The notes under the pieces are model-generated. The model had not been told where the DNA came from. It did no database searches and was given only the letters and a program-made list of their open reading frames with translations. A program made the translations under genes and the position numbers. Shown here one piece after another: positions 1-64,000 of a stretch of DNA of 64,000 nt. Positions within the stretch are counted from its first letter, which is position 1. Every line of letters starts with the position of its first letter. Origin of the DNA: Zoogloea ramigera (GTDB lineage Bacteria > Pseudomonadota > Gammaproteobacteria > Burkholderiales > Rhodocyclaceae); assembly GCF_006539865.1 (NCBI RefSeq), contig NZ_BJNV01000010.1, positions 62,001-126,000 on the forward strand, written 5' to 3'.

Positions 1-592
1 TGGCGACGTCCTCGCAGCGGTCCGTGATGGATTCGAGCTGCTCGTAGATGGCCTTGAGCTTCATGACCTGCAGGGCGTCCCGCTCGTCGCGGAACAGCCG
101 GGACATGGCGCCGCGCATGATGCGGTCGGCGTCGGTCTCGAGCTGGTCGATCTCCTGGCAGGTTTGCAGGATGGCGCTGGCGTTGTCCATGTTGGAGAGC
201 AGCCCGACGACGATCTTGACCCGGTTGCAGCACGACAGGCTCACGTTGGTGAGCTGGACGGCTTCGGGGGTGATGCGCTGGATGTGGTAGAGCGTGGTGC
301 ACTCGGCGACGTCCTGGATGGTGTCGAGGATGTCATCCATGGCGTTGATGAGGCTGTGGATCTCGTCGCGGTCGAGGGGGGTGATGAAGCTCTTGTGGGC
401 CTGGGCGACGGTCTCGTGGGTGATCTTGTCGGCGGTCTGTTCGATCGTCTCGATGGCGGAAATGTGCTGCTCGGCCCCGGCGAGGTCGTCCATCAGGGCA
501 ACCAGCTGGTGGGCGCCGAGGACGATCTGCTCGGCGTGGTCGTTGAAGAGTTCGAAGAAACGGCCCTCTTGGGGCAACAGGCGTCCAAACAT
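1..592 (-). CDS. DUF47 / PhoU-like phosphate transport accessory protein (3' end beyond window)
   Basis: Reading leftward the protein begins MFGRLLPQEGRFFELFNDHA, the usual N-terminus of the DUF47 (TIGR00153) PhoU-like family, and continues as an all-helical protein with repeated acidic and Asp/Glu-Arg segments. Members normally sit next to a Pit-type low-affinity phosphate transporter and modulate it; that gene would lie off the left edge. An in-frame ATG at 631 preceded by AAAGGGGG would add 13 residues. I chose 592 because it matches the family N-terminus, although it has no clear ribosome site. The gene diverges from the HD-GYP gene at 773. The stop codon is outside the window. Confidence 0.8.
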   Translation of the reverse strand, partial: MFGRLLPQEGRFFELFNDHAEQIVLGAHQLVALMDDLAGAEQHISAIETIEQTADKITHETVAQAHKSFITPLDRDEIHSLINAMDDILDTIQDVAECTTLYHIQRITPEAVQLTNVSLSCCNRVKIVVGLLSNMDNASAILQTCQEIDQLETDADRIMRGAMSRLFRDERDALQVMKLKAIYEQLESITDRCEDVA

Positions 593-600
593 GGCGTCGA

Positions 601-631
601 GTGTTACACGGTGATGAATGTAACGTGACAT
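601..631. promoter_or_regulatory. Inverted repeat GTTACA-N10-TGTAAC upstream of the DUF47 gene
   Basis: GTTACA at 603-608 and TGTAAC at 619-624 form a perfect 6-bp inverted repeat just upstream of the DUF47 start at 592, in the divergent region shared with the HD-GYP gene. Its position suits an operator. A match to a Pho box is only weak, so the regulator is unknown. Confidence 0.25.
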
Positions 632-772
632 TTTACCAGAGCCCCCTTTCCCGTGTGGCTTGCTCCATGGGCTTCTCCGGGGTCCAGTCATCCCGCCCCG
701 TGCCGTAAATACCAAATTGGGCAAAGTCTGGAAGGCGTCCTGCCAGAAGGACAGGCTGCCCGGGAGAGCGAC

Positions 773-2116
773 ATGCCGCTGGGTGGATTGACACTGTCGG
801 AGCTGATCGGGGCCTTGAGCCATGCCCTCGACATCACGGAAGGCCAGGCAGAGGGGCACTGCGTGCGCAGCTGCTGGATAGGCATGCACGTGGGGCGTGC
901 GATGGGCCTCCCCGACGAGACGCTGTGGGAGCTCTACTACACGCTGCTGCTTAAAGACCTGGGCTGCAGCAGCAACGCGGCGCGGATCTGCGAGCTCTAC
1001 CTCACCGACGACCTCTCGTTCAAGCACGACTTTAAGACGGTGAATGGCAGCCTGCCCAAGGTGCTGAAGTTCGTGATCGGCCACACGGGGCTGGGGGCTG
1101 GGCTCACGGAACGCTTCAAGGCGATCGCCCATATCGTCCAGCACGGCGACGAGATCGCCCAGGAGCTGATCCAGACCCGCTGCACGCGGGGCGCCGACAT
1201 CGCGCGGCAGCTGCGCTTCGGCGATGGCGTGGCGGCCGGAATCCACAGCCTGGACGAGCACTGGAACGGCGGCGGGCGGCCGGAGCGCCTGAAGGGCGAG
1301 GCGATCCCGGTGCTGTCGCGGATCGCCCTGCTGGCCCAGGTGGTGGATGTGTTCAACGTGTCCGATGGCGCCGACGCAGCCTGCTGGGAGGTGGAAGACC
1401 GCTGTGGCAGCTGGTTCGACCCGGCGGTGGTGTCCGCCTTCCGGCGCTGCGCGGCAGACCCGGCGTTCTGGGAACAATTGTCGGCGCCGAGCCTGGAGGC
1501 GGCCGTCTTCGCCCTGGAGCCGGGGCGCTTCGTGGTGGCGCTGGACGAGGATTACCTCGACGAGATCGCGATTGCCTTTGGGCAGGTGGTGGACGCCAAG
1601 AGCCCCTACACGGCCGGGCACAGCGCCCGGGTGGCGCTATACACCGAAGGGATCGCCGCCGAACTGGGGCTCGACGAGCAGCGGCGACGCTGGCTGAGGC
1701 GCGCAGCGCTGCTCCACGACATGGGCAAGCTGGGCGTCAGCAACGCGGTGCTCGACAAGCCGGGCAAACTCGACGAGGACGAATGGGCGGCGGTGAAGCG
1801 CCATGCCCAGTACACCGAATCGATCCTGTCGCGCATCGACGCCTTCGGCGAGCTGGCCCAGGTGGCCGGCGCCCACCACGAGCGCCTCGACGGGCGGGGC
1901 TACCCCCGCGGTCTGCAGGCGGCCGAGATCAGCCTCGAGACGCGGATCATCACCACCGCCGACATCTTCGATGCGATCACCGCCGAGCGCCCCTACCGGG
2001 GCGCGGTGCCGGTGGCCAAGACGCTGGCGATCATGCGTGAGGAGGTGGACAAGGCCATCGACGCCCGCTGCCTGGCTGCGCTGGAGCGGATCGTCGATAG
2101 CCTGGGCCTGGGCTGA
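773..2116 (+). CDS. HD-GYP domain protein, putative cyclic-di-GMP phosphodiesterase with a degenerate first HD domain
   Basis: The start is ATG 773 behind GGGAGAG; the frame is open upstream to 653 but that extension looks non-coding. The 447-residue protein has two HD-type halves. The second carries the intact signature HDMGKLGV with HHERLDGRGYP, the metal-binding and GYP motifs of c-di-GMP-hydrolysing HD-GYP enzymes. The first half (around residues 20-200) keeps the fold pattern, but the HD pair reads KD within LLLKDLGCSSNA, so it is probably non-catalytic or regulatory. No membrane segment or receiver domain is seen, so the protein is likely cytoplasmic. Hydrolysis of c-di-GMP is family knowledge, not shown by sequence alone. 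Confidence 0.85.
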   Translation: MPLGGLTLSELIGALSHALDITEGQAEGHCVRSCWIGMHVGRAMGLPDETLWELYYTLLLKDLGCSSNAARICELYLTDDLSFKHDFKTVNGSLPKVLKFVIGHTGLGAGLTERFKAIAHIVQHGDEIAQELIQTRCTRGADIARQLRFGDGVAAGIHSLDEHWNGGGRPERLKGEAIPVLSRIALLAQVVDVFNVSDGADAACWEVEDRCGSWFDPAVVSAFRRCAADPAFWEQLSAPSLEAAVFALEPGRFVVALDEDYLDEIAIAFGQVVDAKSPYTAGHSARVALYTEGIAAELGLDEQRRRWLRRAALLHDMGKLGVSNAVLDKPGKLDEDEWAAVKRHAQYTESILSRIDAFGELAQVAGAHHERLDGRGYPRGLQAAEISLETRIITTADIFDAITAERPYRGAVPVAKTLAIMREEVDKAIDARCLAALERIVDSLGLG

Positions 2117-2134
2117 AGCAGGCGCGGAGCCCGC

Positions 2135-3922
<1,788 letters not shown>

Positions 3923-4038
3923 GGGTGCGGGACGCGGGCCGGGTGAAGGGTGAAGCGGTCTTGGGCCCGGGAGAAAGAGGCGGCTTCAAATAATCGTTAA
4001 TTTTACCGGAAGCGCGCCTCGCCGTCCCGCTGGCCGGC

Positions 4039-4743
4039 TTACGGGCGTTTGACGACCGCCGCGTCCTGCCCGAAGAGGACCTTTCGGGCGGCTTCGTCCA
4101 TCACCGGGGCCGGGTTGATCTGCGCCGTGAGAGCGTAGGCGCGGGCGGTGGCCGGCCGGGCGCCGATGGCCTCGAACCAGCGCTTGAGGTGGGGAAAGTC
4201 ATCGAGGTTCTGGCGCTGCTTGTCGTGGGGCACGACCCACGGGTAGCAGGCCATGTCGGCGATGGAGTAGGCGTCGCCGGCGATGAAGGGGCGGTCGGCG
4301 AGGCGCTTGTCGAGCACCGAGTAGAGGCGGGCGGTTTCCTTGACGTAGCGCTCGATGGCGTAGGGCACGGCCTCGGGAGCGTACTGGGTGAAATGGTGGT
4401 TCTGCCCGGCCATCGGCCCGAGCCCGCCCATCTGCCAGAACAGCCACTGAAGGGTGTCGATGCGCTGCCGCGGGTCGGCGGAGAGGAAGCGGCCGGTCTT
4501 TTCTGCCAGGTAGAGCAGGATCGCGCCGGATTCAAAAACCGAAATCGGCTCACCGCCGCCGGTGGGCGCGGTGTCGACGATGGCCGGGATGCGGTTGTTG
4601 GGGGCGATCTTCAGGAAGTCGGGCTGGAACTGCTCGCCCTTGCCGATGTTGATCGGCACGATGCGGTAGGGCAGGCCGGCCTCTTCGAGAAAAAGAGTGA
4701 TCTTGTGGCCGTTGGGGGTGGTCCAGTAGTAGAGGTCGATCAT
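4039..4743 (-). CDS. Glutathione S-transferase, Nu class (YfcG/YghU-like)
   Basis: The 234-residue protein has an N-terminal thioredoxin-fold domain starting MIDLYYWTTPNGHKITLFLE. The TTPNGHK segment is typical of Nu-class (YfcG/Ure2p-like) transferases, where Thr and Asn replace the classical catalytic Tyr or Ser. NNRIPAIVD provides the cis-proline glutathione-binding loop and FESGAILLYLAEKTG the next conserved element. The C-terminal half is the helical GST domain with IADMACYPWV. Related enzymes show disulfide reductase or peroxidase activity with glutathione. It is read in the same direction as queD upstream, 45 bp away, though a shared function is not evident. Confidence 0.9.
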   Translation of the reverse strand: MIDLYYWTTPNGHKITLFLEEAGLPYRIVPINIGKGEQFQPDFLKIAPNNRIPAIVDTAPTGGGEPISVFESGAILLYLAEKTGRFLSADPRQRIDTLQWLFWQMGGLGPMAGQNHHFTQYAPEAVPYAIERYVKETARLYSVLDKRLADRPFIAGDAYSIADMACYPWVVPHDKQRQNLDDFPHLKRWFEAIGARPATARAYALTAQINPAPVMDEAARKVLFGQDAAVVKRP

Positions 4744-4788
4744 GGTTGTCCCGTTGTCTTCAGGCGGAAGGGCGGCGCCCGGCGGAGT

Positions 4789-5241
4789 TCAGGCCTGCTC
4801 GGCGCGCACGGCGTCGGCCCAGCAGTTGGGCGTCTCGAACAGGCGCACCCGCTCGAGGCGCAGGTGGTTGCCGTAGATGTCGCGATAGGCCGGGTCGAGG
4901 ATGCGGAAGGCCTCGGCGGCGAGGTTCTCGGCCGTGGGCACCACGTCGAGGATCACCGTCTTGTGGCCAGGCATGCTCTGCAGGAAGGCGACCACCGCCG
5001 TGTCGCCCCGATAGGCGAGGAAGGCGTGATCCCAGACATCAACGACCTGCTGCTTGGCGATCGCCTTGACGTCGCCGAAGTCCATCACCATGCCGTTCAC
5101 TGGCGAACCGTCGCGCTTGATGGTGTCACCGGACAGCGTGATCTCCAGCGCGTAGCGGTGGCCGTGGAGGTGGCGGCACTGGCTGGCGTGGTCGGGAATG
5201 CGGTGGCCCGCGTCGAATTCCAGGCGGCGAGTGATGCGCAT
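4789..5241 (-). CDS. queD: 6-carboxy-5,6,7,8-tetrahydropterin synthase QueD
   Basis: This 150-residue protein of the 6-pyruvoyl-tetrahydropterin synthase fold converts 7,8-dihydroneopterin triphosphate to 6-carboxytetrahydropterin in queuosine (7-deazaguanine) biosynthesis. Zinc-binding residues His13, His25 and His27 and the catalytic Cys22 are visible in DAGHRIPDH and CRHLHGHRY. Residues LFETPNCWADA near the C-terminus match the conserved Glu region. The gene starts head-to-head with a radical SAM gene at 5312, separated by 70 bp. That arrangement suggests a shared promoter region and possibly a shared pathway. Confidence 0.92.
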   Translation of the reverse strand: MRITRRLEFDAGHRIPDHASQCRHLHGHRYALEITLSGDTIKRDGSPVNGMVMDFGDVKAIAKQQVVDVWDHAFLAYRGDTAVVAFLQSMPGHKTVILDVVPTAENLAAEAFRILDPAYRDIYGNHLRLERVRLFETPNCWADAVRAEQA

Positions 5242-5311
5242 GGGAACACCGGAAAATGGAAAATAGAGCAGCTATTATACGCAGCCTCGTTTCAACGCCC
5301 GGACCCGCGGC

Positions 5312-6163
5312 ATGAACTCCAGTCAGCAGATGCTCACGGTGAGCGACCACAACCGCAGCTTCATCCACATGACCTACGTTTACCCCGTGGTGTCGCGGCG
5401 TGCCGGCGGCGTCTCGGTGGGAATCAACCTCAACCCCAACAACGCCTGCAACTGGCACTGCGCCTACTGCCAGGTGCCGGGCCTCGTCCGCGGCGCAGCG
5501 CCGGAGATCGATCTGGCGCAACTTGAGGGCGAGCTCCGGAGCTTTCTCGACGAGCTGCTCCACGGCAGCTTCATGGCCGACCACGTGCCGCCCGAGGCGC
5601 AGGTGATCCGCGACATCGCCTTTTCGGGCAACGGCGAACCCACCAGCAGCAAGGCCTTTGCCGAGATCGTCGAGCGGGTCGTGGCGATCCGCGACGTGGC
5701 GGGGCTGGCTGCCGTCCCGATCCGCCTGATCACCAACGGCAGCCTGGTGGATCGGCCCTACGTGCAGAAAGCCCTGCAGAGCCTGGCGGCGGCCGGCGGC
5801 GAGGTGTGGTTCAAGCTGGATGGGGGCAGGGCGGAGGAGTTCATGCGCATCAACGGCGTCGACCTGGCGCCCGAGGCCCACGCCCGCCGACTGGCGCTGT
5901 GCGCATCGCTGTGCCCGACCTGGGTGCAGACGTGCATGGTCCGCCGGGACGACGAGGCGCCGTCGCAGGCGATGATCGATGCCTACTTGGCAGCCCTCGA
6001 TCTGGCCGGGCCGGGCGCCTTGCGTGGCGTGCATCTATATGGCCTGGCCAGGCCCTCGCTGCAGCCCGAGGCCGGGCACTTGCAGCGCTTGGCGCTCGAC
6101 GAGCTCGAGCAGATCGCCCTGCGCATCAAAGAAAAAGGGCTGACCGTGGTGGTCAGCCCTTGA
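5312..6163 (+). CDS. Radical SAM protein (COG0731-like), divergent from queD
   Basis: The 283-residue protein carries the radical SAM motif C-x3-C-x2-C as Cys46, Cys50 and Cys53 in NACNWHCAYCQ. This is followed by a GNGEPT glycine motif and LITNGSL, the usual SAM-binding elements. The N-terminal GVSVGINLNPNN stretch recalls COG0731 enzymes. It is not a standard QueE, which is shorter and usually has a different cluster spacing near its N-terminus. Because it faces queD, a role in deazapurine or tRNA modification is a reasonable inference, but the substrate is unknown. The last 10 codons overlap a strong hairpin that serves the opposite strand. Confidence 0.8.
   Translation: MNSSQQMLTVSDHNRSFIHMTYVYPVVSRRAGGVSVGINLNPNNACNWHCAYCQVPGLVRGAAPEIDLAQLEGELRSFLDELLHGSFMADHVPPEAQVIRDIAFSGNGEPTSSKAFAEIVERVVAIRDVAGLAAVPIRLITNGSLVDRPYVQKALQSLAAAGGEVWFKLDGGRAEEFMRINGVDLAPEAHARRLALCASLCPTWVQTCMVRRDDEAPSQAMIDAYLAALDLAGPGALRGVHLYGLARPSLQPEAGHLQRLALDELEQIALRIKEKGLTVVVSP
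6131..6163 (-). terminator. Rho-independent terminator of the XRE gene, lying inside the radical SAM coding end
   Basis: AAGGGCTGACC (6135-6145) and GGTCAGCCCTT (6151-6161) form a perfect 11-bp stem with a 5-base loop. On the minus strand it is followed by TTTTTC, so it terminates the leftward XRE transcript. It simultaneously encodes the last residues and stop of the rightward radical SAM gene. Confidence 0.8.
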
Positions 6164-6184
6164 GGGAACGACGCCACGCGCAGC

Positions 6185-6487
6185 TTAGTGGGCGACGCGC
6201 TCCTTGCGCTTCGCGCGGGCTTCCTTCTTCAGGGTCTTGAAGAGTTCGGGGTTGGTGGCCTTCAGGTACTCGACCACTTCAACGTCGTCCTTCTTGATCT
6301 TGCTGATATCGACCTGCTCGATGTGCACCAGGCGCAGCAGGGCCTGCACGGGGCGGGGAATGTTGCGGCCGCTTTCGTAGCGGGAACCGCCACTTTGGGT
6401 CACGCCGATCTTGGACCAGAACTGGGATTGGTTCATGCCCAGCTTACGACGGATTTCACGCACATCAACTTTTTCGGTGGTCTTCAT
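6185..6487 (-). CDS. XRE-family helix-turn-helix transcriptional regulator
   Basis: The protein has 100 residues from ATG 6487, chosen because AGGA lies 8 bases upstream; an in-frame TTG at 6502 overlaps that ribosome site. The helix-turn-helix spans roughly residues 10-60, with MNQSQFWSKIGVTQSGGSRYESG being the recognition region. The C-terminal third is rich in Lys and Arg. It stands alone between the radical SAM gene and lysC. A palindrome 63 bp upstream (6550-6565) suggests autoregulation. Its target genes cannot be told from the sequence. Confidence 0.8.
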   Translation of the reverse strand: MKTTEKVDVREIRRKLGMNQSQFWSKIGVTQSGGSRYESGRNIPRPVQALLRLVHIEQVDISKIKKDDVEVVEYLKATNPELFKTLKKEARAKRKERVAH

Positions 6488-6549
6488 TTTTGCAGTCCTC
6501 AAGGGGTTTTTAGTCTGGTAGCCATAACAACGGTCTAGTCGTCTATGTC

Positions 6550-6565
6550 TATAACTTTCGTTATA
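6550..6565. promoter_or_regulatory. Palindrome TATAAC-TTTC-GTTATA, putative operator
   Basis: A perfect 6-bp inverted repeat with a 4-bp centre lies in the AT-rich leader between the XRE gene and lysC. XRE regulators commonly bind such sites near their own promoter. The rest of 6488-6759 has several A/T-rich tracts but no gene. Confidence 0.4.
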
Positions 6566-6759
6566 TGTCGAAAAGTATAGATCACTACTCGTGAGACATA
6601 CAATGCCCTACTTGCAATGATTAGGGTTTTCCACACAGATTTCTTGTGACGTGATACACGCAATCTCGGGAAAACACCCCCTCAGCACGGGAAGCTGCAA
6701 GATTTCGAGTTATCCGCTAAGATCATGCGCTTTCCACATCCACGTCTTTAGAAGTCAAG

Positions 6760-7989
6760 ATGGCGCTCATAGTTCAGAAATATGGCGGCACTTCCGTCGG
6801 CAACCCCGAACGGATCAAGAACGTAGCCAAGCGGGTCGCGAAGTTTCACGCCCAGGGGCACAAGATGGTGATCGTCCTGTCCGCGATGAGCGGCGAGACC
6901 AACCGCCTGATCGCGCTGGCCAAGGAAGTCAGCTCGGCCCCCAGCCCCCGCGAGCTCGACGTTGTGATTTCCACCGGCGAACAGGTCACCATCGGTCTGC
7001 TCTGCATGGCCCTCCAGGAGCTCGGCATCAACGCCCGCAGCTACACCGGCGGCCAGGTGCGCATCCTCACCGACGACGCCTTCACCAAGGCCCGCATCCT
7101 CGACATCGACGGCGACAACATCCGCCGCGATCTCGACGCCGGCTCGGTGGTCGTTGTCGCGGGCTTCCAGGGCGTCGATGAAGCCGGCAACATCACCACC
7201 CTCGGCCGCGGCGGCTCCGACACCACCGGCGTTGCGCTGGCGGCGGCGATCAAGGCCGACGAATGCCAGATCTATACCGACGTGGACGGTGTTTATACCA
7301 CCGACCCGCGCGTCGTGCCGGAAGCCCGCAAGCTGGACACCATCACCTTCGAAGAGATGCTCGAGATGGCCAGCCTCGGCTCCAAGGTGCTGCAGATCCG
7401 CTCGGTGGAGTTCGCCGGCAAGTACAAAGTCAAGCTTCGGGTCCTCTCCAGCTTCCAGGAGGAAGGCGAGGGCACCCTGATTACCGTTGAGGAAGACAAG
7501 AACATGGAACAGCCGATCATCTCCGGCATTGCTTTCAATCGCGACGAAGCCAAGATCACCGTGCTGGGCGTTCCCGACAAGCCGGGCATCGCCTACCAGA
7601 TCCTCGGCCCGGTGGCCGAAGCCAACGTGGATGTCGACATGATCATCCAGAACGTCGGCCACGACGGCACCACCGACTTCTCGTTCACGGTGAACCGCCC
7701 CGACTACGACAAGACGCTGGGCATCCTCGAGAGCGTCAAGACCCACACCGGCGCCCGCGAAGTCCGCGGTGACCGCACGATGGCCAAGGTGTCCATCGTC
7801 GGCGTCGGCATGCGCTCCCACCCGGGCGTCGCCTCGCGCATGTTCCGTACCCTGGCGGAAGAGGGTATCAACATCCAGATGATCTCCACCTCCGAGATCA
7901 AGATCTCCGTCGCCATCGACGAAAAGTACCTCGAACTGGCCGTCCGCGTGCTGCACCGCGCCTTCGGTCTGGACCAGGCAGCAGCCTGA
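6760..7989 (+). CDS. lysC: Aspartate kinase
   Basis: The 409-residue monofunctional aspartokinase phosphorylates L-aspartate to open the Lys/Thr/Met/diaminopimelate pathway. The N-terminal kinase domain shows KYGGTSVG at residues 7-14 and GRGGSDTTGVAL. Two C-terminal ACT domains (about residues 265-405; ITVLGVPDKPG and VSIVGVGMRSHPG) give allosteric feedback control by lysine and/or threonine. The length equals the usual alpha-subunit form; an internal start for a beta subunit, as known in Bacillus or Corynebacterium, cannot be excluded. It is monocistronic, followed by the promoter of tRNA-Ser. Confidence 0.95.
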   Translation: MALIVQKYGGTSVGNPERIKNVAKRVAKFHAQGHKMVIVLSAMSGETNRLIALAKEVSSAPSPRELDVVISTGEQVTIGLLCMALQELGINARSYTGGQVRILTDDAFTKARILDIDGDNIRRDLDAGSVVVVAGFQGVDEAGNITTLGRGGSDTTGVALAAAIKADECQIYTDVDGVYTTDPRVVPEARKLDTITFEEMLEMASLGSKVLQIRSVEFAGKYKVKLRVLSSFQEEGEGTLITVEEDKNMEQPIISGIAFNRDEAKITVLGVPDKPGIAYQILGPVAEANVDVDMIIQNVGHDGTTDFSFTVNRPDYDKTLGILESVKTHTGAREVRGDRTMAKVSIVGVGMRSHPGVASRMFRTLAEEGINIQMISTSEIKISVAIDEKYLELAVRVLHRAFGLDQAAA

Positions 7990-8001
7990 TCCAAATAGTT
8001 C

Positions 8002-8030
8002 TTGCGTAGCGGCTGTGCGTTGTCTATAAT
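8002..8030 (+). promoter_or_regulatory. Sigma-70 promoter of tRNA-Ser
   Basis: TTGCGT (8002-8007) and a consensus TATAAT (8025-8030) are spaced by 17 bp, and the tRNA begins 14 bp downstream. Confidence 0.75.
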
Positions 8031-8043
8031 GCGCAGCTCTTGC

Positions 8044-8137
8044 GGAGAGTTGGCCGAGAGGTCGAAGGCACTCCCCTGCTAAGGGAGCATGCGGGCACAA
8101 ACCTGCATCGAGGGTTCGAATCCCTCACTCTCCGCCA
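8044..8137 (+). tRNA. tRNA-Ser(GCU)
   Basis: The acceptor stem GGAGAGT (8044-8050) pairs with ACTCTCC (8127-8133), with discriminator G and an encoded CCA. The anticodon loop CTGCTAA gives anticodon GCT, which reads AGC and AGU. A long variable arm (GCATGCGGGCACAAACCTGC) is typical of serine tRNAs, and GGTTCGAAT is the T-loop region. The total of 94 nt fits class II. Its 3' end is the integration site of the mobile element and remains intact. Confidence 0.97.
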
Positions 8138-8140
8138 AGA
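8119..8140 (+). repeat. attL: 22-bp direct repeat at the tRNA-Ser 3' end
   Basis: The 22 bases starting AATCCCTCACTC and ending CCGCCAAGA, within the T-arm and acceptor end, recur exactly at 13865-13886. Flanking bases differ on both sides. The integrase gene starts 124 bp inside. Confidence 0.9.
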
Positions 8141-8147
8141 ACGACAT

Positions 8148-8174
8148 GGGCCCCGAAAGGGGCCTTTGTTTTTT
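8148..8174 (+). terminator. Rho-independent terminator after tRNA-Ser, inside the element
   Basis: GGCCCC-GAAA-GGGGCC (8149-8164) is followed by TTTGTTTTTT. It lies inside attL, so it came with the element and ends the tRNA transcript before the integrase. Confidence 0.85.
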
Positions 8175-8263
8175 CTCGGGTTTCTTGTAATTCAAGGGGT
8201 TGCAGACGACCCCCGAAGGCTTTCTTGGGAACTTCGCTGGGAACATCCAGCTAAAATCCAAGG

Positions 8264-10018
8264 ATGAAAGCCGACAAGATGACTCACCCCACGCTTGAAC
8301 GTCACGGCGAGCAATGGCGCCACAAGAAGCGGATTCCCGCAGACGTTCTCCCGCACTTCGGCGGGGTCAAGACCCTCACGTTTTCCACGAAGACCCCTGA
8401 CGCACGAGAGGCGCGGGCGGAGTGCCTTCGCTGGCTGGCCGACCTTTCGGCCCAATTCCAGGGGCTTCGTCGGGTGGCCGAGGGGGGAACCGCCGTTCCC
8501 GTTCGCCCGGGTCTCACCCCGCAGGAACTCGGTGAGGTGCTGGCCGAGGAGGTTGCCCGCTTCAAGGCAGAGAAACTGGCGGCCGATGCTTCGGCGGCAG
8601 GGCGCCGGCTCCTGGCTGAAGGCGGAGCACTCTCGGCTGAATATCGCCTGTCCGTCATCGGCATTGACCGTGATTCCGCTCGGCTGGCTGTCCAGGGCGC
8701 GTTTCCCGGTGTGTTGGACGAGTTCGAGGCGTTGGCGCTCCGTCGCATGGCCGGCGTAGGCGTCCCGCTTGAGAAGTCATCGTCGGAGGCAACTGACGCG
8801 GCGCTGGCGTTCGCCGAAGCGTGCCTTGAGGTTGCGGAGGTCGTGAAGCAACGCGCAGCCGGTGGCTTTGATTCCACGCCCAATCCTCAACCACGTCCCG
8901 CCCTCGCTGCGCCCGAGCCCGTGGCGACTGACGCCGCTCCGCTGCTCTCTGTCGTCAAGGCTGCCTTCGTCCAGCAACACGACCCCAAGGCTCCCGTGAC
9001 GAAGAAGTATGAGGCGGTGCTGCCGCTGTTCATCGAGTTCATGGGCGACGTGCCGGTTTCCCAGCTTCGCCAGAAGCCCGTCACAGAGTTCTTCGACATG
9101 ATTCAGCGCCTCCCGCCGCGTTGGCTGGACAAGCGCCGCCAGACCGGCAAGACCGTCCAGGAGCTTGCCGCGATGGACTGGCCGGAGCGCATGGCCGAAA
9201 AGACCTTCGACGACACGTACAAGATGGCGCTGCGGTCGTTCTTCAAGTATGCCCGCGTGACCTTCGGGGATGACGGCTGGCCGATTCACTTGACGACCGA
9301 GGGCATCAAATACCGGGGAACCGAGGAGGAGGGCAAGAACCGTCAGCGTCCCATGCGTCCCGAGGAGCTTCGGCGGCTATTCGAGGGCCCCGAGGCCGTG
9401 GCCTTTGCTGCGGACCCGTCGCAGGCTTCGGCTTACTGGCTGCCGCTCCTGGGCCTCTACACGGGCGCCCGGATCAATGAGCTGTGCCAGTTGAACCCGC
9501 AGTGCGACATCCGGGACGATGACCCGCAGGCGTCGGGGGTCTGGTTCCTCGACATCACGGAGGAGGGCGAGGCTGCCGAAGGCGTGGATAAATCAGTCAA
9601 GAACAAGACCTCGAAGCGCCGTGTTCCCGTTCATTCCGTTCTCGTCGGCCTGGGCTTCGTGGATTACGTGAAGCGGCTCAAGGATGCGGGCGAGGCTTTG
9701 CTGTTCCCGATGTGGGCCCCCGTGAAGGGCAGGGCGGCGGGCGGCGCTGAGCGGTGGTTCCGGCTCCACTTGCAGACTCTGGGGCTGCGTGACGAGACCC
9801 GGGGCGCCCGTCTGGTCGGCTTTCACGCATTCCGCTCGACCTTCATGGCCCGTGCGGAGGAACTCAATGAGCCCCGCGCCGATGCAATCTCGGGGCACTC
9901 CCGGGAGGGCGAAAGCGCCGTGAAGCGCGGTTATCGAGGTGAGACGCCGCTGCGGGTCAAGGTCGAGATTCTGGAACGGATCACGTTCGATGTGGCGCCG
10001 CCCCGGCCGGGCCCTTGA
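8264..10018 (+). CDS. Tyrosine-type site-specific integrase
   Basis: The 584-residue recombinase probably integrates and excises the element at tRNA-Ser. The N-terminus (WRHKKRIPADVLPHFG) matches the DUF6538-type arm of large phage-like integrases. A core-binding region lies around residues 225-350 and the catalytic domain in the C-terminal third. The catalytic residues are Arg403 (GARINELCQL), His521 and Arg524 (HAFR), a His in SGHSRE, and Tyr557 (KRGYRGE). ATG 8279 is an alternative start, since an AAGGA lies 14 bases before it but directly abuts ATG 8264. It is the first gene after the attachment site, as usual for such elements. Confidence 0.92.
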   Translation: MKADKMTHPTLERHGEQWRHKKRIPADVLPHFGGVKTLTFSTKTPDAREARAECLRWLADLSAQFQGLRRVAEGGTAVPVRPGLTPQELGEVLAEEVARFKAEKLAADASAAGRRLLAEGGALSAEYRLSVIGIDRDSARLAVQGAFPGVLDEFEALALRRMAGVGVPLEKSSSEATDAALAFAEACLEVAEVVKQRAAGGFDSTPNPQPRPALAAPEPVATDAAPLLSVVKAAFVQQHDPKAPVTKKYEAVLPLFIEFMGDVPVSQLRQKPVTEFFDMIQRLPPRWLDKRRQTGKTVQELAAMDWPERMAEKTFDDTYKMALRSFFKYARVTFGDDGWPIHLTTEGIKYRGTEEEGKNRQRPMRPEELRRLFEGPEAVAFAADPSQASAYWLPLLGLYTGARINELCQLNPQCDIRDDDPQASGVWFLDITEEGEAAEGVDKSVKNKTSKRRVPVHSVLVGLGFVDYVKRLKDAGEALLFPMWAPVKGRAAGGAERWFRLHLQTLGLRDETRGARLVGFHAFRSTFMARAEELNEPRADAISGHSREGESAVKRGYRGETPLRVKVEILERITFDVAPPRPGP

Positions 10019-10079
10019 GCACTCCGTGGCCTCCGCTGTGCAATTGCACACAGGTAAGGATGCACACACCGCGGCCCGG

Positions 10080-10898
10080 TCAGTCGTCGATGCCGATATC
10101 GTCGTCTTCTTCGTTCAGTGTCCAGTGCTCTCGAAGGAAGTCCGGCAGGCCTGCATCGTAGATTTCCAGGGCTCTGGCGAAGGCCTCGCGGCGCTGGTGG
10201 CCGCGCTTCCCCAAGTGCTTGGCGAGGATGTTGGCGAACTGCTGCGCCTCTTTCTCGATTCGGTCGTCCCAGTCGATTTCCTCGACCTCCTGGCCTTGGG
10301 CAAGCATCCGTGCTTGGTGCCAGTTGAGTTCGCTCGGGTCGCGGTCGGGGTGCAACTGGGCGAGCTTTGCCCGGACCTCGCGCATTGTGGCGACCGTGCG
10401 GACGCTGGCGCCGGATAGCTCTGCCACCTTGGCCTTGGAGAACGAGGTCTCCGCGAGGGTAAGCCGCCATGCGGTCTCGGTCTTCTCACGACTGCTCATG
10501 GTGAGCTTGTCGCGGGTGTTCCCTTCGGCCGCTCGGGCAGCGGCCGCTTCAAGGGGGCCGCTGAAGACCTCGACCGGAACGGCATGATGGCCCTTGCCGG
10601 CGCTACGGTAGGCTGCAATCCGATGATGTCCGTCAATACAGGCCCACCACTTACCGTCCCACCAGACGGTGATGGGGGCCAAGTCCTTGCCATGCTGGGG
10701 CGCCTTCGCCAATTCCTTGATATGCGCCTCGCTGACGTGCTTCAGGGGCTGCCGATGTTGGAACACCGGAATGTGGAGGCGGATTTCCTCGGGGCTGAGG
10801 TATTGCGGTGGCGTCTCCGGGGCCGGGTGGCCCTGCATGACCTGTGCCGCCAGTGCGTTCAATGCGGCCAGAAAGCTCGGCTCTTCTTTTACTCTCAC
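10080..10898 (-). CDS. ParB/Spo0J-family N-terminal (ParB-like nuclease) domain protein
   Basis: The 272-residue protein starts at GTG 10898 with GGAG 8 bases upstream. Residues 33-115 form a ParB/Srx-fold domain, with the phosphate-binding box as DGHHRIAAYRSAG. A helix-turn-helix follows at about 150-180 (FSKAKVAELSGASVRTVATMR), and the tail is strongly acidic (EEDDDIGIDD). No ParA partner is present in the window, so plasmid-type partitioning is unlikely. Relatives on genomic islands act as regulators or CTP-dependent DNA-binding proteins. It is the last gene of the leftward block, 47 bp after the zinc-ribbon gene. Confidence 0.8.
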   Translation of the reverse strand: MRVKEEPSFLAALNALAAQVMQGHPAPETPPQYLSPEEIRLHIPVFQHRQPLKHVSEAHIKELAKAPQHGKDLAPITVWWDGKWWACIDGHHRIAAYRSAGKGHHAVPVEVFSGPLEAAAARAAEGNTRDKLTMSSREKTETAWRLTLAETSFSKAKVAELSGASVRTVATMREVRAKLAQLHPDRDPSELNWHQARMLAQGQEVEEIDWDDRIEKEAQQFANILAKHLGKRGHQRREAFARALEIYDAGLPDFLREHWTLNEEDDDIGIDD

Positions 10899-10945
10899 TG
10901 CAAGTTCTCCAGGGCCTCGACAAGGGCCGCTTGTTGGTTCTTGGT

Positions 10946-11560
10946 CTACTCGTTCTCTCGCTGCTCCAGGCGGGCCACATAAAGCCCCGCCACGCCGAAG
11001 GCGGCCTTGATGTGTTCTGCGATGACCGCCAGCGTCCGGGGCGCCACATCGCGATAGACGCGCTTCGTCCGCTTTGCCTTGTCGTCCCAGTAGGTGCCCG
11101 CGTTGGTGTCGGTCAAGGCCCGTGCGCGTCTCGCTAGCTGGGCATCGAAGGCGGCATCGGACTTGAAGCGCCTGGGCTGCTCTTCCTGCATGAGGAACAG
11201 GGCGAGGACGGTCTCCGTCAGCGTCTCCACGGGCACCTCGCGGGCCAGCTTCACGAGTTCCTGGCCGGCTTCCCGCTCATGGGACATGAAGGCGCGGCCT
11301 CGCAGGGCCTCCGCCTCCTGGGCCTTGGCCGCGTCGATGACCACGCCCCAGCGCTGGGCAAGGATGCTCCAGGCCTGATTGCCTTGGTTCTTCTCCATCC
11401 GCAGTCTGACCCTCTGGCGGTAGGGCGCGAGTTCTTGAACGGTGACACCGGTCTGCTCGGGATGGCCGTGACGGCGCCGGATGGCCTTGTGTCGATTGCA
11501 GAGGGCGCCGAAGCCGGCTGCCGTCTCGGGGCACTGGGAAACGCTACAGGGTCTGCTCAT
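10946..11560 (-). CDS. Hypothetical protein with N-terminal cysteine/histidine (zinc-ribbon-like) motif
   Basis: The protein has 204 residues from ATG 11560 with AAGGAG just upstream. The N-terminus has CSVSQCPETAAGFGALCNRH, a C-x4-C-x10-C-x2-H arrangement that could bind zinc, followed by basic residues (KAIRRRHGHP). The remainder is charged and mainly helical and matches no family I recognise. It sits between the resolvase and the ParB-like gene on the same strand of the element, so it may be a DNA-binding accessory protein. The function is unknown. Confidence 0.65.
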   Translation of the reverse strand: MSRPCSVSQCPETAAGFGALCNRHKAIRRRHGHPEQTGVTVQELAPYRQRVRLRMEKNQGNQAWSILAQRWGVVIDAAKAQEAEALRGRAFMSHEREAGQELVKLAREVPVETLTETVLALFLMQEEQPRRFKSDAAFDAQLARRARALTDTNAGTYWDDKAKRTKRVYRDVAPRTLAVIAEHIKAAFGVAGLYVARLEQRENE

Positions 11561-11669
11561 GGGCTCCTTCGCGGGGAAATTCGTACCCGTCCCCTGGCAC
11601 GGACAGGCACGGAAAAGAATTGAAGTAGTGACGGTGCTCGCGGCTGTTGGCTCGGCGAGCTGTGGGCGG

Positions 11670-12248
11670 TCAGGTTTGCGGCGCCTTCATGAGCCGCTGG
11701 AGGGTCGATAGCGCAATGCCCAGCTCCGCCGCGACCTTCCGCCAGCTCATGCCCTGGCTGAACAGGTCGGCAGCCTTGGCCCGCACGTCGGGGGCTGTCT
11801 TCGGCGGCCGTCCCAGCTTGAAGCCCTCGGCCTTCTTCTGGGCGAGCTTGGCCTTCGTCCGCTCCGAAATGATTTGCCGCTCGAACTGGCTGATGGCCGC
11901 GAGCATGTTCAAGGTGAGCTGCGACTGAGCCGAGCCGTCGAGCTTGCCCAGCCCCAGCACTTCGAGGGTGATACCGGCTTTGGCGAGGTCTTCCACTGTG
12001 GCGATCACGTCCAGCACGTTCCGGCCCAGCCGGTCGAGCTTGGCGACGACCAGCGTATCGCCAGCGGTCAGGCGGCTCCGAAGGTGCGCAAACTGGGGGC
12101 GCTCAAGGGCCGGCACTTTACCCGAGACGCCGTGCTCCACATAGACCCGGTCCGGCTCGATGACATGGCCGGCGTTGGTGATTTCACGAAGCTGCTGCTC
12201 CGTGGTCTGCTCGGTCGTCGAGACCCGTAGGTAGGCGAAGGTGGGCAT
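11670..12248 (-). CDS. Serine recombinase (resolvase/invertase family)
   Basis: The 192-residue protein starts at ATG 12248; the frame is open further upstream but the family N-terminus is MPTFAYLRVSTTEQ. The catalytic Ser10 lies in YLRVSTTEQ. The conserved KLDRLGRN and the E helix (SQFERQIISERTKAKLAQKK) are present, and the C-terminus is a helix-turn-helix (SWRKVAAELGIALSTLQRLMK). The size fits small resolvases or invertases such as those of Tn3 elements. Upstream lies a cluster of TACCG/CGGTA repeats (12293-12381) that would suit a resolution site and autoregulated promoter. Whether it resolves, inverts or regulates this element is not known. Confidence 0.92.
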   Translation of the reverse strand: MPTFAYLRVSTTEQTTEQQLREITNAGHVIEPDRVYVEHGVSGKVPALERPQFAHLRSRLTAGDTLVVAKLDRLGRNVLDVIATVEDLAKAGITLEVLGLGKLDGSAQSQLTLNMLAAISQFERQIISERTKAKLAQKKAEGFKLGRPPKTAPDVRAKAADLFSQGMSWRKVAAELGIALSTLQRLMKAPQT

Positions 12249-12292
12249 GGCGTGCGGCTCCCGTCTTGTATTTAAAACGGGGTGCATTGTGT

Positions 12293-12381
12293 CGGTACGA
12301 TGTACCGCCGTCAATACCGTGTTTGTCGGTACGGTTTGGCTGTACCGGATTTTGTACCGGCCAACGGTTATATTTCAGTAC
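12293..12381. repeat. Cluster of CGGTAC/GTACCG repeats, candidate resolution (res) site
   Basis: CGGTAC occurs at 12293 and 12327 and GTACCG at 12302, 12342 and 12354. Near-copies ATACCG and CAGTAC lie at 12314 and 12376. Several are paired as inverted repeats, for example CGGTAC-GAT-GTACCG. The cluster lies 45-133 bp upstream of the resolvase start, where resolvases bind their own sites. Confidence 0.5.
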
Positions 12382-12727
12382 AAAACGGCGAGGTTCGGAG
12401 AGGGACCGGTCGGGCGCTCGGGGGAGGGCTGACGTGGCCCTCGATTCAGGTACGACTGATCTTTAGGTAGACACTCGACGTTTGCTGACAGAGCGGTGCT
12501 GTGCGGGGGCGAGGGGGGGGGAAGACTAGTCGCTCTCGAAGAGGGCTGGCCTCTAAGAAATTTCCGCCGAAATTCCTAGGAGAAATCCATTATCTTCCGC
12601 TTTGCTGCTAGCTAGTGGGTTCGCTCATCGTTATGTGGTGGTGGAGCCTTCCTGGTGGTATACTTAAACAGTATCTTTTGATGTCTTCGTCCTTACTGCC
12701 TCGGACAGCTTCGCCACTAGGGAACAT
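12382..12727. other. Non-coding leader of the cargo gene
   Basis: This 346-bp stretch has no convincing gene. Its A/T content rises toward 12600-12700 (for example CTTAAACAGTATCTTTTGATG), where the promoter of the cargo gene probably lies. AGGGA sits 5 bases before ATG 12728. Confidence 0.4.
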
Positions 12728-13741
12728 ATGACACTGCGAGACCAACTGAGCGAACTTCTCCCGGGTCTTCTGCCTGAAAACCCCGACAGTGCCGTTAATG
12801 GAACGTCTCTACTGGAGGCCGTTCGCCCGAGGCTTCAAGGTGAGTATACGGAAGCGACAATTCGACAGCACTTTTCGGTGATGGCTGGTGATCCGACATC
12901 TCCAATAGCGCGGGTGTCTCAGGGACACGGTTACTATCTGCGGGCTGCTACCCCAGTTGTGGAGGCTCAGGATGCGGTGTTGACTGAGGTTGGCGTGGTT
13001 GAGCAACCTGCCGAACAAGATGGCGGGAGGTCTAGTCAGCGGGAGGAGAAATTCCGCGCCTTGTTCATCCGTTATTGCGAAATTGGAAATCGTTTCCCTG
13101 TTCACATAGAGCATACCACTGCTGCAAGGCAGCCCGCAGGCGTAAACAAGTGGAAATTCCCGGATGTAGTTGTTCTGGACTGGGATGTGGGACGTATCTC
13201 TGATGCGGGCTATCAGATTGATCGTGGGCTCTTGGAGGTTAAGCGCAGCCTTGGGGACCAACCGTTCCGTCTTACGAGTGTCGAATTGAAGGTTGGACTA
13301 AGTTTGTCGTCGTTCCGCGAGAGCTTTTTTCAATGTGTGAGTAACTCAAAGTGGGCGCATCATGCGTATTTGGTTACTGCCAATGCGCTTCAAGATGAGA
13401 CGCTCGTGAGGGAGCTACGAAGGCTGGGAACGTCATTTGATATTTCGGTTCTATCCTATGGGCTATCGAACGAGGTGTTGGACCAGTTGCCCAATGCGGA
13501 GGTGATTCTGCGCAGTAATGACCAAGAAATTGAACGGCTTGCTGCTGCTATCTCGATTTCCCGCGTGTCGTCTGGTCGGGCTCGAGAGGCTCTTGACTGG
13601 GAACACATTGAGGACGTCCGGACTCAAAGCGGGGATATTAATGACGTATTCGTCTGGATATCTCGTTGTCTCATTGATGGTCGTCCTTACGCTTTTGATG
13701 ACTTTAAGCAGATAGCCCAGCTTGAGGCTGGATACAGGTAG
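12728..13741 (+). CDS. Predicted winged-helix plus PD-(D/E)XK nuclease protein, possible stand-alone defence gene
   Basis: The 337-residue protein starts at ATG 12728 with AGGGA 5 bases upstream. Residues 1-72 look like a winged-helix domain (SLLEAVRPRLQGEYTEATIR, then a wing GHGYYLRA), similar in layout to the HARE-type domains fused to restriction enzymes. Residues 105-250 fit a restriction-endonuclease-like core: Asp146 in FPDVVVLDW, Glu186-Leu-Lys188 in SVELKVG, and Gln202 in ESFFQCVSNSKW, followed by the strand HHAYLVTA. Base composition is visibly less GC-rich than the neighbours. It has no methyltransferase partner. The nuclease assignment is inference from motif spacing, and the defence role from its position as island cargo. 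Confidence 0.6.
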   Translation: MTLRDQLSELLPGLLPENPDSAVNGTSLLEAVRPRLQGEYTEATIRQHFSVMAGDPTSPIARVSQGHGYYLRAATPVVEAQDAVLTEVGVVEQPAEQDGGRSSQREEKFRALFIRYCEIGNRFPVHIEHTTAARQPAGVNKWKFPDVVVLDWDVGRISDAGYQIDRGLLEVKRSLGDQPFRLTSVELKVGLSLSSFRESFFQCVSNSKWAHHAYLVTANALQDETLVRELRRLGTSFDISVLSYGLSNEVLDQLPNAEVILRSNDQEIERLAAAISISRVSSGRAREALDWEHIEDVRTQSGDINDVFVWISRCLIDGRPYAFDDFKQIAQLEAGYR

Positions 13742-13864
13742 AGCACCTCCAGTTATTGATGTGGGGTTGATTTCGTGACTCTTCGTGGGTACATTGTTGG
13801 GAACATTTCCGAGCGAGGCCTTCGGAAACCCGCGTAGATACTGGGATTGCGGCACTCTCTGCAC
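13742..13864. other. Element tail without a gene
   Basis: The 123 bp between the nuclease stop and attR contain no gene and no obvious terminator stem with a T-run. Confidence 0.3.
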
Positions 13865-13886
13865 AATCCCTCACTCTCCGCCAAGA
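13865..13886 (+). repeat. attR: second copy of the 22-bp tRNA-Ser end
   Basis: This is an exact repeat of 8119-8140. Only the tRNA 3' segment is duplicated, so it is not a second functional tRNA. Confidence 0.9.
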
Positions 13887-13901
13887 CCTAGTTTCAAGCG
13901 C

Positions 13902-13930
13902 AAAGCCCTGAGAAATCAGGGCTTTTTGCT
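13902..13930 (+). terminator. Terminator, probably the original one of tRNA-Ser
   Basis: AGCCCTGA-GAAA-TCAGGGCT (13904-13923) is followed by TTTTTGCTTTT. It directly follows attR, where the tRNA transcript would have ended before integration. Confidence 0.8.
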
Positions 13931-14018
13931 TTTCTACGGCAGCCTGGAATGTTGAGGGTGCTTGATCGGCTTGCTCAGCCACCCCCAGTACTCATCAATA
14001 AGCAGGTTTCAGGATGCG

Positions 14019-14420
14019 CTACAGGCTGGTGCGGGCCAGGAAGCGCTTATAGCCGAGATCACAGTCGCGAACGTGATTCAGGACCAGATCCCTGGCGAGC
14101 TGGGGCAGGCCGGCGATGTCGAATCGATCATGAATCGTCGCGTAGAGCAGGTCGGTCAGACGGCCGCGAAGCGCGTCATGCTCGGCCTGATGTGTCTTGA
14201 AATGAGGGTATCCGAACTCGCGCAGGACGCGCTCCTCGGTTTCGAAGTGTTCGTGAACCAGCGCGGCCAGGTCGTTCAGCAACGCGATGAGGTCGCCTTC
14301 GTTCATGCCGTCCGCACTCCCGAAAAGCCTGTTGCAGAGCAGCAGCAGCCTTTCATGCTGTGCATCCAGAATGGGGTGACCGACACTCAATGCGGGAGAC
14401 CAAGCAGACTCGGGTGACAT
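14019..14420 (-). CDS. Bacteriohemerythrin
   Basis: The 133-residue hemerythrin carries a non-haem di-iron oxygen-binding site. The iron ligands are recognisable in order: His in SVGHPILDAQHERL, HEHFETEERVL, HFKTHQAEHD and the final NHVRDCD. Single-domain bacterial hemerythrins store or sense oxygen and often occur near signalling genes. Here a decayed receiver-domain sequence and a hybrid kinase lie upstream. The protein has no signal peptide or membrane segment. GGA lies upstream of ATG 14420. Confidence 0.93.
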   Translation of the reverse strand: MSPESAWSPALSVGHPILDAQHERLLLLCNRLFGSADGMNEGDLIALLNDLAALVHEHFETEERVLREFGYPHFKTHQAEHDALRGRLTDLLYATIHDRFDIAGLPQLARDLVLNHVRDCDLGYKRFLARTSL

Positions 14421-14606
14421 AACCGGCGTTCCAAAGACTAAAGCTGATTGATTTTAGCCCCACGCACAGGGCGAAAACCGGTACTTGTTGCGCCGCAGAA
14501 CATTTTAACGGTTTATTACAATCGCCTTGATCCTGTCTGCTCGGCAGGCGTTCAGATGCTGTACGCAACCTTGCGGCCAATCCCCGCCTGGCGCCGGATT
14601 CCGGCC

Positions 14607-14765
14607 GCCAACGATCCACTCCCGGAGTCTGGCGAGCAGCTGATCGAGCCCAACAGGCGTGCCCAGATGGTCGCTCAAGCCCGCGGCGAGGCATTGCCCG
14701 TGGTCCTCGAGCATGACGCTGACGATCATCTCAATGATCCTGGAAATCGCGGCCGGACGCGTCCG
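14607..14765 (-). pseudogene. Remnant of a response-regulator receiver domain
   Basis: On the minus strand the translation MLEDHGQCLAAGLSDHLGTP and the following LDQLLARLREWI closely match the end of REC domains. Compare [20 protein letters not shown] in the neighbouring hybrid kinase. The active-site Asp region upstream is missing, the usual KP is TP, and the surrounding frame is interrupted, so this is probably a fragment of a lost hybrid kinase or regulator. It lies in the 593-bp stretch 14421-15013, which holds no other convincing gene. Confidence 0.6.
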
Positions 14766-15013
14766 ATCGGCTCGACAACGACTGCGCACCTTGATTGGTG
14801 TGCGTTTGAAACCGCAGCGATCCCGCGCATCTCGTGGGCCCTTCGCTAAAGCTCCCGGGCGGCGTGCCGTTCTTCCATAAAGCCCCTGCAGATGCACGAT
14901 AATAGGCTTGTTTGCCCCGGAATCCGGTTGTTGGCTGATCGTTGGCGCGTCGCCCGGGCAGGGGCCCATGAGCAAACAATTCACGCTCGGTTGCACCGCC
15001 CGGATGGATCCAG

Positions 15014-18000
15014 ATGCCCCCAGTTTTCAGTAGGTTTTCGCTCAGCAGACGTTTGTGGCTCGTGCTGCTCGTAGCGATCGTTCCGCTTGCAGCGCTGACC
15101 TTCCACGATTACCGGGCAAATCGTGCCAAGGCGGTCGAGGACATCGAACTCCACGCGAGGCTGCTGGTGCAGCGGGTGCAGGTGGAGGAGGCTGCGGCTC
15201 AGCGCCAGGTCCGCCAGCTGCTGGCCTCGATGGCGATGGCCAACGACATGGCCGGCCTCGACCCAGGCGCCTGCAATGCGCTGGCCCAGCGGCTTTCCAG
15301 GTCGGTGGACGACATTTCCAACCTCGGTGCGGTCACGGCGGACGGCAAGGTCTTCTGCAGCTCGCTGCCCGATGCACGGCCCGTCGATGTGTCGGATCGG
15401 GTCTGGTTTCATGACGTCCGTACCGCACCGGGGCTGACCCCCGGACAGTTCGTGATCGGCAAGATGTCGGGCAAGCCTGGCATCACGTTTGGCTATCCGC
15501 TGCGTGACGGCGCGGGAAACTTCCTGGCAGCCGTCTTCGCAGCGACAAACATCCGCTGGTTCGACCGCCTCACCACCAGCTATCAGCTGCCAACCGGGTG
15601 GACATCCGTCCTGTTCAGCGCCGACGGCGAAGCCATCTCGCGCTTCCCCGAGCCTGAAAAGTGGCGCACCGCCAGATTGCCGGAAGAAAGCCGACGGGCG
15701 CTGGTGGCGGCGATCAAGGCAAACCAGCGTCGCGTCCTGATGACCGGGCTGGATGGCGTAGAGCAGCTGTTCGTCCTCGAGCCCGTGCGCATCGCCAACA
15801 GCGCTCTGATCGTAAGCGTCGCGGCCCCGATAAATCAGGTCGTCGCGCAGATCGACCAGGGCTTGTGGCTGAGCTTCAGCCTGCTCGCGGTCACAACGCT
15901 CGTCTCATTGCTGCTGGCCCGTTACCTGCTGCACCGTTTCGTGGAAAACGGCATCAAGAGGCTGAACACCGCCGCGCAAGGTGTCAGCGCCGGGCGCTTC
16001 GACACCCGCCTTCCCACCGCCGACCTGCCCCCCGAGTTCGCGCATCTCAACGCCAGCTTCAACGCGATGGTCCAGGAGCTTGAGCGCAGGGCAGGGCAGG
16101 AGCACGCCAATCAGCTGGCCCTCAAGCATCTGAACCACGACCTCGAGGCGCGGATGAGCGAGCTCGCCCAGAGCGAATCCCGCTACCGCCGCTTCTTCGA
16201 GAACAGCAGTTCCGTGATGCTCATCATCGACCCACACGATGGAGCCATCATAGACGCCAACAAGGCCGCGTCCCGTTTTTACGGCTGGTCACAGCGGGAG
16301 CTCCTGGCGATGAACATCTCGCAGATCAACACCATGACCCCGGACGAGCTGCACAATGAAATGCAGCGGGCCCACGCGACTGCGACGAGTCACTTCAGCT
16401 TCCGGCATCGCCGCGCCGACGGTTCGATCCGGCATGTCGAATCCTTCTGTGGGCCAATCGACATCGGTGATCGCCGGCTGCTTTACTCCATCGTCCATGA
16501 CGTCACCGAGCGGCACAAGGCTGAAGCCGAACTGCGCAAACTCTCGATGGCCATCGAGCAAAGCCCCGAGAGCATCGTCATCACCAACCTCGAAGCCACG
16601 ATCGAGTATGTCAATGAAGCCTTCGTGAGGGCGACCGGCTACCAGCGTGAAGAAGTCATCGGCCAGAACCCGAAGATCCTCCACTCCGGCCAGACCTCGA
16701 AGGAAGAACACGCGGCCCTGTGGGCGGCGCTGTCAAAAGGGCAAACCTGGAAAGGGGAGTTCATCAACCGGCGCAAGGACGGCAGCGACTACGTCGAGTT
16801 TGCGGTGATCAGTCCGGTCTTCGACACCGACGGGCAGGTGACGCACTACGTCGCCGTCAAGGAAGACATCACCGAAAAGAAACGCCTGGCCGTCGAACTC
16901 GACCACTACCGGGAGCACCTGGAAGAAGTGGTGATGTCCCGGACCGAGGAGCTCGAACAGGCCAAGACGCAGGCCGAGGCCGCAAACCGGGCCAAGAGCG
17001 CCTTCCTGGCCAACATGAGCCATGAGATCCGCACCCCGATGAACGCCATCATCGGGGTATGCCACCTGATGCAGCACAAGCCGGGGCGTAACGACGAGGA
17101 TGTGGAATATCTGCACAAGATCGACACCTCGGCCCGGCACCTGCTCACCATCATCAACGACATCCTCGATCTGTCGAAGATCGAATCCGGGCGGCTCGAG
17201 CTCGAGAAGGTCGACTTTTCGGTAGCCGCCGTGCTCGACCAGGTCCGCTCCATCATCTCCGAATCGGCCCGATCCAAGCAGCTCGCGGTGGAGGTCGCCT
17301 GCGAGTCGGCGCCCCTGTGGGTGCAGGGCGACGTCACGCGGTTCCGGCAGGCCTTGCTCAATCTGGCCAGCAATGCCGTCAAGTTCACCGCATCCGGGTC
17401 GATCGTCATCCGCGCCCGCCTGGTCGCCCAAGCGGCCGGCACGCTCACCATCCGGGCCGAGGTCCAGGATACCGGGATCGGCCTAAGCAAGGACGCGCAG
17501 GCCAATCTGTTCCAGAGCTTCGTACAGGCCGACGCGTCAACAACCCGCCGGTTTGGCGGAACGGGCCTCGGGCTGGCGATCACCCGCCGCCTGGCCGCCT
17601 TGATGGGGGGCGAGGCGGGGGTCGAGAGCGAGCCCGGCGTCGGCAGCACATTCTGGTTCAGCCTCACGGTGGAGGAGGGGCGCAGCACCAACACCACCGC
17701 CAGCGAGACACCCGACACTGCGCAATTGATCGAGAAGCTGCAAGCCTGTGCCGGACGATTCCGCCTTCTCGTCGTGGATGACGAGGATATCAATCGGGAG
17801 GTCGCCATCGAACTCCTCAAGTCGGCCGGCCTGCAGGCCGACACCGCGGTGGATGGCATCGAGGCGTTGGAGAAGGTGAAAGCCACCGACTACGCGCTGG
17901 TGCTCATGGACATGCAGATGCCGCGCCTCGACGGCGTCGAAGCCGCCCGCCAGATCTGCGCCCTCGCCGGGCGGCCGCGCACACGCATCATCGCCATGAC

Positions 18001-18556
18001 CGCCAACGCCTTCTCCGAAGACCGGGCGCGTTGCCTAGCCGCCGGCATGGTGGATTTCGTCACCAAGCCAGTCGACCCGCAGATGCTCTACGGCGTCATC
18101 CTCAAATGGCTCAACGAACCCGCGGCGCTGGCCGGCGAGCCCCAAAACCCCCATACTGCGCCAGCCGCTCAGCAGCCCCATTTCCCGCAGCCCTGCGCCT
18201 CGGCCGCCCTGCAGGCGCTCGCAGCCAGCCCCTTGATCGATGTGGATTACGCCCTCAAGAACCTGGGCGGCAAGGAAGCGCTGCTGCTGCGACTCGTCAA
18301 GCAGTTCGTCCTGTCAAACGGCAACGCCCTCGACACCCTCAAGGCGCACCTGCAAGCAGGCGACCGGGTTTCGGCCCGGCGTGTCGCGCACTCCCTAAAG
18401 GGGTCGGCCGCCACGCTGGGAATGCGCGCCTTGAGAGAGAGCGCCGCAAGACTGGAAGCCGCCTTGATGGACGGCGGCGAACTGGAGACGCTGGTGGACG
18501 ATCTCGACAGGCGCCTCCAGGAGGTCATCGCCACACTGCAGCCCATCAGCACCTGA
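15014..18556 (+). CDS. Hybrid sensor histidine kinase (sensor-HAMP-PAS-PAS-HisKA-HATPase-REC-Hpt)
   Basis: This 1180-residue membrane kinase has TM1 at about 13-31, a periplasmic Cache-type sensor to about 280, TM2 at 282-305 and a HAMP linker. Two PAS domains follow (about 385-500 and 510-630), with a coiled linker. The HisKA phosphoacceptor is His670 in SHEIRTPMN. The HATPase shows [16 protein letters not shown] and GTGLGLAI. The receiver has Asp966 in [11 protein letters not shown], and the Hpt domain has His1126 in [12 protein letters not shown]. All phosphorelay residues are present, so an intramolecular His-Asp-His relay is expected. The signal and downstream regulator are unknown. The helicase gene starts 43 bp after it. 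Confidence 0.95.
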
Positions 18557-18598
18557 TCGAACCCGAACGGGCGCGCCCAAGCACGCGCCCGCAATCAA

Positions 18599-20551
18599 AT
18601 GAACACTCCGCCCAACAGCCCGACCACCGACCTCCGTTTCTCCCGCACCCTAAGCAGCAACCGCGTCTGGCTCGCCGCCGGCCGTCGGGCGATCGTGGCG
18701 GGAGAAAATCTTCGGGTTTTCGGGCACATCCCCGAAACCTGCCTCGGTCAGCAGGCCCACTGGCGCCGACGGACCAGCGAGGCGCGGGACGCCGCCGAAC
18801 AGGAGATCTTGCGGGCCCACGGCGCGCACCTCGAGCAGGCCCTCGAGGCCGCGATCGCCGAGATCGAGGCTTACCTCGAAACCTGCCGCAGGGAAGGCCT
18901 CCAGCCCAACCTGAACAAGCTGCGCGAAGACTGGGCCAGCGGCGAGATGGACCTCACCCGCGTGGGCAAGGCGCTACGGCAGTCGCTCGACGACATGCAG
19001 GCCCGGCTGCGCCACCGCGATCTGGCCGAACAGATCGGCCGCACGGTCAGACTGTCCGACTACCCGGACACCTTTCCGGCCCGCCGACGCCCGCGCCGCC
19101 TGATCGCGGTGCTCGGCCCGACCAACTCGGGCAAGACCCACGACGCCTTCGAACGGCTGGCGACGGCCGCCTCCGGCATCTACCTGGGCCCGCTGCGGCT
19201 GCTGGCCCTCGAGGCCTTCACCCGCCTGAATGACGAGTTCGGCGTCAGCGCCTCCCTCATCACCGGCGAAGAGCGGCGCATCGTCGAGGGCAGCCGGGTG
19301 ACGGCCTCCACCATCGAGATGCTCGACCCGACCCGTGAGATCGACGTGGCGGTGATCGACGAGATCCAGATGCTCAGCGACCCCGACCGAGGCTGGGCGT
19401 GGACCCAGGCGGTGGTGGGCGCCAACGCCCGGGAGGTCTGGCTGCTCGGCGCCCTGTCGGCGGAGCCGGCGATCCAGGCCCTGGCGGCCCGGCTCGGCCT
19501 GCCGCTGGAGGTCCGCCACAAGACGCGCAAGCACCCCCTCGTCGTCGGCCACGCCCTCGCCAACAACCCCGCCGGCGCGCTGCGCAAGGCCCGGCGCGGC
19601 GACGCCTTCATCGTGTTCTCCCGGCGTGACGCGCTCAACCTGCGCGACGACCTGCTGGCCCTCGGCAAGCCGGTGGCCTGCATCTATGGCGCCCTGTCGC
19701 CCGAGGTGCGCGAGCGCGAGGCCCGCCGCTTCGCGGGCGGCGACGCTGACATCCTGGTCGCCACCGACGCCATCGGGATGGGCCTCAACCTGCCGATCCA
19801 GCGGGTGGTGTTCACCGCCGTTCACAAGTACGACGGCGTCAAACGGGCCGAGCTCACCCCGTCGCTGCTCCAGCAGATCGGCGGCCGGGCAGGGCGCTTC
19901 GGGCACCAGGACGAGGAGGGCGTCGTGGCCGGCCTTACCCCGGCCGAGCACGGCATTGTCACGGCCCTGATGAAGGCGCCCCAGCCGGCGCTGGCCCCGG
20001 CCGGCTTCCAGATCACCGCCGGCAGCGCCTACCTCGAACAGATCGCCGACATGTCCGGAGACCGCCGGCTCGAGGCGCTGCTGTCGCTGTTCCTGCTCCA
20101 TGCCGATTGCGGCGACGGCTTCTTCACGCCCTTCGTGCCCGAAGAGCAACTGGCCCGCGCGGCCCAGCTCGACCGCATGAAGCGGCTCACGCTGCAGCAG
20201 AAACACACCTTCTCGATGGCCCCGATGGCGTCCCAGAACGAGACCATTGACGGCGTCTGGCGCGACTGGGCCTACACCGCCAACCAGGGCAAGCCGATCC
20301 AGCTTAACTTCCTGCCCGCCTCGGCGCGCAAGGCCTCCCTAGAAGACGCCGAGACCACCGTGCGCCTGCTGGCCGCCTACCGCTGGTTCGGCTACCGGCT
20401 CCCCGAGCTGTTCATCGACCACACGCTGGCCGACGAGAGCCTCGCGCCGTGGATCAGCGCCGTCGATGGCCACCTGCGCAGCCGCTACAAACAGGGCGTC
20501 GGCGGCGGGCGGAAAGGCGTTCCCAGCTGGTACTGGCCGCAAAAGCGCTGA
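18599..20551 (+). CDS. SUV3-like superfamily 2 RNA helicase
   Basis: This 650-residue protein has Walker A GPTNSGKT at 173-180, the Walker B variant DEIQ at 254-257 (AVIDEIQMLSDPDRGWAW), SRRDALNL, VATDAIGMGLNLP and QQIGGRAGRFG at 425-435. GPTNSGKTH, DEIQM and the RAGRFG motif are hallmarks of SUV3, the helicase of the mitochondrial degradosome, and of its bacterial relatives. The N-terminal 160 residues are helical and charged; the C-terminus ends in a basic tail. It could act with an exoribonuclease in RNA decay, which is inferred from homology. A 42-bp gap from the kinase permits cotranscription. Confidence 0.88.
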   Translation: MNTPPNSPTTDLRFSRTLSSNRVWLAAGRRAIVAGENLRVFGHIPETCLGQQAHWRRRTSEARDAAEQEILRAHGAHLEQALEAAIAEIEAYLETCRREGLQPNLNKLREDWASGEMDLTRVGKALRQSLDDMQARLRHRDLAEQIGRTVRLSDYPDTFPARRRPRRLIAVLGPTNSGKTHDAFERLATAASGIYLGPLRLLALEAFTRLNDEFGVSASLITGEERRIVEGSRVTASTIEMLDPTREIDVAVIDEIQMLSDPDRGWAWTQAVVGANAREVWLLGALSAEPAIQALAARLGLPLEVRHKTRKHPLVVGHALANNPAGALRKARRGDAFIVFSRRDALNLRDDLLALGKPVACIYGALSPEVREREARRFAGGDADILVATDAIGMGLNLPIQRVVFTAVHKYDGVKRAELTPSLLQQIGGRAGRFGHQDEEGVVAGLTPAEHGIVTALMKAPQPALAPAGFQITAGSAYLEQIADMSGDRRLEALLSLFLLHADCGDGFFTPFVPEEQLARAAQLDRMKRLTLQQKHTFSMAPMASQNETIDGVWRDWAYTANQGKPIQLNFLPASARKASLEDAETTVRLLAAYRWFGYRLPELFIDHTLADESLAPWISAVDGHLRSRYKQGVGGGRKGVPSWYWPQKR

Positions 20552-20624
20552 AAGCCGCGCAAAGGCACGAAGCGGCGGGGCATGTTGGCTACAATCGACG
20601 GCTCGACCCACACGGAGCATGACC

Positions 20625-21023
20625 ATGCACATTGCCACCCCGTTTTTCGCCGTCGCCCTCCTGGCCTCCGCCGCCGCGTTCGCCGCGCCGGCCACTGAAA
20701 CCCTACCGTCCGGCGTCAAGATCGAGCACCTCAAGCTCGGCGAAGGCGACAGCCCGACGGCCTCCAGCCAGGTCATGGTGCATTACCGGGGCATGCTGCT
20801 CAACGGCACCGAGTTCGACAGCTCCCACAAACGCGGCCAGCCGGCCAGCTTCGTCCTCAACCAGGTGATCCCGTGCTGGACCCAAGGCGTCCAGAAGATG
20901 AAGGTCGGCGGCACCGCCAGGTTCACCTGCCCGCCGGAAACCGCCTACGGCTCCCGCGACCTCGGCAAGATCCCGCCCAACAGCACCCTCAACTTCGAAG
21001 TCCAGCTGCTCGGCATCCGCTGA
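20625..21023 (+). CDS. FKBP-type peptidyl-prolyl cis-trans isomerase, exported
   Basis: The 132-residue protein starts at ATG 20625, with GGAG 7 bases upstream; ATG 20619 is too close to that site. An N-terminal signal peptide (MHIATPFFAVALLASAAAFA) ends at an AXA-type site. It is followed by one FKBP domain with VMVHYRGMLLNGTEFDSS and TCPPETAYGSRDLGKIPPNS, the active-site strands and loop. It should act as a periplasmic prolyl isomerase and folding helper. It follows the helicase by 73 bp and precedes the convergent arsJ. Confidence 0.92.
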   Translation: MHIATPFFAVALLASAAAFAAPATETLPSGVKIEHLKLGEGDSPTASSQVMVHYRGMLLNGTEFDSSHKRGQPASFVLNQVIPCWTQGVQKMKVGGTARFTCPPETAYGSRDLGKIPPNSTLNFEVQLLGIR

Positions 21024-21032
21024 GCGGCGGTT

Positions 21033-22274
21033 TCACCCCTGCGCCGTGCCCACTTCGGCACGCTGCAGGGGCAAGGCGAGCGTGCACGCCCAGCAGATCG
21101 CCAGCATCACCGCCGAACCGACCAGCCCGTACAGCAGCCCGCCCCACTGGTACAGCAGTCCGGACAGCAGCGTGCCGATGAAGCGCCCCAGCGCATTGGC
21201 CGCGTAGTAAAAACCCACATCCTCCGCCGCCTTCTCCGACCCCGCATAGGCCAGGATCAGATAGGAGTGCACCGACGAATTCACCGCAAAGGCGACGCCG
21301 AACACGCCCAGCCCGGCCACCACCACCCATTCGAGCCGGGGCGCGTCGAAGGCCACCGCCAGCGCCAGCGCGACCGGCACCAGCGCCAGCGCTGCCGACC
21401 ACCCGCGGGCGGCCGGCACCTCGGTGGAGAGCCCGTCGGCGCTACGCTTTACCACCTGCGGCGCCACGGCCTGCACGAGGCCGTAGCCGATCGTCCACAG
21501 GGCCAGAAAGCTGCCGACCATCGTGAAGGTCCAGCCCCGGGAGTACAGAAACACCGGCACCCCGACCACGAACCACACGTCCCGCGCCCCAAAAAGCACC
21601 ACCCGCGCCGCCGCCAGGGTGTTGATGCCCGGGCTCTTGGCAAACAGCTCCTTCGCCGATTTCGACGCCTTGCCCTTGCCCATCAGCGGCGGCAGCGACG
21701 TCAGCACCCCCGCCAGCACCAGCGCCAGCAGGCCCGCCATGACCCACAGGGATTGGCTGAAGCACAGCGTCTCGAGGAGCAGCCCACCCAGAAAGAAGCC
21801 CACGCCCTTCATCGCGTTCTTGCTGCCGGTGAACCAGGCGACCCACCTGAAGAGCTGGCTGGCGCTTTCCTCCTTTGCCGCGGCGGCGGTCACCTTGATC
21901 GCCGACTTGCTGGCCGTCTTGGTGAGATCCTTGGCGACGCCGCACACGCCCTGGGCCGCCACCACCCACGCCACCGACATCAAGGCCGTCCAGCCGGGCT
22001 GCAGCATCGAGAGCAGCGTGAAGCCGGCGATCTGCGTGACCAGGCCCACCGCGAGCATCCGCGTGATGCCGTAGCGCGTCGCCAGCCAGCCGCCGATCAG
22101 GTTGGCCACCACGCCGGCCGCCTCGTAGAGCAGGAACAGGAAGGCCAGCGTGAAGGGCGAATAGCCCAGCCGGTAGAAGTGCAGCAGCACCAGCATCCGC
22201 AAGGCGCCATCGGTGAGGGTGAAGCCCCAGTAGGCGGCGGTGACGATGGCGTAGTTGCGGGCAGCGTGCTGCAT
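21033..22274 (-). CDS. arsJ: Organoarsenical efflux MFS transporter ArsJ
   Basis: The 413-residue MFS protein has about 12 hydrophobic segments. The start [20 protein letters not shown] is the ArsJ family N-terminus, followed by LRMLVLLHFYRLGYSPF. ArsJ exports 1-arseno-3-phosphoglycerate, the unstable ester made when GAPDH uses arsenate. Its ATG overlaps the stop of the upstream GAPDH gene in TGATG, so the two are translationally coupled. An open frame continues upstream through the GAPDH region but is a shadow. Together with the divergent arsR it forms a recognised arsenate-resistance module. Confidence 0.93.
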   Translation of the reverse strand: MQHAARNYAIVTAAYWGFTLTDGALRMLVLLHFYRLGYSPFTLAFLFLLYEAAGVVANLIGGWLATRYGITRMLAVGLVTQIAGFTLLSMLQPGWTALMSVAWVVAAQGVCGVAKDLTKTASKSAIKVTAAAAKEESASQLFRWVAWFTGSKNAMKGVGFFLGGLLLETLCFSQSLWVMAGLLALVLAGVLTSLPPLMGKGKASKSAKELFAKSPGINTLAAARVVLFGARDVWFVVGVPVFLYSRGWTFTMVGSFLALWTIGYGLVQAVAPQVVKRSADGLSTEVPAARGWSAALALVPVALALAVAFDAPRLEWVVVAGLGVFGVAFAVNSSVHSYLILAYAGSEKAAEDVGFYYAANALGRFIGTLLSGLLYQWGGLLYGLVGSAVMLAICWACTLALPLQRAEVGTAQG

Positions 22275-23317
22275 CAGATCCCCACTGATTCCATGTGGCA
22301 GGCCAGGTCCACCATCCGGCAGGCGTAGCCCATCTCGTTGTCGTGCCAGGCGTAAACCTTGAGCAGGGTGCCATCGGTGACCATGGTCGACAGCGCATCG
22401 ACGATGGCGCTGCGGGTGTCGCGGGCGTAATCGACGCTCACCAGCGGGCGCTCCTCGTAGCCCAGGATGCCGGCCAGCTCGCCCTTGGCCGCGGCGGCGA
22501 AGAGGCCGTTCACCTCGTCCGCCGTGGTGGCGCGCTGCAGCTCGAACACGCAGTCGGTGAGCGACGCGTTGAGCACCGGCGCACGCACCGCGTGGCCGTT
22601 GAGCTTGCCCTTCAGCTCCGGGTAGATCAGCGCGATCGCGGTGGCGCTGCCGGTGGTGGTGGGGGCCAGGCTCATCATCGCGCTGCGGGCGCGGCGCAAG
22701 TCTTTGTGGGGTGCATCGACCACCAGGTTGGTGTTGGTGGGGTCGTGGATGGTGGTGATCTGCCCGTGGCGGATGCCCAGGTTCTCGTGGATCACCTTGA
22801 CCACCGGCGCCAGGCAGTTGGTGGTGCACGACGCCGCGGTGACGATGCGGTCCCGCGCCGGCTGGTACTGCTCGTGATTGATGCCCACCACGATGTTGAG
22901 CACACCACCCACCTTCACCGGCGCGGCAACGATCACACGTTTGGCACCCCGGTCCAGATGGCCCTGCAGGGTCTCGGGGGTGAGGAACTTGCCGGTGCAT
23001 TCGAGCACCACCTCCACGCCCAGCTCGCCCCACGGGATCTCCGCCGAGCCGGCGTGGGCGCTGAAGCCGAGCCGCCTGTCATCGATGCGGATGCAGTCGT
23101 CGCCCTCCGCGGCGATGTCGGCGCGCCACTTGCCCTGCACGCTGTCGAAGGCGAGGAGGTGCGCCGTGGCCGCCGCGCCGCCCTTGAGCTCATTGAGGTG
23201 GACGACCTCCAGCCGGTTGCCCGCCCGCGGGTCGTCGGGCTGACGCTCGGCCGCGCCCATGGCGGCGCGCAGCGCCAGACGGCCGATGCGGCCCATGCCG
23301 TTGATGCCAACTCTCAT
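22274..23317 (-). CDS. ArsJ-associated glyceraldehyde-3-phosphate dehydrogenase
   Basis: The 347-residue GAPDH has the NAD-binding motif [17 protein letters not shown] at the N-terminus and the catalytic cysteine in [10 protein letters not shown]. The C-terminal [15 protein letters not shown] is typical of the fold. In ars operons this paralogue uses arsenate instead of phosphate and hands 1-arseno-3-phosphoglycerate to ArsJ, detoxifying arsenate without reduction. It is coupled to arsJ by a one-base overlap of stop and start, and reads away from arsR across a 136-bp region holding two inverted repeats. It is presumably not the housekeeping glycolytic copy, judging from context. Confidence 0.92.
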
Positions 23318-23343
23318 GCTTTCCTCACGATTTGATATTTTTA

Positions 23344-23373
23344 CAATGATCGAATTGTTTCATCCGATCATTG
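23344..23373. promoter_or_regulatory. Inverted repeat CAATGATCG-N12-CGATCATTG upstream of the arsJ operon
   Basis: A perfect 9-bp inverted repeat at 23344-23352 and 23365-23373 lies 27 bp upstream of the GAPDH start and 81 bp upstream of arsR. It is a good candidate ArsR operator. Confidence 0.5.
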
Positions 23374-23425
23374 CAGTTCCGTTACACCCAAGCCAGCCTG
23401 TCGGGACCGGGCAAATTAATTCCAT

Positions 23426-23437
23426 ACTTCTCGAAGT
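23426..23437. promoter_or_regulatory. Inverted repeat ACTTC-TC-GAAGT in front of arsR
   Basis: Five-base arms with a 2-bp centre lie 16 bp upstream of the arsR ATG, overlapping a probable promoter (GTATAT at 23441-23446). ArsR repressors commonly bind this close to their own start. Confidence 0.45.
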
Positions 23438-23453
23438 GTTGTATATTGACGCA

Positions 23454-23798
23454 ATGGAAACCAAGACCGCAACCACGATTTTCGAGTCACTGTCGTCCGG
23501 CTGGCGCCTCGAGGCCTTCCGGCTGCTCGTCAAGAAGGGCCCGGAAGGCATGGTGGCCGGCGACATCGCCGCGGCCCTCGATCTCGCACCTTCCAGCCTG
23601 TCCTTTCACCTCAAGGCGCTCACCCACGCCGGCATGGTCACCGTGGAGCAGGAGGGCCGCTTCCTGCGCTACCGCGCCAACCTTCCCCTGATGGCAGAGC
23701 TGATCGCCTACCTGACCGAGGAGTGCTGCGCCGGCGTGCCCGGCCAATGCGCCGAGGCGGTGGGCGCGAAGGCCTGCATCGACAAACTCGCCTGCTGA
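23454..23798 (+). CDS. arsR: Arsenic-responsive repressor ArsR
   Basis: The 114-residue winged-helix ArsR/SmtB protein starts at ATG 23454. The recognition region is around residues 36-60 (VAGDIAAALDLAPSSLSFHL). The metalloid-binding cysteines are C-terminal: Cys91 and Cys92 in EECC and Cys99, with further Cys108 and Cys114. This resembles the Cys95/Cys96/Cys102 arrangement of Acidithiobacillus ferrooxidans ArsR rather than the alpha-3 site of E. coli ArsR. It likely represses both divergent operons until arsenite binds. The in-frame extension back to 23259 runs through the promoter and is rejected. Confidence 0.93.
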   Translation: METKTATTIFESLSSGWRLEAFRLLVKKGPEGMVAGDIAAALDLAPSSLSFHLKALTHAGMVTVEQEGRFLRYRANLPLMAELIAYLTEECCAGVPGQCAEAVGAKACIDKLAC

Positions 23799-23971
23799 AG
23801 GGCCCACCGAAGGCCACGACTCGGCAAATAGTTTTTGGTACAAGATTTCGATAGTTGTAAAAAAATCAAAGTTTTCAATTGGCAGGATCTTACGCACCGT
23901 GAGCGCGCCGGTAACTCACCCATCGGCAAGGCTTTCAAGCTGAAACCCTGATTTTTAGAATGGAGTTCAAG

Positions 23972-24484
23972 ATGTCCGACAAGATCTACAACGTGCTTTT
24001 CCTGTGCACCTCCAACTCGGCCCGCAGCATCCTCGCCGAAGCCATCCTGGACGAAGTCGGCAAGGGCCGCTTCCGGGCCTTCAGTGCCGGCAGCCAGCCG
24101 GCAGGGCAGGTCAGCCCCAGCGCGCTTGAGCTGCTGCAGCGCCACCGGATCAGCACCGAAGGCCTGCGCAGCAAGGACTGGAACGAGTTTGCGGGGCCCG
24201 ATGCGCCGCATCTGGATTTCGTGTTCACGGTATGCGACAAGGCCGCCGGCGAGGCTTGCCCGGTGTGGCCCGGCCAGCCGATGACGGCCCACTGGGGTGT
24301 CGAGGATCCGGTCGCCGCGGTGGGCTCGGCGGACGAGATCCAGCGCGCCTTCTCCCAGGCCTTCATGCTGCTGCACCGGCGCATCTCGCTGTTCGCGAGC
24401 CTGCCGCTGGCCAAGCTGGAGGGGCAGGTCCTCAAGCGCGAGCTCGACCAGATCGGCCAGTCCGCGTCCACGCAAGAGGCCTGA
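23972..24484 (+). CDS. arsC: Thioredoxin-coupled arsenate reductase ArsC
   Basis: The 170-residue protein starts at ATG 23972 with GGAG 6 bases upstream; ATG 23960 overlaps that site. It has the low-molecular-weight phosphatase fold, with P-loop Cys12 in LCTSNSARS and the redox cysteines Cys88 and Cys96 in CDKAAGEAC. This matches the triad of thioredoxin-linked ArsC such as that of Bacillus, which reduces arsenate to arsenite. A 173-bp AT-rich gap separates it from arsR and could hold a second promoter. acr3 begins one base after its stop. Confidence 0.93.
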
Positions 24485-24485
24485 G

Positions 24486-25529
24486 ATGGGGCGCTTCGAA
24501 CGCTACCTGAGCCTGTGGGTCGCGCTGGGCATCGCGGCCGGGGTCGGCCTGGGCCTGCTGGTGCCGGGCGCCTTCCACTTCATCGCGGGGCTGGAGCTGA
24601 CCCATGTGAACCTGGTGGTGGCGGTGTTCATCTGGGTGATGATCTACCCGATGATGATCCAGATCGACTGGCACGCGGTTAAGGACGTGGGCCGCAAGCC
24701 CCGCGGCCTCATCCTGACGCTGGTCGTAAACTGGTTGATCAAGCCCTTCACGATGGCGGTGCTGGGCGTGCTGTTCTTCCAGTACCTGTTCGCCCCGTGG
24801 GTCGACCCGCAGTCGGCCAGCGAGTACATCGCCGGGATGATTCTGCTGGGGGTTGCGCCATGCACCGCGATGGTCTTCGTGTGGAGCCAGCTGGTGAAGG
24901 GCGACGCCAACTACACGCTGGTGCAGGTGTCGGTGAACGATCTGATCATGGTGTTTGCCTTCGCGCCGATCGCGGCCTTCCTGCTGGGCGTCACCGACAT
25001 CACGGTGCCCTGGGAAACCCTGGTGCTGTCGACGGTGCTCTACGTGGTGCTGCCGCTCATTGCCGGCATGGCCACGCGCCACGCCCTGGAGCGCCGCTCG
25101 CCCCGGGCGGTGGGCGACTTCGTGGGCCGGCTCAAGCCCTGGTCCATCGTCGGCCTGATCGCCACCGTGGTGGTGCTGTTCGGTTTCCAGGCCGGCACCA
25201 TCATCGCGCAGCCACTGGTGATCGCGATGATCGCGGTGCCGCTGATCGTGCAGAGCTACGGAATCTTTGCTGTAGCGCTGATCGGTGCGCGCCTGCTGAA
25301 GCTGCCCTTCGACGTGGCCGGGCCGGCCTGCCTGATCGGCACCTCCAACTTCTTCGAGCTAGCCGTGGCGGTGGCGATCTCGCTGTTCGGCCTGGAGTCG
25401 GGCGCGGCCCTGGCCACAGTGGTAGGTGTGCTGGTCGAGGTGCCGGTGATGCTGTCTCTGGTGGCCATTCTCAACCGTGGCCGGCACTGGTTCGACTACC
25501 CGGGGCGCCCACGGCCTGCGGGCCGGTGA
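24486..25529 (+). CDS. acr3: ACR3-family arsenite efflux permease
   Basis: The 347-residue protein starts at ATG 24486. It has ten hydrophobic segments, and the conserved cysteine essential in ACR3 carriers is Cys126 in [28 protein letters not shown] near the C-terminus is another family mark. ACR3 exports arsenite across the inner membrane using the proton motive force; it is often labelled arsB but is unrelated to the NhaA-type ArsB. It follows arsC with no gap, so the reductase and exporter are co-expressed. Confidence 0.95.
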
Positions 25530-25615
25530 CGACCTCCGTGGGAGGGCGGGCGGCGGCGTGACGGCCGGCGTAAGATCAGGCCAGACCCTCCCGCGCCGCC
25601 CTTGCTGAGGTGATC

Positions 25616-26164
25616 ATGACCGTACCGTGTTTGCTCGCCGCCTGGTCTGCCCACGAGGCCGAGCTGCGGCGCTACCTGCGCCACTGCCTGGCCGATCGGG
25701 ACGAGGCCGACGATCTGCTTCACGACCTCTTCCTGAAAGCCTGCCGGCAGGGCGAGGCATTTTGCGCCGTGAGCCAGCCCCGCGCCTGGCTGTTCGAGGT
25801 AGCGCGCAACACCGTCCTCGACCACCTCCGGCGCCGGCGCCCGACGCTGCCACTGCCACCCGATCTCGCCGCCGCCGAGCCCGCCGAAACCTGCGACGCG
25901 CCGGTCGACCAACTCGCCCAATGCCTGCCGCGGGTGCTGGCGGAGCTGTCGCCGGAAGACCGGGAGGCCGTCAGCCTGTGCGACCTGGGCGGCATGTCGC
26001 AGGCGGCCTTTGCCGAGCTCAAGGGCCTGTCGCTGCCGGGGGCCAAATCCCGGGTGCAGCGGGCGCGCCGGCGGCTGCGCGAGCAACTGTCGGTGGCGTG
26101 CCAGGTAAAGCTCGACGGGGCAGGGCAGGTGTGCTGCTTCGTCCCGCGTCCGCCGATCGATTGA
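25616..26164 (+). CDS. sigZ: ECF-type RNA polymerase sigma factor, SigZ-like
   Basis: The 182-residue sigma-70 family protein starts at ATG 25616 with GAGG 5 bases upstream. Region 2 shows HEAELRRYLRHCLADRDEAD with DLLHDLFLKA and PRAWLFEVARNTVLDHLRRR. Region 4 shows LSPEDREAVSLCDLGGMSQA and LPGAKSRVQRARRRLREQL. The short Cys-containing tail (CQVKLDGAGQVCCFV) is typical of SigZ. It lies inside the arsenic cluster, 87 bp after acr3 and 95 bp before a permease gene. No anti-sigma factor is adjacent. It may respond to thiol or metalloid stress through its cysteines, which is inference only. Confidence 0.88.
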   Translation: MTVPCLLAAWSAHEAELRRYLRHCLADRDEADDLLHDLFLKACRQGEAFCAVSQPRAWLFEVARNTVLDHLRRRRPTLPLPPDLAAAEPAETCDAPVDQLAQCLPRVLAELSPEDREAVSLCDLGGMSQAAFAELKGLSLPGAKSRVQRARRRLREQLSVACQVKLDGAGQVCCFVPRPPID

Positions 26165-26258
26165 TTTGGCTGACGGCGCTGCATCCTTTGGCGAGCCGCC
26201 GCGTCTTCATGGCAGGAGATACATAGTCCCAACGACACCCTCGACCGGCGAGACCATC

Positions 26259-27728
26259 ATGGACACCCTGCTTTTCTCGATCTTGCCCGTGCTGCACGGC
26301 GGGCTCGGCAACCTGGCGGCGTATCTTGCGGCCCACGTGCTGCTCTGCCTGCTACCAGCCTTCTTCATCGCCGGGGCGATGGCGGCGCTGATCCCCAAGG
26401 AGACGGTCACCCGCTTTCTGGGGCGAAACTCCAGCAAGGTGGTGTCCTACCCGGCAGCCGCAGCGGCCGGCTCGCTGCTGGCGGTGTGCTCATGCACCAT
26501 CGTCCCGCTGTTTGCGGGCATTCACAAAAAGGGCGCGGGGCTGGGGCCGGCGATCACCTTTTTGTTTTTTGCGCCGGCGGCCAACATCCTGGCGCTGGTT
26601 TACACCGGCGGCGTCATCGGCCCGGATCTGGCGATCGCACGCTTCGTGCTGTCGCTGGTTTTCGGGATCGGCATCGGCCTCATCATGGCCCTGCTCTTCA
26701 GGGCCGACGACGCAGCCCACGACCAGGCCACCGACAGCGCCTTCGGCGCCGCTGGCGCCCAGGGCATGGGGCGGGCCGCGCGGCTCTTTCTGCTGGTGTG
26801 GATCGCCCTGCTGCTGGCGGGCACCCTGAAGCTGGGCGTGCTGACCGGCAGCTGGCTCCAGTTCGAACTCCCGGTGCCCGCCGCCCAGGCATGGCAGGCG
26901 GGGCTGGACCAGCTGGTTCCCTTCGACGCCGCCAAGGGCGAGGAGGGCGTCTCGGTGCAGGGCGTGGTGCTCATCGGCCTGCTGCTGGCGATCGGCTTGA
27001 GCGCCTGGCGCGGCATCGAGAACATCCAGAACGGCGCCAACCGATGGACCGGCATCAGCCTGGCGCTGATCGCCGTCACGCTGCTGCTGGCGGCGCTGGC
27101 GATCCGGGCCACGCCCACCGGGCTGCGCATCGGGCTCACCGGCAAGTTCTTCGGCGTGGCCCTGGCGCTGGCGGTGCTCCTGCGGGTCGGCCGCCGGCAC
27201 ATGTCGGAGGACGAACTGCAGGACTGGCTGTGGGAATCCTGGCGCTTCGTGAAGCAGATCTTTCCGCTGCTGGTGGCGGGCGTCTTTGTCGTCGGGATGG
27301 TCCGGGTACTGATCCGCCCCGAATGGATAGAATCCCTCGCCGGCGCCAACACGCTGCAGGGCAACCTGGCTGGCGTGGCCTTTGGCGTGTTCATGTATTT
27401 CCCGACTCTGGTGGAGGTGCCCATCGCCAGGATGTTCCTCGACCTCGGCATGCACCGCGGGCCGCTGCTGGCCTACCTGATGGCCGACCCGGAGCTCTCC
27501 TTGCAGAGCATCCTGATCATCTCGGCCATCATCGGCCGCCGCAAGGCCTGGACCTACGTGGCGCTGGTTGCCCTGTTCAGCACCGTCGCCGGGCTCACCT
27601 ACGGCGCCTGGATGGACGGCACCCCGCTTTTCGTGCTGGCGCTGGGGCTGGCCGGCTTCATCGCGGCGCTGACGGCGTTGCTGTCGCTGGCCAGCCGCCG
27701 GCAAACCGCTTCAATCAAGGGAGTCTGA
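26259..27728 (+). CDS. DUF318/ArsP-like membrane permease
   Basis: The 489-residue integral membrane protein starts at ATG 26259. It shows two halves, each with clustered membrane segments. The first contains a conserved CSCTIVPLF motif with Cys77 and Cys79, and the second FMYFPTLVEVPIARMFLDLG. This is the DUF318 (YraQ/ArsP) family, some members of which export trivalent organoarsenicals through a Cys pair. The location after acr3 and the coupled thioredoxin-like gene supports a metalloid-related role. The substrate itself is not determined by the sequence. Confidence 0.85.
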   Translation: MDTLLFSILPVLHGGLGNLAAYLAAHVLLCLLPAFFIAGAMAALIPKETVTRFLGRNSSKVVSYPAAAAAGSLLAVCSCTIVPLFAGIHKKGAGLGPAITFLFFAPAANILALVYTGGVIGPDLAIARFVLSLVFGIGIGLIMALLFRADDAAHDQATDSAFGAAGAQGMGRAARLFLLVWIALLLAGTLKLGVLTGSWLQFELPVPAAQAWQAGLDQLVPFDAAKGEEGVSVQGVVLIGLLLAIGLSAWRGIENIQNGANRWTGISLALIAVTLLLAALAIRATPTGLRIGLTGKFFGVALALAVLLRVGRRHMSEDELQDWLWESWRFVKQIFPLLVAGVFVVGMVRVLIRPEWIESLAGANTLQGNLAGVAFGVFMYFPTLVEVPIARMFLDLGMHRGPLLAYLMADPELSLQSILIISAIIGRRKAWTYVALVALFSTVAGLTYGAWMDGTPLFVLALGLAGFIAALTALLSLASRRQTASIKGV

Positions 27729-27730
27729 TC

Positions 27731-27973
27731 ATGTTGAGCATCAAGATCCTCGGCCCCGGCTGCGCCAACTGCCGGAAACTCGAACAAATCGCCCATGAAG
27801 CCGTGGCCGCCCTCGGCATCGAGGCGGAGATCAGCAAGGTCACCGACATGCAGCAGATCATCGCCTACGACGTGCTGAAAACGCCCGGGCTGGTGATCAA
27901 CGAGAAGCTGGTGTCGTCCGGGCGGATTCCCACGCCCCAGTCGGTCGCCGAGTGGATCCGCGCGGCCGGCTGA
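27731..27973 (+). CDS. Small thioredoxin-like redox protein (MTH895/TM0996 family)
   Basis: This is an 80-residue single thioredoxin fold with the redox motif Cys11-Ala-Asn-Cys14 in GPGCANCRK and the cis-proline in TPGLVINEKL. It starts 2 bases after the permease stop. This permease-thioredoxin pairing is recurrent in bacteria, and the protein may supply electrons or thiols to the Cys motif of the permease; that is inference. It is the last gene of the ars cluster. Confidence 0.9.
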   Translation: MLSIKILGPGCANCRKLEQIAHEAVAALGIEAEISKVTDMQQIIAYDVLKTPGLVINEKLVSSGRIPTPQSVAEWIRAAG

Positions 27974-28212
27974 AGCAGGCGCCTTGTGCGGGCTCCGGGA
28001 CTTGGGTAGATTCGCGGGAAATTTTTGGCACAGCCGCGCCGGAAGCCGGTGAATGTAAAAACCGGCGCCGGGCGTGTCACCGCGTTTAAAGACGTCGGGC
28101 GGGTTCCGCGCATCGCCGGAAACGATGGAACCAGCCCCCGAGCATTTTCAGCGCCCGCCCGCAGGCTTTGCGCTCAGCGCGAAGCAGGGCGGCGCGACGA
28201 CCCGTAGAGAGC

Positions 28213-28545
28213 ATGAGAACAAACCTTAAGGTCCCCTTCGCCGAGAAGGACGAAGCCAAGAAGCTGGGCGCCCGCTGGGATGCGGCGCGCAAGCTGTGGT
28301 ACGTGGAAGGCAAGGCGGATCTGACCCCGTTTGCCCGCTGGTCGCCCAGCCCCCACGACGGCGCCGCGGCGGCTCCTGCCCCTGCAAAGGCGGCTGGGCG
28401 CAAGATGGAGGCGAGCAGCCTGGTCATCGTCGGCAGCGGCTACCGCGCCTGCCCGCCCGTCTGCGAGTGCCCGCCCTGGGAGGTCTGCTCCCGCTGCGAG
28501 GGCGTTTCGTTTTCAGCGCCGGCGAGCGCGAAGGCGCCGGTTTGA
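28213..28545 (+). CDS. DUF5710 domain protein with C-terminal cysteine cluster
   Basis: In this 110-residue protein, residues 1-43 (LKVPFAEKDEAKKLGARWDA then WYV) match the DUF5710 domain. That domain is found in plasmid and phage DNA-metabolism proteins, often fused to primases or DNA methylases. After an Ala/Pro linker, residues 80-95 carry Cys80, Cys84, Cys86, Cys92 and Cys95 (CPPVCECPPWEVCSRC), likely a zinc site. It stands alone here, reading with the next gene. The upstream 27974-28212 contains no gene. Confidence 0.65.
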   Translation: MRTNLKVPFAEKDEAKKLGARWDAARKLWYVEGKADLTPFARWSPSPHDGAAAAPAPAKAAGRKMEASSLVIVGSGYRACPPVCECPPWEVCSRCEGVSFSAPASAKAPV

Positions 28546-28567
28546 ACCCCCAGCCAGCGAGCATCCG

Positions 28568-29302
28568 ATGGACGAACTGATCGCCCAGCTTCAGCGGCTC
28601 TACCTGCCCGACACACCCGCTGCCGCCCTGACCACCATGCTGCGCGGGGAGAGCGAGGCGAGCGTCGATCTCGTCGGCCCCGGCGGGCTGGTGGGTGCCC
28701 TGGTCATCGAACTCGACAGCGGCTTCTGGACGCAGGCTGCGCAGCTTTACGAGGGCGTGCAGACCGAGCTCGATCTGCCGGCCCCGGCGGTTTCGGTGTC
28801 GGGCGGCAAGGCTTACGGGCTGTGGTTCTCGTTTGCCACGGCGGAGCCGCTGGCCCGGGCCGCGGCATTTGCCGAAGGCCTCCGCCAGCATTACCTGGCC
28901 GAGGTGCCGACCACGCGGGTCACGCTACACCCCCAGGCTCCCCTCAAGCTGGTGCCGGCCCACCAGGGCGATGGCAGATGGTCGGCCTACATCGACGCCA
29001 GCCTCGGCAGCATGTTCGTCGACGAGCCCTGGCTGGAGATGGCCCCGAGCCCGCACAAGCAGGCGGAACTTCTGGCTGGGCAGGCAAGCATCAAGCCCGA
29101 CGTCCTTGAAAGGGCGCTGGGCATCCTGCAACCGGCTGCAACCAGCGCGCCAGCTTACACACCCACCGGGGAGACCGACGGCGTCCATCAGGAGCCCGTT
29201 GGCTTTCTGCTCGCCATCATGAACGATGCTGCGGTGGACACCGGCCTGAGGATAGAGGCCGCCAAGGCGCTGCTGCCGTATTTCCGCAAGGCGCTCGACT
29301 GA
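28568..29302 (+). CDS. Hypothetical protein
   Basis: The 244-residue protein starts at ATG 28568, 22 bp after the DUF5710 gene, so the two are probably cotranscribed. It is soluble and acidic. A segment around residues 75-85 (VSVSGGKAYGLWFSFATAEP) and the C-terminal MNDAAVDTGLRIEAAKALLP are the most conserved-looking parts; the latter resembles the end of phage terminase small subunits. I do not recognise the family. The context looks accessory. Confidence 0.55.
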   Translation: MDELIAQLQRLYLPDTPAAALTTMLRGESEASVDLVGPGGLVGALVIELDSGFWTQAAQLYEGVQTELDLPAPAVSVSGGKAYGLWFSFATAEPLARAAAFAEGLRQHYLAEVPTTRVTLHPQAPLKLVPAHQGDGRWSAYIDASLGSMFVDEPWLEMAPSPHKQAELLAGQASIKPDVLERALGILQPAATSAPAYTPTGETDGVHQEPVGFLLAIMNDAAVDTGLRIEAAKALLPYFRKALD

Positions 29303-29392
29303 GCTTTCGCAGCCCCGTCGGACTCGAAAGAGATCGGCTGCAGATCCGCCCAGCCGAATTTTCCCTTTGACTCTTCGAGCCCTTGCAGGCCG

Positions 29393-29611
29393 CTAGACCG
29401 GTGGCTCGCCCTGATGGAAACCCTGGCAGGGCCGCAGCTCCGGGCGTGAGTCGGCGTCCCCCATGTCTTCCCGCCAGCGCTCGGCGTCGGCGTCCCGCCG
29501 GGGCGGGAGCTCGAGGCCTTGTGTCGCCAGGCGGGCGAGTCTTGACGCGCAGCTGCTCTCGCTGATCCAGCGCAGCAGGGCATCGAACACCGTGAGCTTC
29601 GCCTGCCCCAC
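29393..29611 (-). CDS. Small hypothetical protein
   Basis: A 72-residue frame from GTG 29611 (a TTG at 29626 would overlap the upstream stop) reads VGQAKLTVFDALLRWISESS and then a charged tail. It follows the CYHC-motif gene in the same direction, almost without a gap. The coding assignment rests on spacing and on the frame being open, so it is uncertain. Confidence 0.35.
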   Translation of the reverse strand: MGQAKLTVFDALLRWISESSCASRLARLATQGLELPPRRDADAERWREDMGDADSRPELRPCQGFHQGEPPV

Positions 29612-29619
29612 CGGGCCGC

Positions 29620-29859
29620 CTAGCAACGGTAATCCGGGCGGCGATACTCGCGCATCACGCGCTCCTGCTCGGCGAGGCTGCGCGAGCGGTTCAGCTCGGT
29701 CTGCCGCACCCCGAAGGCGTCGCGCGCAGCGGTCGTGTTGCGGGCCGCCTCGATGGAGCGGATGCAGCGCCAGCGCACACCAGCCCGGGTCGTGACCTGC
29801 CGCATGTTTTCCGGGCGGTGGTAGGACATGCAGTGATAACAGTAGATCTTGTCCATCAT
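29620..29859 (-). CDS. Small protein with CYHC zinc-finger-like motif
   Basis: The 79-residue protein starts at ATG 29859 with GGAGA 7 bases upstream. The N-terminus MMDKIYCYHCMSYHRPENM has a C-x2-C pair and a later Cys in RWRCIRSIE, suggesting zinc binding. The rest is Arg-rich and helical. I recognise no family. With the three neighbouring small genes it forms an accessory patch between the ars cluster and the carboxypeptidase. Confidence 0.55.
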   Translation of the reverse strand: MMDKIYCYHCMSYHRPENMRQVTTRAGVRWRCIRSIEAARNTTAARDAFGVRQTELNRSRSLAEQERVMREYRRPDYRC

Positions 29860-30051
29860 CTGGGGCTCTCCGTGGGGGGAATCTCGCTGCCGTGCTACGG
29901 GTCGGGCAACAGCATGCGCATCCGAGGTTGCAGAAGCATGACGTTCGCCACGCCGGCAGGCCCGCGGTGGCAACAGCCCGGCCTGTCATATTGGCGGCAC
30001 CTTTGCGGGGCTAGACTGACAAGGTCCACGGCCTGAAGCGGGAGAGCCTGC

Positions 30052-31095
30052 ATGCACTACGGAGAGCGCGAGCCCCCCGAACTGGTTGAACTTGAACGCC
30101 TGGTGAGCGCCTTCGGCGACATGCTCGAACTGCGGGTGATGTGCGAGGTGAGCGCCGGCGCCCGCAACTTTCCGGTGTATGCCATCACCCTTGGCAACCC
30201 GGCGCCCGGCGTGCCGGCGGTGGGTTATTTCGGTGGCGTCCATGGGGTCGAGCGGATCGGCTCGGCGGTGGTGCTGGCTTTTTTGCGCAGCGTGATCATG
30301 CGGCTGCGCTGGGACGAGACGCTCCACCACCAGCTCGAACACCTGCGGATGGTTTTCATGCCGGTGGTGAACCCCGGCGGGCTCGCCAGGGGAACGCGGG
30401 CCAACCCGGCCGGCGTCGACCTCATGCGCAACGCGCCGCTGGATGCCCGCGACCCGGTGCCATGGCTGCTCGGCGGCCAGCGGTTCAGCCCGTGGCTGCC
30501 CTGGTATCGCGGCCGCCAGGGCGAACCCATGCAGCCGGAAAGCCAGGCCCTATGCCAGGTCGTCGAAGGCGAGCTGCTCAGCCACGACTTCAGCATCGCG
30601 GTGGATTGCCACTCGGGTTTCGGCACCAGCGACCGCATCTGGTTTCCCTACGCCAGCACCCGCCTGCCGATCGCCCACCTGCCCGAGATGCACGCGCTGG
30701 CCGAGATCCTCGACCAGACCCAGCTTCACCACCCCTACGTGTTCGAACCCCAGAGCAGCCAGTACCTCACCCACGGCGACCTGTGGGACCACCTCTATCA
30801 GCGCGCCGGCCTCGAGCCGGCCTGCATCCACCTGCCCCTGACCCTCGAGATGGGGTCGTGGCTATGGGTCAAGAAAAACCCCCGGCAAATGCTGTCCCTG
30901 CTGGGCTTCTTCAACCCCCTCATCGCCCACCGCCACGCCCGGGTCTTGCGCCGGCACATCCATTGGCTGGAGTTCATCGGACGCGCCGCCTGCGGCCACC
31001 GGGGCTGGGTGCCGACGGGCCCCGAACGGGCCCGCCACCGGGAGCTGGCCCTGCGCCGCTGGTACGACATGGGAGGCGTGAGTGATGCCGACTAA
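30052..31095 (+). CDS. M14-family zinc carboxypeptidase
   Basis: The 347-residue protein has zinc ligands His64 and Glu67 in GGVHGVERIGS and His187 in VDCHSGFG. The substrate-binding region shows NPGGLARGTRANPAGVDLMR, and a catalytic-type Glu lies in LTLEMGSW. The absence of a signal peptide suggests a cytoplasmic peptidase, perhaps acting on small peptides or amidated amino acids as in succinylglutamate desuccinylase relatives. Its 3' end overlaps the next gene, a hydrolase, by 11 bases, so the pair form an operon. Confidence 0.85.
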   Translation: MHYGEREPPELVELERLVSAFGDMLELRVMCEVSAGARNFPVYAITLGNPAPGVPAVGYFGGVHGVERIGSAVVLAFLRSVIMRLRWDETLHHQLEHLRMVFMPVVNPGGLARGTRANPAGVDLMRNAPLDARDPVPWLLGGQRFSPWLPWYRGRQGEPMQPESQALCQVVEGELLSHDFSIAVDCHSGFGTSDRIWFPYASTRLPIAHLPEMHALAEILDQTQLHHPYVFEPQSSQYLTHGDLWDHLYQRAGLEPACIHLPLTLEMGSWLWVKKNPRQMLSLLGFFNPLIAHRHARVLRRHIHWLEFIGRAACGHRGWVPTGPERARHRELALRRWYDMGGVSDAD

Positions 31096-31921
31096 GGATC
31101 ACGGCCACATCTGCCGCCCCGACATCGTGGGTAGCCTCCATCGGTCGGGCACATGGCTGCTGCTGCGCGGCCTGACCCGCGAGGCCGGCCATTGGGGCGA
31201 CTTCCCGTGCCAGCTGCAGGCCGCCTTGCCGGAGGCGCGCATCCTGGCCATCGACCTGCCCGGCAACGGCACGCTGCATCGGCAGGCCAGCCCAAGCACC
31301 ATTCCGGCAATGGTCGCCGCCTGTCGCGCCGAACTCGCCACCCGGGGCGTGGCCGGGCCCGTGCATCTGGTGGCCATGTCCCTCGGCGCGATGGTGGCCG
31401 TCGCCTGGGCGGCCGCGCACCCGGATGAGCTTAGCGGCAGCGTGCTCATCAACGGCAGCCTGAGGGGCATCAACCCCCTGCATCAGCGCCTGCAACCGGC
31501 AAGCTGGCTGCCGCTGATGTCGGTCCCCCTGAAACGGACGGCCCGGGATAAGGAGGCGGCGATCCTGCGCCTGACCAGCCACAGGGCCCCCCCGGATGTG
31601 CTCGACGACTGGGAAAGGCTCGCCGGGCAGCACCCCGTGTCGACACGCAACGCCTTGCGCCAGCTGCTCGCCGCAGCCCGCTTCAAGGCCCCGACATCGC
31701 AGCCTGGAGTGCCGATGCTGGTGCTTTGTGGCGGGCAGGATGCACTGGTCTCGCCGGAATGCTCACTCGCCATCGCGCGGCGCTGGGATCTGCCTGTTCA
31801 TCTGCACCGGGATGCTGGCCATGACCTGCCGCTGGACGACGGCGCCTGGGTGGCGGCGCGGATCAAGGACTGGGCGGCATGGCTGGATTCAGCGCCCCCT
31901 CAGCCGCCACGGGCCGGATGA
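31085..31921 (+). CDS. Alpha/beta-hydrolase
   Basis: The protein has 278 residues from ATG 31085, with GGGAGG 8 bases upstream; GTG 31082 is an alternative. The nucleophile Ser is in VAMSLGAMVA, with the first Gly of the usual G-x-S-x-G replaced by Ala. The acid is Asp in GGQDALVSPE and the base His in DAGHDLPLDD, so the triad is complete. An oxyanion-type loop near LLLRGLTREAGHW replaces the common HGxxG. It is translationally overlapped with the carboxypeptidase. The substrate is unknown. Confidence 0.85.
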   Translation: MPTKDHGHICRPDIVGSLHRSGTWLLLRGLTREAGHWGDFPCQLQAALPEARILAIDLPGNGTLHRQASPSTIPAMVAACRAELATRGVAGPVHLVAMSLGAMVAVAWAAAHPDELSGSVLINGSLRGINPLHQRLQPASWLPLMSVPLKRTARDKEAAILRLTSHRAPPDVLDDWERLAGQHPVSTRNALRQLLAAARFKAPTSQPGVPMLVLCGGQDALVSPECSLAIARRWDLPVHLHRDAGHDLPLDDGAWVAARIKDWAAWLDSAPPQPPRAG

Positions 31922-32008
31922 AGCAGGCTGGCAAAGCTGGCGCGGGCCAGCCCAACGCGAAATTGCTGGATCGGGGGCGGGGCTATCGTTAGAATGCGGG
32001 CCTCGTGT

Positions 32009-32092
32009 GCGGACGTGGCGGAATTGGTAGACGCACCAGATTTAGGTTCTGGCGCCCATGGCGTGAGAGTTCGAGTCTCTCCGTCCGCACCA
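32009..32092 (+). tRNA. tRNA-Leu(UAG)
   Basis: GCGGACG (32009-32015) pairs with CGTCCGC (32082-32088), with discriminator A and encoded CCA. The anticodon loop TTTAGGT gives anticodon TAG, reading CUA codons. The 84-nt length and variable arm fit class II leucine tRNA. A TAGAAT box lies at 31990-31995. Confidence 0.97.
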
Positions 32093-32366
32093 CTGGCAGA
32101 AAAGCCTCTAGTACGTGACTGTACATTCCCTCGTGGCCCGCTTCAGGGCCCTCTGTGAAGCCCCGGCGGTCCACCGATCGCGGCGGGGTTCAATCTTGCG
32201 TGTGTCCGGAGCCCGGACACACGGCGCCTCACCGATACCATGTCTCGTCCCCAGCACCCGGGCTTCGTTTGCCTTGCCCGGGCCGGGCAGACGCGCCTGC
32301 CGTCCGGCGTCGTGGCTCGCAAAGCCAACGCCGAGGCGGGGTTCGGAAACCCGGGCACAAATAAAA
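32093..32366. other. Non-coding stretch after tRNA-Leu
   Basis: No convincing gene is seen. A strong plus-strand terminator for the tRNA is not obvious here. Confidence 0.3.
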
Positions 32367-33542
<1,176 letters not shown>

Positions 33543-33566
33543 AACAGGTAACGCGAGAGGAGGGCG

Positions 33567-34118
33567 TCAGCCCTCCGGCAGCAGGGTGCGGGCGCCCTCG
33601 AAGCGGGCGGCGTAGTAGCGGCTGTCCATGCGGTCCACCCTCACCTTGCCGCGGCTGTTGGGGGCGTGGATGAACCTGCCGTCCCCCAGGTAGATGCCCA
33701 TGTGCGAGTACGACCGGCCCAGGGTGTTGAAGAACACCAGATCGCCCGGCCGGATCGCGTGGGACGCCACGGGGCGGGTGCGCTCGGCGATGCCGGCGGC
33801 GTTGTAGGGCAGCTTGCGGCCGCTTACCTGCTCGACGATGTAGCTCACCATCCCGCTGCAATCGAGCCCGGCTTCCGGGTTCTTGCCGCCGAAACGATAG
33901 CCCGTGTCCAGGAGACCGAGCGCGTAAAGCACGACCTCCTGGGCGTGGTCGTCGCTGGGCAGGGCAAACCAGTTGCGATTTGCCGGCGCGCCAGCGTAAG
34001 GCTTGCCGGGGTAGGTGGCCTGGCGGATCGGTGTCTGGCCGCAGCCAGCCAGAAGCGCCGCAAGCAACAGCAGCGCCGCGCGCCGTTCAGGCCGTGAGGC
34101 GGAAGGTAACCGGGCCAT
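33567..34118 (-). CDS. NlpC/P60 family lipoprotein peptidase
   Basis: The 183-residue protein has a lipoprotein signal peptide whose lipobox LLAGC gives lipidated Cys26. The C-terminal NlpC/P60 domain has catalytic Cys87 ([10 protein letters not shown]), His139 ([10 protein letters not shown]) and a polar third residue at His151. Such enzymes cut gamma-D-Glu-diaminopimelate links in peptidoglycan peptides, here at the outer membrane's inner face. Its start overlaps the end of dtd by 32 bp, so it is translated as part of the leftward SIMPL-dtd-NlpC operon. Confidence 0.92.
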
Positions 34119-34524
34119 GATTCACCAGTGAAACAGTCATTTCGGCGCCGAACTCGCCGGTCGCCACCATCGGGTGACGGCTGCGGGCAAGGGCGACGAC
34201 TTCGTTGAACAGGCGCTCGGCCTCGTCCGGGGGCGCTGCCGGCGTAAAGCTGGCGCGGGTGCCCTTGGCCGTATCCGCGGCGAGGGTGAACTGGGACACC
34301 AGCAGCAGCCCGCCGCCGGTATCGGCAAGGGAGCGGTTCATCCGCCCCTCGGCGTCGGCAAACACCCGGTAGCCCAGCAAGCGCTCCACCATCCGCGCGG
34401 CGTTGGCGGGCTGATCGCCACGCTCGACGGCCACAAGCGCCAGCAGGCCCGGCCCGATCTCGCCGACCGTGCGCCCGCCTACTGTCACCCGGGCTTCGAG
34501 GACACGCTGGATGACGCTGATCAT
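34087..34524 (-). CDS. dtd: D-aminoacyl-tRNA deacylase
   Basis: The 145-residue Dtd removes D-amino acids (and glycine mischarged on tRNA-Ala) from t[18 protein letters not shown] at the N-terminus, the SQFTLAAD motif and the C-terminal NHGPVTFRL with its Gly-cisPro element are all present, and the length is standard. Its ATG overlaps the stop of the SIMPL gene in ATGA, and its end overlaps the NlpC/P60 gene. Confidence 0.95.
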
Positions 34525-35222
34525 TCGAAGAGCTCGATCTCACCCGTGACGTTGACCGTGACCGGGCTGTCGCCGGCCTCGATGGGCGCCGGCGCCGCAT
34601 CGGCGGCCATGGCGGCGCGGGCGTAGGCCACCATCGGCCGCGGCGGCTGGGCATTGCCGCTGTTCACGGCCACGCGCTTGATCTTCCATTTCTTGTGGAG
34701 GCTGCCAGCCACCAGGCGAGCGCGGGCTTCGAAGGCCGCCAGGGCGTCGGCGATGGCCTCGTCCTCGGTCTTCTTCCAGGTTTCGGGGGAGGGCGCAGCG
34801 TTGAGGCCGGCCACCGCCATGGTCTGCTGGAGCTTGCCGATGAGTTCGGACAGCGGCGCCGCCTCGCGGCTCTCGAGGGCCAGCGTCGAGCGCATGCGCC
34901 AGCCTTCGATGTTGCGGCTGTTCTTGCCATAGACCGGGTAGGTGTTGCTGCCGGCGGTGCGAACCTTGACGGCCGGGTAGGCACGCCCGGCTTGCACGGC
35001 CTGGGCGATGACGGCATTCACCTTGCGGGCGAGCTCGGCCGGGTTGCTGTCGCTCGCCTCGTGATACACCTGGGCGCGAAACTGATCGTTGGGCGCGCTG
35101 CGGCTGCTTTCCACCGAGATCTCGGCGGTCGGCAGGGCTGGCGCTGAAGCTTCCGCCGCATGGAGCGGCGAGGCGAGGAGGCCAAGGACGGAGACGAGAG
35201 ACAACAGGGTGCGTTTTTGCAT
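34521..35222 (-). CDS. SIMPL domain-containing periplasmic protein (DUF541)
   Basis: The 233-residue protein starts at ATG 35222 with a cleavable signal peptide ([20 protein letters not shown] then HAAEA). The SIMPL fold spans most of the mature protein, with [20 protein letters not shown] and [11 protein letters not shown] at the end. Homologues such as YggE reduce oxidative stress or associate with envelope proteins; the molecular function is unknown. The gene heads a three-gene operon with dtd and the NlpC/P60 gene. The frame continues upstream to 35618 but lacks coding character. Confidence 0.88.
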
Positions 35223-35412
35223 GGGTGCGCTCACCGGATGAATGTCAGATTTATAACGCGGATTTCGCCACACGGCCCGCCGAATTGCAAAGGCCATCGA
35301 CCAAATCGCCCTTGGGCCGATCGCAAAGTGTGGCCGAAACGCTGTTTCCTGCTTGACGCGCCGGGCACCACGGCGGCAGCATCCGCCGCTTTGCACCTGA
35401 AGGGGGTTGTCG

Positions 35413-36312
35413 ATGACCGTAAACCCGCGCTGGATCGGAGCAGGGCTGGTGGCCCTGTCGGCCCTGTCCTTCGGGGCGATGGCGATCTTCGCGCGCTTCG
35501 CGTTTGCCGGCGGCGTGGATGTCACGGCGCTGCTGTTCTTGCGTTTCCTGATTGCCGGCGCCCTGATGGCAGGGGTGATGATCGCCTCGCGCCGCCCCTG
35601 GCCCACACGGCGCAACACGCTGACGCTCGCGCTGATGGGCGGTGTCGGCTATGTGGCGCAGGCCCTGTGTTTCTTTCTTGCCCTCAAGCACGCCTCGGCG
35701 GGGCTGGTGGCCTTGCTGCTCTACCTTTACCCCTTTCTCGTCACCTTGCTCGGGGTGATTTTTGCAGGCGAGCGGCTCACATTGCTGCGCGCCCTCGCCG
35801 TGCTGTCGGCGCTGCTGGGCACCGCGCTGACGATAGGTGCGGGCCTCGCCGGGAGCCCGCTTGGGATCGGGCTCGGCGTTGCCGCGGCGATGATCTATTC
35901 GATCTACATCATCGTCGGCAACCGCGTGCTGAAGGAAGAAGACCCGCTGGCGGCGGCAACGGTGGTGATGCTCGCCGCGGCCGGCGTGTTTGGTCTGCTG
36001 GTGCTTGGCGGGACACCACATTTTCCGCAGTCCGCCACCGCATGGGCTGCGGTGCTGGCAATTGCGCTCGTCTCGACCGTCGTGGCGATGGTGGGCTTCT
36101 TTGCGGGCATCAAGCGTCTGGGCGCCGCCGACGCGGCGACGCTGTCAACCCTCGAGCCGGTCGTGACCTTTGCGCTGGCAGCGATCTTTCTGGACGAGCC
36201 GGTGACCGCATCGCAGATGGCCGGCGGCGCGATCGTGCTCGGCGCCGTGATCGCCCTGGCCCGTGGCCAGGCCGCACCGGATCAGGACAAGGGTTCGACG
36301 AGCTCCCGGTAA
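35413..36312 (+). CDS. EamA/DMT-family transporter
   Basis: The protein has 299 residues from ATG 35413, with AGGGGG 6 bases upstream; TTG 35407 is rejected. Ten transmembrane segments form two EamA repeats, the second beginning near GLGVAAAMIYSIYIIVGN. The signature LEPVVTFALAAIFLDEPVT is in the last repeat. The family exports amino acids, nucleosides or other metabolites; the substrate here is unknown. Its 3' end overlaps the convergent DUF2189 gene by 31 bp. Confidence 0.92.
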   Translation: MTVNPRWIGAGLVALSALSFGAMAIFARFAFAGGVDVTALLFLRFLIAGALMAGVMIASRRPWPTRRNTLTLALMGGVGYVAQALCFFLALKHASAGLVALLLYLYPFLVTLLGVIFAGERLTLLRALAVLSALLGTALTIGAGLAGSPLGIGLGVAAAMIYSIYIIVGNRVLKEEDPLAAATVVMLAAAGVFGLLVLGGTPHFPQSATAWAAVLAIALVSTVVAMVGFFAGIKRLGAADAATLSTLEPVVTFALAAIFLDEPVTASQMAGGAIVLGAVIALARGQAAPDQDKGSTSSR

Positions 36313-37076
36313 GCGTGCCAGGTGGCATGGCCGACCACGGGCATCATGACCACCAGGCCGATGTGGAAGCTGAGAAAGCCGATGAGGGTCAGCGTGACGA
36401 TCAGCGCTGCCCACACCAGGAGCGGCAGCGGGTTGAGCATCAGCGCCCGGAGGCTGGCCAGCATCGAGGTGATGGCGTCCTGGTTGCGGTCCAGCATCAG
36501 CGGGATGGACACCACGCTCAAGGCAAACACGAACAGCGCAAAGCCGGCCCCCACGGCCACGTACACCAGCAGGAAGTCGATGTTTTCGAGGGCCAACAGC
36601 TGGGACAGGAAACCGTCCAGGCTGGGCATCTCCTGGGTGTAGAACATCGCGAAGATGACCATCGAGGCCCGCGCCCAGATCAGGAAAACCACCGTCAGCA
36701 CGCCCGCAAAGAGCGCGATGTTGCCCAGGTTGCGCCGCCACACGGTCAGCGTGGGCAGAAGCACCCCCGGTAGCCCGAGCTCGCGGCGACGCGACAACTC
36801 GTAGAGCCCCATCGCAAAGAAGGGCGCCACGAGAAAGAAGCCCGTGGTGACCGCCGAGGTGTAGGCGTAGGCGTGGGCGAAGACGAAGGTGGTGAGCAGC
36901 CCCATGGCCGTGAAACAGAAGCCATAGAACAGGCTCGACCGGGCACAAGCCCGGAAATCGGCAAAACCGAGGCGTATCCAGCGGAACGGCGCGCCGATGC
37001 CGATGACACGGACGTTAGGAAAAGGGAGCGCAGCCTCTGCGCCCGGGGAATCTGCGGGGGTATCTTGCTGAGCCAT
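36282..37076 (-). CDS. DUF2189 integral membrane protein
   Basis: This is a 264-residue protein with six predicted membrane segments, after a soluble N-terminus. It matches the DUF2189 family of proteobacterial inner-membrane proteins; WIRLGFADFRACARSSLFYG is the conserved entry to TM1. These are sometimes labelled cytochrome c oxidase subunit I-like, without experimental support. It is convergent with, and overlaps, the EamA gene. Confidence 0.85.
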   Translation of the reverse strand: MAQQDTPADSPGAEAALPFPNVRVIGIGAPFRWIRLGFADFRACARSSLFYGFCFTAMGLLTTFVFAHAYAYTSAVTTGFFLVAPFFAMGLYELSRRRELGLPGVLLPTLTVWRRNLGNIALFAGVLTVVFLIWARASMVIFAMFYTQEMPSLDGFLSQLLALENIDFLLVYVAVGAGFALFVFALSVVSIPLMLDRNQDAITSMLASLRALMLNPLPLLVWAALIVTLTLIGFLSFHIGLVVMMPVVGHATWHAYRELVEPLS

Positions 37077-37145
37077 GTTCGTCTCCGTTGTCGTTTTTGG
37101 GCTTATGGCTGGCGGTATCCGGATCAGCTATTCATCGGGACACAC

Positions 37146-37961
37146 TCATGAAGAGGGCTGCGCGCCGGCAAAGTTCCACAAGGCATCGAGAACGGCGCCG
37201 GGCGCCTCGGCCATCATCGCGTGGCCGGCGCCCGACAGCACGACCCGGTGGACTTGCGCTGCGTTGCCGAGCGCCTGCACGAGGGGCCCCAACGCCTTGG
37301 GCGGGGTCATGCGGTCGAGGTCGGCGCTGAGCAACAGGGTGGGGCAGCGCACTTTGGCTGCCGACTCGAAACCAGCGGCGTAGGCATTGCAGGCGCTCAT
37401 GTCACGGTGGAGCACGCCGGGCGCCTGGCGCTGCATCAGGCGCTGGTTGAGGGCCGTGAGGTTGACGCCCGGCACGCTGCTCGCACCGAGCTGGCTTTGC
37501 GGAGCGTAGGACCACTGGTTGATCATGCCGTGGGCACGCTCGCGGGCAGACAAGGTGGCCTCGAGCAGCGGCGGCGCCACCGGCATCGGAAACACCGAGC
37601 CGACCAGAGCGAGCCGCGTGATGCGATCGGGCGCCCGGGCCGCGGCTTCAAGCGCGATGAGCGAGCCCATGCTGTGGCCGACCAGCATCGCCTGCTCACA
37701 GCCGAGCCTGGCGAGCAGCGCGAGGATCCAGTCGGCGAGCGCCTCGATGGATTCGAGGGCGGGGCCGGCCGAGCGGCCGTGGCCGGGCAAGTCCGGCGCG
37801 ATGACGTTCCAGCCGTGGGAGGCGAAGTAGCGGGTCTGCAGGGTCCAGACGCTGTGGTCGTGGCCGGCGCCATGGATGAATACCGCGGTGGGGCGGCCCG
37901 GCTGCAGCGGGCGGCCGCCGGTGTAGCAGTAGCAGGTGTCGTCGGAGAGATTCAGGTTCAT
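37146..37961 (-). CDS. Alpha/beta-fold hydrolase
   Basis: The protein has 271 residues from ATG 37961, with GAGG 8 bases upstream; a GTG at 37970 is rejected because it overlaps the ribosome site. HGAG forms the oxyanion hole (FIHGAGHDHSVW), the nucleophile is Ser in VGHSMGSLIAL, the acid Asp in SADLDRMTPP and the base His in SGAGHAMMAEAP, so the triad is complete. It lies 10 bp after metY on the same strand and is probably cotranscribed. It might hydrolyse an ester linked to acyl-homoserine metabolism, but that is speculation. Confidence 0.88.
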   Translation of the reverse strand: MNLNLSDDTCYCYTGGRPLQPGRPTAVFIHGAGHDHSVWTLQTRYFASHGWNVIAPDLPGHGRSAGPALESIEALADWILALLARLGCEQAMLVGHSMGSLIALEAAARAPDRITRLALVGSVFPMPVAPPLLEATLSARERAHGMINQWSYAPQSQLGASSVPGVNLTALNQRLMQRQAPGVLHRDMSACNAYAAGFESAAKVRCPTLLLSADLDRMTPPKALGPLVQALGNAAQVHRVVLSGAGHAMMAEAPGAVLDALWNFAGAQPSS

Positions 37962-37971
37962 GGTGTGCACC

Positions 37972-39276
37972 TCAGGCAGTGGCCTTGTGGGCAGCCTGCA
38001 GGCCGCGATCCAGGTCGGCGATCAGGTCGGTAGCGTTCTCGAGGCCGACCGACAGGCGGATGGTGCCTTCGCCGATGCCGGCGGCCAGCAGCGCCTCCGG
38101 CGACATGCGGAAGTGGGTGGTGCTCGCCGGGTGGATCGCCAGCGACTTGGCGTCGCCCACATTGGCCAGGTGCGAAACCAGCCGCAGGGCTTCGATGAAG
38201 GCACAGCCGGCCTTGCGGCCACCCTTGAGGCTGAAGCTGAAGACACCCCCGCACCCCTTGGGAAGCAGGCGAGCCGCCAGTGCGTGGTCGGGGTGGCTGT
38301 CGAGCTCGGGCCATGACACAGCCTCGACGAGGGGGTGTTCCGAGAGGTGGCGCACCAATGCCCGCGCGTTGGCGACGTGGCGTTCCATGCGCAGGCCGAG
38401 GGTCTCGATGCCCTGGAGGATCTGGAAGGCGTTCATCGGTGACAGGCAGGCGCCGAAATCCCGCAGCCCCTCCCGGCGCGCCCGCAGCAGGAAGGCGGCA
38501 ATCGGCGACTCCTCGGCGAAGTCCATGCCGTGGAAGCCCTCGTAGGCTTCGGTGAGGGTGGGGAAACGCCCGCCCGCGGCCTCCCAGTCGAAGGCGCCGC
38601 CATCCACCAGCAGGCCGCCCACGGCAACCCCGTGGCCACCGAGAAACTTGGTGGCCGAGTGCATGACGAGGTCGGCCCCCAGGTCGAGGGGGCATTGCAG
38701 CGCCGGGGTGAGCAGGGTCGCATCGACCAGCAGCGGCACCCGGGCCTCGTGGGCGATCTCGGCGATACCCGGCACATCGAGCACCTCGAGGCCCGGGTTG
38801 CCGATGGCTTCGCCGAACAGCAGGCGCGTCTCGGGGCGGATGGCCGCGCGCCAGGCGCCCTTGTCGCGGGGTGCCACAAAGGTGGTCTCGATGCCGAACC
38901 GGGGCAGGGTGTAGGCCAGCAGGTTGTGGGAACCGCCGTACAGCGAGCGCGAAGCGACGATGTGCCCGCCGCTCCCCATGAGCGTGGTGATCGCCAGCAT
39001 CAGGGCCGCCTGGCCGCTGGCGCAGGCGATCGCGCCGACACCACCATCGAGGGCAGCAATGCGCTCCTCGAGCACCGCATTGGTGGGGTTGGAGATTCGC
39101 GAATACACATGCCCGGCCCGCGCCTGGTTGAAGAGCGCAGCGGCGTGGTCGCTGCTCTCGAACACGTAGCTGGTGGTGAAGTGGATGGGCGTGGCCCGGG
39201 AATGATGGAGCGGGTCCGGCGTCTGGCCGGCGTGCAGGGCGAGCGTGTCGGCCCCGGCGTTGCGCTGGATTGGCAT
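37972..39276 (-). CDS. metY: O-acetylhomoserine (thiol)-lyase family enzyme
   Basis: This 434-residue Cys/Met-metabolism PLP enzyme has the PLP lysine in MHSATKFLGGHG, a YSRISNPTNAVLEERIAAL segment at about residues 58-76, and the C-terminal LRLVSHLANVGDAKSLAIHP. The latter is diagnostic of the O-acetylhomoserine sulfhydrylase branch. It would make homocysteine from O-acetylhomoserine and sulfide. Cystathionine gamma-synthase is the main alternative, but length and motif favour MetY. A hydrolase gene follows directly. Confidence 0.92.
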   Translation of the reverse strand: MPIQRNAGADTLALHAGQTPDPLHHSRATPIHFTTSYVFESSDHAAALFNQARAGHVYSRISNPTNAVLEERIAALDGGVGAIACASGQAALMLAITTLMGSGGHIVASRSLYGGSHNLLAYTLPRFGIETTFVAPRDKGAWRAAIRPETRLLFGEAIGNPGLEVLDVPGIAEIAHEARVPLLVDATLLTPALQCPLDLGADLVMHSATKFLGGHGVAVGGLLVDGGAFDWEAAGGRFPTLTEAYEGFHGMDFAEESPIAAFLLRARREGLRDFGACLSPMNAFQILQGIETLGLRMERHVANARALVRHLSEHPLVEAVSWPELDSHPDHALAARLLPKGCGGVFSFSLKGGRKAGCAFIEALRLVSHLANVGDAKSLAIHPASTTHFRMSPEALLAAGIGEGTIRLSVGLENATDLIADLDRGLQAAHKATA

Positions 39277-39327
39277 GCGGGATTTGAGAAGGAACGGGGT
39301 GGAGGGAGGAGCCCGGGGTAGGTGGGC

Positions 39328-39552
39328 TCAGGCGGGCTCGTCAGGGTCCATCAGATGCTGGATGATCGCGATCCGGTCTTTCAAGAGCAACTTACGTTTC
39401 TTGAGACGCCTGAGAAGCAGGTCGTCTCCAGCCGGTGGCGCTACGGTGATCTGGGCGATGATGGCATCGAGATCCCGGTGCTCGGTGGTGAGGACAGCCA
39501 GCCGCGAGGCGAGGCTGCTATCGTCGGCGCAGGGCGGAGTGCTGTCATTCAT
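39328..39552 (-). CDS. DUF465 (YdcH-like) small protein
   Basis: The 74-residue helical protein, with TTEHRDLDAIIAQI and LLLRRLKKRKLLLKDRIAII, matches the DUF465/YdcH pattern of two helices with the conserved LKKRKL...KD core. The function is unknown. It reads leftward upstream of metY, with a 51-bp gap. Confidence 0.88.
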   Translation of the reverse strand: MNDSTPPCADDSSLASRLAVLTTEHRDLDAIIAQITVAPPAGDDLLLRRLKKRKLLLKDRIAIIQHLMDPDEPA

Positions 39553-39750
39553 GTCGGATCGGACTCCGAAAGGGAACGGCTGCAGGCTGGATTGACTGCA
39601 ATAATATTAGGCTTGGAGGGCGCGAAATACAACGCCATGACGCCCCCCAAGGCACCCGAGGCGTGGCTTGGGGTTTGCCACGCGGCGGTCCTATCAGGAC
39701 GGCCCGAAATTGCAATTGCACGAAATAATAAGAAAAAGACAATAAAGGGC

Positions 39751-39780
39751 TTGCAAGAGAAAAAGGTTTCCCTTTAAAAT
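39751..39780 (+). promoter_or_regulatory. Promoter of rpsT
   Basis: TTGCAA (39751-39756) and TAAAAT (39775-39780) are spaced by 18 bp, 38 bp before the rpsT start. The preceding 39553-39750 has no gene. Confidence 0.65.
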
Positions 39781-39818
39781 CTTGCGCTTTACTGCATTTC
39801 TTTCAGGACTATTACAAG

Positions 39819-40097
39819 ATGGCCAATTCGGCACAAGCCCGTAAGCGCGCCCGTCAAGCAGTCAAGGCCCGCGCCCTCAACATGAGCCTGCGTTCGCGTC
39901 TGCGTACTGCCATCAAGGCTGTTCGCAAGGCGGTCGTTGGCGGCGACAAGCAAGTCGCTCAGCAAGTCTTCGTTGCCTCCCAGCGCACGATCGACAGCAT
40001 CGCCGACAAGAAGATCATTCACAAGAACAAGGCTGCCCGCCACAAGAGCCGTCTGTCCTCCGCCATCAAGGCGATGGGCGCTGCTGCGGCTGCCTGA
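39819..40097 (+). CDS. rpsT: 30S ribosomal protein S20
   Basis: The 92-residue, Lys/Arg/Ala-rich helical protein begins [20 protein letters not shown], the standard S20 N-terminus, with [12 protein letters not shown] near the end. It binds 16S rRNA early in 30S assembly. It is monocistronic with its own promoter and a downstream terminator. AGGA lies about 11 bases before ATG, a rather long spacing. Confidence 0.98.
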
Positions 40098-40157
40098 TCT
40101 TGACCGTTCGGGCTGGCGCGCCCTGGCGCCCACCCAACCCGAACGGGGCATGAAAAG

Positions 40158-40190
40158 ATCGCCCGAGTTGTTTTGCGAGCGATTTTTTTG
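40158..40190 (+). terminator. Terminator of rpsT
   Basis: ATCGCCCG (40158-40165) and CGAGCGAT (40176-40183) form a stem with one mismatch, followed by TTTTTTT. A further inverted repeat CCGTTCGGG/CCCGAACGG lies just upstream. Confidence 0.7.
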
Positions 40191-40228
40191 TGCGTAGTAA
40201 AAAGATCTAAATGGTTTTCATTTAGATC

Positions 40229-40257
40229 TTGACGAAGGTAAAAAGGCAACGTATAGT
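40229..40257 (+). promoter_or_regulatory. Promoter of tRNA-Leu(GAG)
   Basis: TTGACG (40229-40234), a 17-bp spacer and TATAGT (40252-40257) end 20 bp before the tRNA. Confidence 0.8.
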
Positions 40258-40277
40258 TCGCCTCCTTCGCACCGAGT

Positions 40278-40362
40278 GCCTTGGTGGTGAAATTGGTAGG
40301 CACGCTATCTTGAGGGGGTAGTGACGCAAGTCGTGCGAGTTCGAGTCTCGCCCAAGGCACCA
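40278..40362 (+). tRNA. tRNA-Leu(GAG)
   Basis: GCCTTGG (40278-40284) pairs with CCAAGGC (40352-40358), with discriminator A and encoded CCA. The anticodon loop TTGAGGG gives GAG, reading CUC and CUU. The 85-nt length and variable arm fit leucine class II. Confidence 0.97.
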
Positions 40363-40398
40363 AAAATCATGTTCTCCTCTGAACGTGGGTAGTGAAAG

Positions 40399-40426
40399 AA
40401 AAGCCGGCTCTGCCGGCTTTTTTCAT
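40399..40426. terminator. Bidirectional terminator between tRNA-Leu and a convergent gene
   Basis: AAGCCGGC (40401-40408) and GCCGGCTT (40412-40419) form a GC-rich stem with T-runs on the plus side and A-runs before it, so it can act in both directions. Confidence 0.8.
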
Positions 40427-40740
40427 TTCTGCGCCTGCAGCGCAGCCAGAAACTTGCGCCGGGCGGCCTCCAGTTCGGCCTTCGAGAAATCATCCACCAG
40501 ACGCAGGCAGGTGCCGTAGAAGCCGTCGAAAGCCGCGATGACGCGGGCCTCGTCCACTTGCCGGGTAGGCGCGGCATCGACGACCGGCGCTGCGCCGTCC
40601 ACCGGCTTCAGCACCGCGTAGCGGGGGATCAGGCGCTGGCCGCTGCCGTCTTCGGCGCTGGCGGTCATCGGGCCCGTCTTGCTGAAGATCTTGCCTTCGA
40701 ATTCAAAACGGGTGCCGAGGGGGATCTGGGTGAATTTCAT
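40423..40740 (-). CDS. Conserved hypothetical protein
   Basis: The 105-residue soluble protein starts MKFTQIPLGTRFEFEGKIFS followed by KTGPMTASAED, a small beta-rich domain seen in betaproteobacterial proteins of unknown function. The C-terminal half is a helical hairpin ending in LEAARRKFLAALQAQK. It is a single gene read toward tRNA-Leu, sharing its terminator. No function can be assigned. Confidence 0.75.
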   Translation of the reverse strand: MKFTQIPLGTRFEFEGKIFSKTGPMTASAEDGSGQRLIPRYAVLKPVDGAAPVVDAAPTRQVDEARVIAAFDGFYGTCLRLVDDFSKAELEAARRKFLAALQAQK

Positions 40741-40816
40741 GGTCGGACGTTCTTTTAATCGGTTCTCGCACGCGGCCCACGCCGAAAGGTCGGGCGGGGC
40801 GATCGTGACTGAAATG

Positions 40817-40851
40817 AAAAGGCCCTCCGCGACTGCCGCCGGCGAAGGGCC
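40817..40851 (-). terminator. Terminator of ettA
   Basis: The minus strand has GGCCCTTCGC (40851-40842) pairing with GCGGAGGGCC (40830-40821), followed by TTTTC. It lies 25 bp after the ettA stop. Confidence 0.7.
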
Positions 40852-40875
40852 CTGATTACATCGGCCTGCGCTTGT

Positions 40876-42540
<1,665 letters not shown>

Positions 42541-42617
42541 GGAGTACTTTCCGGAGATGCAAAAATCGAAGGCGCAACTTTACCCCACTTGGCGCAGCCA
42601 TGCGGGGGTGACAACCT

Positions 42618-43355
42618 TCAGCAGGTCAAAGGAGCGCGCGCCGCAGCGGCGCTTGCCGCGACGAGGGTGCCGAGAATGGAGTCCTGCGCCTCCCGCGACA
42701 TGAAATAGGGGTAGAGGGTGCGCGCCTGGGGATCGGCGGAGCCGCCGAAACGGGCGATCTGGTCGTCCATGTGGCCGAGCTCGAGATGCATCAGCACCGC
42801 CGGCGCGTCCACCCGCGGGCAGATCCGTTCGCTGCCGATAATCCGGAAACCGAGCATGCGGCGGTAGAAGGGCGCATGGCGGGGGTGAACCTCGATGACC
42901 ACGTCGGTGGCCCGGTGGAGCAGGCGGCCGTGGATGTACACCAGATGGAGCAGGGCGCCTAGCACCTCCCGGGAATTATGCTGGGTGTCCATGGCCAGCC
43001 GGGTCAGCTCGCACAGGCGGGCACCCTGCTTGCGCAGCACGGCGATCTCTTCGGGATAGAGGGTCTCGGCGAGAATGCCCGCGTCGCCGTCGAGCCCGAG
43101 GGTCACCGTGCCGAAGACATCACCTTTCTCGGAGGCCAGCAGAGTGATCCGATCCGGGCGGTCGGTATGAACGGCACTCTCCACGAGGTTGAGGCCCCGC
43201 CAGCTGTACATCCGCTCGATGAGCAGTCGCAAGGCCTGCTTGTGGCGCAGCGGGTCCGCGCTCTCGACCGTGTAGCTGGAACGGATGTGCGCCCCGCCGA
43301 CAGGGTCTGTCGGAGTGGCCAGCAGTGGCACGGGGAGGGCGCGTTGTTTATTCAT
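42618..43355 (-). CDS. FeeM-like N-acyltransferase domain protein
   Basis: The protein has 245 residues from ATG 43355. It resembles the N-acyl amino acid synthase FeeM / GNAT-like family: IRSSYTVESADPLRHKQALR at the start, then GTVTLGLDGDAGILAETLYP and RLCELTRLAMDT. PRHAPFYRRMLGFRIIG closes the acyl-CoA/ACP-binding motif. Such enzymes transfer acyl groups to amino acids, but the acceptor here is unknown. It lies 77 bp upstream of ettA on the same strand. Confidence 0.75.
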   Translation of the reverse strand: MNKQRALPVPLLATPTDPVGGAHIRSSYTVESADPLRHKQALRLLIERMYSWRGLNLVESAVHTDRPDRITLLASEKGDVFGTVTLGLDGDAGILAETLYPEEIAVLRKQGARLCELTRLAMDTQHNSREVLGALLHLVYIHGRLLHRATDVVIEVHPRHAPFYRRMLGFRIIGSERICPRVDAPAVLMHLELGHMDDQIARFGGSADPQARTLYPYFMSREAQDSILGTLVAASAAAARAPLTC

Positions 43356-43483
43356 TGCGCCTATTCTGAGGCGCCTCACCCTTTATGGCCGTGCGAAGGA
43401 AATCACACCCGCCCGTGCTTCCTGCCAAAGCCGGCGCATTTCGCGCTGCATCGAGGAACTACTTGGCACCAGAAGTGCCCGAT

Positions 43484-45208
43484 TCAGGCAGCAAACTGAA
43501 GGCGGGCGAGCCTTGCGTAGAGCCCGTCGGCGGCGACCAGCTCGTGGTGTTGCCCCTGCTGGACGACCCGCCCGCCGTCGAGCACCACGATGCGGTCGGC
43601 CCGCTGCACGGTGGCCAGGCGGTGGGCGATGACGAGGGTGGTGCGCTGGCGCATCAGGCCCTCCAGGGCTGTCTGCACCATCCGCTCGCTCTCTGCGTCG
43701 AGGGCCGAGGTGGCCTCGTCGAGCAGCAGCACCGGCCGGTCGGCCAGAATCGCCCGGGCGATCGCGATGCGCTGGCGCTGGCCGCCCGACAGCCGCACGC
43801 CCCTCTCGCCCAGGTCGGTGTCGTAGCCCTCGGGCAGGCGCTCGATGAACTCGTCGGCGAAGGCCGCCACGCAGGCTGCGCGCACCTCGGCCAGGCTCGC
43901 ATCGGGGCGGGCATAGCGCACGTTCTCGGCCACGCTGCCGGCAAAGATCACCGCCTCCTGGGAGACCAGCGCCATGCGCCCGCGCAGGGCCAGCGGGTCG
44001 GCCTCGGTGAGGGGCAGGCCGTCCATCCGGATCACCCCAGCCTCCGGGTCGTAGAAGCGCAGCAGGAGCTGAAAGACCGTGCTCTTGCCGGCGCCGGACG
44101 GCCCCACCAGGGCCACCGTTTCACCTGGTGCCACATGCAGGTCGAAGTCGGCCAGCGCCGCCGTGTCGGGGCGGGCCGGGTAGCGGAAGCTCACCCGCTC
44201 GAAGCTGATCGCCCCGCGCGCCGGTTCGGGCAGCGGCATGGCCCGTGCCGGCGCCTGAATGGCAGGGCGGGTGTTGAGGATCTCCAGCAACCTTTCGGTG
44301 GCCCCGGTGGCCCGCTGCAGATCGCCCCAGACCTCCGACAGCGCGCCCACGCTGCCGGCAACGATGGCCGCGTAGAAGACGAAGGCCGACAGTTGGCCGG
44401 CGGACAGCTCGCCCGCCAGCACGTCATGCCCACCGACCCACAGGATGAAGGCGATCGCCCCGAACACAAGCACCAGCACGCAGGCCACCAGCAGCGCCCG
44501 GTTGGCCACCCGCTGGCGGGCGGTGGCGAAGCTCTGCTCGACCAGCTCGCCGAAGGCCTGCCGGTCGGCCACCTCATGGCCGTAGGCCTGGACGATGCGG
44601 ATCTCGTGGATCGTCTCGTCGATGCGCTCGCCAAGCGCCGCGACGCGCGCCTGGCTGGCCCGGGCGAGCGCCCGCACCCGTCGGCCGAAGATGATGATCG
44701 GCGCCACCACCAGGGGCACGCCGCCTACCGTCAGCAGGCTGAGCTTGAGGCTGGTGGTGAACAGCATCACCAGCCCCCCCACCAGCAGCAGCGCGTTGCG
44801 CAGGGCGATCGACAGACTGGAGCCGATCACGTTCTCGATCTGGGTGGTGTCGGCGGTGAGGCGGGTGATCACCTCGCCGGTGCGGCCGGCCTCGAACCAC
44901 GACGGCGGCAGCGTGAGCAGGTGGTCGAAGACCCGCCGCCGCAGGTCGGCCGTGACCCGCTCGCCCAGCCACGACACGTTGTAGAAGCGGACGTAGGTGG
45001 CCAGCGCGAGCACCAGGATCACCCCGACCATCGCCGCCAGCGAGCGGTCCAGCCAGGCCGGATCGCCTGCCGAGAAGCCCTGGTCGATGACGGTGCGCAG
45101 CCCCTGGCCGACCGCCAGCATGGCCGTCGCGGCCACCACCAGGGCCACAAGGGCGAGGATCACGCGGCGGCGGTAGGGCGCCAGGAGTTCGACGAGAAGA
45201 CGGAGCAT
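43484..45208 (-). CDS. ABC exporter, fused permease and ATPase (MsbA-like)
   Basis: The protein has 574 residues from ATG 45208; the longer frame to 45280 lacks a good start. The N-terminal ~310 residues have six membrane helices of the type-1 exporter fold, with the coupling pattern TADTTQIENVIGSSLSIALR. The C-terminal ATPase has GPSGAGKST, LSGGQRQR, LLLDEATSALDAESE and the switch His in VIAHRLATV. It works as a homodimer; the substrate may be lipid or drug. No partner genes are adjacent. Confidence 0.92.
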   Translation of the reverse strand: MLRLLVELLAPYRRRVILALVALVVAATAMLAVGQGLRTVIDQGFSAGDPAWLDRSLAAMVGVILVLALATYVRFYNVSWLGERVTADLRRRVFDHLLTLPPSWFEAGRTGEVITRLTADTTQIENVIGSSLSIALRNALLLVGGLVMLFTTSLKLSLLTVGGVPLVVAPIIIFGRRVRALARASQARVAALGERIDETIHEIRIVQAYGHEVADRQAFGELVEQSFATARQRVANRALLVACVLVLVFGAIAFILWVGGHDVLAGELSAGQLSAFVFYAAIVAGSVGALSEVWGDLQRATGATERLLEILNTRPAIQAPARAMPLPEPARGAISFERVSFRYPARPDTAALADFDLHVAPGETVALVGPSGAGKSTVFQLLLRFYDPEAGVIRMDGLPLTEADPLALRGRMALVSQEAVIFAGSVAENVRYARPDASLAEVRAACVAAFADEFIERLPEGYDTDLGERGVRLSGGQRQRIAIARAILADRPVLLLDEATSALDAESERMVQTALEGLMRQRTTLVIAHRLATVQRADRIVVLDGGRVVQQGQHHELVAADGLYARLARLQFAA

Positions 45209-45315
45209 GGAATCCGGCAGGGCCGGTCGCGGGCTGGATGAGCGCCCGATTTTACGGTGACTTGGCCTGCATCCCGGCACAAGGTGGGCTGAAAGGCCGT
45301 GTTGCCCGGTAAGCT

Positions 45316-45750
45316 ATGGTCTTTAGTCCGATGAAAGCCTCATGCGCCATGTTGTCCACGCTTCCCCTCACCGCCGGGGTTACCCTGTTGATCGTCCTGC
45401 TCATGTTCGGCACCGCCTTCGCGGTGGGCAAGGGACGCCACCGCTACGGCATCGAGGCGCCGGCGGTGAGCGGCCACCCGGCCTTCGAGCGCCTCTACCG
45501 GGTGCAGATGAACACCCTCGAATGGGCCGTGATGACCTTGCCCTGCCTGTGGATCTGCGCGGCCTACGTGAATGACGCCGTCGCGGCGGGCCTGGGTGGC
45601 GTGTGGCTGGCGGGGCGCGTCGGGTATGCCGTCGCCTACGCGCGGGAGCCGGCCCTGCGAGCGAAGGGCTTCACGGTGGGCGCGCTGGCCTTCGGCGCCC
45701 TGGGGCTTGCCGCCGGCGGCGGCGTGCTTTGGAACTTGCTGGGGTACTGA
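45316..45750 (+). CDS. MAPEG-family membrane protein
   Basis: The 144-residue frame has four hydrophobic helices. The motif ERLYRVQMNTLEWAVMTLPC, and a later GRVGYAVAYAREP, identify the MAPEG family (membrane-associated eicosanoid/glutathione metabolism). Bacterial members are glutathione-linked and mostly uncharacterised. The start is unclear: ATG 45316, 45331 and 45349 are all in frame without a strong ribosome site, and the shortest begins closest to the first helix. The depolymerase gene starts 2 bp after its stop. Confidence 0.88.
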   Translation: MVFSPMKASCAMLSTLPLTAGVTLLIVLLMFGTAFAVGKGRHRYGIEAPAVSGHPAFERLYRVQMNTLEWAVMTLPCLWICAAYVNDAVAAGLGGVWLAGRVGYAVAYAREPALRAKGFTVGALAFGALGLAAGGGVLWNLLGY

Positions 45751-45752
45751 CG

Positions 45753-46796
45753 ATGAAGATCAAAACGCTGATTGTGCTGGCCACGCTGGGCGGCGCTTTG
45801 CCGGGCCAGGCCGCGCAGCCCCTGCCCGGGCTGGGCGCCGACGGGGCTGGCCTGACGGTCTCGGGCATCTCGTCCGGCGGCTACATGGCGGTACAGTTCC
45901 AGGTGGCCTTTTCGAAGCAGGTGCGCGGCGCCGGCATCATCGCCGCCGGCCCCTACGACTGCGCCGAAGGCAGCAGCATCCGCGCGCTGGCCCACTGCAT
46001 GTCGCCCTCGGCCTGGGCGCCGCCGCCCAAGCCCGACGAGATCCGGCCGCGCATTGAATCCCGCGCCCGTCTGGGCCTCATCGACCCGCCCGAAGGCCTC
46101 GCCGACGACCAGGTGTGGATGCTGGGCGGCGGGGCCGACCGCACCGTCGAACCGCCGGTGATGGATGCGCTGGAGGCCTTCTACCGCCAGTGGGTGCCGG
46201 CCGATGCGCTGCGCCGGGTGAGCCTGCCCGACGCCGGCCACGCGATGATCTCGGTGGCCGACGGCAAACCCAACGCCTGCAACACCTCCGAGCCGCCGTA
46301 CATCAACCGCTGTGGCGATTTCGACGCGCCCGGCGAGCTGCTCCGCCACCTGCTGGGCAAGCTCGAAGCCGCTCGGGCGCCCGAGCCGGCCTCGCTCCAG
46401 GCCTTCGACCAGCGCCCCTTCATCAGCGGGCTGCCGGCCGACGTCAGCATGGCGGAGCAGGGCTTCGTCTATGTGCCGTCGGCTTGCCGGGCCGGCGGCT
46501 GCCGGGTGCATGTGGCCTTCCACGGCTGCCAGCAGAGTGAGGACAAGATCGGCCGGCGCTTCGTGGAAGGCGCCGGCTACAACCCCTGGGCCGAAGCCAA
46601 CCGGCTGATCGTGCTGTACCCGCAGACCATCGCCAGAAACGGCTGGGCGGCCGGCTCCTACCGCTGGGTGCTCAACCCCAAGGGCTGCTGGGACTGGTGG
46701 GGCTACAGTTCGGTCGACTACGCCACCCGGAACGGGCCGCAGATGGCCGCAGTGCACAAGATGGTGGACCGCCTGCAGGAGAAGCCCGGGAAATAA
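45753..46796 (+). CDS. Extracellular poly(3-hydroxybutyrate) depolymerase-like protein
   Basis: The 347-residue protein starts at ATG 45753 with a signal peptide (KIKTLIVLATLGGALPGQAA). The lipase box is GISSG at residues 38-42, with nucleophile Ser40. Asp in GGGADRTVEPP and His in FHGCQQSED or DAGHAMISV complete the putative site, and the pattern SACRAGGCRVHVAFHGCQQS is characteristic of PHB depolymerases. It should degrade polyhydroxyalkanoate or short-chain esters outside the cytoplasm. Cysteine-rich segments suggest disulfides. It follows the MAPEG gene closely. Confidence 0.88.
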   Translation: MKIKTLIVLATLGGALPGQAAQPLPGLGADGAGLTVSGISSGGYMAVQFQVAFSKQVRGAGIIAAGPYDCAEGSSIRALAHCMSPSAWAPPPKPDEIRPRIESRARLGLIDPPEGLADDQVWMLGGGADRTVEPPVMDALEAFYRQWVPADALRRVSLPDAGHAMISVADGKPNACNTSEPPYINRCGDFDAPGELLRHLLGKLEAARAPEPASLQAFDQRPFISGLPADVSMAEQGFVYVPSACRAGGCRVHVAFHGCQQSEDKIGRRFVEGAGYNPWAEANRLIVLYPQTIARNGWAAGSYRWVLNPKGCWDWWGYSSVDYATRNGPQMAAVHKMVDRLQEKPGK

Positions 46797-46823
46797 CGTG
46801 CGTCTCCTGCGTAGGTGGGCGCC

Positions 46824-47600
46824 TTACTTTTCGACGAAGGCCCGCTCGATCACGTAATCCCCCGGCGCACCGATGTGGGGCGAGATCTTGAAGCCGCGAG
46901 CATCCAGCATCCTGCAGCAATCGTCGAGCATGGCCGGGCTGCCGCAGATCATCGCCCGGTCCACCGCCGGGTCGAGGGGCGGCAGGCCGATGTCCTCGAA
47001 GAGCTTGCCGCTCTCCACAAGGTCGGTGACGCGGCCCTGGTTGCGGAAGGGCTCGCGGGTCACGGTGGGGTAGTAGATGAGCTGCTCACGCACCTGTTCG
47101 CCGAAAAACTCGTTTTGCGGCAGCGCCTCTTCGATGAACGCGCTGTAGGCCAGTTCGGAGACGTAGCGCACGCCATGCAGCAGCACCACCTTCTCGAAAC
47201 GCTCGTAGGTTTCCGGGTCCTGGATGACGCTCATGAAGGGCGCCAGGCCCGTGCCGGTGGAAAACAGGTAAAGGTTGCGCCCCGGCAGCAGGTCGTGGAG
47301 CACCAGGGTGCCGGTGGGCTTCTTGCTCACGACGATCGGGTCGCCCGGCTGCAGGTGCTGCAGGCGCGACGTGAGCGGGCCATCCGGCACCTTGATGCTG
47401 AAGAACTCCAGGTGCTCCTCGTAATTGGGGCTGGCGATGCTGTAGGCGCGGGTCAGCGGCCGGCCTTCCACCTCGAGGCCGATCATCACGAACTGGCCGT
47501 TCTCGAAGCGCAGCCCCGCGTCGCGGGTCACCTTGAAACTGAACAGGGAATCGTTCCAGTGGCGGACATCGATGACGGTCTGGGTACTCAGCTTGCTCAT
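46824..47600 (-). CDS. fpr: Ferredoxin-NADP+ reductase
   Basis: The 258-residue protein starts at ATG 47600 with AAGG 7 bases upstream. The FAD domain shows RAYSIASPNYEEHLEFF, and GPLTSRLQHLQPGD the next conserved strand. The NADPH domain has STGTGLAPFMSVIQDPETYE and CGSPAMLDD, and the C-terminus ends FVEK, typical of bacterial Fpr. It moves electrons between NADPH and ferredoxin/flavodoxin. It is divergent from a FinR-like LysR regulator, as in Pseudomonas. Confidence 0.95.
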   Translation of the reverse strand: MSKLSTQTVIDVRHWNDSLFSFKVTRDAGLRFENGQFVMIGLEVEGRPLTRAYSIASPNYEEHLEFFSIKVPDGPLTSRLQHLQPGDPIVVSKKPTGTLVLHDLLPGRNLYLFSTGTGLAPFMSVIQDPETYERFEKVVLLHGVRYVSELAYSAFIEEALPQNEFFGEQVREQLIYYPTVTREPFRNQGRVTDLVESGKLFEDIGLPPLDPAVDRAMICGSPAMLDDCCRMLDARGFKISPHIGAPGDYVIERAFVEK

Positions 47601-47651
47601 GGTCGGGCCTTGAAGAATGAACTTGATGGCACGATTGTAGGGTGGCAATAA

Positions 47652-47666
47652 ATCCATAAAATGGAT
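47652..47666. promoter_or_regulatory. ATCCAT-AAA-ATGGAT palindrome, putative LysR-type operator
   Basis: This perfect inverted repeat contains the T-N11-A core expected for LysR regulators. It lies between fpr and the divergent regulator, next to an AT-rich promoter stretch. Confidence 0.55.
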
Positions 47667-47706
47667 TGTATTAATATATCTATTCTATAAATCAGATATA
47701 AAACCG

Positions 47707-48633
47707 ATGCGATACACCCTGCGCCAGCTGGAAATCTTCATCGCCGTCGCCCGCCACGAGAGCGTTTCCCGCGCCGCCGACGCACTGGCCCTGTCCCAGT
47801 CGGCAACCAGCACCGCCCTGGGCGAGCTGGAGCGCCAGTTCGACACCCAGCTCTTCGATCGCATCGGCAAGGCCCTGCGCCTCAACGAGCTCGGCCACGT
47901 GGTGCTGCCCCACGCGGTGCAGCTGGTCGAACACGCCCGCGAGATCGAATCGATGCTGGCTCGCCAGACCGACTTCGGCCCGCTGCAGATCGGCGCCACC
48001 CTGACGGTGGGCAACTACCTGGCCACGCTGATCGCCGCCGATTTCCTGCGCCGCCACCCGAGCGCCCGGGTGGGCCTGTCGGTGCATAACTCGGCCACCA
48101 TCATGCACCAGCTGCTCCACTATGAACTCGACCTGGGCCTGATCGAGGGCACCTGCCGCCACCCCGACCTCCTCGTCGAACCGTGGGTGGAGGACGAGCT
48201 GGTGGTGTTCTGCGCGCCGGGGCACCCGCTGGCCCACGGTCGGCCGGTGGAGCTGGTCGAGCTGGCCGCCCAGGACTGGATCCTGCGGGAGGCCGGCTCC
48301 GGCACCCGCGAGACCTTCGACCAGGCCCTGCGCCACTTCAGCGGAGAGCTGCGGGTGCGGCTCGAGCTGGAGCACACCGAGGCGATCAAGCGGGCCGTCG
48401 AGAGTGGCCTCGGCATCGGCTGCATCTCCCGGCTCGCGCTGCGTGAGGCATTTCGGCGGGGCAGCCTGACGGCCGTCGAGACACCCGGGCTGGACCTGCG
48501 GCGGCAGTTCCAGTTCGTCACCCACCGGCGCAAGCACGTCACCGCCGGCATGCGCGAGTTCATCACCCTGTGCCGCCAGATGACGGCTGGCGCGGCGCGC
48601 AGTGATCTGATCGAACTGCCCTTCATCCCCTGA
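47707..48633 (+). CDS. finR: LysR-family regulator, FinR-like
   Basis: This 308-residue LysR protein has a winged-helix at residues 1-60 (LRQLEIFIAVARHESVSRAA then LALSQSATSTALGELERQFD) and a C-terminal ligand-binding domain. In pseudomonads FinR is divergent from fpr and activates it under superoxide or sulfite stress. The same arrangement and an intervening T-N11-A palindrome support that role here. Naming by context is an inference, since LysR paralogues are numerous. Confidence 0.8.
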   Translation: MRYTLRQLEIFIAVARHESVSRAADALALSQSATSTALGELERQFDTQLFDRIGKALRLNELGHVVLPHAVQLVEHAREIESMLARQTDFGPLQIGATLTVGNYLATLIAADFLRRHPSARVGLSVHNSATIMHQLLHYELDLGLIEGTCRHPDLLVEPWVEDELVVFCAPGHPLAHGRPVELVELAAQDWILREAGSGTRETFDQALRHFSGELRVRLELEHTEAIKRAVESGLGIGCISRLALREAFRRGSLTAVETPGLDLRRQFQFVTHRRKHVTAGMREFITLCRQMTAGAARSDLIELPFIP

Positions 48634-49111
48634 GCTGTGCACAAGCCCCCAACAACCCACACCCGGCGTGGGCAAGGCTGTGGAAAAGCTGTGCGGGGCG
48701 CTGTCATGTAACGGACACAAAAGGGTTTTTTCGGGCTGCCTAAAAATAGAGCAATGCTCTTTAAAGCGCGTGGCGAATAGCTTTTAACTATGCACACAGA
48801 ACCGGGGATAAACTGTGGATAAGCTGTTGACGGAAGTCATAACAGCCTGATTTTTAAAAAAAACAGCTCGCCGCCTCAAAATGGTGCAGTGCACTCCAGG
48901 CTGGTGCTACCCTGGTTTTCTCCCCAATGAACGTGGGCAAGGGTGTGGAAAAACTGTGGGAGTAGCAGGCAAGGCCTTAAAGCGTAAGGCTTTTATCGCA
49001 CTGCACAAAAATGAGGCAGTGGCTGCGTGTCACAGTGCAGTTAAAATCGTGGCCCGCCGCTCCTGCACTCCGACAACCCCTTCCTTGCCATCCTCTTTTC
49101 CGGCCATTGTC
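48634..49111. other. 478-bp non-coding region with repeated DnaA-box-like sites
   Basis: This intergenic region holds three TGTGGAWAA motifs (48679, 48814, 48944), the T/A-rich TTTTTAAAAAAAAC tract around 48853-48866, and direct repeats of about 30 bp at 48669 and 48933. A frame open from 48881 exists but reads poorly. The M61 start is ATG 49112. Confidence 0.5.
48669..48962. repeat. Three regularly spaced DnaA-box-type repeats
   Basis: TGTGGAAAA (48679-48687), TGTGGATAA (48814-48822, identical to the DnaA box TTATCCACA on the other strand) and TGTGGAAAA (48944-48952) lie 135 and 130 bp apart in the same orientation. The outer copies sit in repeated contexts beginning GTGGGCAAGG. Confidence 0.55.
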
Positions 49112-50890
49112 ATGATCACTCCCGTCCTCTACACGATCCAGGCCGTGCAGCCGGCCGCGCACCTGTTCGAAGTCAGCCTGAGGCTCGCCGAGCCCGATCC
49201 GGCCGGGCAGGTGTTCAGCTTGCCGGCGTGGATTCCCGGCAGCTACATGATCCGCGAGTTCGCCCGCAACATCGTCAGCCTGTCGGCCGAGGCGGGGGGC
49301 AAGGCCGTCCCGGCCACCAAGCTCGACAAGCACAGCTGGCGCTTGCCGGCCGGCATCCAGGGGCCGGTGACCCTGCGCTACACCGTGTATGCGTGGGACC
49401 TCTCGGTGCGCAGCGCCCACCTCGACCAGACCCACGGCTTCTTCAACGGGACCAGCGTCTTCCTGGCCGCCCACGGCCATGAAGACGCGCCCCACCGGGT
49501 GGACATCCGCCCGCCCAAGGGCCTGGAAGACGCCCGCTGGCGCGTCGCCACCAGCCTGCCGGAAGCTGTGGGCGAGAAGGGCGCCGCCGAGCGCTACGGC
49601 TTCGGGCTTTACCGGGCCGACAGCTACGACGACCTGATCGACCACCCCGTCGAGATGGGTACCTTCACGCTGGGCGAGTTCGAAGCCTGCGGCGTGCCCC
49701 ACGCAGTGGCCATCACCGGCCGCCACGATTGCGACATGGGCCGCCTGCTGGCCGACCTGAAGCCGGTGTGCGAACGGCAGATCCGCCTCTTTGGCGAGCC
49801 CGCGCCGATGAGCCGCTACGTCTTCCTCACCACGGCCGTCGGCGACGGCTACGGCGGCCTGGAACACCGGGCGTCCACCGCGTTGCTGTGCAGCCGCGCC
49901 GACCTGCCCCACGTGGGCATGGACGAAGCCACCGACGGCTATCGCCAGTTCCTCGGCCTGTGTAGCCACGAATACTTCCACACCTGGAACGTCAAGCGCA
50001 TCAAGCCGGCCGCCTTCGTGCCCTACCGCTTGGCCGAGGAGAACTACACTCGGCTGCTGTGGGCCTTCGAGGGCTTCACCTCTTACTACGACGACCTGAT
50101 GCTGGTACGCAGCCAGCGCATCGGGCTCGACGACTACCTCAAGCTGCTGGCCAAGACGATCACCCAGGTGCACAAGGGCAGCGGCCGGCACAAACAAAGC
50201 GTCGCCGAATCGTCCTTCGAGGCGTGGACCAAGTATTACCGCCAGGACGAGAACAGCCCCAACGCGATCGTCAGCTACTACACCAAGGGCGCGCTGGTCG
50301 CGCTGCTCCTCGACCTGCGCCTGCGCGCCGAGAGCCACGGCGCCCGCAGCCTCGACACCCTGATGCAGGCCCTGTGGCAGCGCCACGGGCAGACCGGCAT
50401 CGGGGTGGCGGAGGACGGCATCTTCGCGCTGGCCGCAGAGCTCGGCGGCGAGGCGCTGGCGGGCTGGCTACAAGAGCTGGTCGAAGTCACCGCCGAGCTG
50501 CCCCTCGAGCAGGCGCTGCGCCGTGTGGGCCTCAAACTGGCCTGGGAGCTGGCCAGTCCGGCGCCCGGCATCGGCGTGCGGACGGTGGCGGAAGGCGAGA
50601 TGTTGAAGATCGCCAACGTCTTCGACGGCGGCGCGGCCCAGGCGGCGGGGCTGTCGGCGGGGGACGTGCTGGTGGCGATCGACGGCCTCAAGGCCACCGC
50701 CGGCAGCTTCGACAAACTGCTGGCCCGGCGGCTGGCCGGCGACAGCGCCAAGATCCATGTGTTCCGGCGTGACGAGCTGATGCGCTTCGAAGTCGAGCTG
50801 CGCGCCCCGCTTGCCGATACAGCCAAGCTGGCCGTCGACCCGGACGCCAGAGCCAACGCGATCGCCCTGCGCGAGGCCTGGCTGGCCTAG
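49112..50890 (+). CDS. M61 glycyl aminopeptidase-type metalloprotease with PDZ domain
   Basis: The protein has 592 residues from ATG 49112. It has an N-terminal beta domain, a gluzincin core with zinc motif HEYFH (residues 286-290) followed by TWNVKRIKP, then EGFTSYYDDLM with the third ligand Glu. The C-terminal PDZ domain (about 480-575) shows VFDGGAAQAAGLSAGDVLVA. This is the M61 family, with specificity for N-terminal glycine or alanine. No signal peptide is seen. Its last codons overlap the convergent MATE gene. Confidence 0.92.
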   Translation: MITPVLYTIQAVQPAAHLFEVSLRLAEPDPAGQVFSLPAWIPGSYMIREFARNIVSLSAEAGGKAVPATKLDKHSWRLPAGIQGPVTLRYTVYAWDLSVRSAHLDQTHGFFNGTSVFLAAHGHEDAPHRVDIRPPKGLEDARWRVATSLPEAVGEKGAAERYGFGLYRADSYDDLIDHPVEMGTFTLGEFEACGVPHAVAITGRHDCDMGRLLADLKPVCERQIRLFGEPAPMSRYVFLTTAVGDGYGGLEHRASTALLCSRADLPHVGMDEATDGYRQFLGLCSHEYFHTWNVKRIKPAAFVPYRLAEENYTRLLWAFEGFTSYYDDLMLVRSQRIGLDDYLKLLAKTITQVHKGSGRHKQSVAESSFEAWTKYYRQDENSPNAIVSYYTKGALVALLLDLRLRAESHGARSLDTLMQALWQRHGQTGIGVAEDGIFALAAELGGEALAGWLQELVEVTAELPLEQALRRVGLKLAWELASPAPGIGVRTVAEGEMLKIANVFDGGAAQAAGLSAGDVLVAIDGLKATAGSFDKLLARRLAGDSAKIHVFRRDELMRFEVELRAPLADTAKLAVDPDARANAIALREAWLA

Positions 50891-52248
50891 CCGGCCGGCG
50901 GGGCCGTTGCCCGCGACACCACCTGCAGGTAGGCCCCGAACAGCACCGAGGCCACCACGGTGCTCGCCACCGCAGCCTGCCAGAAACCTGCGACGCCCTG
51001 GGGCGGCAACGCCCCCAGGCCATGGAAGGCCAGCCCGTAGCCGCCCGCCAGGCCGATCCCCCAGAAGCAGAAGGTGTGCACCAGCATCGGCCCGAAGGTG
51101 ATCTTGTAACCCCGCAGGGCGTGGGCCGCGACGGTCTGGACGGCGTCGAAAAACTGATACAGGCAGATGTAGACCACCAGTGACACGGCCAGGCCGAGCA
51201 CCGCGGGGTCGGCGGTGTAGGCCGCCAGAATGGGCTCGCGGAACAGCCACACGGCGATGCTGACCAGCGTGGACAAACCCGTTGCCAGCCCGATTCCAAC
51301 CTTGGCCGCATGCCGCGCCCCGCGGCCATCCCGCGCGCCGACGGCGCGGCCGACCAGCACCAGGGTGGCGATCGCGATGGCCAGCGGCAGCATGTAGATC
51401 AGGGCCGACAGGTTGCCGACGATGCGGTGTCCGGCCACCACGTCGGCGCCGAGCCCCGCCACCAGCAGGGCGATCAGCGTGAAGGCGGTGATCTCGACGA
51501 AGCTCGAGAAACCCATCGGCAAGCCCAGGCGCAGCAGCTCGCCGATCGCCCGAGCCCGCGGCGGCTGCCAGCGGGAGAACAGCCGGTAGGGCGCATAGGC
51601 CGGCTCCCGCAGCACATGCACCAGGGCCGCCACCAGCGACAGCCAGGCGATGCAGGCACTGGACACCGCGCAGCCAACGCCGCCCATGGCTGCGCTGCCC
51701 AGGTGGCCGTTGATCAGCACCCACGAGAGCGGGATATGCACCGCCGTGGCGGCCAGGCTGATGAACATCAGCACCCGGGTGCGCCCCAGCGCGTTGGTGA
51801 AGGCGTAGAAGGTGCGGTACAGCAGCACCGCCGGCAGCCCCCAGGCGATGGTGCCGAGGTAGTCGCGGGCGCGGGACTCGACGCCTGGGCTCATGTGGCT
51901 GAGCTGCATCAGCCAGTCGGGGTGGCGCAAGAACAGCACCGCCGGCAACGCCAGCCCCAGGGCCAGCCAGAAGCCCTGCTGCACCGAGGGGCCGATCTCG
52001 TCGCGGCGCCCGGCGCCCACGTGGTGGGCCACCGTCGGCGCCACCGCCTGCAGGATGCCGACCATCAGCATGACCACCGAGATGTAGATGCCGCTGGCCA
52101 CCGCGACGGCAGCCAGGTCTTCGGTGCCGTAGCGCCCGGCGAGCACGGTGTCGCTGAGCATCTGGGTCATCGACGAAAGCTGGGCGATCAATACCGGCCA
52201 GGCCAGCTCGACGATGCGACGGGTGAGGGAGGAGGATTTGGTGCGCAT
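50887..52248 (-). CDS. MATE-family multidrug efflux protein
   Basis: The 453-residue protein has 12 predicted membrane segments in two halves. The start is RIVELAWPVLIAQLSSMTQM and a conserved GRYGTEDLAAVAVASG follows TM1. It is a NorM-type sodium- or proton-coupled exporter of cationic compounds. It overlaps the M61 gene by 4 bp tail-to-tail. It sits where dnaE2 is often found in lexA-imuA-imuB clusters, but it belongs to a different function. Confidence 0.93.
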   Translation of the reverse strand: MRTKSSSLTRRIVELAWPVLIAQLSSMTQMLSDTVLAGRYGTEDLAAVAVASGIYISVVMLMVGILQAVAPTVAHHVGAGRRDEIGPSVQQGFWLALGLALPAVLFLRHPDWLMQLSHMSPGVESRARDYLGTIAWGLPAVLLYRTFYAFTNALGRTRVLMFISLAATAVHIPLSWVLINGHLGSAAMGGVGCAVSSACIAWLSLVAALVHVLREPAYAPYRLFSRWQPPRARAIGELLRLGLPMGFSSFVEITAFTLIALLVAGLGADVVAGHRIVGNLSALIYMLPLAIAIATLVLVGRAVGARDGRGARHAAKVGIGLATGLSTLVSIAVWLFREPILAAYTADPAVLGLAVSLVVYICLYQFFDAVQTVAAHALRGYKITFGPMLVHTFCFWGIGLAGGYGLAFHGLGALPPQGVAGFWQAAVASTVVASVLFGAYLQVVSRATAPPAG

Positions 52249-52298
52249 GGGTTGATCAGTTTAGCCCGTCGGGACGGCAGCCCGCGGGCGATGGGCGG

Positions 52299-53750
52299 TC
52301 AGGCGAAATAACCATGGAGAAACCAGCCGTGGGGTGCCCGGCGCTCCCGGAAGACCCACACCAGGCTGTGGTCCGGGCGGCGGGCGACGAAGTAGTCACG
52401 ACAGACGTCGGCCGCCTCGCCGTCCCACCAGCCGGACTCAATGCGCTCGGGCCCGGCGAGCAGCGCATCTGGCGCAGGCTGGGAGATCGGGCGGGGCAGG
52501 GCCAGCAACCACAGCGGGCGCGGGGGCGGGGCAGGGCGGCCGGCCTGGGCTCGGGGTGGGTTCTGCAGGGGCACATGGTGACGCCAGGCTTGTTCGGGGC
52601 GGTGGTCGGAGTGCACAGCCAGGCAGCGCACCGAGCCGTCGCCGAGCCGGGCCTTGAGGGTGGCGAGCAGCAAGCCCGGGTCGGCAGGCCGGGTGCCGTC
52701 ACCGTCAAAGAGATCGGCACCGGGCGGGGCCAGGGGCTGAGGAGCGTCTGCCTCCAGGCGCAAAGCCTCGACGGGCGCAACGAGGGGCAGGCGGGACAGA
52801 TGCTCGCGGGCCAGCAACTGGCAGCGGGCCATGTCGCGGCACAGGGCGCCCAGGATGATCTCGATGCGGGTTTCGGCCTCGTGCTTGTTGCGCTCGTGTT
52901 CGAGCACCAGGGTGAAGGCTTCAAGCCCGCCGTGACGGGCTTCGAGCCAGCCCGACAGCCCACCCAACAGACGGCGCAGGCCGAACAGCAGGCTCTCCAC
53001 CTGATCGGTGGGGGCGGGCAGGGGCAGACGGCCGGTGTAGCGCTCCGGCGGGGCAAACCAGGGGCGAGGGTCGGGCGTCTGGCCACAGGCCCGATCGAGC
53101 AGGTCGATGACCTGCCGGGCCTGACGCCGGGCCAGGCCACTCCGGGGCAGGCGGCGTACGTCACCCAGACAGGCCGCCCCCACGCCGGAAAGGAGCTCAA
53201 GGGTGGCGGCATCGAGCCCGCCACCATCGGCCAATGCGGCGAGGGGCAGGGCATCGATGGCGGCCAGCAGCGCCGGGCCTTCACAGACCTGGCTGCCGGG
53301 CGCAAAGCGGGCCAGCCAGCAGGCGGCGAGGGGCGTGGGCGCAAAGGCAAGGCGCCCATCGAAACCGAGCTCGCCGAGACCACCGAGAATGGCCTCACAC
53401 AGGGGCGGCACGCCCCCGAAGAGACGCAGGCTGGCCTGGACTTCCAGCAGCACGGCGGAGGAGTCGAGGCTGATGGAGGGGGTGAAACGCGCCGCCCAGC
53501 TGGCGACTTCGACCAGGGCGGCGCGCTCGAGGCCAGGGTCGCGGTCGACAAGCAGCAGCGCGGGGGCTAGGGCCAGAGCGCCGGCGCGGCCCAGCCCCGG
53601 CTCCACGCCGCACGCCACTGCCGCCGGACACGCCCCCACCACCCGCTGCCGGGGCCGGGGGCCGAGGACGGCCAGCGGCGCGCTGTCACTGCGCCCCCGG
53701 GTGAATACCTGCAGGGCCAGGTCGGGAAGGTAGAGGGCGCACCAGAGCAT
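52299..53750 (-). CDS. imuB: ImuB, Y-family DNA polymerase-like mutasome protein
   Basis: The protein has 483 residues from ATG 53750. The N-terminus WCALYLPDLALQVFTR and RFTPSISLDSSAVLLEVQAS follow the Y-family fold. Acidic catalytic residues are not intact as in DinB, as is normal for ImuB, which is an adaptor between the clamp and the DnaE2 polymerase. It is read with imuA, whose last 65 bases overlap its start. It belongs to the damage-induced translesion mutagenesis system. Confidence 0.9.
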   Translation of the reverse strand: MLWCALYLPDLALQVFTRGRSDSAPLAVLGPRPRQRVVGACPAAVACGVEPGLGRAGALALAPALLLVDRDPGLERAALVEVASWAARFTPSISLDSSAVLLEVQASLRLFGGVPPLCEAILGGLGELGFDGRLAFAPTPLAACWLARFAPGSQVCEGPALLAAIDALPLAALADGGGLDAATLELLSGVGAACLGDVRRLPRSGLARRQARQVIDLLDRACGQTPDPRPWFAPPERYTGRLPLPAPTDQVESLLFGLRRLLGGLSGWLEARHGGLEAFTLVLEHERNKHEAETRIEIILGALCRDMARCQLLAREHLSRLPLVAPVEALRLEADAPQPLAPPGADLFDGDGTRPADPGLLLATLKARLGDGSVRCLAVHSDHRPEQAWRHHVPLQNPPRAQAGRPAPPPRPLWLLALPRPISQPAPDALLAGPERIESGWWDGEAADVCRDYFVARRPDHSLVWVFRERRAPHGWFLHGYFA

Positions 53751-54474
53751 GAACGGAAGCCAGGCCGGCACGGGAACCCGGCCGGGGAGAGAGCACAACA
53801 GGTGCCGACCGAGGGCCTGACGACTGCAAACCAGCGGCCGCGAGCCCGGGCAGTTGGATGGCGATGGGATCGGTCAGCGGGGGGCCACGACGCTTGAGGA
53901 TGCGCACCTCCACCCCGCCCGGGAGAGCCGCGAGGGCCAGCCTCAGCGCGGCCGGCGAAGGCTGGCGGGCAAGGCTATCGGGGCGCAGCAGGACGAGGGG
54001 CGTGGTGTTTTCTTCGGCAGCCAGCTGTAGGCGACGCAGGGCGCCCATGTCGGCATCTGCAAGCCACAGCAGAACGACGTCGCAGGAGCCCGAAGCCAGG
54101 GCCTGGCGGGCCGCCCAGCGGGCGTGGGCAGGGCTGGCCGCCTCGACGAGGAGCAGACGCTCGAGCGGCACCCCGGCGGCGGCCAGGGCCGGCGCGTAGA
54201 GCGGCTCAGGCGGCGCGATGCAGACCGCCCAGCGCTGGGGGCCGACACGGGCCAGCAGGGGCAGCAGCAGGCTGAGCTCGCCGACCCCGGGGTGGGGCAG
54301 GAGGAGTTCGGTGAGGGCTCCCCGAGGCCAGCCACCGCCCGGCAGCACTGCGTCCAGTGGGGGGTGACCGGTAGGCAGGCCAGGGGCTGCCGGCGCAGCC
54401 AGCCGGTCGCCACGCCAGACCAGGCTGTCGAGCCGGGCGGTGGGGTCGTGGGCAATGGAGGCAGGAGCTGACAT
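53686..54474 (-). CDS. imuA: ImuA, SOS mutagenesis protein (RecA/SulA-like)
   Basis: The 262-residue protein of the ImuA family has a RecA-like fold with GHPPLDAVLPGGGWPRGAL near the N-terminus and ADMGALRRLQLAAEENTTPL in the core. It acts with ImuB and DnaE2 in translesion synthesis. It begins 230 bp downstream of lexA on the same strand and overlaps imuB by 65 bp, so it is clearly co-translated. A putative operator region lies upstream (54513-54570). Confidence 0.88.
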   Translation of the reverse strand: MSAPASIAHDPTARLDSLVWRGDRLAAPAAPGLPTGHPPLDAVLPGGGWPRGALTELLLPHPGVGELSLLLPLLARVGPQRWAVCIAPPEPLYAPALAAAGVPLERLLLVEAASPAHARWAARQALASGSCDVVLLWLADADMGALRRLQLAAEENTTPLVLLRPDSLARQPSPAALRLALAALPGGVEVRILKRRGPPLTDPIAIQLPGLAAAGLQSSGPRSAPVVLSPRPGSRAGLASVHALVRPLPSRPGPAGIHPGAQ

Positions 54475-54512
54475 GGCGGGAAAGGGTAAAGGCGCAAGCC
54501 AGAGGGCAAAGA

Positions 54513-54570
54513 TGAGCCCGGACCGACCTTCGGGCTCTCAAGGAAACGCAGGGCCACCCCACGTTTCCTT
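54513..54570. promoter_or_regulatory. Hairpin and inverted repeat between lexA and imuA
   Basis: GAGCCCG and CGGGCTC (54513-54539) form a hairpin that could terminate lexA. AAGGAAACG (54540-54548) and CGTTTCCTT (54562-54570) are a 9-bp inverted repeat. No canonical LexA box is seen here, so imuA may depend on the lexA promoter or a different site. Confidence 0.35.
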
Positions 54571-54703
54571 ACCCCTGTGGGGAGGCGGGCAGACCGGCCC
54601 GTTCAGTTTGGTTGGCGCTTGGGTGTTCGAGCCCGTCTCTGAGTACAGAACGCACGGCCGCCGTGCTGGTATTCCCGAAGCCCGAACGCTTACGCGCCCC
54701 GGC

Positions 54704-55306
54704 TCAGAGGGATTCGCTGCGGATCAAGCCGACGGCGAGCCCTTCGATCTCGAGGGATGCGCTGCGGGTGTCCACGACGATGGTCTGGAAGTCCGGGTTG
54801 GCGGCCTGCAGTTCGACGATGGGGCCCTTGCGCTGCAGCCGCTTGACGGTGACATCATCTTCGACACGGGCAACCACCACCTGGCCGTTACGGACTTCAC
54901 TGGTACGGTGCACTGCGAGCAGGTCGCCGTCGAGGATGCCCGCGTCGCGCATGCTCATGCCGCGGACCTTGAGGAGATAATCGGCGCGGGGAGAGAACAG
55001 CCCCGGATCGACCTGATAGCGGCCCTGCACGTGCTCGGCCGCAAGGATCGGGCTGCCGGCAGCAACCCGCCCGATCAGGGGCAAGCCGAGGGCCTCCATG
55101 AGGCGGATGCCCCGCGCCCGGCCTTCTTCGAGGGTGATGGCGCCTTTGGCAGCCAGGGCACGCAGGTGGGTTTCGGCGGCATTGGGGGAGCGAAAACCAA
55201 AGGCGGTACAGATTTCAGCCCGGGTGGGCGGGCGCCCTTCCAGCTCGACGGTGTCGCGGATGAGCTGAAGGATTTCCTGCTGGCGGGGGGTGAGATTGTC
55301 GGCCAT
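54704..55306 (-). CDS. lexA: SOS repressor LexA
   Basis: The 200-residue protein has a winged-helix N-domain with [20 protein letters not shown]. The self-cleavage site is Ala83-Gly84 (RVAAGSPIL), with nucleophile Ser118 (RGMSMRDAG) and Lys155 (DVTVKRL). It represses SOS genes and is cleaved on DNA damage with RecA. A LexA-type box lies 20-36 bp upstream, so it is autoregulated. It heads the SOS mutagenesis cluster with imuA and imuB. Confidence 0.97.
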
Positions 55307-55326
55307 GATGCGCTCCTGTTAATAGT

Positions 55327-55342
55327 ATGTATTTTTATACAG
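55327..55342. promoter_or_regulatory. LexA operator (SOS box) upstream of lexA
   Basis: On the minus strand CTGTATAAAAATACAT closely fits the gamma/betaproteobacterial LexA consensus CTGTATATATATACAG. It lies just upstream of the lexA ribosome site (CAGGAG). Confidence 0.8.
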
Positions 55343-55603
55343 TTTTGCCCAGGAGGCAAGGTGGTGGATGCTCACAAACCTGAAAAGGCCGTCCGTGACA
55401 AACCGCAAAAATAAATGCCGAAATGCTTGAGCCTCGGTGAGCGGTGGTCTATCCATTCATAGACATGCCTTGTTACGCTTGAGCGTGTGAGCAGCGGATG
55501 CACCAGACAATAAGAGCACGACAAAAAACGCTTACCCGTCGAACCGCCAGAACAGCCGTGCGCCATGAGCAGGTGCCCGGCGCCCCCGAGGAGGAGATCT
55601 TCC

Positions 55604-56191
55604 ATGCTTGTCAGCCCCCAGCACGCTTCAGGTAGAGTTATCAAACCGGCTCGGTTAGAATCTTCGACCGTACCAGCGGCCCTGTGCGAAGGCCAGCCCG
55701 CTCCGCTCTTTTCCCTGCCCGATGCCGACATGGAAATGTTCGATCTGGCCTCGGTGCTGGGTTCCCATCATGTGGTCCTGTATTTCTACCCCCGTGACAA
55801 CACCCCCGGCTGCACCCGTCAGGCCATCGATTTCAGCGACCACGACGCCGACTTCGCGAAGGAAAAGTGCATCGTGATCGGCATCAGCCCCGACGATTGC
55901 CTGACCCACGCCGACTTCCGCGACGAGCACGGCCTGTCGGTCGAACTGCTCGCCGACGAAGAGGGCGAGGTGTGCAAGCTGTACGGAGTGTGGCAGTCGG
56001 AGACGCGCGATGGGGTCATGAAGCGCGGCGTGCGCCGCTCGACCTTCATCATTTCGTCCGACGGAGTGCTGAGGCATGTGCTGCACGATGTCACCCCGCG
56101 GGGCCACGCGGCAGAGGTCTTTCAGCTGGTAAAGCAACTCAACTCAAGGAAACTAAATGGAAATCGCCAAAAACACGGTCGTCACGCTTAA
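55604..56191 (+). CDS. Peroxiredoxin, BCP/PrxQ type
   Basis: The protein has 195 residues from ATG 55604, with GGAGGAGAT upstream; ATG 55565 is rejected. The thioredoxin-fold core has the peroxidatic Cys in NTPGCTRQAIDFSDHD and the conserved YPRDNTPGC. The resolving Cys that usually follows five residues later in BCP is Ile here, so a one-Cys or alternative-thiol mechanism is likely. It reduces peroxides. Its last 35 bases overlap slyD, so the C-terminal tail KLNGNRQKHGRHA may be a by-product of that overlap. Confidence 0.88.
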   Translation: MLVSPQHASGRVIKPARLESSTVPAALCEGQPAPLFSLPDADMEMFDLASVLGSHHVVLYFYPRDNTPGCTRQAIDFSDHDADFAKEKCIVIGISPDDCLTHADFRDEHGLSVELLADEEGEVCKLYGVWQSETRDGVMKRGVRRSTFIISSDGVLRHVLHDVTPRGHAAEVFQLVKQLNSRKLNGNRQKHGRHA

Positions 56192-56636
56192 CTACACGGT
56201 CAAGGACCCGGACGGCAACGTCATCGACGACGGCCACCACCCCCTGGTGTATCTGCATGGCGGTTACGACGGCATCTTCACGGTGATCGAGGAAGCGCTG
56301 CACGGCAAGAAGACCGGCGACAGCCTGCAGGTGAAGCTGCTGCCCGAAGATGCCTTTGGCGAGTTCGACGAAGAGCTGGTGCTGGTGGAAGACGCCTCCC
56401 TGTTCCCCGACAACATCGAGGTCGGCATGTCCTTCGAGCGCGTCGGCGAAGACGGCGAGGAAGAGATGATCTACCGCATCACCGACATCGCCGACGGCAA
56501 GGTGGTGGTTGATGGCAATCACCCCCTGGCGGGCACCGCGCTGATCTTCGACATGACCGTGCAGAGCGTGCGCGCGGCCAGCGCCGAAGAAATCGGCCAC
56601 GGCCACGTGCACGGTGAAGGTGGTCATCACCACTGA
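56157..56636 (+). CDS. slyD: FKBP-type peptidyl-prolyl isomerase SlyD
   Basis: The 159-residue protein has an FKBP domain interrupted by an insert-in-flap domain, with LYHGGYDGIFT-like strands (LVYLHGGYDGIFTVIEEAL) and EDAFGEFDEELVLV. The tail is His-rich (HGHVHGEGGHHH) for nickel binding. It is a chaperone and prolyl isomerase that also supports nickel delivery to hydrogenases. It overlaps the peroxiredoxin and ends in a terminator. Confidence 0.95.
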   Translation: MEIAKNTVVTLNYTVKDPDGNVIDDGHHPLVYLHGGYDGIFTVIEEALHGKKTGDSLQVKLLPEDAFGEFDEELVLVEDASLFPDNIEVGMSFERVGEDGEEEMIYRITDIADGKVVVDGNHPLAGTALIFDMTVQSVRAASAEEIGHGHVHGEGGHHH

Positions 56637-56681
56637 GGCATGCAGGCCGGCCCAAGAAGCCGGCCCCCCGCCTTGACCGGA

Positions 56682-56709
56682 ACGGACCGCCCTGACGGTC
56701 CGTTTTCTT
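56682..56709 (+). terminator. Terminator of slyD
   Basis: ACGGACCG (56682-56689) and CGGTCCGT (56696-56703) form an 8-bp stem with a 6-base loop, followed by TTTTCTTT. The next 140 bp before the ABC gene have no gene. Confidence 0.85.
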
Positions 56710-56851
56710 TGGGCCCGGTTCGGCCCCTTGTTTTAAAACCGGAAACGGCAGCCGACAGCTTGAATCAGCCTGAAAAACCGCAGGGGCAACAGCGTTTTTC
56801 CCTGTTCTGGCTGTCGAGGCTCGAATCTGCGGTAAAGCAGCTCTCATCGCG

Positions 56852-58876
56852 ATGAACCGACTGGAAATGGACACTCCGCCGCCGCTGCTCAGGGTCGACA
56901 ACCTGCAAGTGGAACTGGGGGCGCCGGCCCGGCCCGTGCGCCCCGTGGATGGCGTCAGCTTCACGCTGCCCGCCGGGCAGACCCTGGCCCTGGTGGGCGA
57001 ATCGGGCTGCGGCAAGTCGATGACCGCCCTGGCGTGCATGCGCCTGCTCCCCGCCGGAGGGCGGATCGCCGCCGGCAGCGTGCACCTGGGCAGCGCGGCC
57101 CTCCACGCCCTGCCCGAGACGCGCATGCGCGACATCCGCGGCAACCACCTGGCGATGATCTTCCAGGAGCCGGCGACCAGCCTCAACCCGGTCATGACCG
57201 TGGGCGACCAGATCGGCGAGGTGCTGGTCCGCCACCGGGGGCTGCACGGCCAGCCGGCCTGGGACGAGGCCGAGCGCCTGCTCGCGGCGGTGGGCATCCC
57301 CGACCCCCGGCGGCGCCTCTCCGAATATCCCTTCCAGCTCTCCGGAGGCATGAAGCAGCGGGTGATGATCGCCATCGCCCTGGCTGGCGACCCCCAGGTG
57401 CTGATCGCCGACGAGCCCACCACGGCCCTCGACGTGACGATCCAGGCCCAGGTCCTCGACCTGCTGGCCGAACTCCAGGCCCGCCGCGGCATGGGCATGC
57501 TGCTGATCACCCACGACCTGGGCGTGGTGGCGCGCATGGCCCACCAGGTGGGCGTGATGTACGCGGGCGAGCTGGTGGAGACCGGCGCCCGGGAGGCTTT
57601 TTTCGCCGAGCCCCTGCACCCCTATTCGCGCAAGCTGTTTGCCGCGCTGCCCACCGCCGCCCAGCGCGGCCGCGCCCTGGACACCCTGTCGGGGCAGGTG
57701 CCGCGCCTGGGCGAGAAGCGCAGCGGCTGCCGCTTTGCCGATCGCTGCCCCCAGGTGCATGAACGCTGCCGCAGCACCGAGCCCGCCATGCACACCGTCG
57801 GCCCCCGCCAGGTGCGCTGCCATCTCTACGACCCGGCCACGGGCGCCCAGGAGTGGGCGGAGCCGCCACGGCCCGCCGCCGAAGCGCCGGAGCAGGCCCC
57901 CGCGCTTTCGGGCAAGGCCCTCGACGTCGAGGCCCTGGAGGTGCACTTCCCGGTCCGCAAGGGGCTGTTCCGCCGCGTCGTCGGCCATGTGAAAGCCGTT
58001 GACGGCGTATCGCTGCAGGTGCCCGCCGGGCAGACCCTGGCCCTGGTCGGTGAATCCGGCTGCGGCAAGACCACCGCCGGCAAGGCCCTGCTGCAGCTGG
58101 TGCCTGCCAGCGGCGGGCGGGCCCGCTACGGCGGGCAGGAGCTGCTGGAGCTGAGCCCACGCGAATGGCAGCCCCTGCGGCGGGAGCTCCAGATGATCTT
58201 CCAGGACCCGTTCAGCTCCCTCAACCCGCGCATGCGGGTCGGCGAGATCCTGGAAGAGGGGATGCTCGCCCTGGGGGTCGAGCCAGACGCCGGCGCCCGC
58301 TCGGCCCGGATCGACGCGCTGCTCGCCCGGGTGGGCCTCGACCCCGCCATGCGTGACCGCTTCCCCCACGAGTTCTCCGGCGGGCAGCGCCAGCGCATCG
58401 CCATCGCCCGCGCGCTGGCCGTCTCCCCCAGCCTGATCGTCTGCGACGAGCCGACCAGCGCCCTCGACGTGTCGGTGCAGGCACAGATCCTCAACCTGCT
58501 TCGCGAGTTGCAGGCCGAGTACGGGCTGTCCTACCTCTTCATCACCCACAACCTGGCGGTGGTGGACTACCTGGCCCACCATGTGGCGGTGATGTACCTG
58601 GGCCGGATCGTCGAGCGGGGCAGGGCGGAGGAAGTCCTCGGCAACCCGCGCCACCCCTACACCCGCATGCTGCTGGCCGCCGTGCCGCGCCTTGACGCCG
58701 CCAGCCGCACTACCGACGGCCTCACCCGGGGCGACATGCCCTCGCCACTCAACCCGCCGCCCGGCTGCCATTTTCACCCCCGCTGCAGCGAGGCGGCCGA
58801 GCGCTGCCGCACAGACTATCCCGAGGAGCGCTGGATCTCGGAAACCCGCGTGGTCCGCTGCCATCTGGTGAACTGA
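56852..58876 (+). CDS. Fused dipeptide/oligopeptide-type ABC ATPase (two domains)
   Basis: The 674-residue protein contains two complete ATPase modules of the DppD/DppF type. The first has GESGCGKSM and QLSGGMKQR with DEPTTALD; the second has GESGCGKTT, FSGGQRQR and DEPTSALD. Each ends in the oligopeptide-specific Cys motif that binds an iron-sulfur cluster (CRFADRCPQVHERC and CHFHPRCSEAAERC). This is the YejF-like fusion. No permease or substrate-binding genes lie in the window, so the partners are elsewhere. A start at ATG 56867 is possible. Confidence 0.93.
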   Translation: MNRLEMDTPPPLLRVDNLQVELGAPARPVRPVDGVSFTLPAGQTLALVGESGCGKSMTALACMRLLPAGGRIAAGSVHLGSAALHALPETRMRDIRGNHLAMIFQEPATSLNPVMTVGDQIGEVLVRHRGLHGQPAWDEAERLLAAVGIPDPRRRLSEYPFQLSGGMKQRVMIAIALAGDPQVLIADEPTTALDVTIQAQVLDLLAELQARRGMGMLLITHDLGVVARMAHQVGVMYAGELVETGAREAFFAEPLHPYSRKLFAALPTAAQRGRALDTLSGQVPRLGEKRSGCRFADRCPQVHERCRSTEPAMHTVGPRQVRCHLYDPATGAQEWAEPPRPAAEAPEQAPALSGKALDVEALEVHFPVRKGLFRRVVGHVKAVDGVSLQVPAGQTLALVGESGCGKTTAGKALLQLVPASGGRARYGGQELLELSPREWQPLRRELQMIFQDPFSSLNPRMRVGEILEEGMLALGVEPDAGARSARIDALLARVGLDPAMRDRFPHEFSGGQRQRIAIARALAVSPSLIVCDEPTSALDVSVQAQILNLLRELQAEYGLSYLFITHNLAVVDYLAHHVAVMYLGRIVERGRAEEVLGNPRHPYTRMLLAAVPRLDAASRTTDGLTRGDMPSPLNPPPGCHFHPRCSEAAERCRTDYPEERWISETRVVRCHLVN

Positions 58877-58905
58877 GGGTAGGCTGGCAGATCCGTCAAC
58901 CCAAA

Positions 58906-58933
58906 GCAATGAGCGCCCGGAGGCGCTCATTGC
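58906..58933. terminator. Terminator between the ABC gene and mltD
   Basis: GCAATGAGCGCC (58906-58917) and GGCGCTCATTGC (58922-58933) form a perfect 12-bp stem. On the minus side it is followed by TTTGGG, so it serves mltD best and may serve both convergent genes. Confidence 0.75.
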
Positions 58934-58941
58934 GGGGTAGA

Positions 58942-60414
58942 TCAGCGCTGCTTCTTTGCCGGCGCCGCTGGTTTGGCCGGTGCAGGCCTGGCCGTTGCCC
59001 TGGGCTCGGGCCGGGCAGCTGCTGTGGCTTTCCCTCGGGCTGCCGGCGGGGCGTCTGCCTTGCCCTTGCCACGACCGCTGCTGGCCGCGGGTGCGGCGCT
59101 CACCGGCACCTTACGCTCGATGACCACCGTCCGGCCGCTCTTGCCCCGCACCGTGGTGCGCTGGATCAGGGCCCGCGGCGGCGGCGGCTCGACGGCACCC
59201 GGCTGGGGCCGATTCGGAAGGAGGTTGGAGAGGGTGATGCGGTCGCCCTCGCTTTCGGAGGGGACGATCAGCGTGTAACCGGTACCGATCCGCGCCCGCG
59301 GCGACAGCCCATTCACCTGACGCAGGCGGCTGGCTGAAATGCCCAGCCGGTCGGCCACACCTTCAAGCGCTTCGCCCTCGCGCAGCTCGTATGTCTTCCA
59401 GCTGGCGCTGGCCGGGTCGTGCCGCTGCAGGTTGACCAGGAAGGCCTCGACCTTGTCGGCCGGGATCACCAGCGACATGGAACCGTTGCTGGGCAGCACC
59501 GGGCGCTTGTAGCCCGGGTTGAGGGCCAGGATCTCATCCACCGAGGTTTCGGAAAGCCGCGCCGCCGTGGCCAGATCAAGCGCGACCCGGCTCTCGACAG
59601 TGACGAAGTAGGGCCGGTTGGGAATGCGGGGCAGAGTGAGGCCGAAGAGTTCGGGCTGCGCGACGATGTTTTTAAGCGCCTGCAGCTTGGGCACGTAATA
59701 ACGCGTCTCGCCCGGCATGTTGAGGTGCTGGTATTCGGTGGGCAGGCCTGCCGCGCGGTTCTTGGCCACAGCCCGGCCCACCGCGCCTTCACCCCAGTTG
59801 TAGGACGCGAGGGCCAGATGCCAGTCGCCGTGCATCTCGTAGATGGTCTGCAGGTAGTCGAGGGCCGCGTTGGTGGAGGCGATCACGTCGCGCCGCTCAT
59901 CCACCCACCAGTTCTGCTCGAGCTTGTAGCTTTTGCCGGTGGACGGGATGAACTGCCACAGGCCGGAGGCCTGGGCCGACGACAAGGCCATCGGGTTGAA
60001 GGCGCTCTCCACCATCGGCAGCAGGGCGAGCTCGGTGGGCATGCCGCGCCGCTCGAGCTCGTCGACGATGTGGTAGAGGTAACGCTGGCCGCGGGTGAAA
60101 ATCTGGCGCAGGGCCCCGGGGCGGTTGATGTAGTAGATCTGCCGGTCGGTGACGAGGTCGGTGTTGAGGTCCGGCATCGAGAAACCCCGCCGGATGCGCT
60201 CCCACAGATCGTCGGGCTCGGTGGTGAGGTCGATGGTGGGCACCCGGACGTGCTGCTCACGGATCTCGAAGACCACCTGGGGCGCCTGAGCCTCGGGCGC
60301 GACATCAAGGGTGCTTGCCTGGACGAGCCCGGGAAATGCCTCATCGGGGCCGTCTGCCATCAGTGGCCCAGCCCCCAGAAGCGACAGGAGCAGCGCGATA
60401 ACTCTCGGAAACAT
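58942..60414 (-). CDS. mltD: Membrane-bound lytic murein transglycosylase D
   Basis: The protein has 490 residues from ATG 60414, with a signal peptide (PRVIALLLSLLGAGPLMA). The GH23/SLT domain shows the catalytic Glu in LLPMVESAFNP, then SSAQASGLWQFIPSTG and ALASYNWGEGAVGRA. One or two degenerate LysM modules (WKTYELREGEALEGVADRLG) follow for peptidoglycan binding. The tail is Ala/Pro/Arg-rich. It cleaves glycan strands to anhydromuropeptides. No lipobox is evident, so it may be periplasmic rather than lipidated. Confidence 0.93.
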   Translation of the reverse strand: MFPRVIALLLSLLGAGPLMADGPDEAFPGLVQASTLDVAPEAQAPQVVFEIREQHVRVPTIDLTTEPDDLWERIRRGFSMPDLNTDLVTDRQIYYINRPGALRQIFTRGQRYLYHIVDELERRGMPTELALLPMVESAFNPMALSSAQASGLWQFIPSTGKSYKLEQNWWVDERRDVIASTNAALDYLQTIYEMHGDWHLALASYNWGEGAVGRAVAKNRAAGLPTEYQHLNMPGETRYYVPKLQALKNIVAQPELFGLTLPRIPNRPYFVTVESRVALDLATAARLSETSVDEILALNPGYKRPVLPSNGSMSLVIPADKVEAFLVNLQRHDPASASWKTYELREGEALEGVADRLGISASRLRQVNGLSPRARIGTGYTLIVPSESEGDRITLSNLLPNRPQPGAVEPPPPRALIQRTTVRGKSGRTVVIERKVPVSAAPAASSGRGKGKADAPPAARGKATAAARPEPRATARPAPAKPAAPAKKQR

Positions 60415-60622
60415 CGGGTTTTGTCGCGCAATAAGCAAAAACGTGATTTTATCCGCCCTGCGCAGGAGGGGTCAAACCTGCTTCCATGCGTCAAACGTCC
60501 TTCAGCATCGCGTCGGGCGTTACGTTTACCTGCCGGAATCCGCTACAGTACGGCCCCTGAAGCAGGGCCAGCGCGGCCTTGCCAGACATCCGCCGTCCAT
60601 TCACCACCGAGCCGAGACCGCT

Positions 60623-61582
60623 TTGAAAGCACTGTTGATCGAGGACACCCTGACGAGTGCCACCCTGGTGTCCCATCAGTTACGCAAGATCGGCATCGAA
60701 CCCGTCCTGGCCCGGGACGGCGAAAAAGGGATCGAGCTCTTCAAGAAAGAGCACCCGGACCTCATCCTCCTCGACATCATCATGCCGGGCCTGGACGGTT
60801 TCGAGGTCGCGCGGCGCATCCGCCAGCTCGAACAGGCGGGCGAATGGACCCCGATCATCTTCCTGACGGCACGCACCAGCGACGAGGACCTCGAGAAGGC
60901 CATCGCGGTCGGTGGTGACGACTACCTCATCAAGCCGGTGTCCGAGATCGTGCTGGCGGCAAAAGTCCGCGCCATGCAGCGCATCGCCCAGATGCGCCAC
61001 GCACTGCTGATCCTGACCCGCAAGCTCGACGACGCCAACCAGGAACTCACCCGTCTATCGTCGCTGGATGGTCTCACCGGCATTCCCAACCGGCGGCAGT
61101 TCGACGAAACCCTGCTCCGTGAATGGCGCCGCGCCTGCCGCCAGGGCAAGCCCCTGTCGATGCTGCTGTGCGACGTGGATAGTTTCAAGCAGTTCAACGA
61201 CGCTTACGGCCATCAGGTGGGCGACGAATGCCTCAAGGCGGTGGCACGCTGCCTGCAGGCCACCCTGCGCCGCCCGGCCGACCTGGTGGCCCGCTACGGC
61301 GGCGAGGAGTTTGCGGTGATCCTGCCCGACACCGACCTGGGCGGAGCGTTGCTGGTGGCGGAGGCCATGCGCGCCGCGATCGAGGGCTTGCGCATCACCC
61401 ACCGGCACGCCGGGCCGGCCACCGGAGTCGTGACTATCAGCGCAGGCGTGGCAACCATGGTGCCCGCCCGTGGCCACACCGACTCAGCCGTGCTCATCCG
61501 GCAGGCCGACGAAGCGCTCTACCGGGCCAAGGATGGTGGACGCAATCGCATCGCGTCCACAACCCTGCGGCCACTCAATTAA
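60623..61582 (+). CDS. Response regulator with diguanylate cyclase (GGDEF) domain
   Basis: The protein has 319 residues from TTG 60623. No ATG occurs early in the frame, and the REC domain begins KALLIEDTLTSATLVSHQL. The phosphoacceptor is Asp51 (LLDIIMPGLDG) and the conserved Lys is in LIKPVSE. The GGDEF domain carries the active motif RYGGEEF (GGEEF at 226-230) with an RPAD inhibitory I-site five residues upstream, so it makes c-di-GMP under feedback control. The longer frame to 60311 is a shadow. Confidence 0.9.
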   Translation: MKALLIEDTLTSATLVSHQLRKIGIEPVLARDGEKGIELFKKEHPDLILLDIIMPGLDGFEVARRIRQLEQAGEWTPIIFLTARTSDEDLEKAIAVGGDDYLIKPVSEIVLAAKVRAMQRIAQMRHALLILTRKLDDANQELTRLSSLDGLTGIPNRRQFDETLLREWRRACRQGKPLSMLLCDVDSFKQFNDAYGHQVGDECLKAVARCLQATLRRPADLVARYGGEEFAVILPDTDLGGALLVAEAMRAAIEGLRITHRHAGPATGVVTISAGVATMVPARGHTDSAVLIRQADEALYRAKDGGRNRIASTTLRPLN

Positions 61583-62344
61583 TCAGAAACTGTTTTTCCA
61601 TTCCCGCACGGCCGCGAACACCTCGACCGGCGAGCCCAGCGGGCGGCCGGCCCGGGCTTCGGCCTGGCGGGCGACCGCCGCCTCGTGGCTGCGCAGGAAG
61701 GGGTTGGTGAGGAGCTCGCCCGACAGCAGAAACGGCACGGTGGGCTTTTGCGCGGCCCGTATCGCCTCACAATGGGCGATACGCTCGGCGATGGCGGGGT
61801 TGCCCGGCTCGACGGCAGCCGCAAAGGCCAGGTTGGACAGGGTGTATTCGTGGGTGCAATACACCTGGGTGTCACCGGGCAGGGACGCCAGCTTTTGCAG
61901 GGAATCGAACATCTGCGCCGGCGTACCTTCGAAGAGCCGGCCGCAGCCCGCCGCAAAAAGGGTGTCGCCGCAGAACAGCGCCGGCGCCGCGTAGTAACCC
62001 ACATGGCCCGCGGTGTGGCCAGGGATGTCGAGCACCCGCAGGCTGAGGCCGAGGGCCGGGACCGACACCTCGTCACCTTCGCCCACCGGGTGGGTCAGGC
62101 CCGGGATCGTCTCCAGGGCCGGGCCATACACCGGCACCGCAGCATGCTCGAGAAGCGCCAACACCCCGCCCACGTGGTCGGGGTGGTGATGGGTGACGAG
62201 GATGGCGGCCAGGCTCAGCCCCTCGTCGGCCAGGTAACGAAGGACGGGAGCGGCATCGCCCGGGTCAACCACGACAGCGTGGGGCCCGACGCGCAGCAGC
62301 CAGATATAGTTATCGCGAAACGCGGGAAGAGGGATAATCTGCAT
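61583..62344 (-). CDS. gloB: Hydroxyacylglutathione hydrolase (glyoxalase II)
   Basis: The 253-residue metallo-beta-lactamase-fold protein starts at ATG 62344. The zinc motif THHHPDHVGG is at residues 51-60, with further ligands in DIPGHTAGHV, CGDTLFAAGCGR and YCTHEYTLSN, all of which match glyoxalase II. It hydrolyses S-lactoylglutathione to D-lactate and glutathione. The C-terminal region KPTVPFLLSGELLTNPFLRS is also typical. It is convergent with the DGC gene (adjacent stops) and divergent from a methyltransferase. Confidence 0.96.
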   Translation of the reverse strand: MQIIPLPAFRDNYIWLLRVGPHAVVVDPGDAAPVLRYLADEGLSLAAILVTHHHPDHVGGVLALLEHAAVPVYGPALETIPGLTHPVGEGDEVSVPALGLSLRVLDIPGHTAGHVGYYAAPALFCGDTLFAAGCGRLFEGTPAQMFDSLQKLASLPGDTQVYCTHEYTLSNLAFAAAVEPGNPAIAERIAHCEAIRAAQKPTVPFLLSGELLTNPFLRSHEAAVARQAEARAGRPLGSPVEVFAAVREWKNSF

Positions 62345-62402
62345 CCTTGAATTGTAGCGCCATCCTGCCCGCCAGGCAGCCGTTCGCCCTTCGTCCCTGC
62401 CG

Positions 62403-63176
62403 ATGACCCAGCCTGAATCCTTCCCCGGCCTGCACGCCTGGTTCGACACGCCGCTGGGGCGCTACGTGACAGCCTGGGAAACAGCCCGCTTCGATGCGCT
62501 GGTGGCCGACATCTTCGGCTACAACGCGCTGCAGCTCGGCGCGCCGGAGTTCGACTTCCTGCGGGCCAACCGCATGCCCTTCCGCTTCACGGCCGGCAGC
62601 GGCCGGGTGCAGGTCGAGACCGACTACACCGCGCTGCCCTTTGCCGCCGCCAGCATCGACCTGGTGGTGCTGCCCCACGTGCTCGAGTTCGCCAGCAACC
62701 CGCACCAGGTGCTGCGCGAAGTCGAGCGGGTGCTGGTGCCCGAGGGGCAGGTGGTGATTGCCGGCTTCAACCCGCTGAGCCTCTTCGGCCTGCGGCGACG
62801 GCTGGCCGGCGAGGCGACAGGCTACCCGTGGCACGGGCAATATCTGTCCCTGCGGCGCCTGAAAGACTGGCTGGCGCTGCTCGGCTTCGAAACCGGGCTG
62901 CACGCCTCGGGCTGCTTCGCACCGGCGGTGGATCAGGAACAATGGCTGCACCGCCTCACCTGGCTGGACTGCGCCGGCGAGCGCTGGTGGCCGATAGGCG
63001 GGGGCGTTTACATCATCCAGGCGATCAAGCGGGTGCATGGCATGCGCCTGATCATGCCCAAGTGGGACCGCCGGGCCGCCGGCCGGGCGCTAGCCCCACT
63101 CATACAGAAAGCGGGTGGCCCCACCAAGGGGTGCTCGCAGAAATCGACCGACGAGAGAAACAGTGGACGAGATTGA
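62403..63176 (+). CDS. Class I SAM-dependent methyltransferase
   Basis: The 257-residue protein belongs to the group often found between gloB and rnhA in proteobacteria. [20 protein letters not shown] and [20 protein letters not shown] are the conserved motif IV/V area. The first glycine motif is degenerate. Methyltransferase fold and substrate are not otherwise indicated. The frame overlaps rnhA by 14 bp, so the two genes are translationally linked. Confidence 0.88.
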
Positions 63177-63636
63177 CATCTATACCGACGGAGCCTGCTC
63201 CGGCAACCCCGGCCCGGGCGGCTGGGGCGCGATCCTGCGGGCTGGGCCCCACGAGAAGGAACTGTGGGGCGGCGAACCCGCCACCACCAACAACCGCATG
63301 GAACTGCTGGCGGTGATCCGCGCCCTCGCGGCCCTCAAGCGCCCGGTGACGGCGCGCGTGCATACCGACTCCCAGTATGTCCAGAAAGGCATCTCCGAGT
63401 GGATCCACGGCTGGAAGGCCCGGGGCTGGAAGACCGCCTCGAAGGCGCCGGTCAAGAATGAAGACCTGTGGCGCGCCCTCGACGCCGAGGCGTCGCGCCA
63501 CCAGATCAAGTGGCTGTGGGTGCGTGGCCACGCCGGCCACGTGGAAAACGAAAGGGCCGACGCCCTGGCCCGCCGCGGCGTGGAGGCCGTGCGCAAGACC
63601 GGCAAGCTCGTCGAAGCAGGAGAAAGCAAGGCATGA
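63163..63636 (+). CDS. rnhA: Ribonuclease HI
   Basis: The 157-residue RNase HI starts at GTG 63163; a longer ATG frame from 63115 lies inside the methyltransferase. The catalytic acidic residues are in [34 protein letters not shown] and NERADALAR. The handle region [18 protein letters not shown] fits E. coli-type enzymes. It removes RNA from RNA-DNA hybrids. dnaQ starts in the overlapping ATGA at its stop. Confidence 0.96.
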
Positions 63637-64000
63637 GACAGATCGTTCTGGATACCGAAACCACCGGTCTCGACTGGAAGACGGGCGATAGGCTGATCGA
63701 GATTGCCGGCGTCGAGATCATCGACCGCAAGCTCACCGGCCGCCACTACCACGTCTATGTGAACCCCCAGCGGGACATCGACGCGGGCGCGGTGGCGGTG
63801 CACGGCATCACCCTCGACTTTCTCGCCGACAAACCGCTCTTCAAGGACGTGGCCGATGAGTTTTCGGCCTTCGTCGCCGGCAGCGAGCTGGTGATCCACA
63901 ACGCCGCCTTCGACGTCGGCTTTCTGAACAACGAGCTGGGCATGCTCGGCAAGCCGGTGCTCACGGCGATCTGCCCGAGCGTGATCGACACCCTCAAGCT
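63633..64000 (+). CDS. dnaQ: DNA polymerase III epsilon subunit (partial, 3' end beyond window)
   Basis: The first 122 residues are present: [20 protein letters not shown] is the Exo I motif with its DxE residues, [10 protein letters not shown] follows, and [14 protein letters not shown] is Exo II. This is the 3'-5' proofreading exonuclease of the replicative polymerase. It overlaps rnhA by four bases in ATGA, the common rnhA-dnaQ arrangement. The stop lies outside the window. Confidence 0.95.

Follow-up and report, generated by a model that had tools for sequence, protein, structure and literature searches.

The 64-kb window, i.e. the whole stretch of 64,000 nucleotides that was analysed, comes from a host genome (G000) of 4.6 Mb and contains a compact element of about 5.8 kb (8119-13886), which sits in the gene for tRNA-Ser(GCU) and is bracketed by an exact 22-bp repeat. 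A previous sequence-only reading had described such an element, with exact att repeats, an integrase beside the tRNA, a leftward block of resolvase, zinc-motif and ParB-like genes, and distal cargo. Both the repeats and the gene layout were found as it had described them. The features are given below in their order along the window.

8044..8137, plus strand: tRNA-Ser(GCU), called by ARAGORN; the integration target, whose 3' end forms part of the left repeat.
8119..8140, plus strand: left 22-bp core repeat (attL), from the exact direct repeat and the empty-site alignments.
8148..8175, plus strand: terminator-like hairpin and T run brought in by the element, immediately after the tRNA and just inside the left end (terminator scan).
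8226..8246, plus strand: left pair of arm-type repeats TGGGWAC, 12 bp apart, immediately before the integrase start (pair pattern).
8264..10018, plus strand: tyrosine integrase of 584 aa with a DUF6538 N-terminal domain (domain searches).
10080..10898, minus strand: ParB-like protein of 272 aa with a DGHHR motif (phrog_1033, E 8e-15; alignment of six).
10946..11560, minus strand: zinc-motif protein of 204 aa, of no known family, with a Cys/His-rich N-terminus (C..C..C..H, RRHGHPEQ).
11670..12254, minus strand: serine recombinase of resolvase/invertase size (PF00239, E 5e-35); the ORF spans 11670-12314, with a likely start near 12248, from where the sequence is conserved.
12290..12381, no strand assigned: cluster of CGGTAC/GTACCG repeats, a putative res site or operator, lying over the predicted resolvase promoter.
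12728..13741, plus strand: cargo, an HrgA-like protein of 337 aa with an N-terminal helical region and a putative PD-(D/E)XK nuclease domain.
13786..13806, plus strand: right pair of arm-type repeats TGGGWAC, 12 bp apart (pair pattern).
13823..13831, plus strand: CGGAAACCC box, 42 bp before the right core and common to relatives.
13865..13886, plus strand: right 22-bp core repeat (attR), an exact direct repeat.
13902..13925, plus strand: original terminator-like hairpin of the tRNA, now separated from it by the whole element (terminator scan).

Four features go beyond the earlier description, namely the arm pairs at both ends, the box near the right core, the repeat cluster upstream of the resolvase and the left-end hairpin.

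The core repeat AATCCCTCACTCTCCGCCAAGA consists of the final bases of tRNA-Ser(GCU) and three extra ones. Its two copies are 100% identical and lie 5,746 bp apart, and from the base composition 6e-10 chance copies of this 22-mer are expected per 20 kb. No match of at least 14 bp to 8044-8140 is found elsewhere in the window. Empty sites in related genomes, which the earlier reading had proposed to look for, were sought in 23 genomes of the genus with positions 8000-8140 as the query (the tRNA with 44 bases before it and three behind). In 20 of these the sequence 3' of tRNA-Ser(GCU) could be read; the three left out were G005, which offered a tRNA-Ser(CGA) locus only, G001, with a fragment at another tRNA, and G002, whose contig stops within the tRNA. 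At 17 of the 20 sites there is no match to the window's integrase in the flank examined (up to 1.5 kb; about 110 bases in G010), and 13 of these 17 align across the predicted uninterrupted junction, the best being G020 with 93% identity over 171 bp. The other four (G011, G017, G019 and G014) gave no junction alignment and have, by eye, a hairpin with a T run directly behind the tRNA. The three occupied sites are that of the window's own genome, that of G007, where the integrase is 75% identical to the window's and the contig stops 577 bp behind it, and that of G018, which holds a different integrase (36% identity over part). The insertion at the tRNA 3' end is site-specific. In the empty site of G020, a near-identical counterpart of the 13902-13925 hairpin stands directly behind the tRNA, and the hairpin found there in empty sites differs, as read by eye, from the element's own one at 8148.

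All catalytic-type residues of the integrase are present (R403, H521, R524, H545 and Y557); in an alignment of 14 integrases, from which that of L055 was left out, the first four are kept in 14 of 14, and Y557 in 13. At E 1e-50 the protein is found in 9 of the 296 genomes of the family sample, the window's genome counted. A scan of the five main and eight small ORFs of the window gave no excisionase or AlpA-like gene.

The paired TGGGWAC pattern occurs at two places in the 64 kb (8226 and 13786) and in none of 100 shuffles. The longer form TGGGWACWT has four copies (8226, 8238, 13786 and 13798), all on one strand and all within the element, a number that was reached in 0 of 100 shuffles. A similar arm pair precedes the integrase in six relatives (L053, L057, L119, L120, L121 and L122), several of which have an integrase only about 40% identical to the window's, and the right ends of these relatives, where known, carry arm pairs or single repeats, as seen by eye. 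With the patterns used, no arm pair was found in L118, L123, L124 and L125, which have related integrases (L118 has one clear arm copy); the pair is, as it appears, not universal among the integrase relatives. The distance from CGGAAACCC to the right core is 42 bp in the window, 43 bp in L053 and L120, 42 bp in L121 and 44 bp in L122. In L055 it is 54 bp, and near the right core of L123, L054 and L037 CGGAAACCC is absent. L055 and L123 have other repeats, common to both ends of each element.

TTACCAC-type repeats were seen by eye at both ends of L054.

A −10-like sequence comes after the left arm pair and is followed at once by the integrase ATG; a simple sigma-70 scan gave no promoter at the left arm pair or the integrase start. 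Since the left arm pair directly precedes the integrase start, where the promoter is expected, Int probably limits its own expression. By their arrangement, the signals that flank the integrase are of a lambda-like attP type and in part common to its relatives.

We have also run a search in which the left-end arm pattern was compared with 150 genomes of the bacterial family, with the reversed pattern as a control. The pattern was met at three places in two genomes, and the control at none. Two of the places are known members (in G162) and one is new (L137, in G074), beside tRNA-Ser(CGA), with an integrase 27% identical, a resolvase, a 22-bp repeat 13.26 kb further on, and an arm pair and a diverged box at its right end. 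It is important to note that the pattern was too tight, as it misses the window itself and, in G075 and G104, members that were already known. Part of the family has a sequence signature in its arm pairs and right-end box, by which a further member was found with no protein search.

The closest relative of the serine recombinase in the PDB is a DNA invertase (E 7e-22), with Tn3 resolvase (E 1e-19) and gamma-delta resolvase also matched, and the best PHROG carries the label DNA invertase. These slight preferences suggest a rival, which we hold to be unlikely, in which the enzyme would be an invertase or shuffle cargo, and would not resolve multimers. Against it, no strong pair among the 21 inverted-repeat pairs listed frames a segment, and the repeats are clustered at one place upstream of the recombinase gene: five of the 13 CGGTAC/GTACCG copies of the 64 kb fall within 67 bp (shuffle P 0.016). 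Repeats upstream of the resolvase reach a shuffle P below 0.05 for only four of eight genes, the window's included. The promoter-like site there lies at 12314-12286 on the minus strand; by chance, the scanned region should contain 1.0 site of this kind. The recombinase also has weak matches to two terminase PHROGs (E 0.02), which cover its C-terminal DNA-binding part and which we take as a shared HTH.

The profile of the ParB-like protein matches ParB chains in the PDB (best E 3e-5). A ParA ATPase, as in a canonical ParABS system, is not found among the element's five proteins. Neither 72,556 plasmid records nor 50,697 phage records gave a match to the ParB-like protein at E 1e-5. The protein occurs in 7 of the 296 genomes of the family sample (E 1e-6), and its profile in 2 of the 369 genomes of the class sample (E 1e-8), the window's genome counted in both. 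A loose parallel is the ParB-domain protein in a prophage replication module that is mentioned in an excerpt of PMC4936722. Weak ParB matches in L072 and L073 were dropped, and L069 (in G943) was used solely for its resolvase, which adjoins a ParB-like stretch.

For the zinc-motif protein there is nothing above the curated cut-off in Pfam and nothing in PHROGs, NCBIfam or PADLOC at E 0.1; its structure model has a pLDDT of 81, and its relatives are 98, 74 and 44% identical. The protein is rare. Among 60 genomes it was found in the window's genome and in G005, a scan of genome contigs gave two loci (Zoogloea sp. MAG-181 and Dechloromonas sp. MAG-193), and one viral contig (L071, IMG/VR) carries it. 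That contig turned up only with alignment queries; the viral contigs searched with the single zinc-motif, cargo or ParB-like protein yielded no relatives. At the order level, a 716-aa frame of G382 matched the zinc-motif profile (E 6e-5), and this match was dropped. The HrgA-like cargo protein keeps the P-D, E-x-K and FQ.VSN..WA positions as invariant alignment columns, at an overall identity of 24-25%.

The claim that capsid and transfer genes are missing also stands: at E 0.1 the five proteins have no match to capsid, relaxase or mating-pore families in Pfam, NCBIfam, PHROGs and PADLOC, and the relaxase and mating-pore genes that define an ICE are without a match in the five main ORFs. No primase match was obtained in these or in the eight small ORFs of the window (the small ones with Pfam). 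The two weak terminase matches aside, no packaging, capsid-remodelling or primase/replication gene is recognised in the window's element, and genes of this satellite type (packaging, capsid or replication) are present in or near some relatives.

Including the window's, 12 repeat-bracketed elements were found, 11 of them beside a called tRNA, i.e. there are ten tRNA-bracketed relatives (2.0-13.3 kb), whose targets are tRNAs for Ser, Leu, Ala, Met and Asp. The targets and repeat spacings are as follows.

Window: tRNA-Ser(GCU), 5.75 kb.
L053: tRNA-Ser(GCU), 7.66 kb.
L054: tRNA-Ser(GCU), 10.0 kb.
L055: tRNA-Ser(CGA), 4.78 kb.
L037: tRNA-Met(CAU), 4.28 kb.
L051: tRNA-Asp(GTC), 1.95 kb, decayed.
L120: tRNA-Ser(GCU), 3.85 kb.
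L121: tRNA-Leu(GAG), 9.77 kb.
L122: tRNA-Ala(CGC), 5.99 kb.
L123: tRNA-Ser(CGA), 11.1 kb.
L137: tRNA-Ser(CGA), 13.26 kb.
L052: a 23-bp repeat resembling a tRNA end, with no called tRNA, 6.91 kb.

A tRNA-Thr call inside L054 was ignored, as its 3' end is not tRNA-like.

The combination of a tyrosine integrase with a serine resolvase had been thought unusual for so small an element. It is not peculiar to it, as 10 of the 12 repeat-bracketed elements, the window's included, have a resolvase (L051 and L123 are without). The relatives share a core of an integrase and, usually, a serine resolvase, so that the pairing recurs. Sometimes a ParB-like protein and rarely the zinc-motif protein join this core, which is interchangeable. 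A ParB-like gene is present in 7 of the 12, a share that is inflated because L051-L055 came from a ParB-like search; among the five elements found by integrase or arm pattern alone (L120-L123 and L137), four have a resolvase and none has a ParB-like match. The integrase loci L118 and L124, with some 14-15 kb of flank and no end repeat found, gave no resolvase match, and the loci L119 and L125 stop at contig ends. Since L123 is without a resolvase, L118 and L124 have no resolvase match and L120-L123 no ParB-like match, neither gene appears to be strictly required.

Modules are exchanged between the relatives. Positions 10894-12036 of the window are 94.5% identical to the corresponding stretch of G005, where the integrases are 41-46% identical; the G005 element targets tRNA-Ser(CGA) and has another, weakly ParB-like protein in the ParB slot. 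L037 resembles the window's element at 74% identity in its zinc-motif and ParB-like genes and at 42-44% in its resolvase, and its integrase is a different, truncated one.

Decayed members exist, namely L051 (2 kb, with a stop in parB) and L037 (an integrase of only 255 aa), and the cargo region of the window's element has a lower G+C content, 52-56% compared to 63-66%. Both would suit an immobile, decayed remnant of a larger prophage or ICE. We consider this quite improbable, as the five genes of the window's element are open, the catalytic residues are present, the cores are identical and both arm pairs are there, and the compact size recurs at different tRNAs.

The cargo varies among the relatives, which carry part of the same core and are bracketed by tRNA-end repeats, as the sequence-only reading had proposed. 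It comprises a PEP-CTERM protein in L037, T7 gp14-like (internal virion) proteins in L053 and L121, a KilA-N protein in L122, an antirepressor-like protein in L052, and an N6-adenine methyltransferase with ORC/CDC6-like and CARF proteins in L123. L121 also has a match to the internal virion protein phrog_308 (E 2e-7) and a helicase-like protein, and RNase H is encoded repeatedly, by L052, L055 and L121. The presence of such replication-type genes (RNase H, helicase-like) in some relatives would fit a circular stage.

With moderate confidence, we read the locus as a compact integrative element that does not transfer itself, that would be excised as a circle by Int and served there by the resolvase and the ParB-like protein, and that would be moved by a helper. 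What the sequence itself establishes is the anatomy of the integration, with core repeats by which the tRNA 3' end is restored, and the exchange of modules; replication and transfer are inferred. Int would bind the arm and core sites and recombine the two 22-bp cores, giving a 5.75-kb circle that could later re-integrate at the 3' end of tRNA-Ser(GCU). In the circular state, the serine recombinase would act at the GTAC repeats before its gene and reduce multimers, or copies standing in tandem at the tRNA, to monomers, and the ParB-like protein may bind the circle, with a role in partition or regulation. Since no replication, packaging or conjugation gene is recognised, the element would depend on a helper for its passage into new cells, and a phage or a conjugative element is the most likely one. 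The HrgA-like protein would be an exchangeable cargo and could counter other DNA that enters the cell.

As to the type of helper, the evidence is split, and we lean to a phage on account of the phage-related genes of the relatives and the capsid neighbourhood of L071. In this contig the whole core (resolvase, zinc-motif, ParB-like and integrase genes) adjoins primase/helicase, TerS, TerL and capsid-protease genes. Two more integrases lie beyond the capsid genes, and the latter may therefore be a neighbouring element's; an exact-repeat search of the contig gave no repeat acceptable as an element end. The same observations can be read to mean that the window's element is a minimal member of an undescribed phage-satellite family, which would be excised, replicated and packaged in helper particles with no packaging genes of its own. 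This is a possible but distinctly less likely explanation. It agrees with the internal virion proteins of L053 and L121, with the phrog_308 match and the helicase-like protein of the latter, with the antirepressor-like and KilA-N proteins of L052 and L122, and with the surroundings of the core in L071, and it has a precedent in PICMI, a 6-kb helper-dependent satellite that, by the excerpted account in PMC10803314, lacks capsid-remodelling genes. None of those phage-related genes, however, is present in the window's element, which has no AlpA or primase match either, the capsid genes of L071 may belong to the neighbour, and the ParB-like protein is without a match in the phage records.

If the helper were instead a conjugative one, its relaxase could act on a cryptic oriT in the circle, and the element would be an oriT-only IME mobilized in trans. 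Its anatomy fits the iOriT class as it is outlined in the excerpt of PMC11389934 (integrated, with a circular stage, and with no relaxase or pore genes), and the stretch 12382-12727, in which no gene is recognised, would be available for an oriT. We nevertheless judge such mobilization unlikely, considering that no relaxase was recognised among the scanned proteins of the relatives and that the ParB-like protein has no match in the plasmid records.

A more far-reaching version of the satellite idea, which we regard as highly speculative, is that of an unnamed family of plasmid-like phage satellites with one attP design (paired, 12-bp-spaced arms plus the right-end box), in which some modules would maintain the circle (resolvase, ParB-like protein, RNase H, helicase) and others, such as the T7 gp14-like proteins, would deal with podophages. 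In this picture the zinc-motif protein, for which a fold in common with the N-terminal domain of a T7-like RNA polymerase is supposed, would mimic the promoter domain of such a polymerase and read or block the transcription of the helper. If true, such satellites would be present in the host's bacterial family and beyond.

Coming back to the favoured reading of a helper-moved element, there are many islands in bacteria that carry an integrase but for which no means of transfer is known, and the present family, with compact elements at several tRNA genes within one bacterial family, provides a small test case for how DNA without transfer genes moves between cells. It is small enough to dissect, because the apparently undecayed members with both ends found are 3.9-13 kb long. 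Its members also constitute a natural comparison, in that a similar attP design is combined with different tRNA targets and with or without resolvase, ParB-like and phage-related genes. It can therefore be tested which module the persistence of the circle needs, and by which helper the circle is moved. That the family is unnamed, as had been suggested, is consistent with the open-licence literature, in which no description of it was found among the matches listed.

The element can be compared with several known systems. In the attP of lambda-like tyrosine integrases, a core site is accompanied by separate repeated arm sites on both sides. The window's element likewise has a core plus arm repeats on both sides; it differs in having two direct, 12-bp-spaced arms per side, with the left pair directly before the integrase gene, and in the DUF6538 N-terminal domain of its integrase. 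The Tn3 and gamma-delta resolvases (PDB 5cy1 and 1gdt) are sequence relatives of the recombinase over nearly its whole length. The latter, on the other hand, accompanies a tyrosine integrase on a non-transposon element, and DNA invertase scores slightly better.

Relaxase-less integrative mobilizable elements, which the excerpt of PMC11389934 treats as hitchers needing helpers, are alike in being integrated, site-specific and in need of a helper. PICMIs, as far as the excerpt of PMC10803314 describes them, are alike in their size of about 6 kb, in their short direct repeats (17 bp in PICMIs) and in having no capsid-remodelling genes. PICMIs, however, sit at fis in Vibrionaceae and have a core of int, alpA and primase. 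The window's element has only the integrase of these three genes, there being no alpA or primase match, and its site is tRNA-Ser(GCU), not fis. The tmRNA-targeted intY-alpA islands I23, I44 and I55, one of which was transferred by a jumbo phage according to the excerpt of PMC12595487, are alike in that their tyrosine integrase lies close to one end, their direct repeats derive from the 3' end of a structural RNA gene, genes for autonomous transfer are absent, and the cargo is of a defence type. They carry their own AlpA and share a region of some 18 kb, whereas the window's element is 5.8 kb long with no AlpA match, and its core adds the resolvase, ParB-like and zinc-motif proteins. On the excerpted accounts of these systems, the element described here comes closest in kind to the PICMIs and the intY-alpA islands.

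The terminator-like hairpin that stands behind the tRNA (window 8148-8175) is supplied by the element, and the host's own terminator-like hairpin is displaced to the element's far end (window 13902-13925). Inspection by eye revealed a similar hairpin in L057, a relative with a similar arm pair before the integrase, while in L053, a relative bracketed by tRNA-Ser(GCU) repeats, a T run was not evident by eye.

The G+C content is 52-56% on the cargo side of the element (window 12100-13700), whereas it is 63-66% over the core. This lower value fits a separate acquisition of the cargo. Among the small tRNA-bracketed relatives, L053 (8292-8801) and L121, an element in tRNA-Leu(GAG), each encode a T7 gp14-like protein, and L121 (4339-4887 and 3884-4381) encodes another that is internal-virion-like. 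The cargo of L123, in tRNA-Ser(CGA), consists of consecutive genes (4936-9808) for a methyltransferase, a protein with a weak PADLOC match to an endonuclease effector, an ORC/CDC6-like protein and a CARF-domain protein, a row that could possibly be a defence locus.

In G005, a genome of the same genus, unrelated sequence interrupts the resolvase gene where the contig ends (L038 12538-12678); this sequence appears to resemble the beginning of a transposase gene. A second genome of the genus has a different integrase element in the tRNA-Ser(GCU) that the window's element uses (L060 / G018:C25). In a third, the region of the tRNA 3' end is matched over 36 bp at two places on one strand, 8.5 kb apart (G013:C146 13408-13443 and 21895-21930); they may bracket another element.

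L071 (1-10803) and L075 belong to one IMG/VR contig of 20,217 bp, on which the core of resolvase, zinc-motif, ParB-like and integrase genes adjoins genes for a primase/helicase, TerS, TerL and a capsid protease. Two further integrases also adjoin the core there, and the contig possibly represents tandem elements, one of them capsid-forming.

For the zinc-motif protein (window 10946-11560), sequence profiles gave no support for a likeness to RNA polymerase N-terminal domains; in its structure model, the seven best fold matches are all N-terminal domains of single-subunit RNA polymerases.
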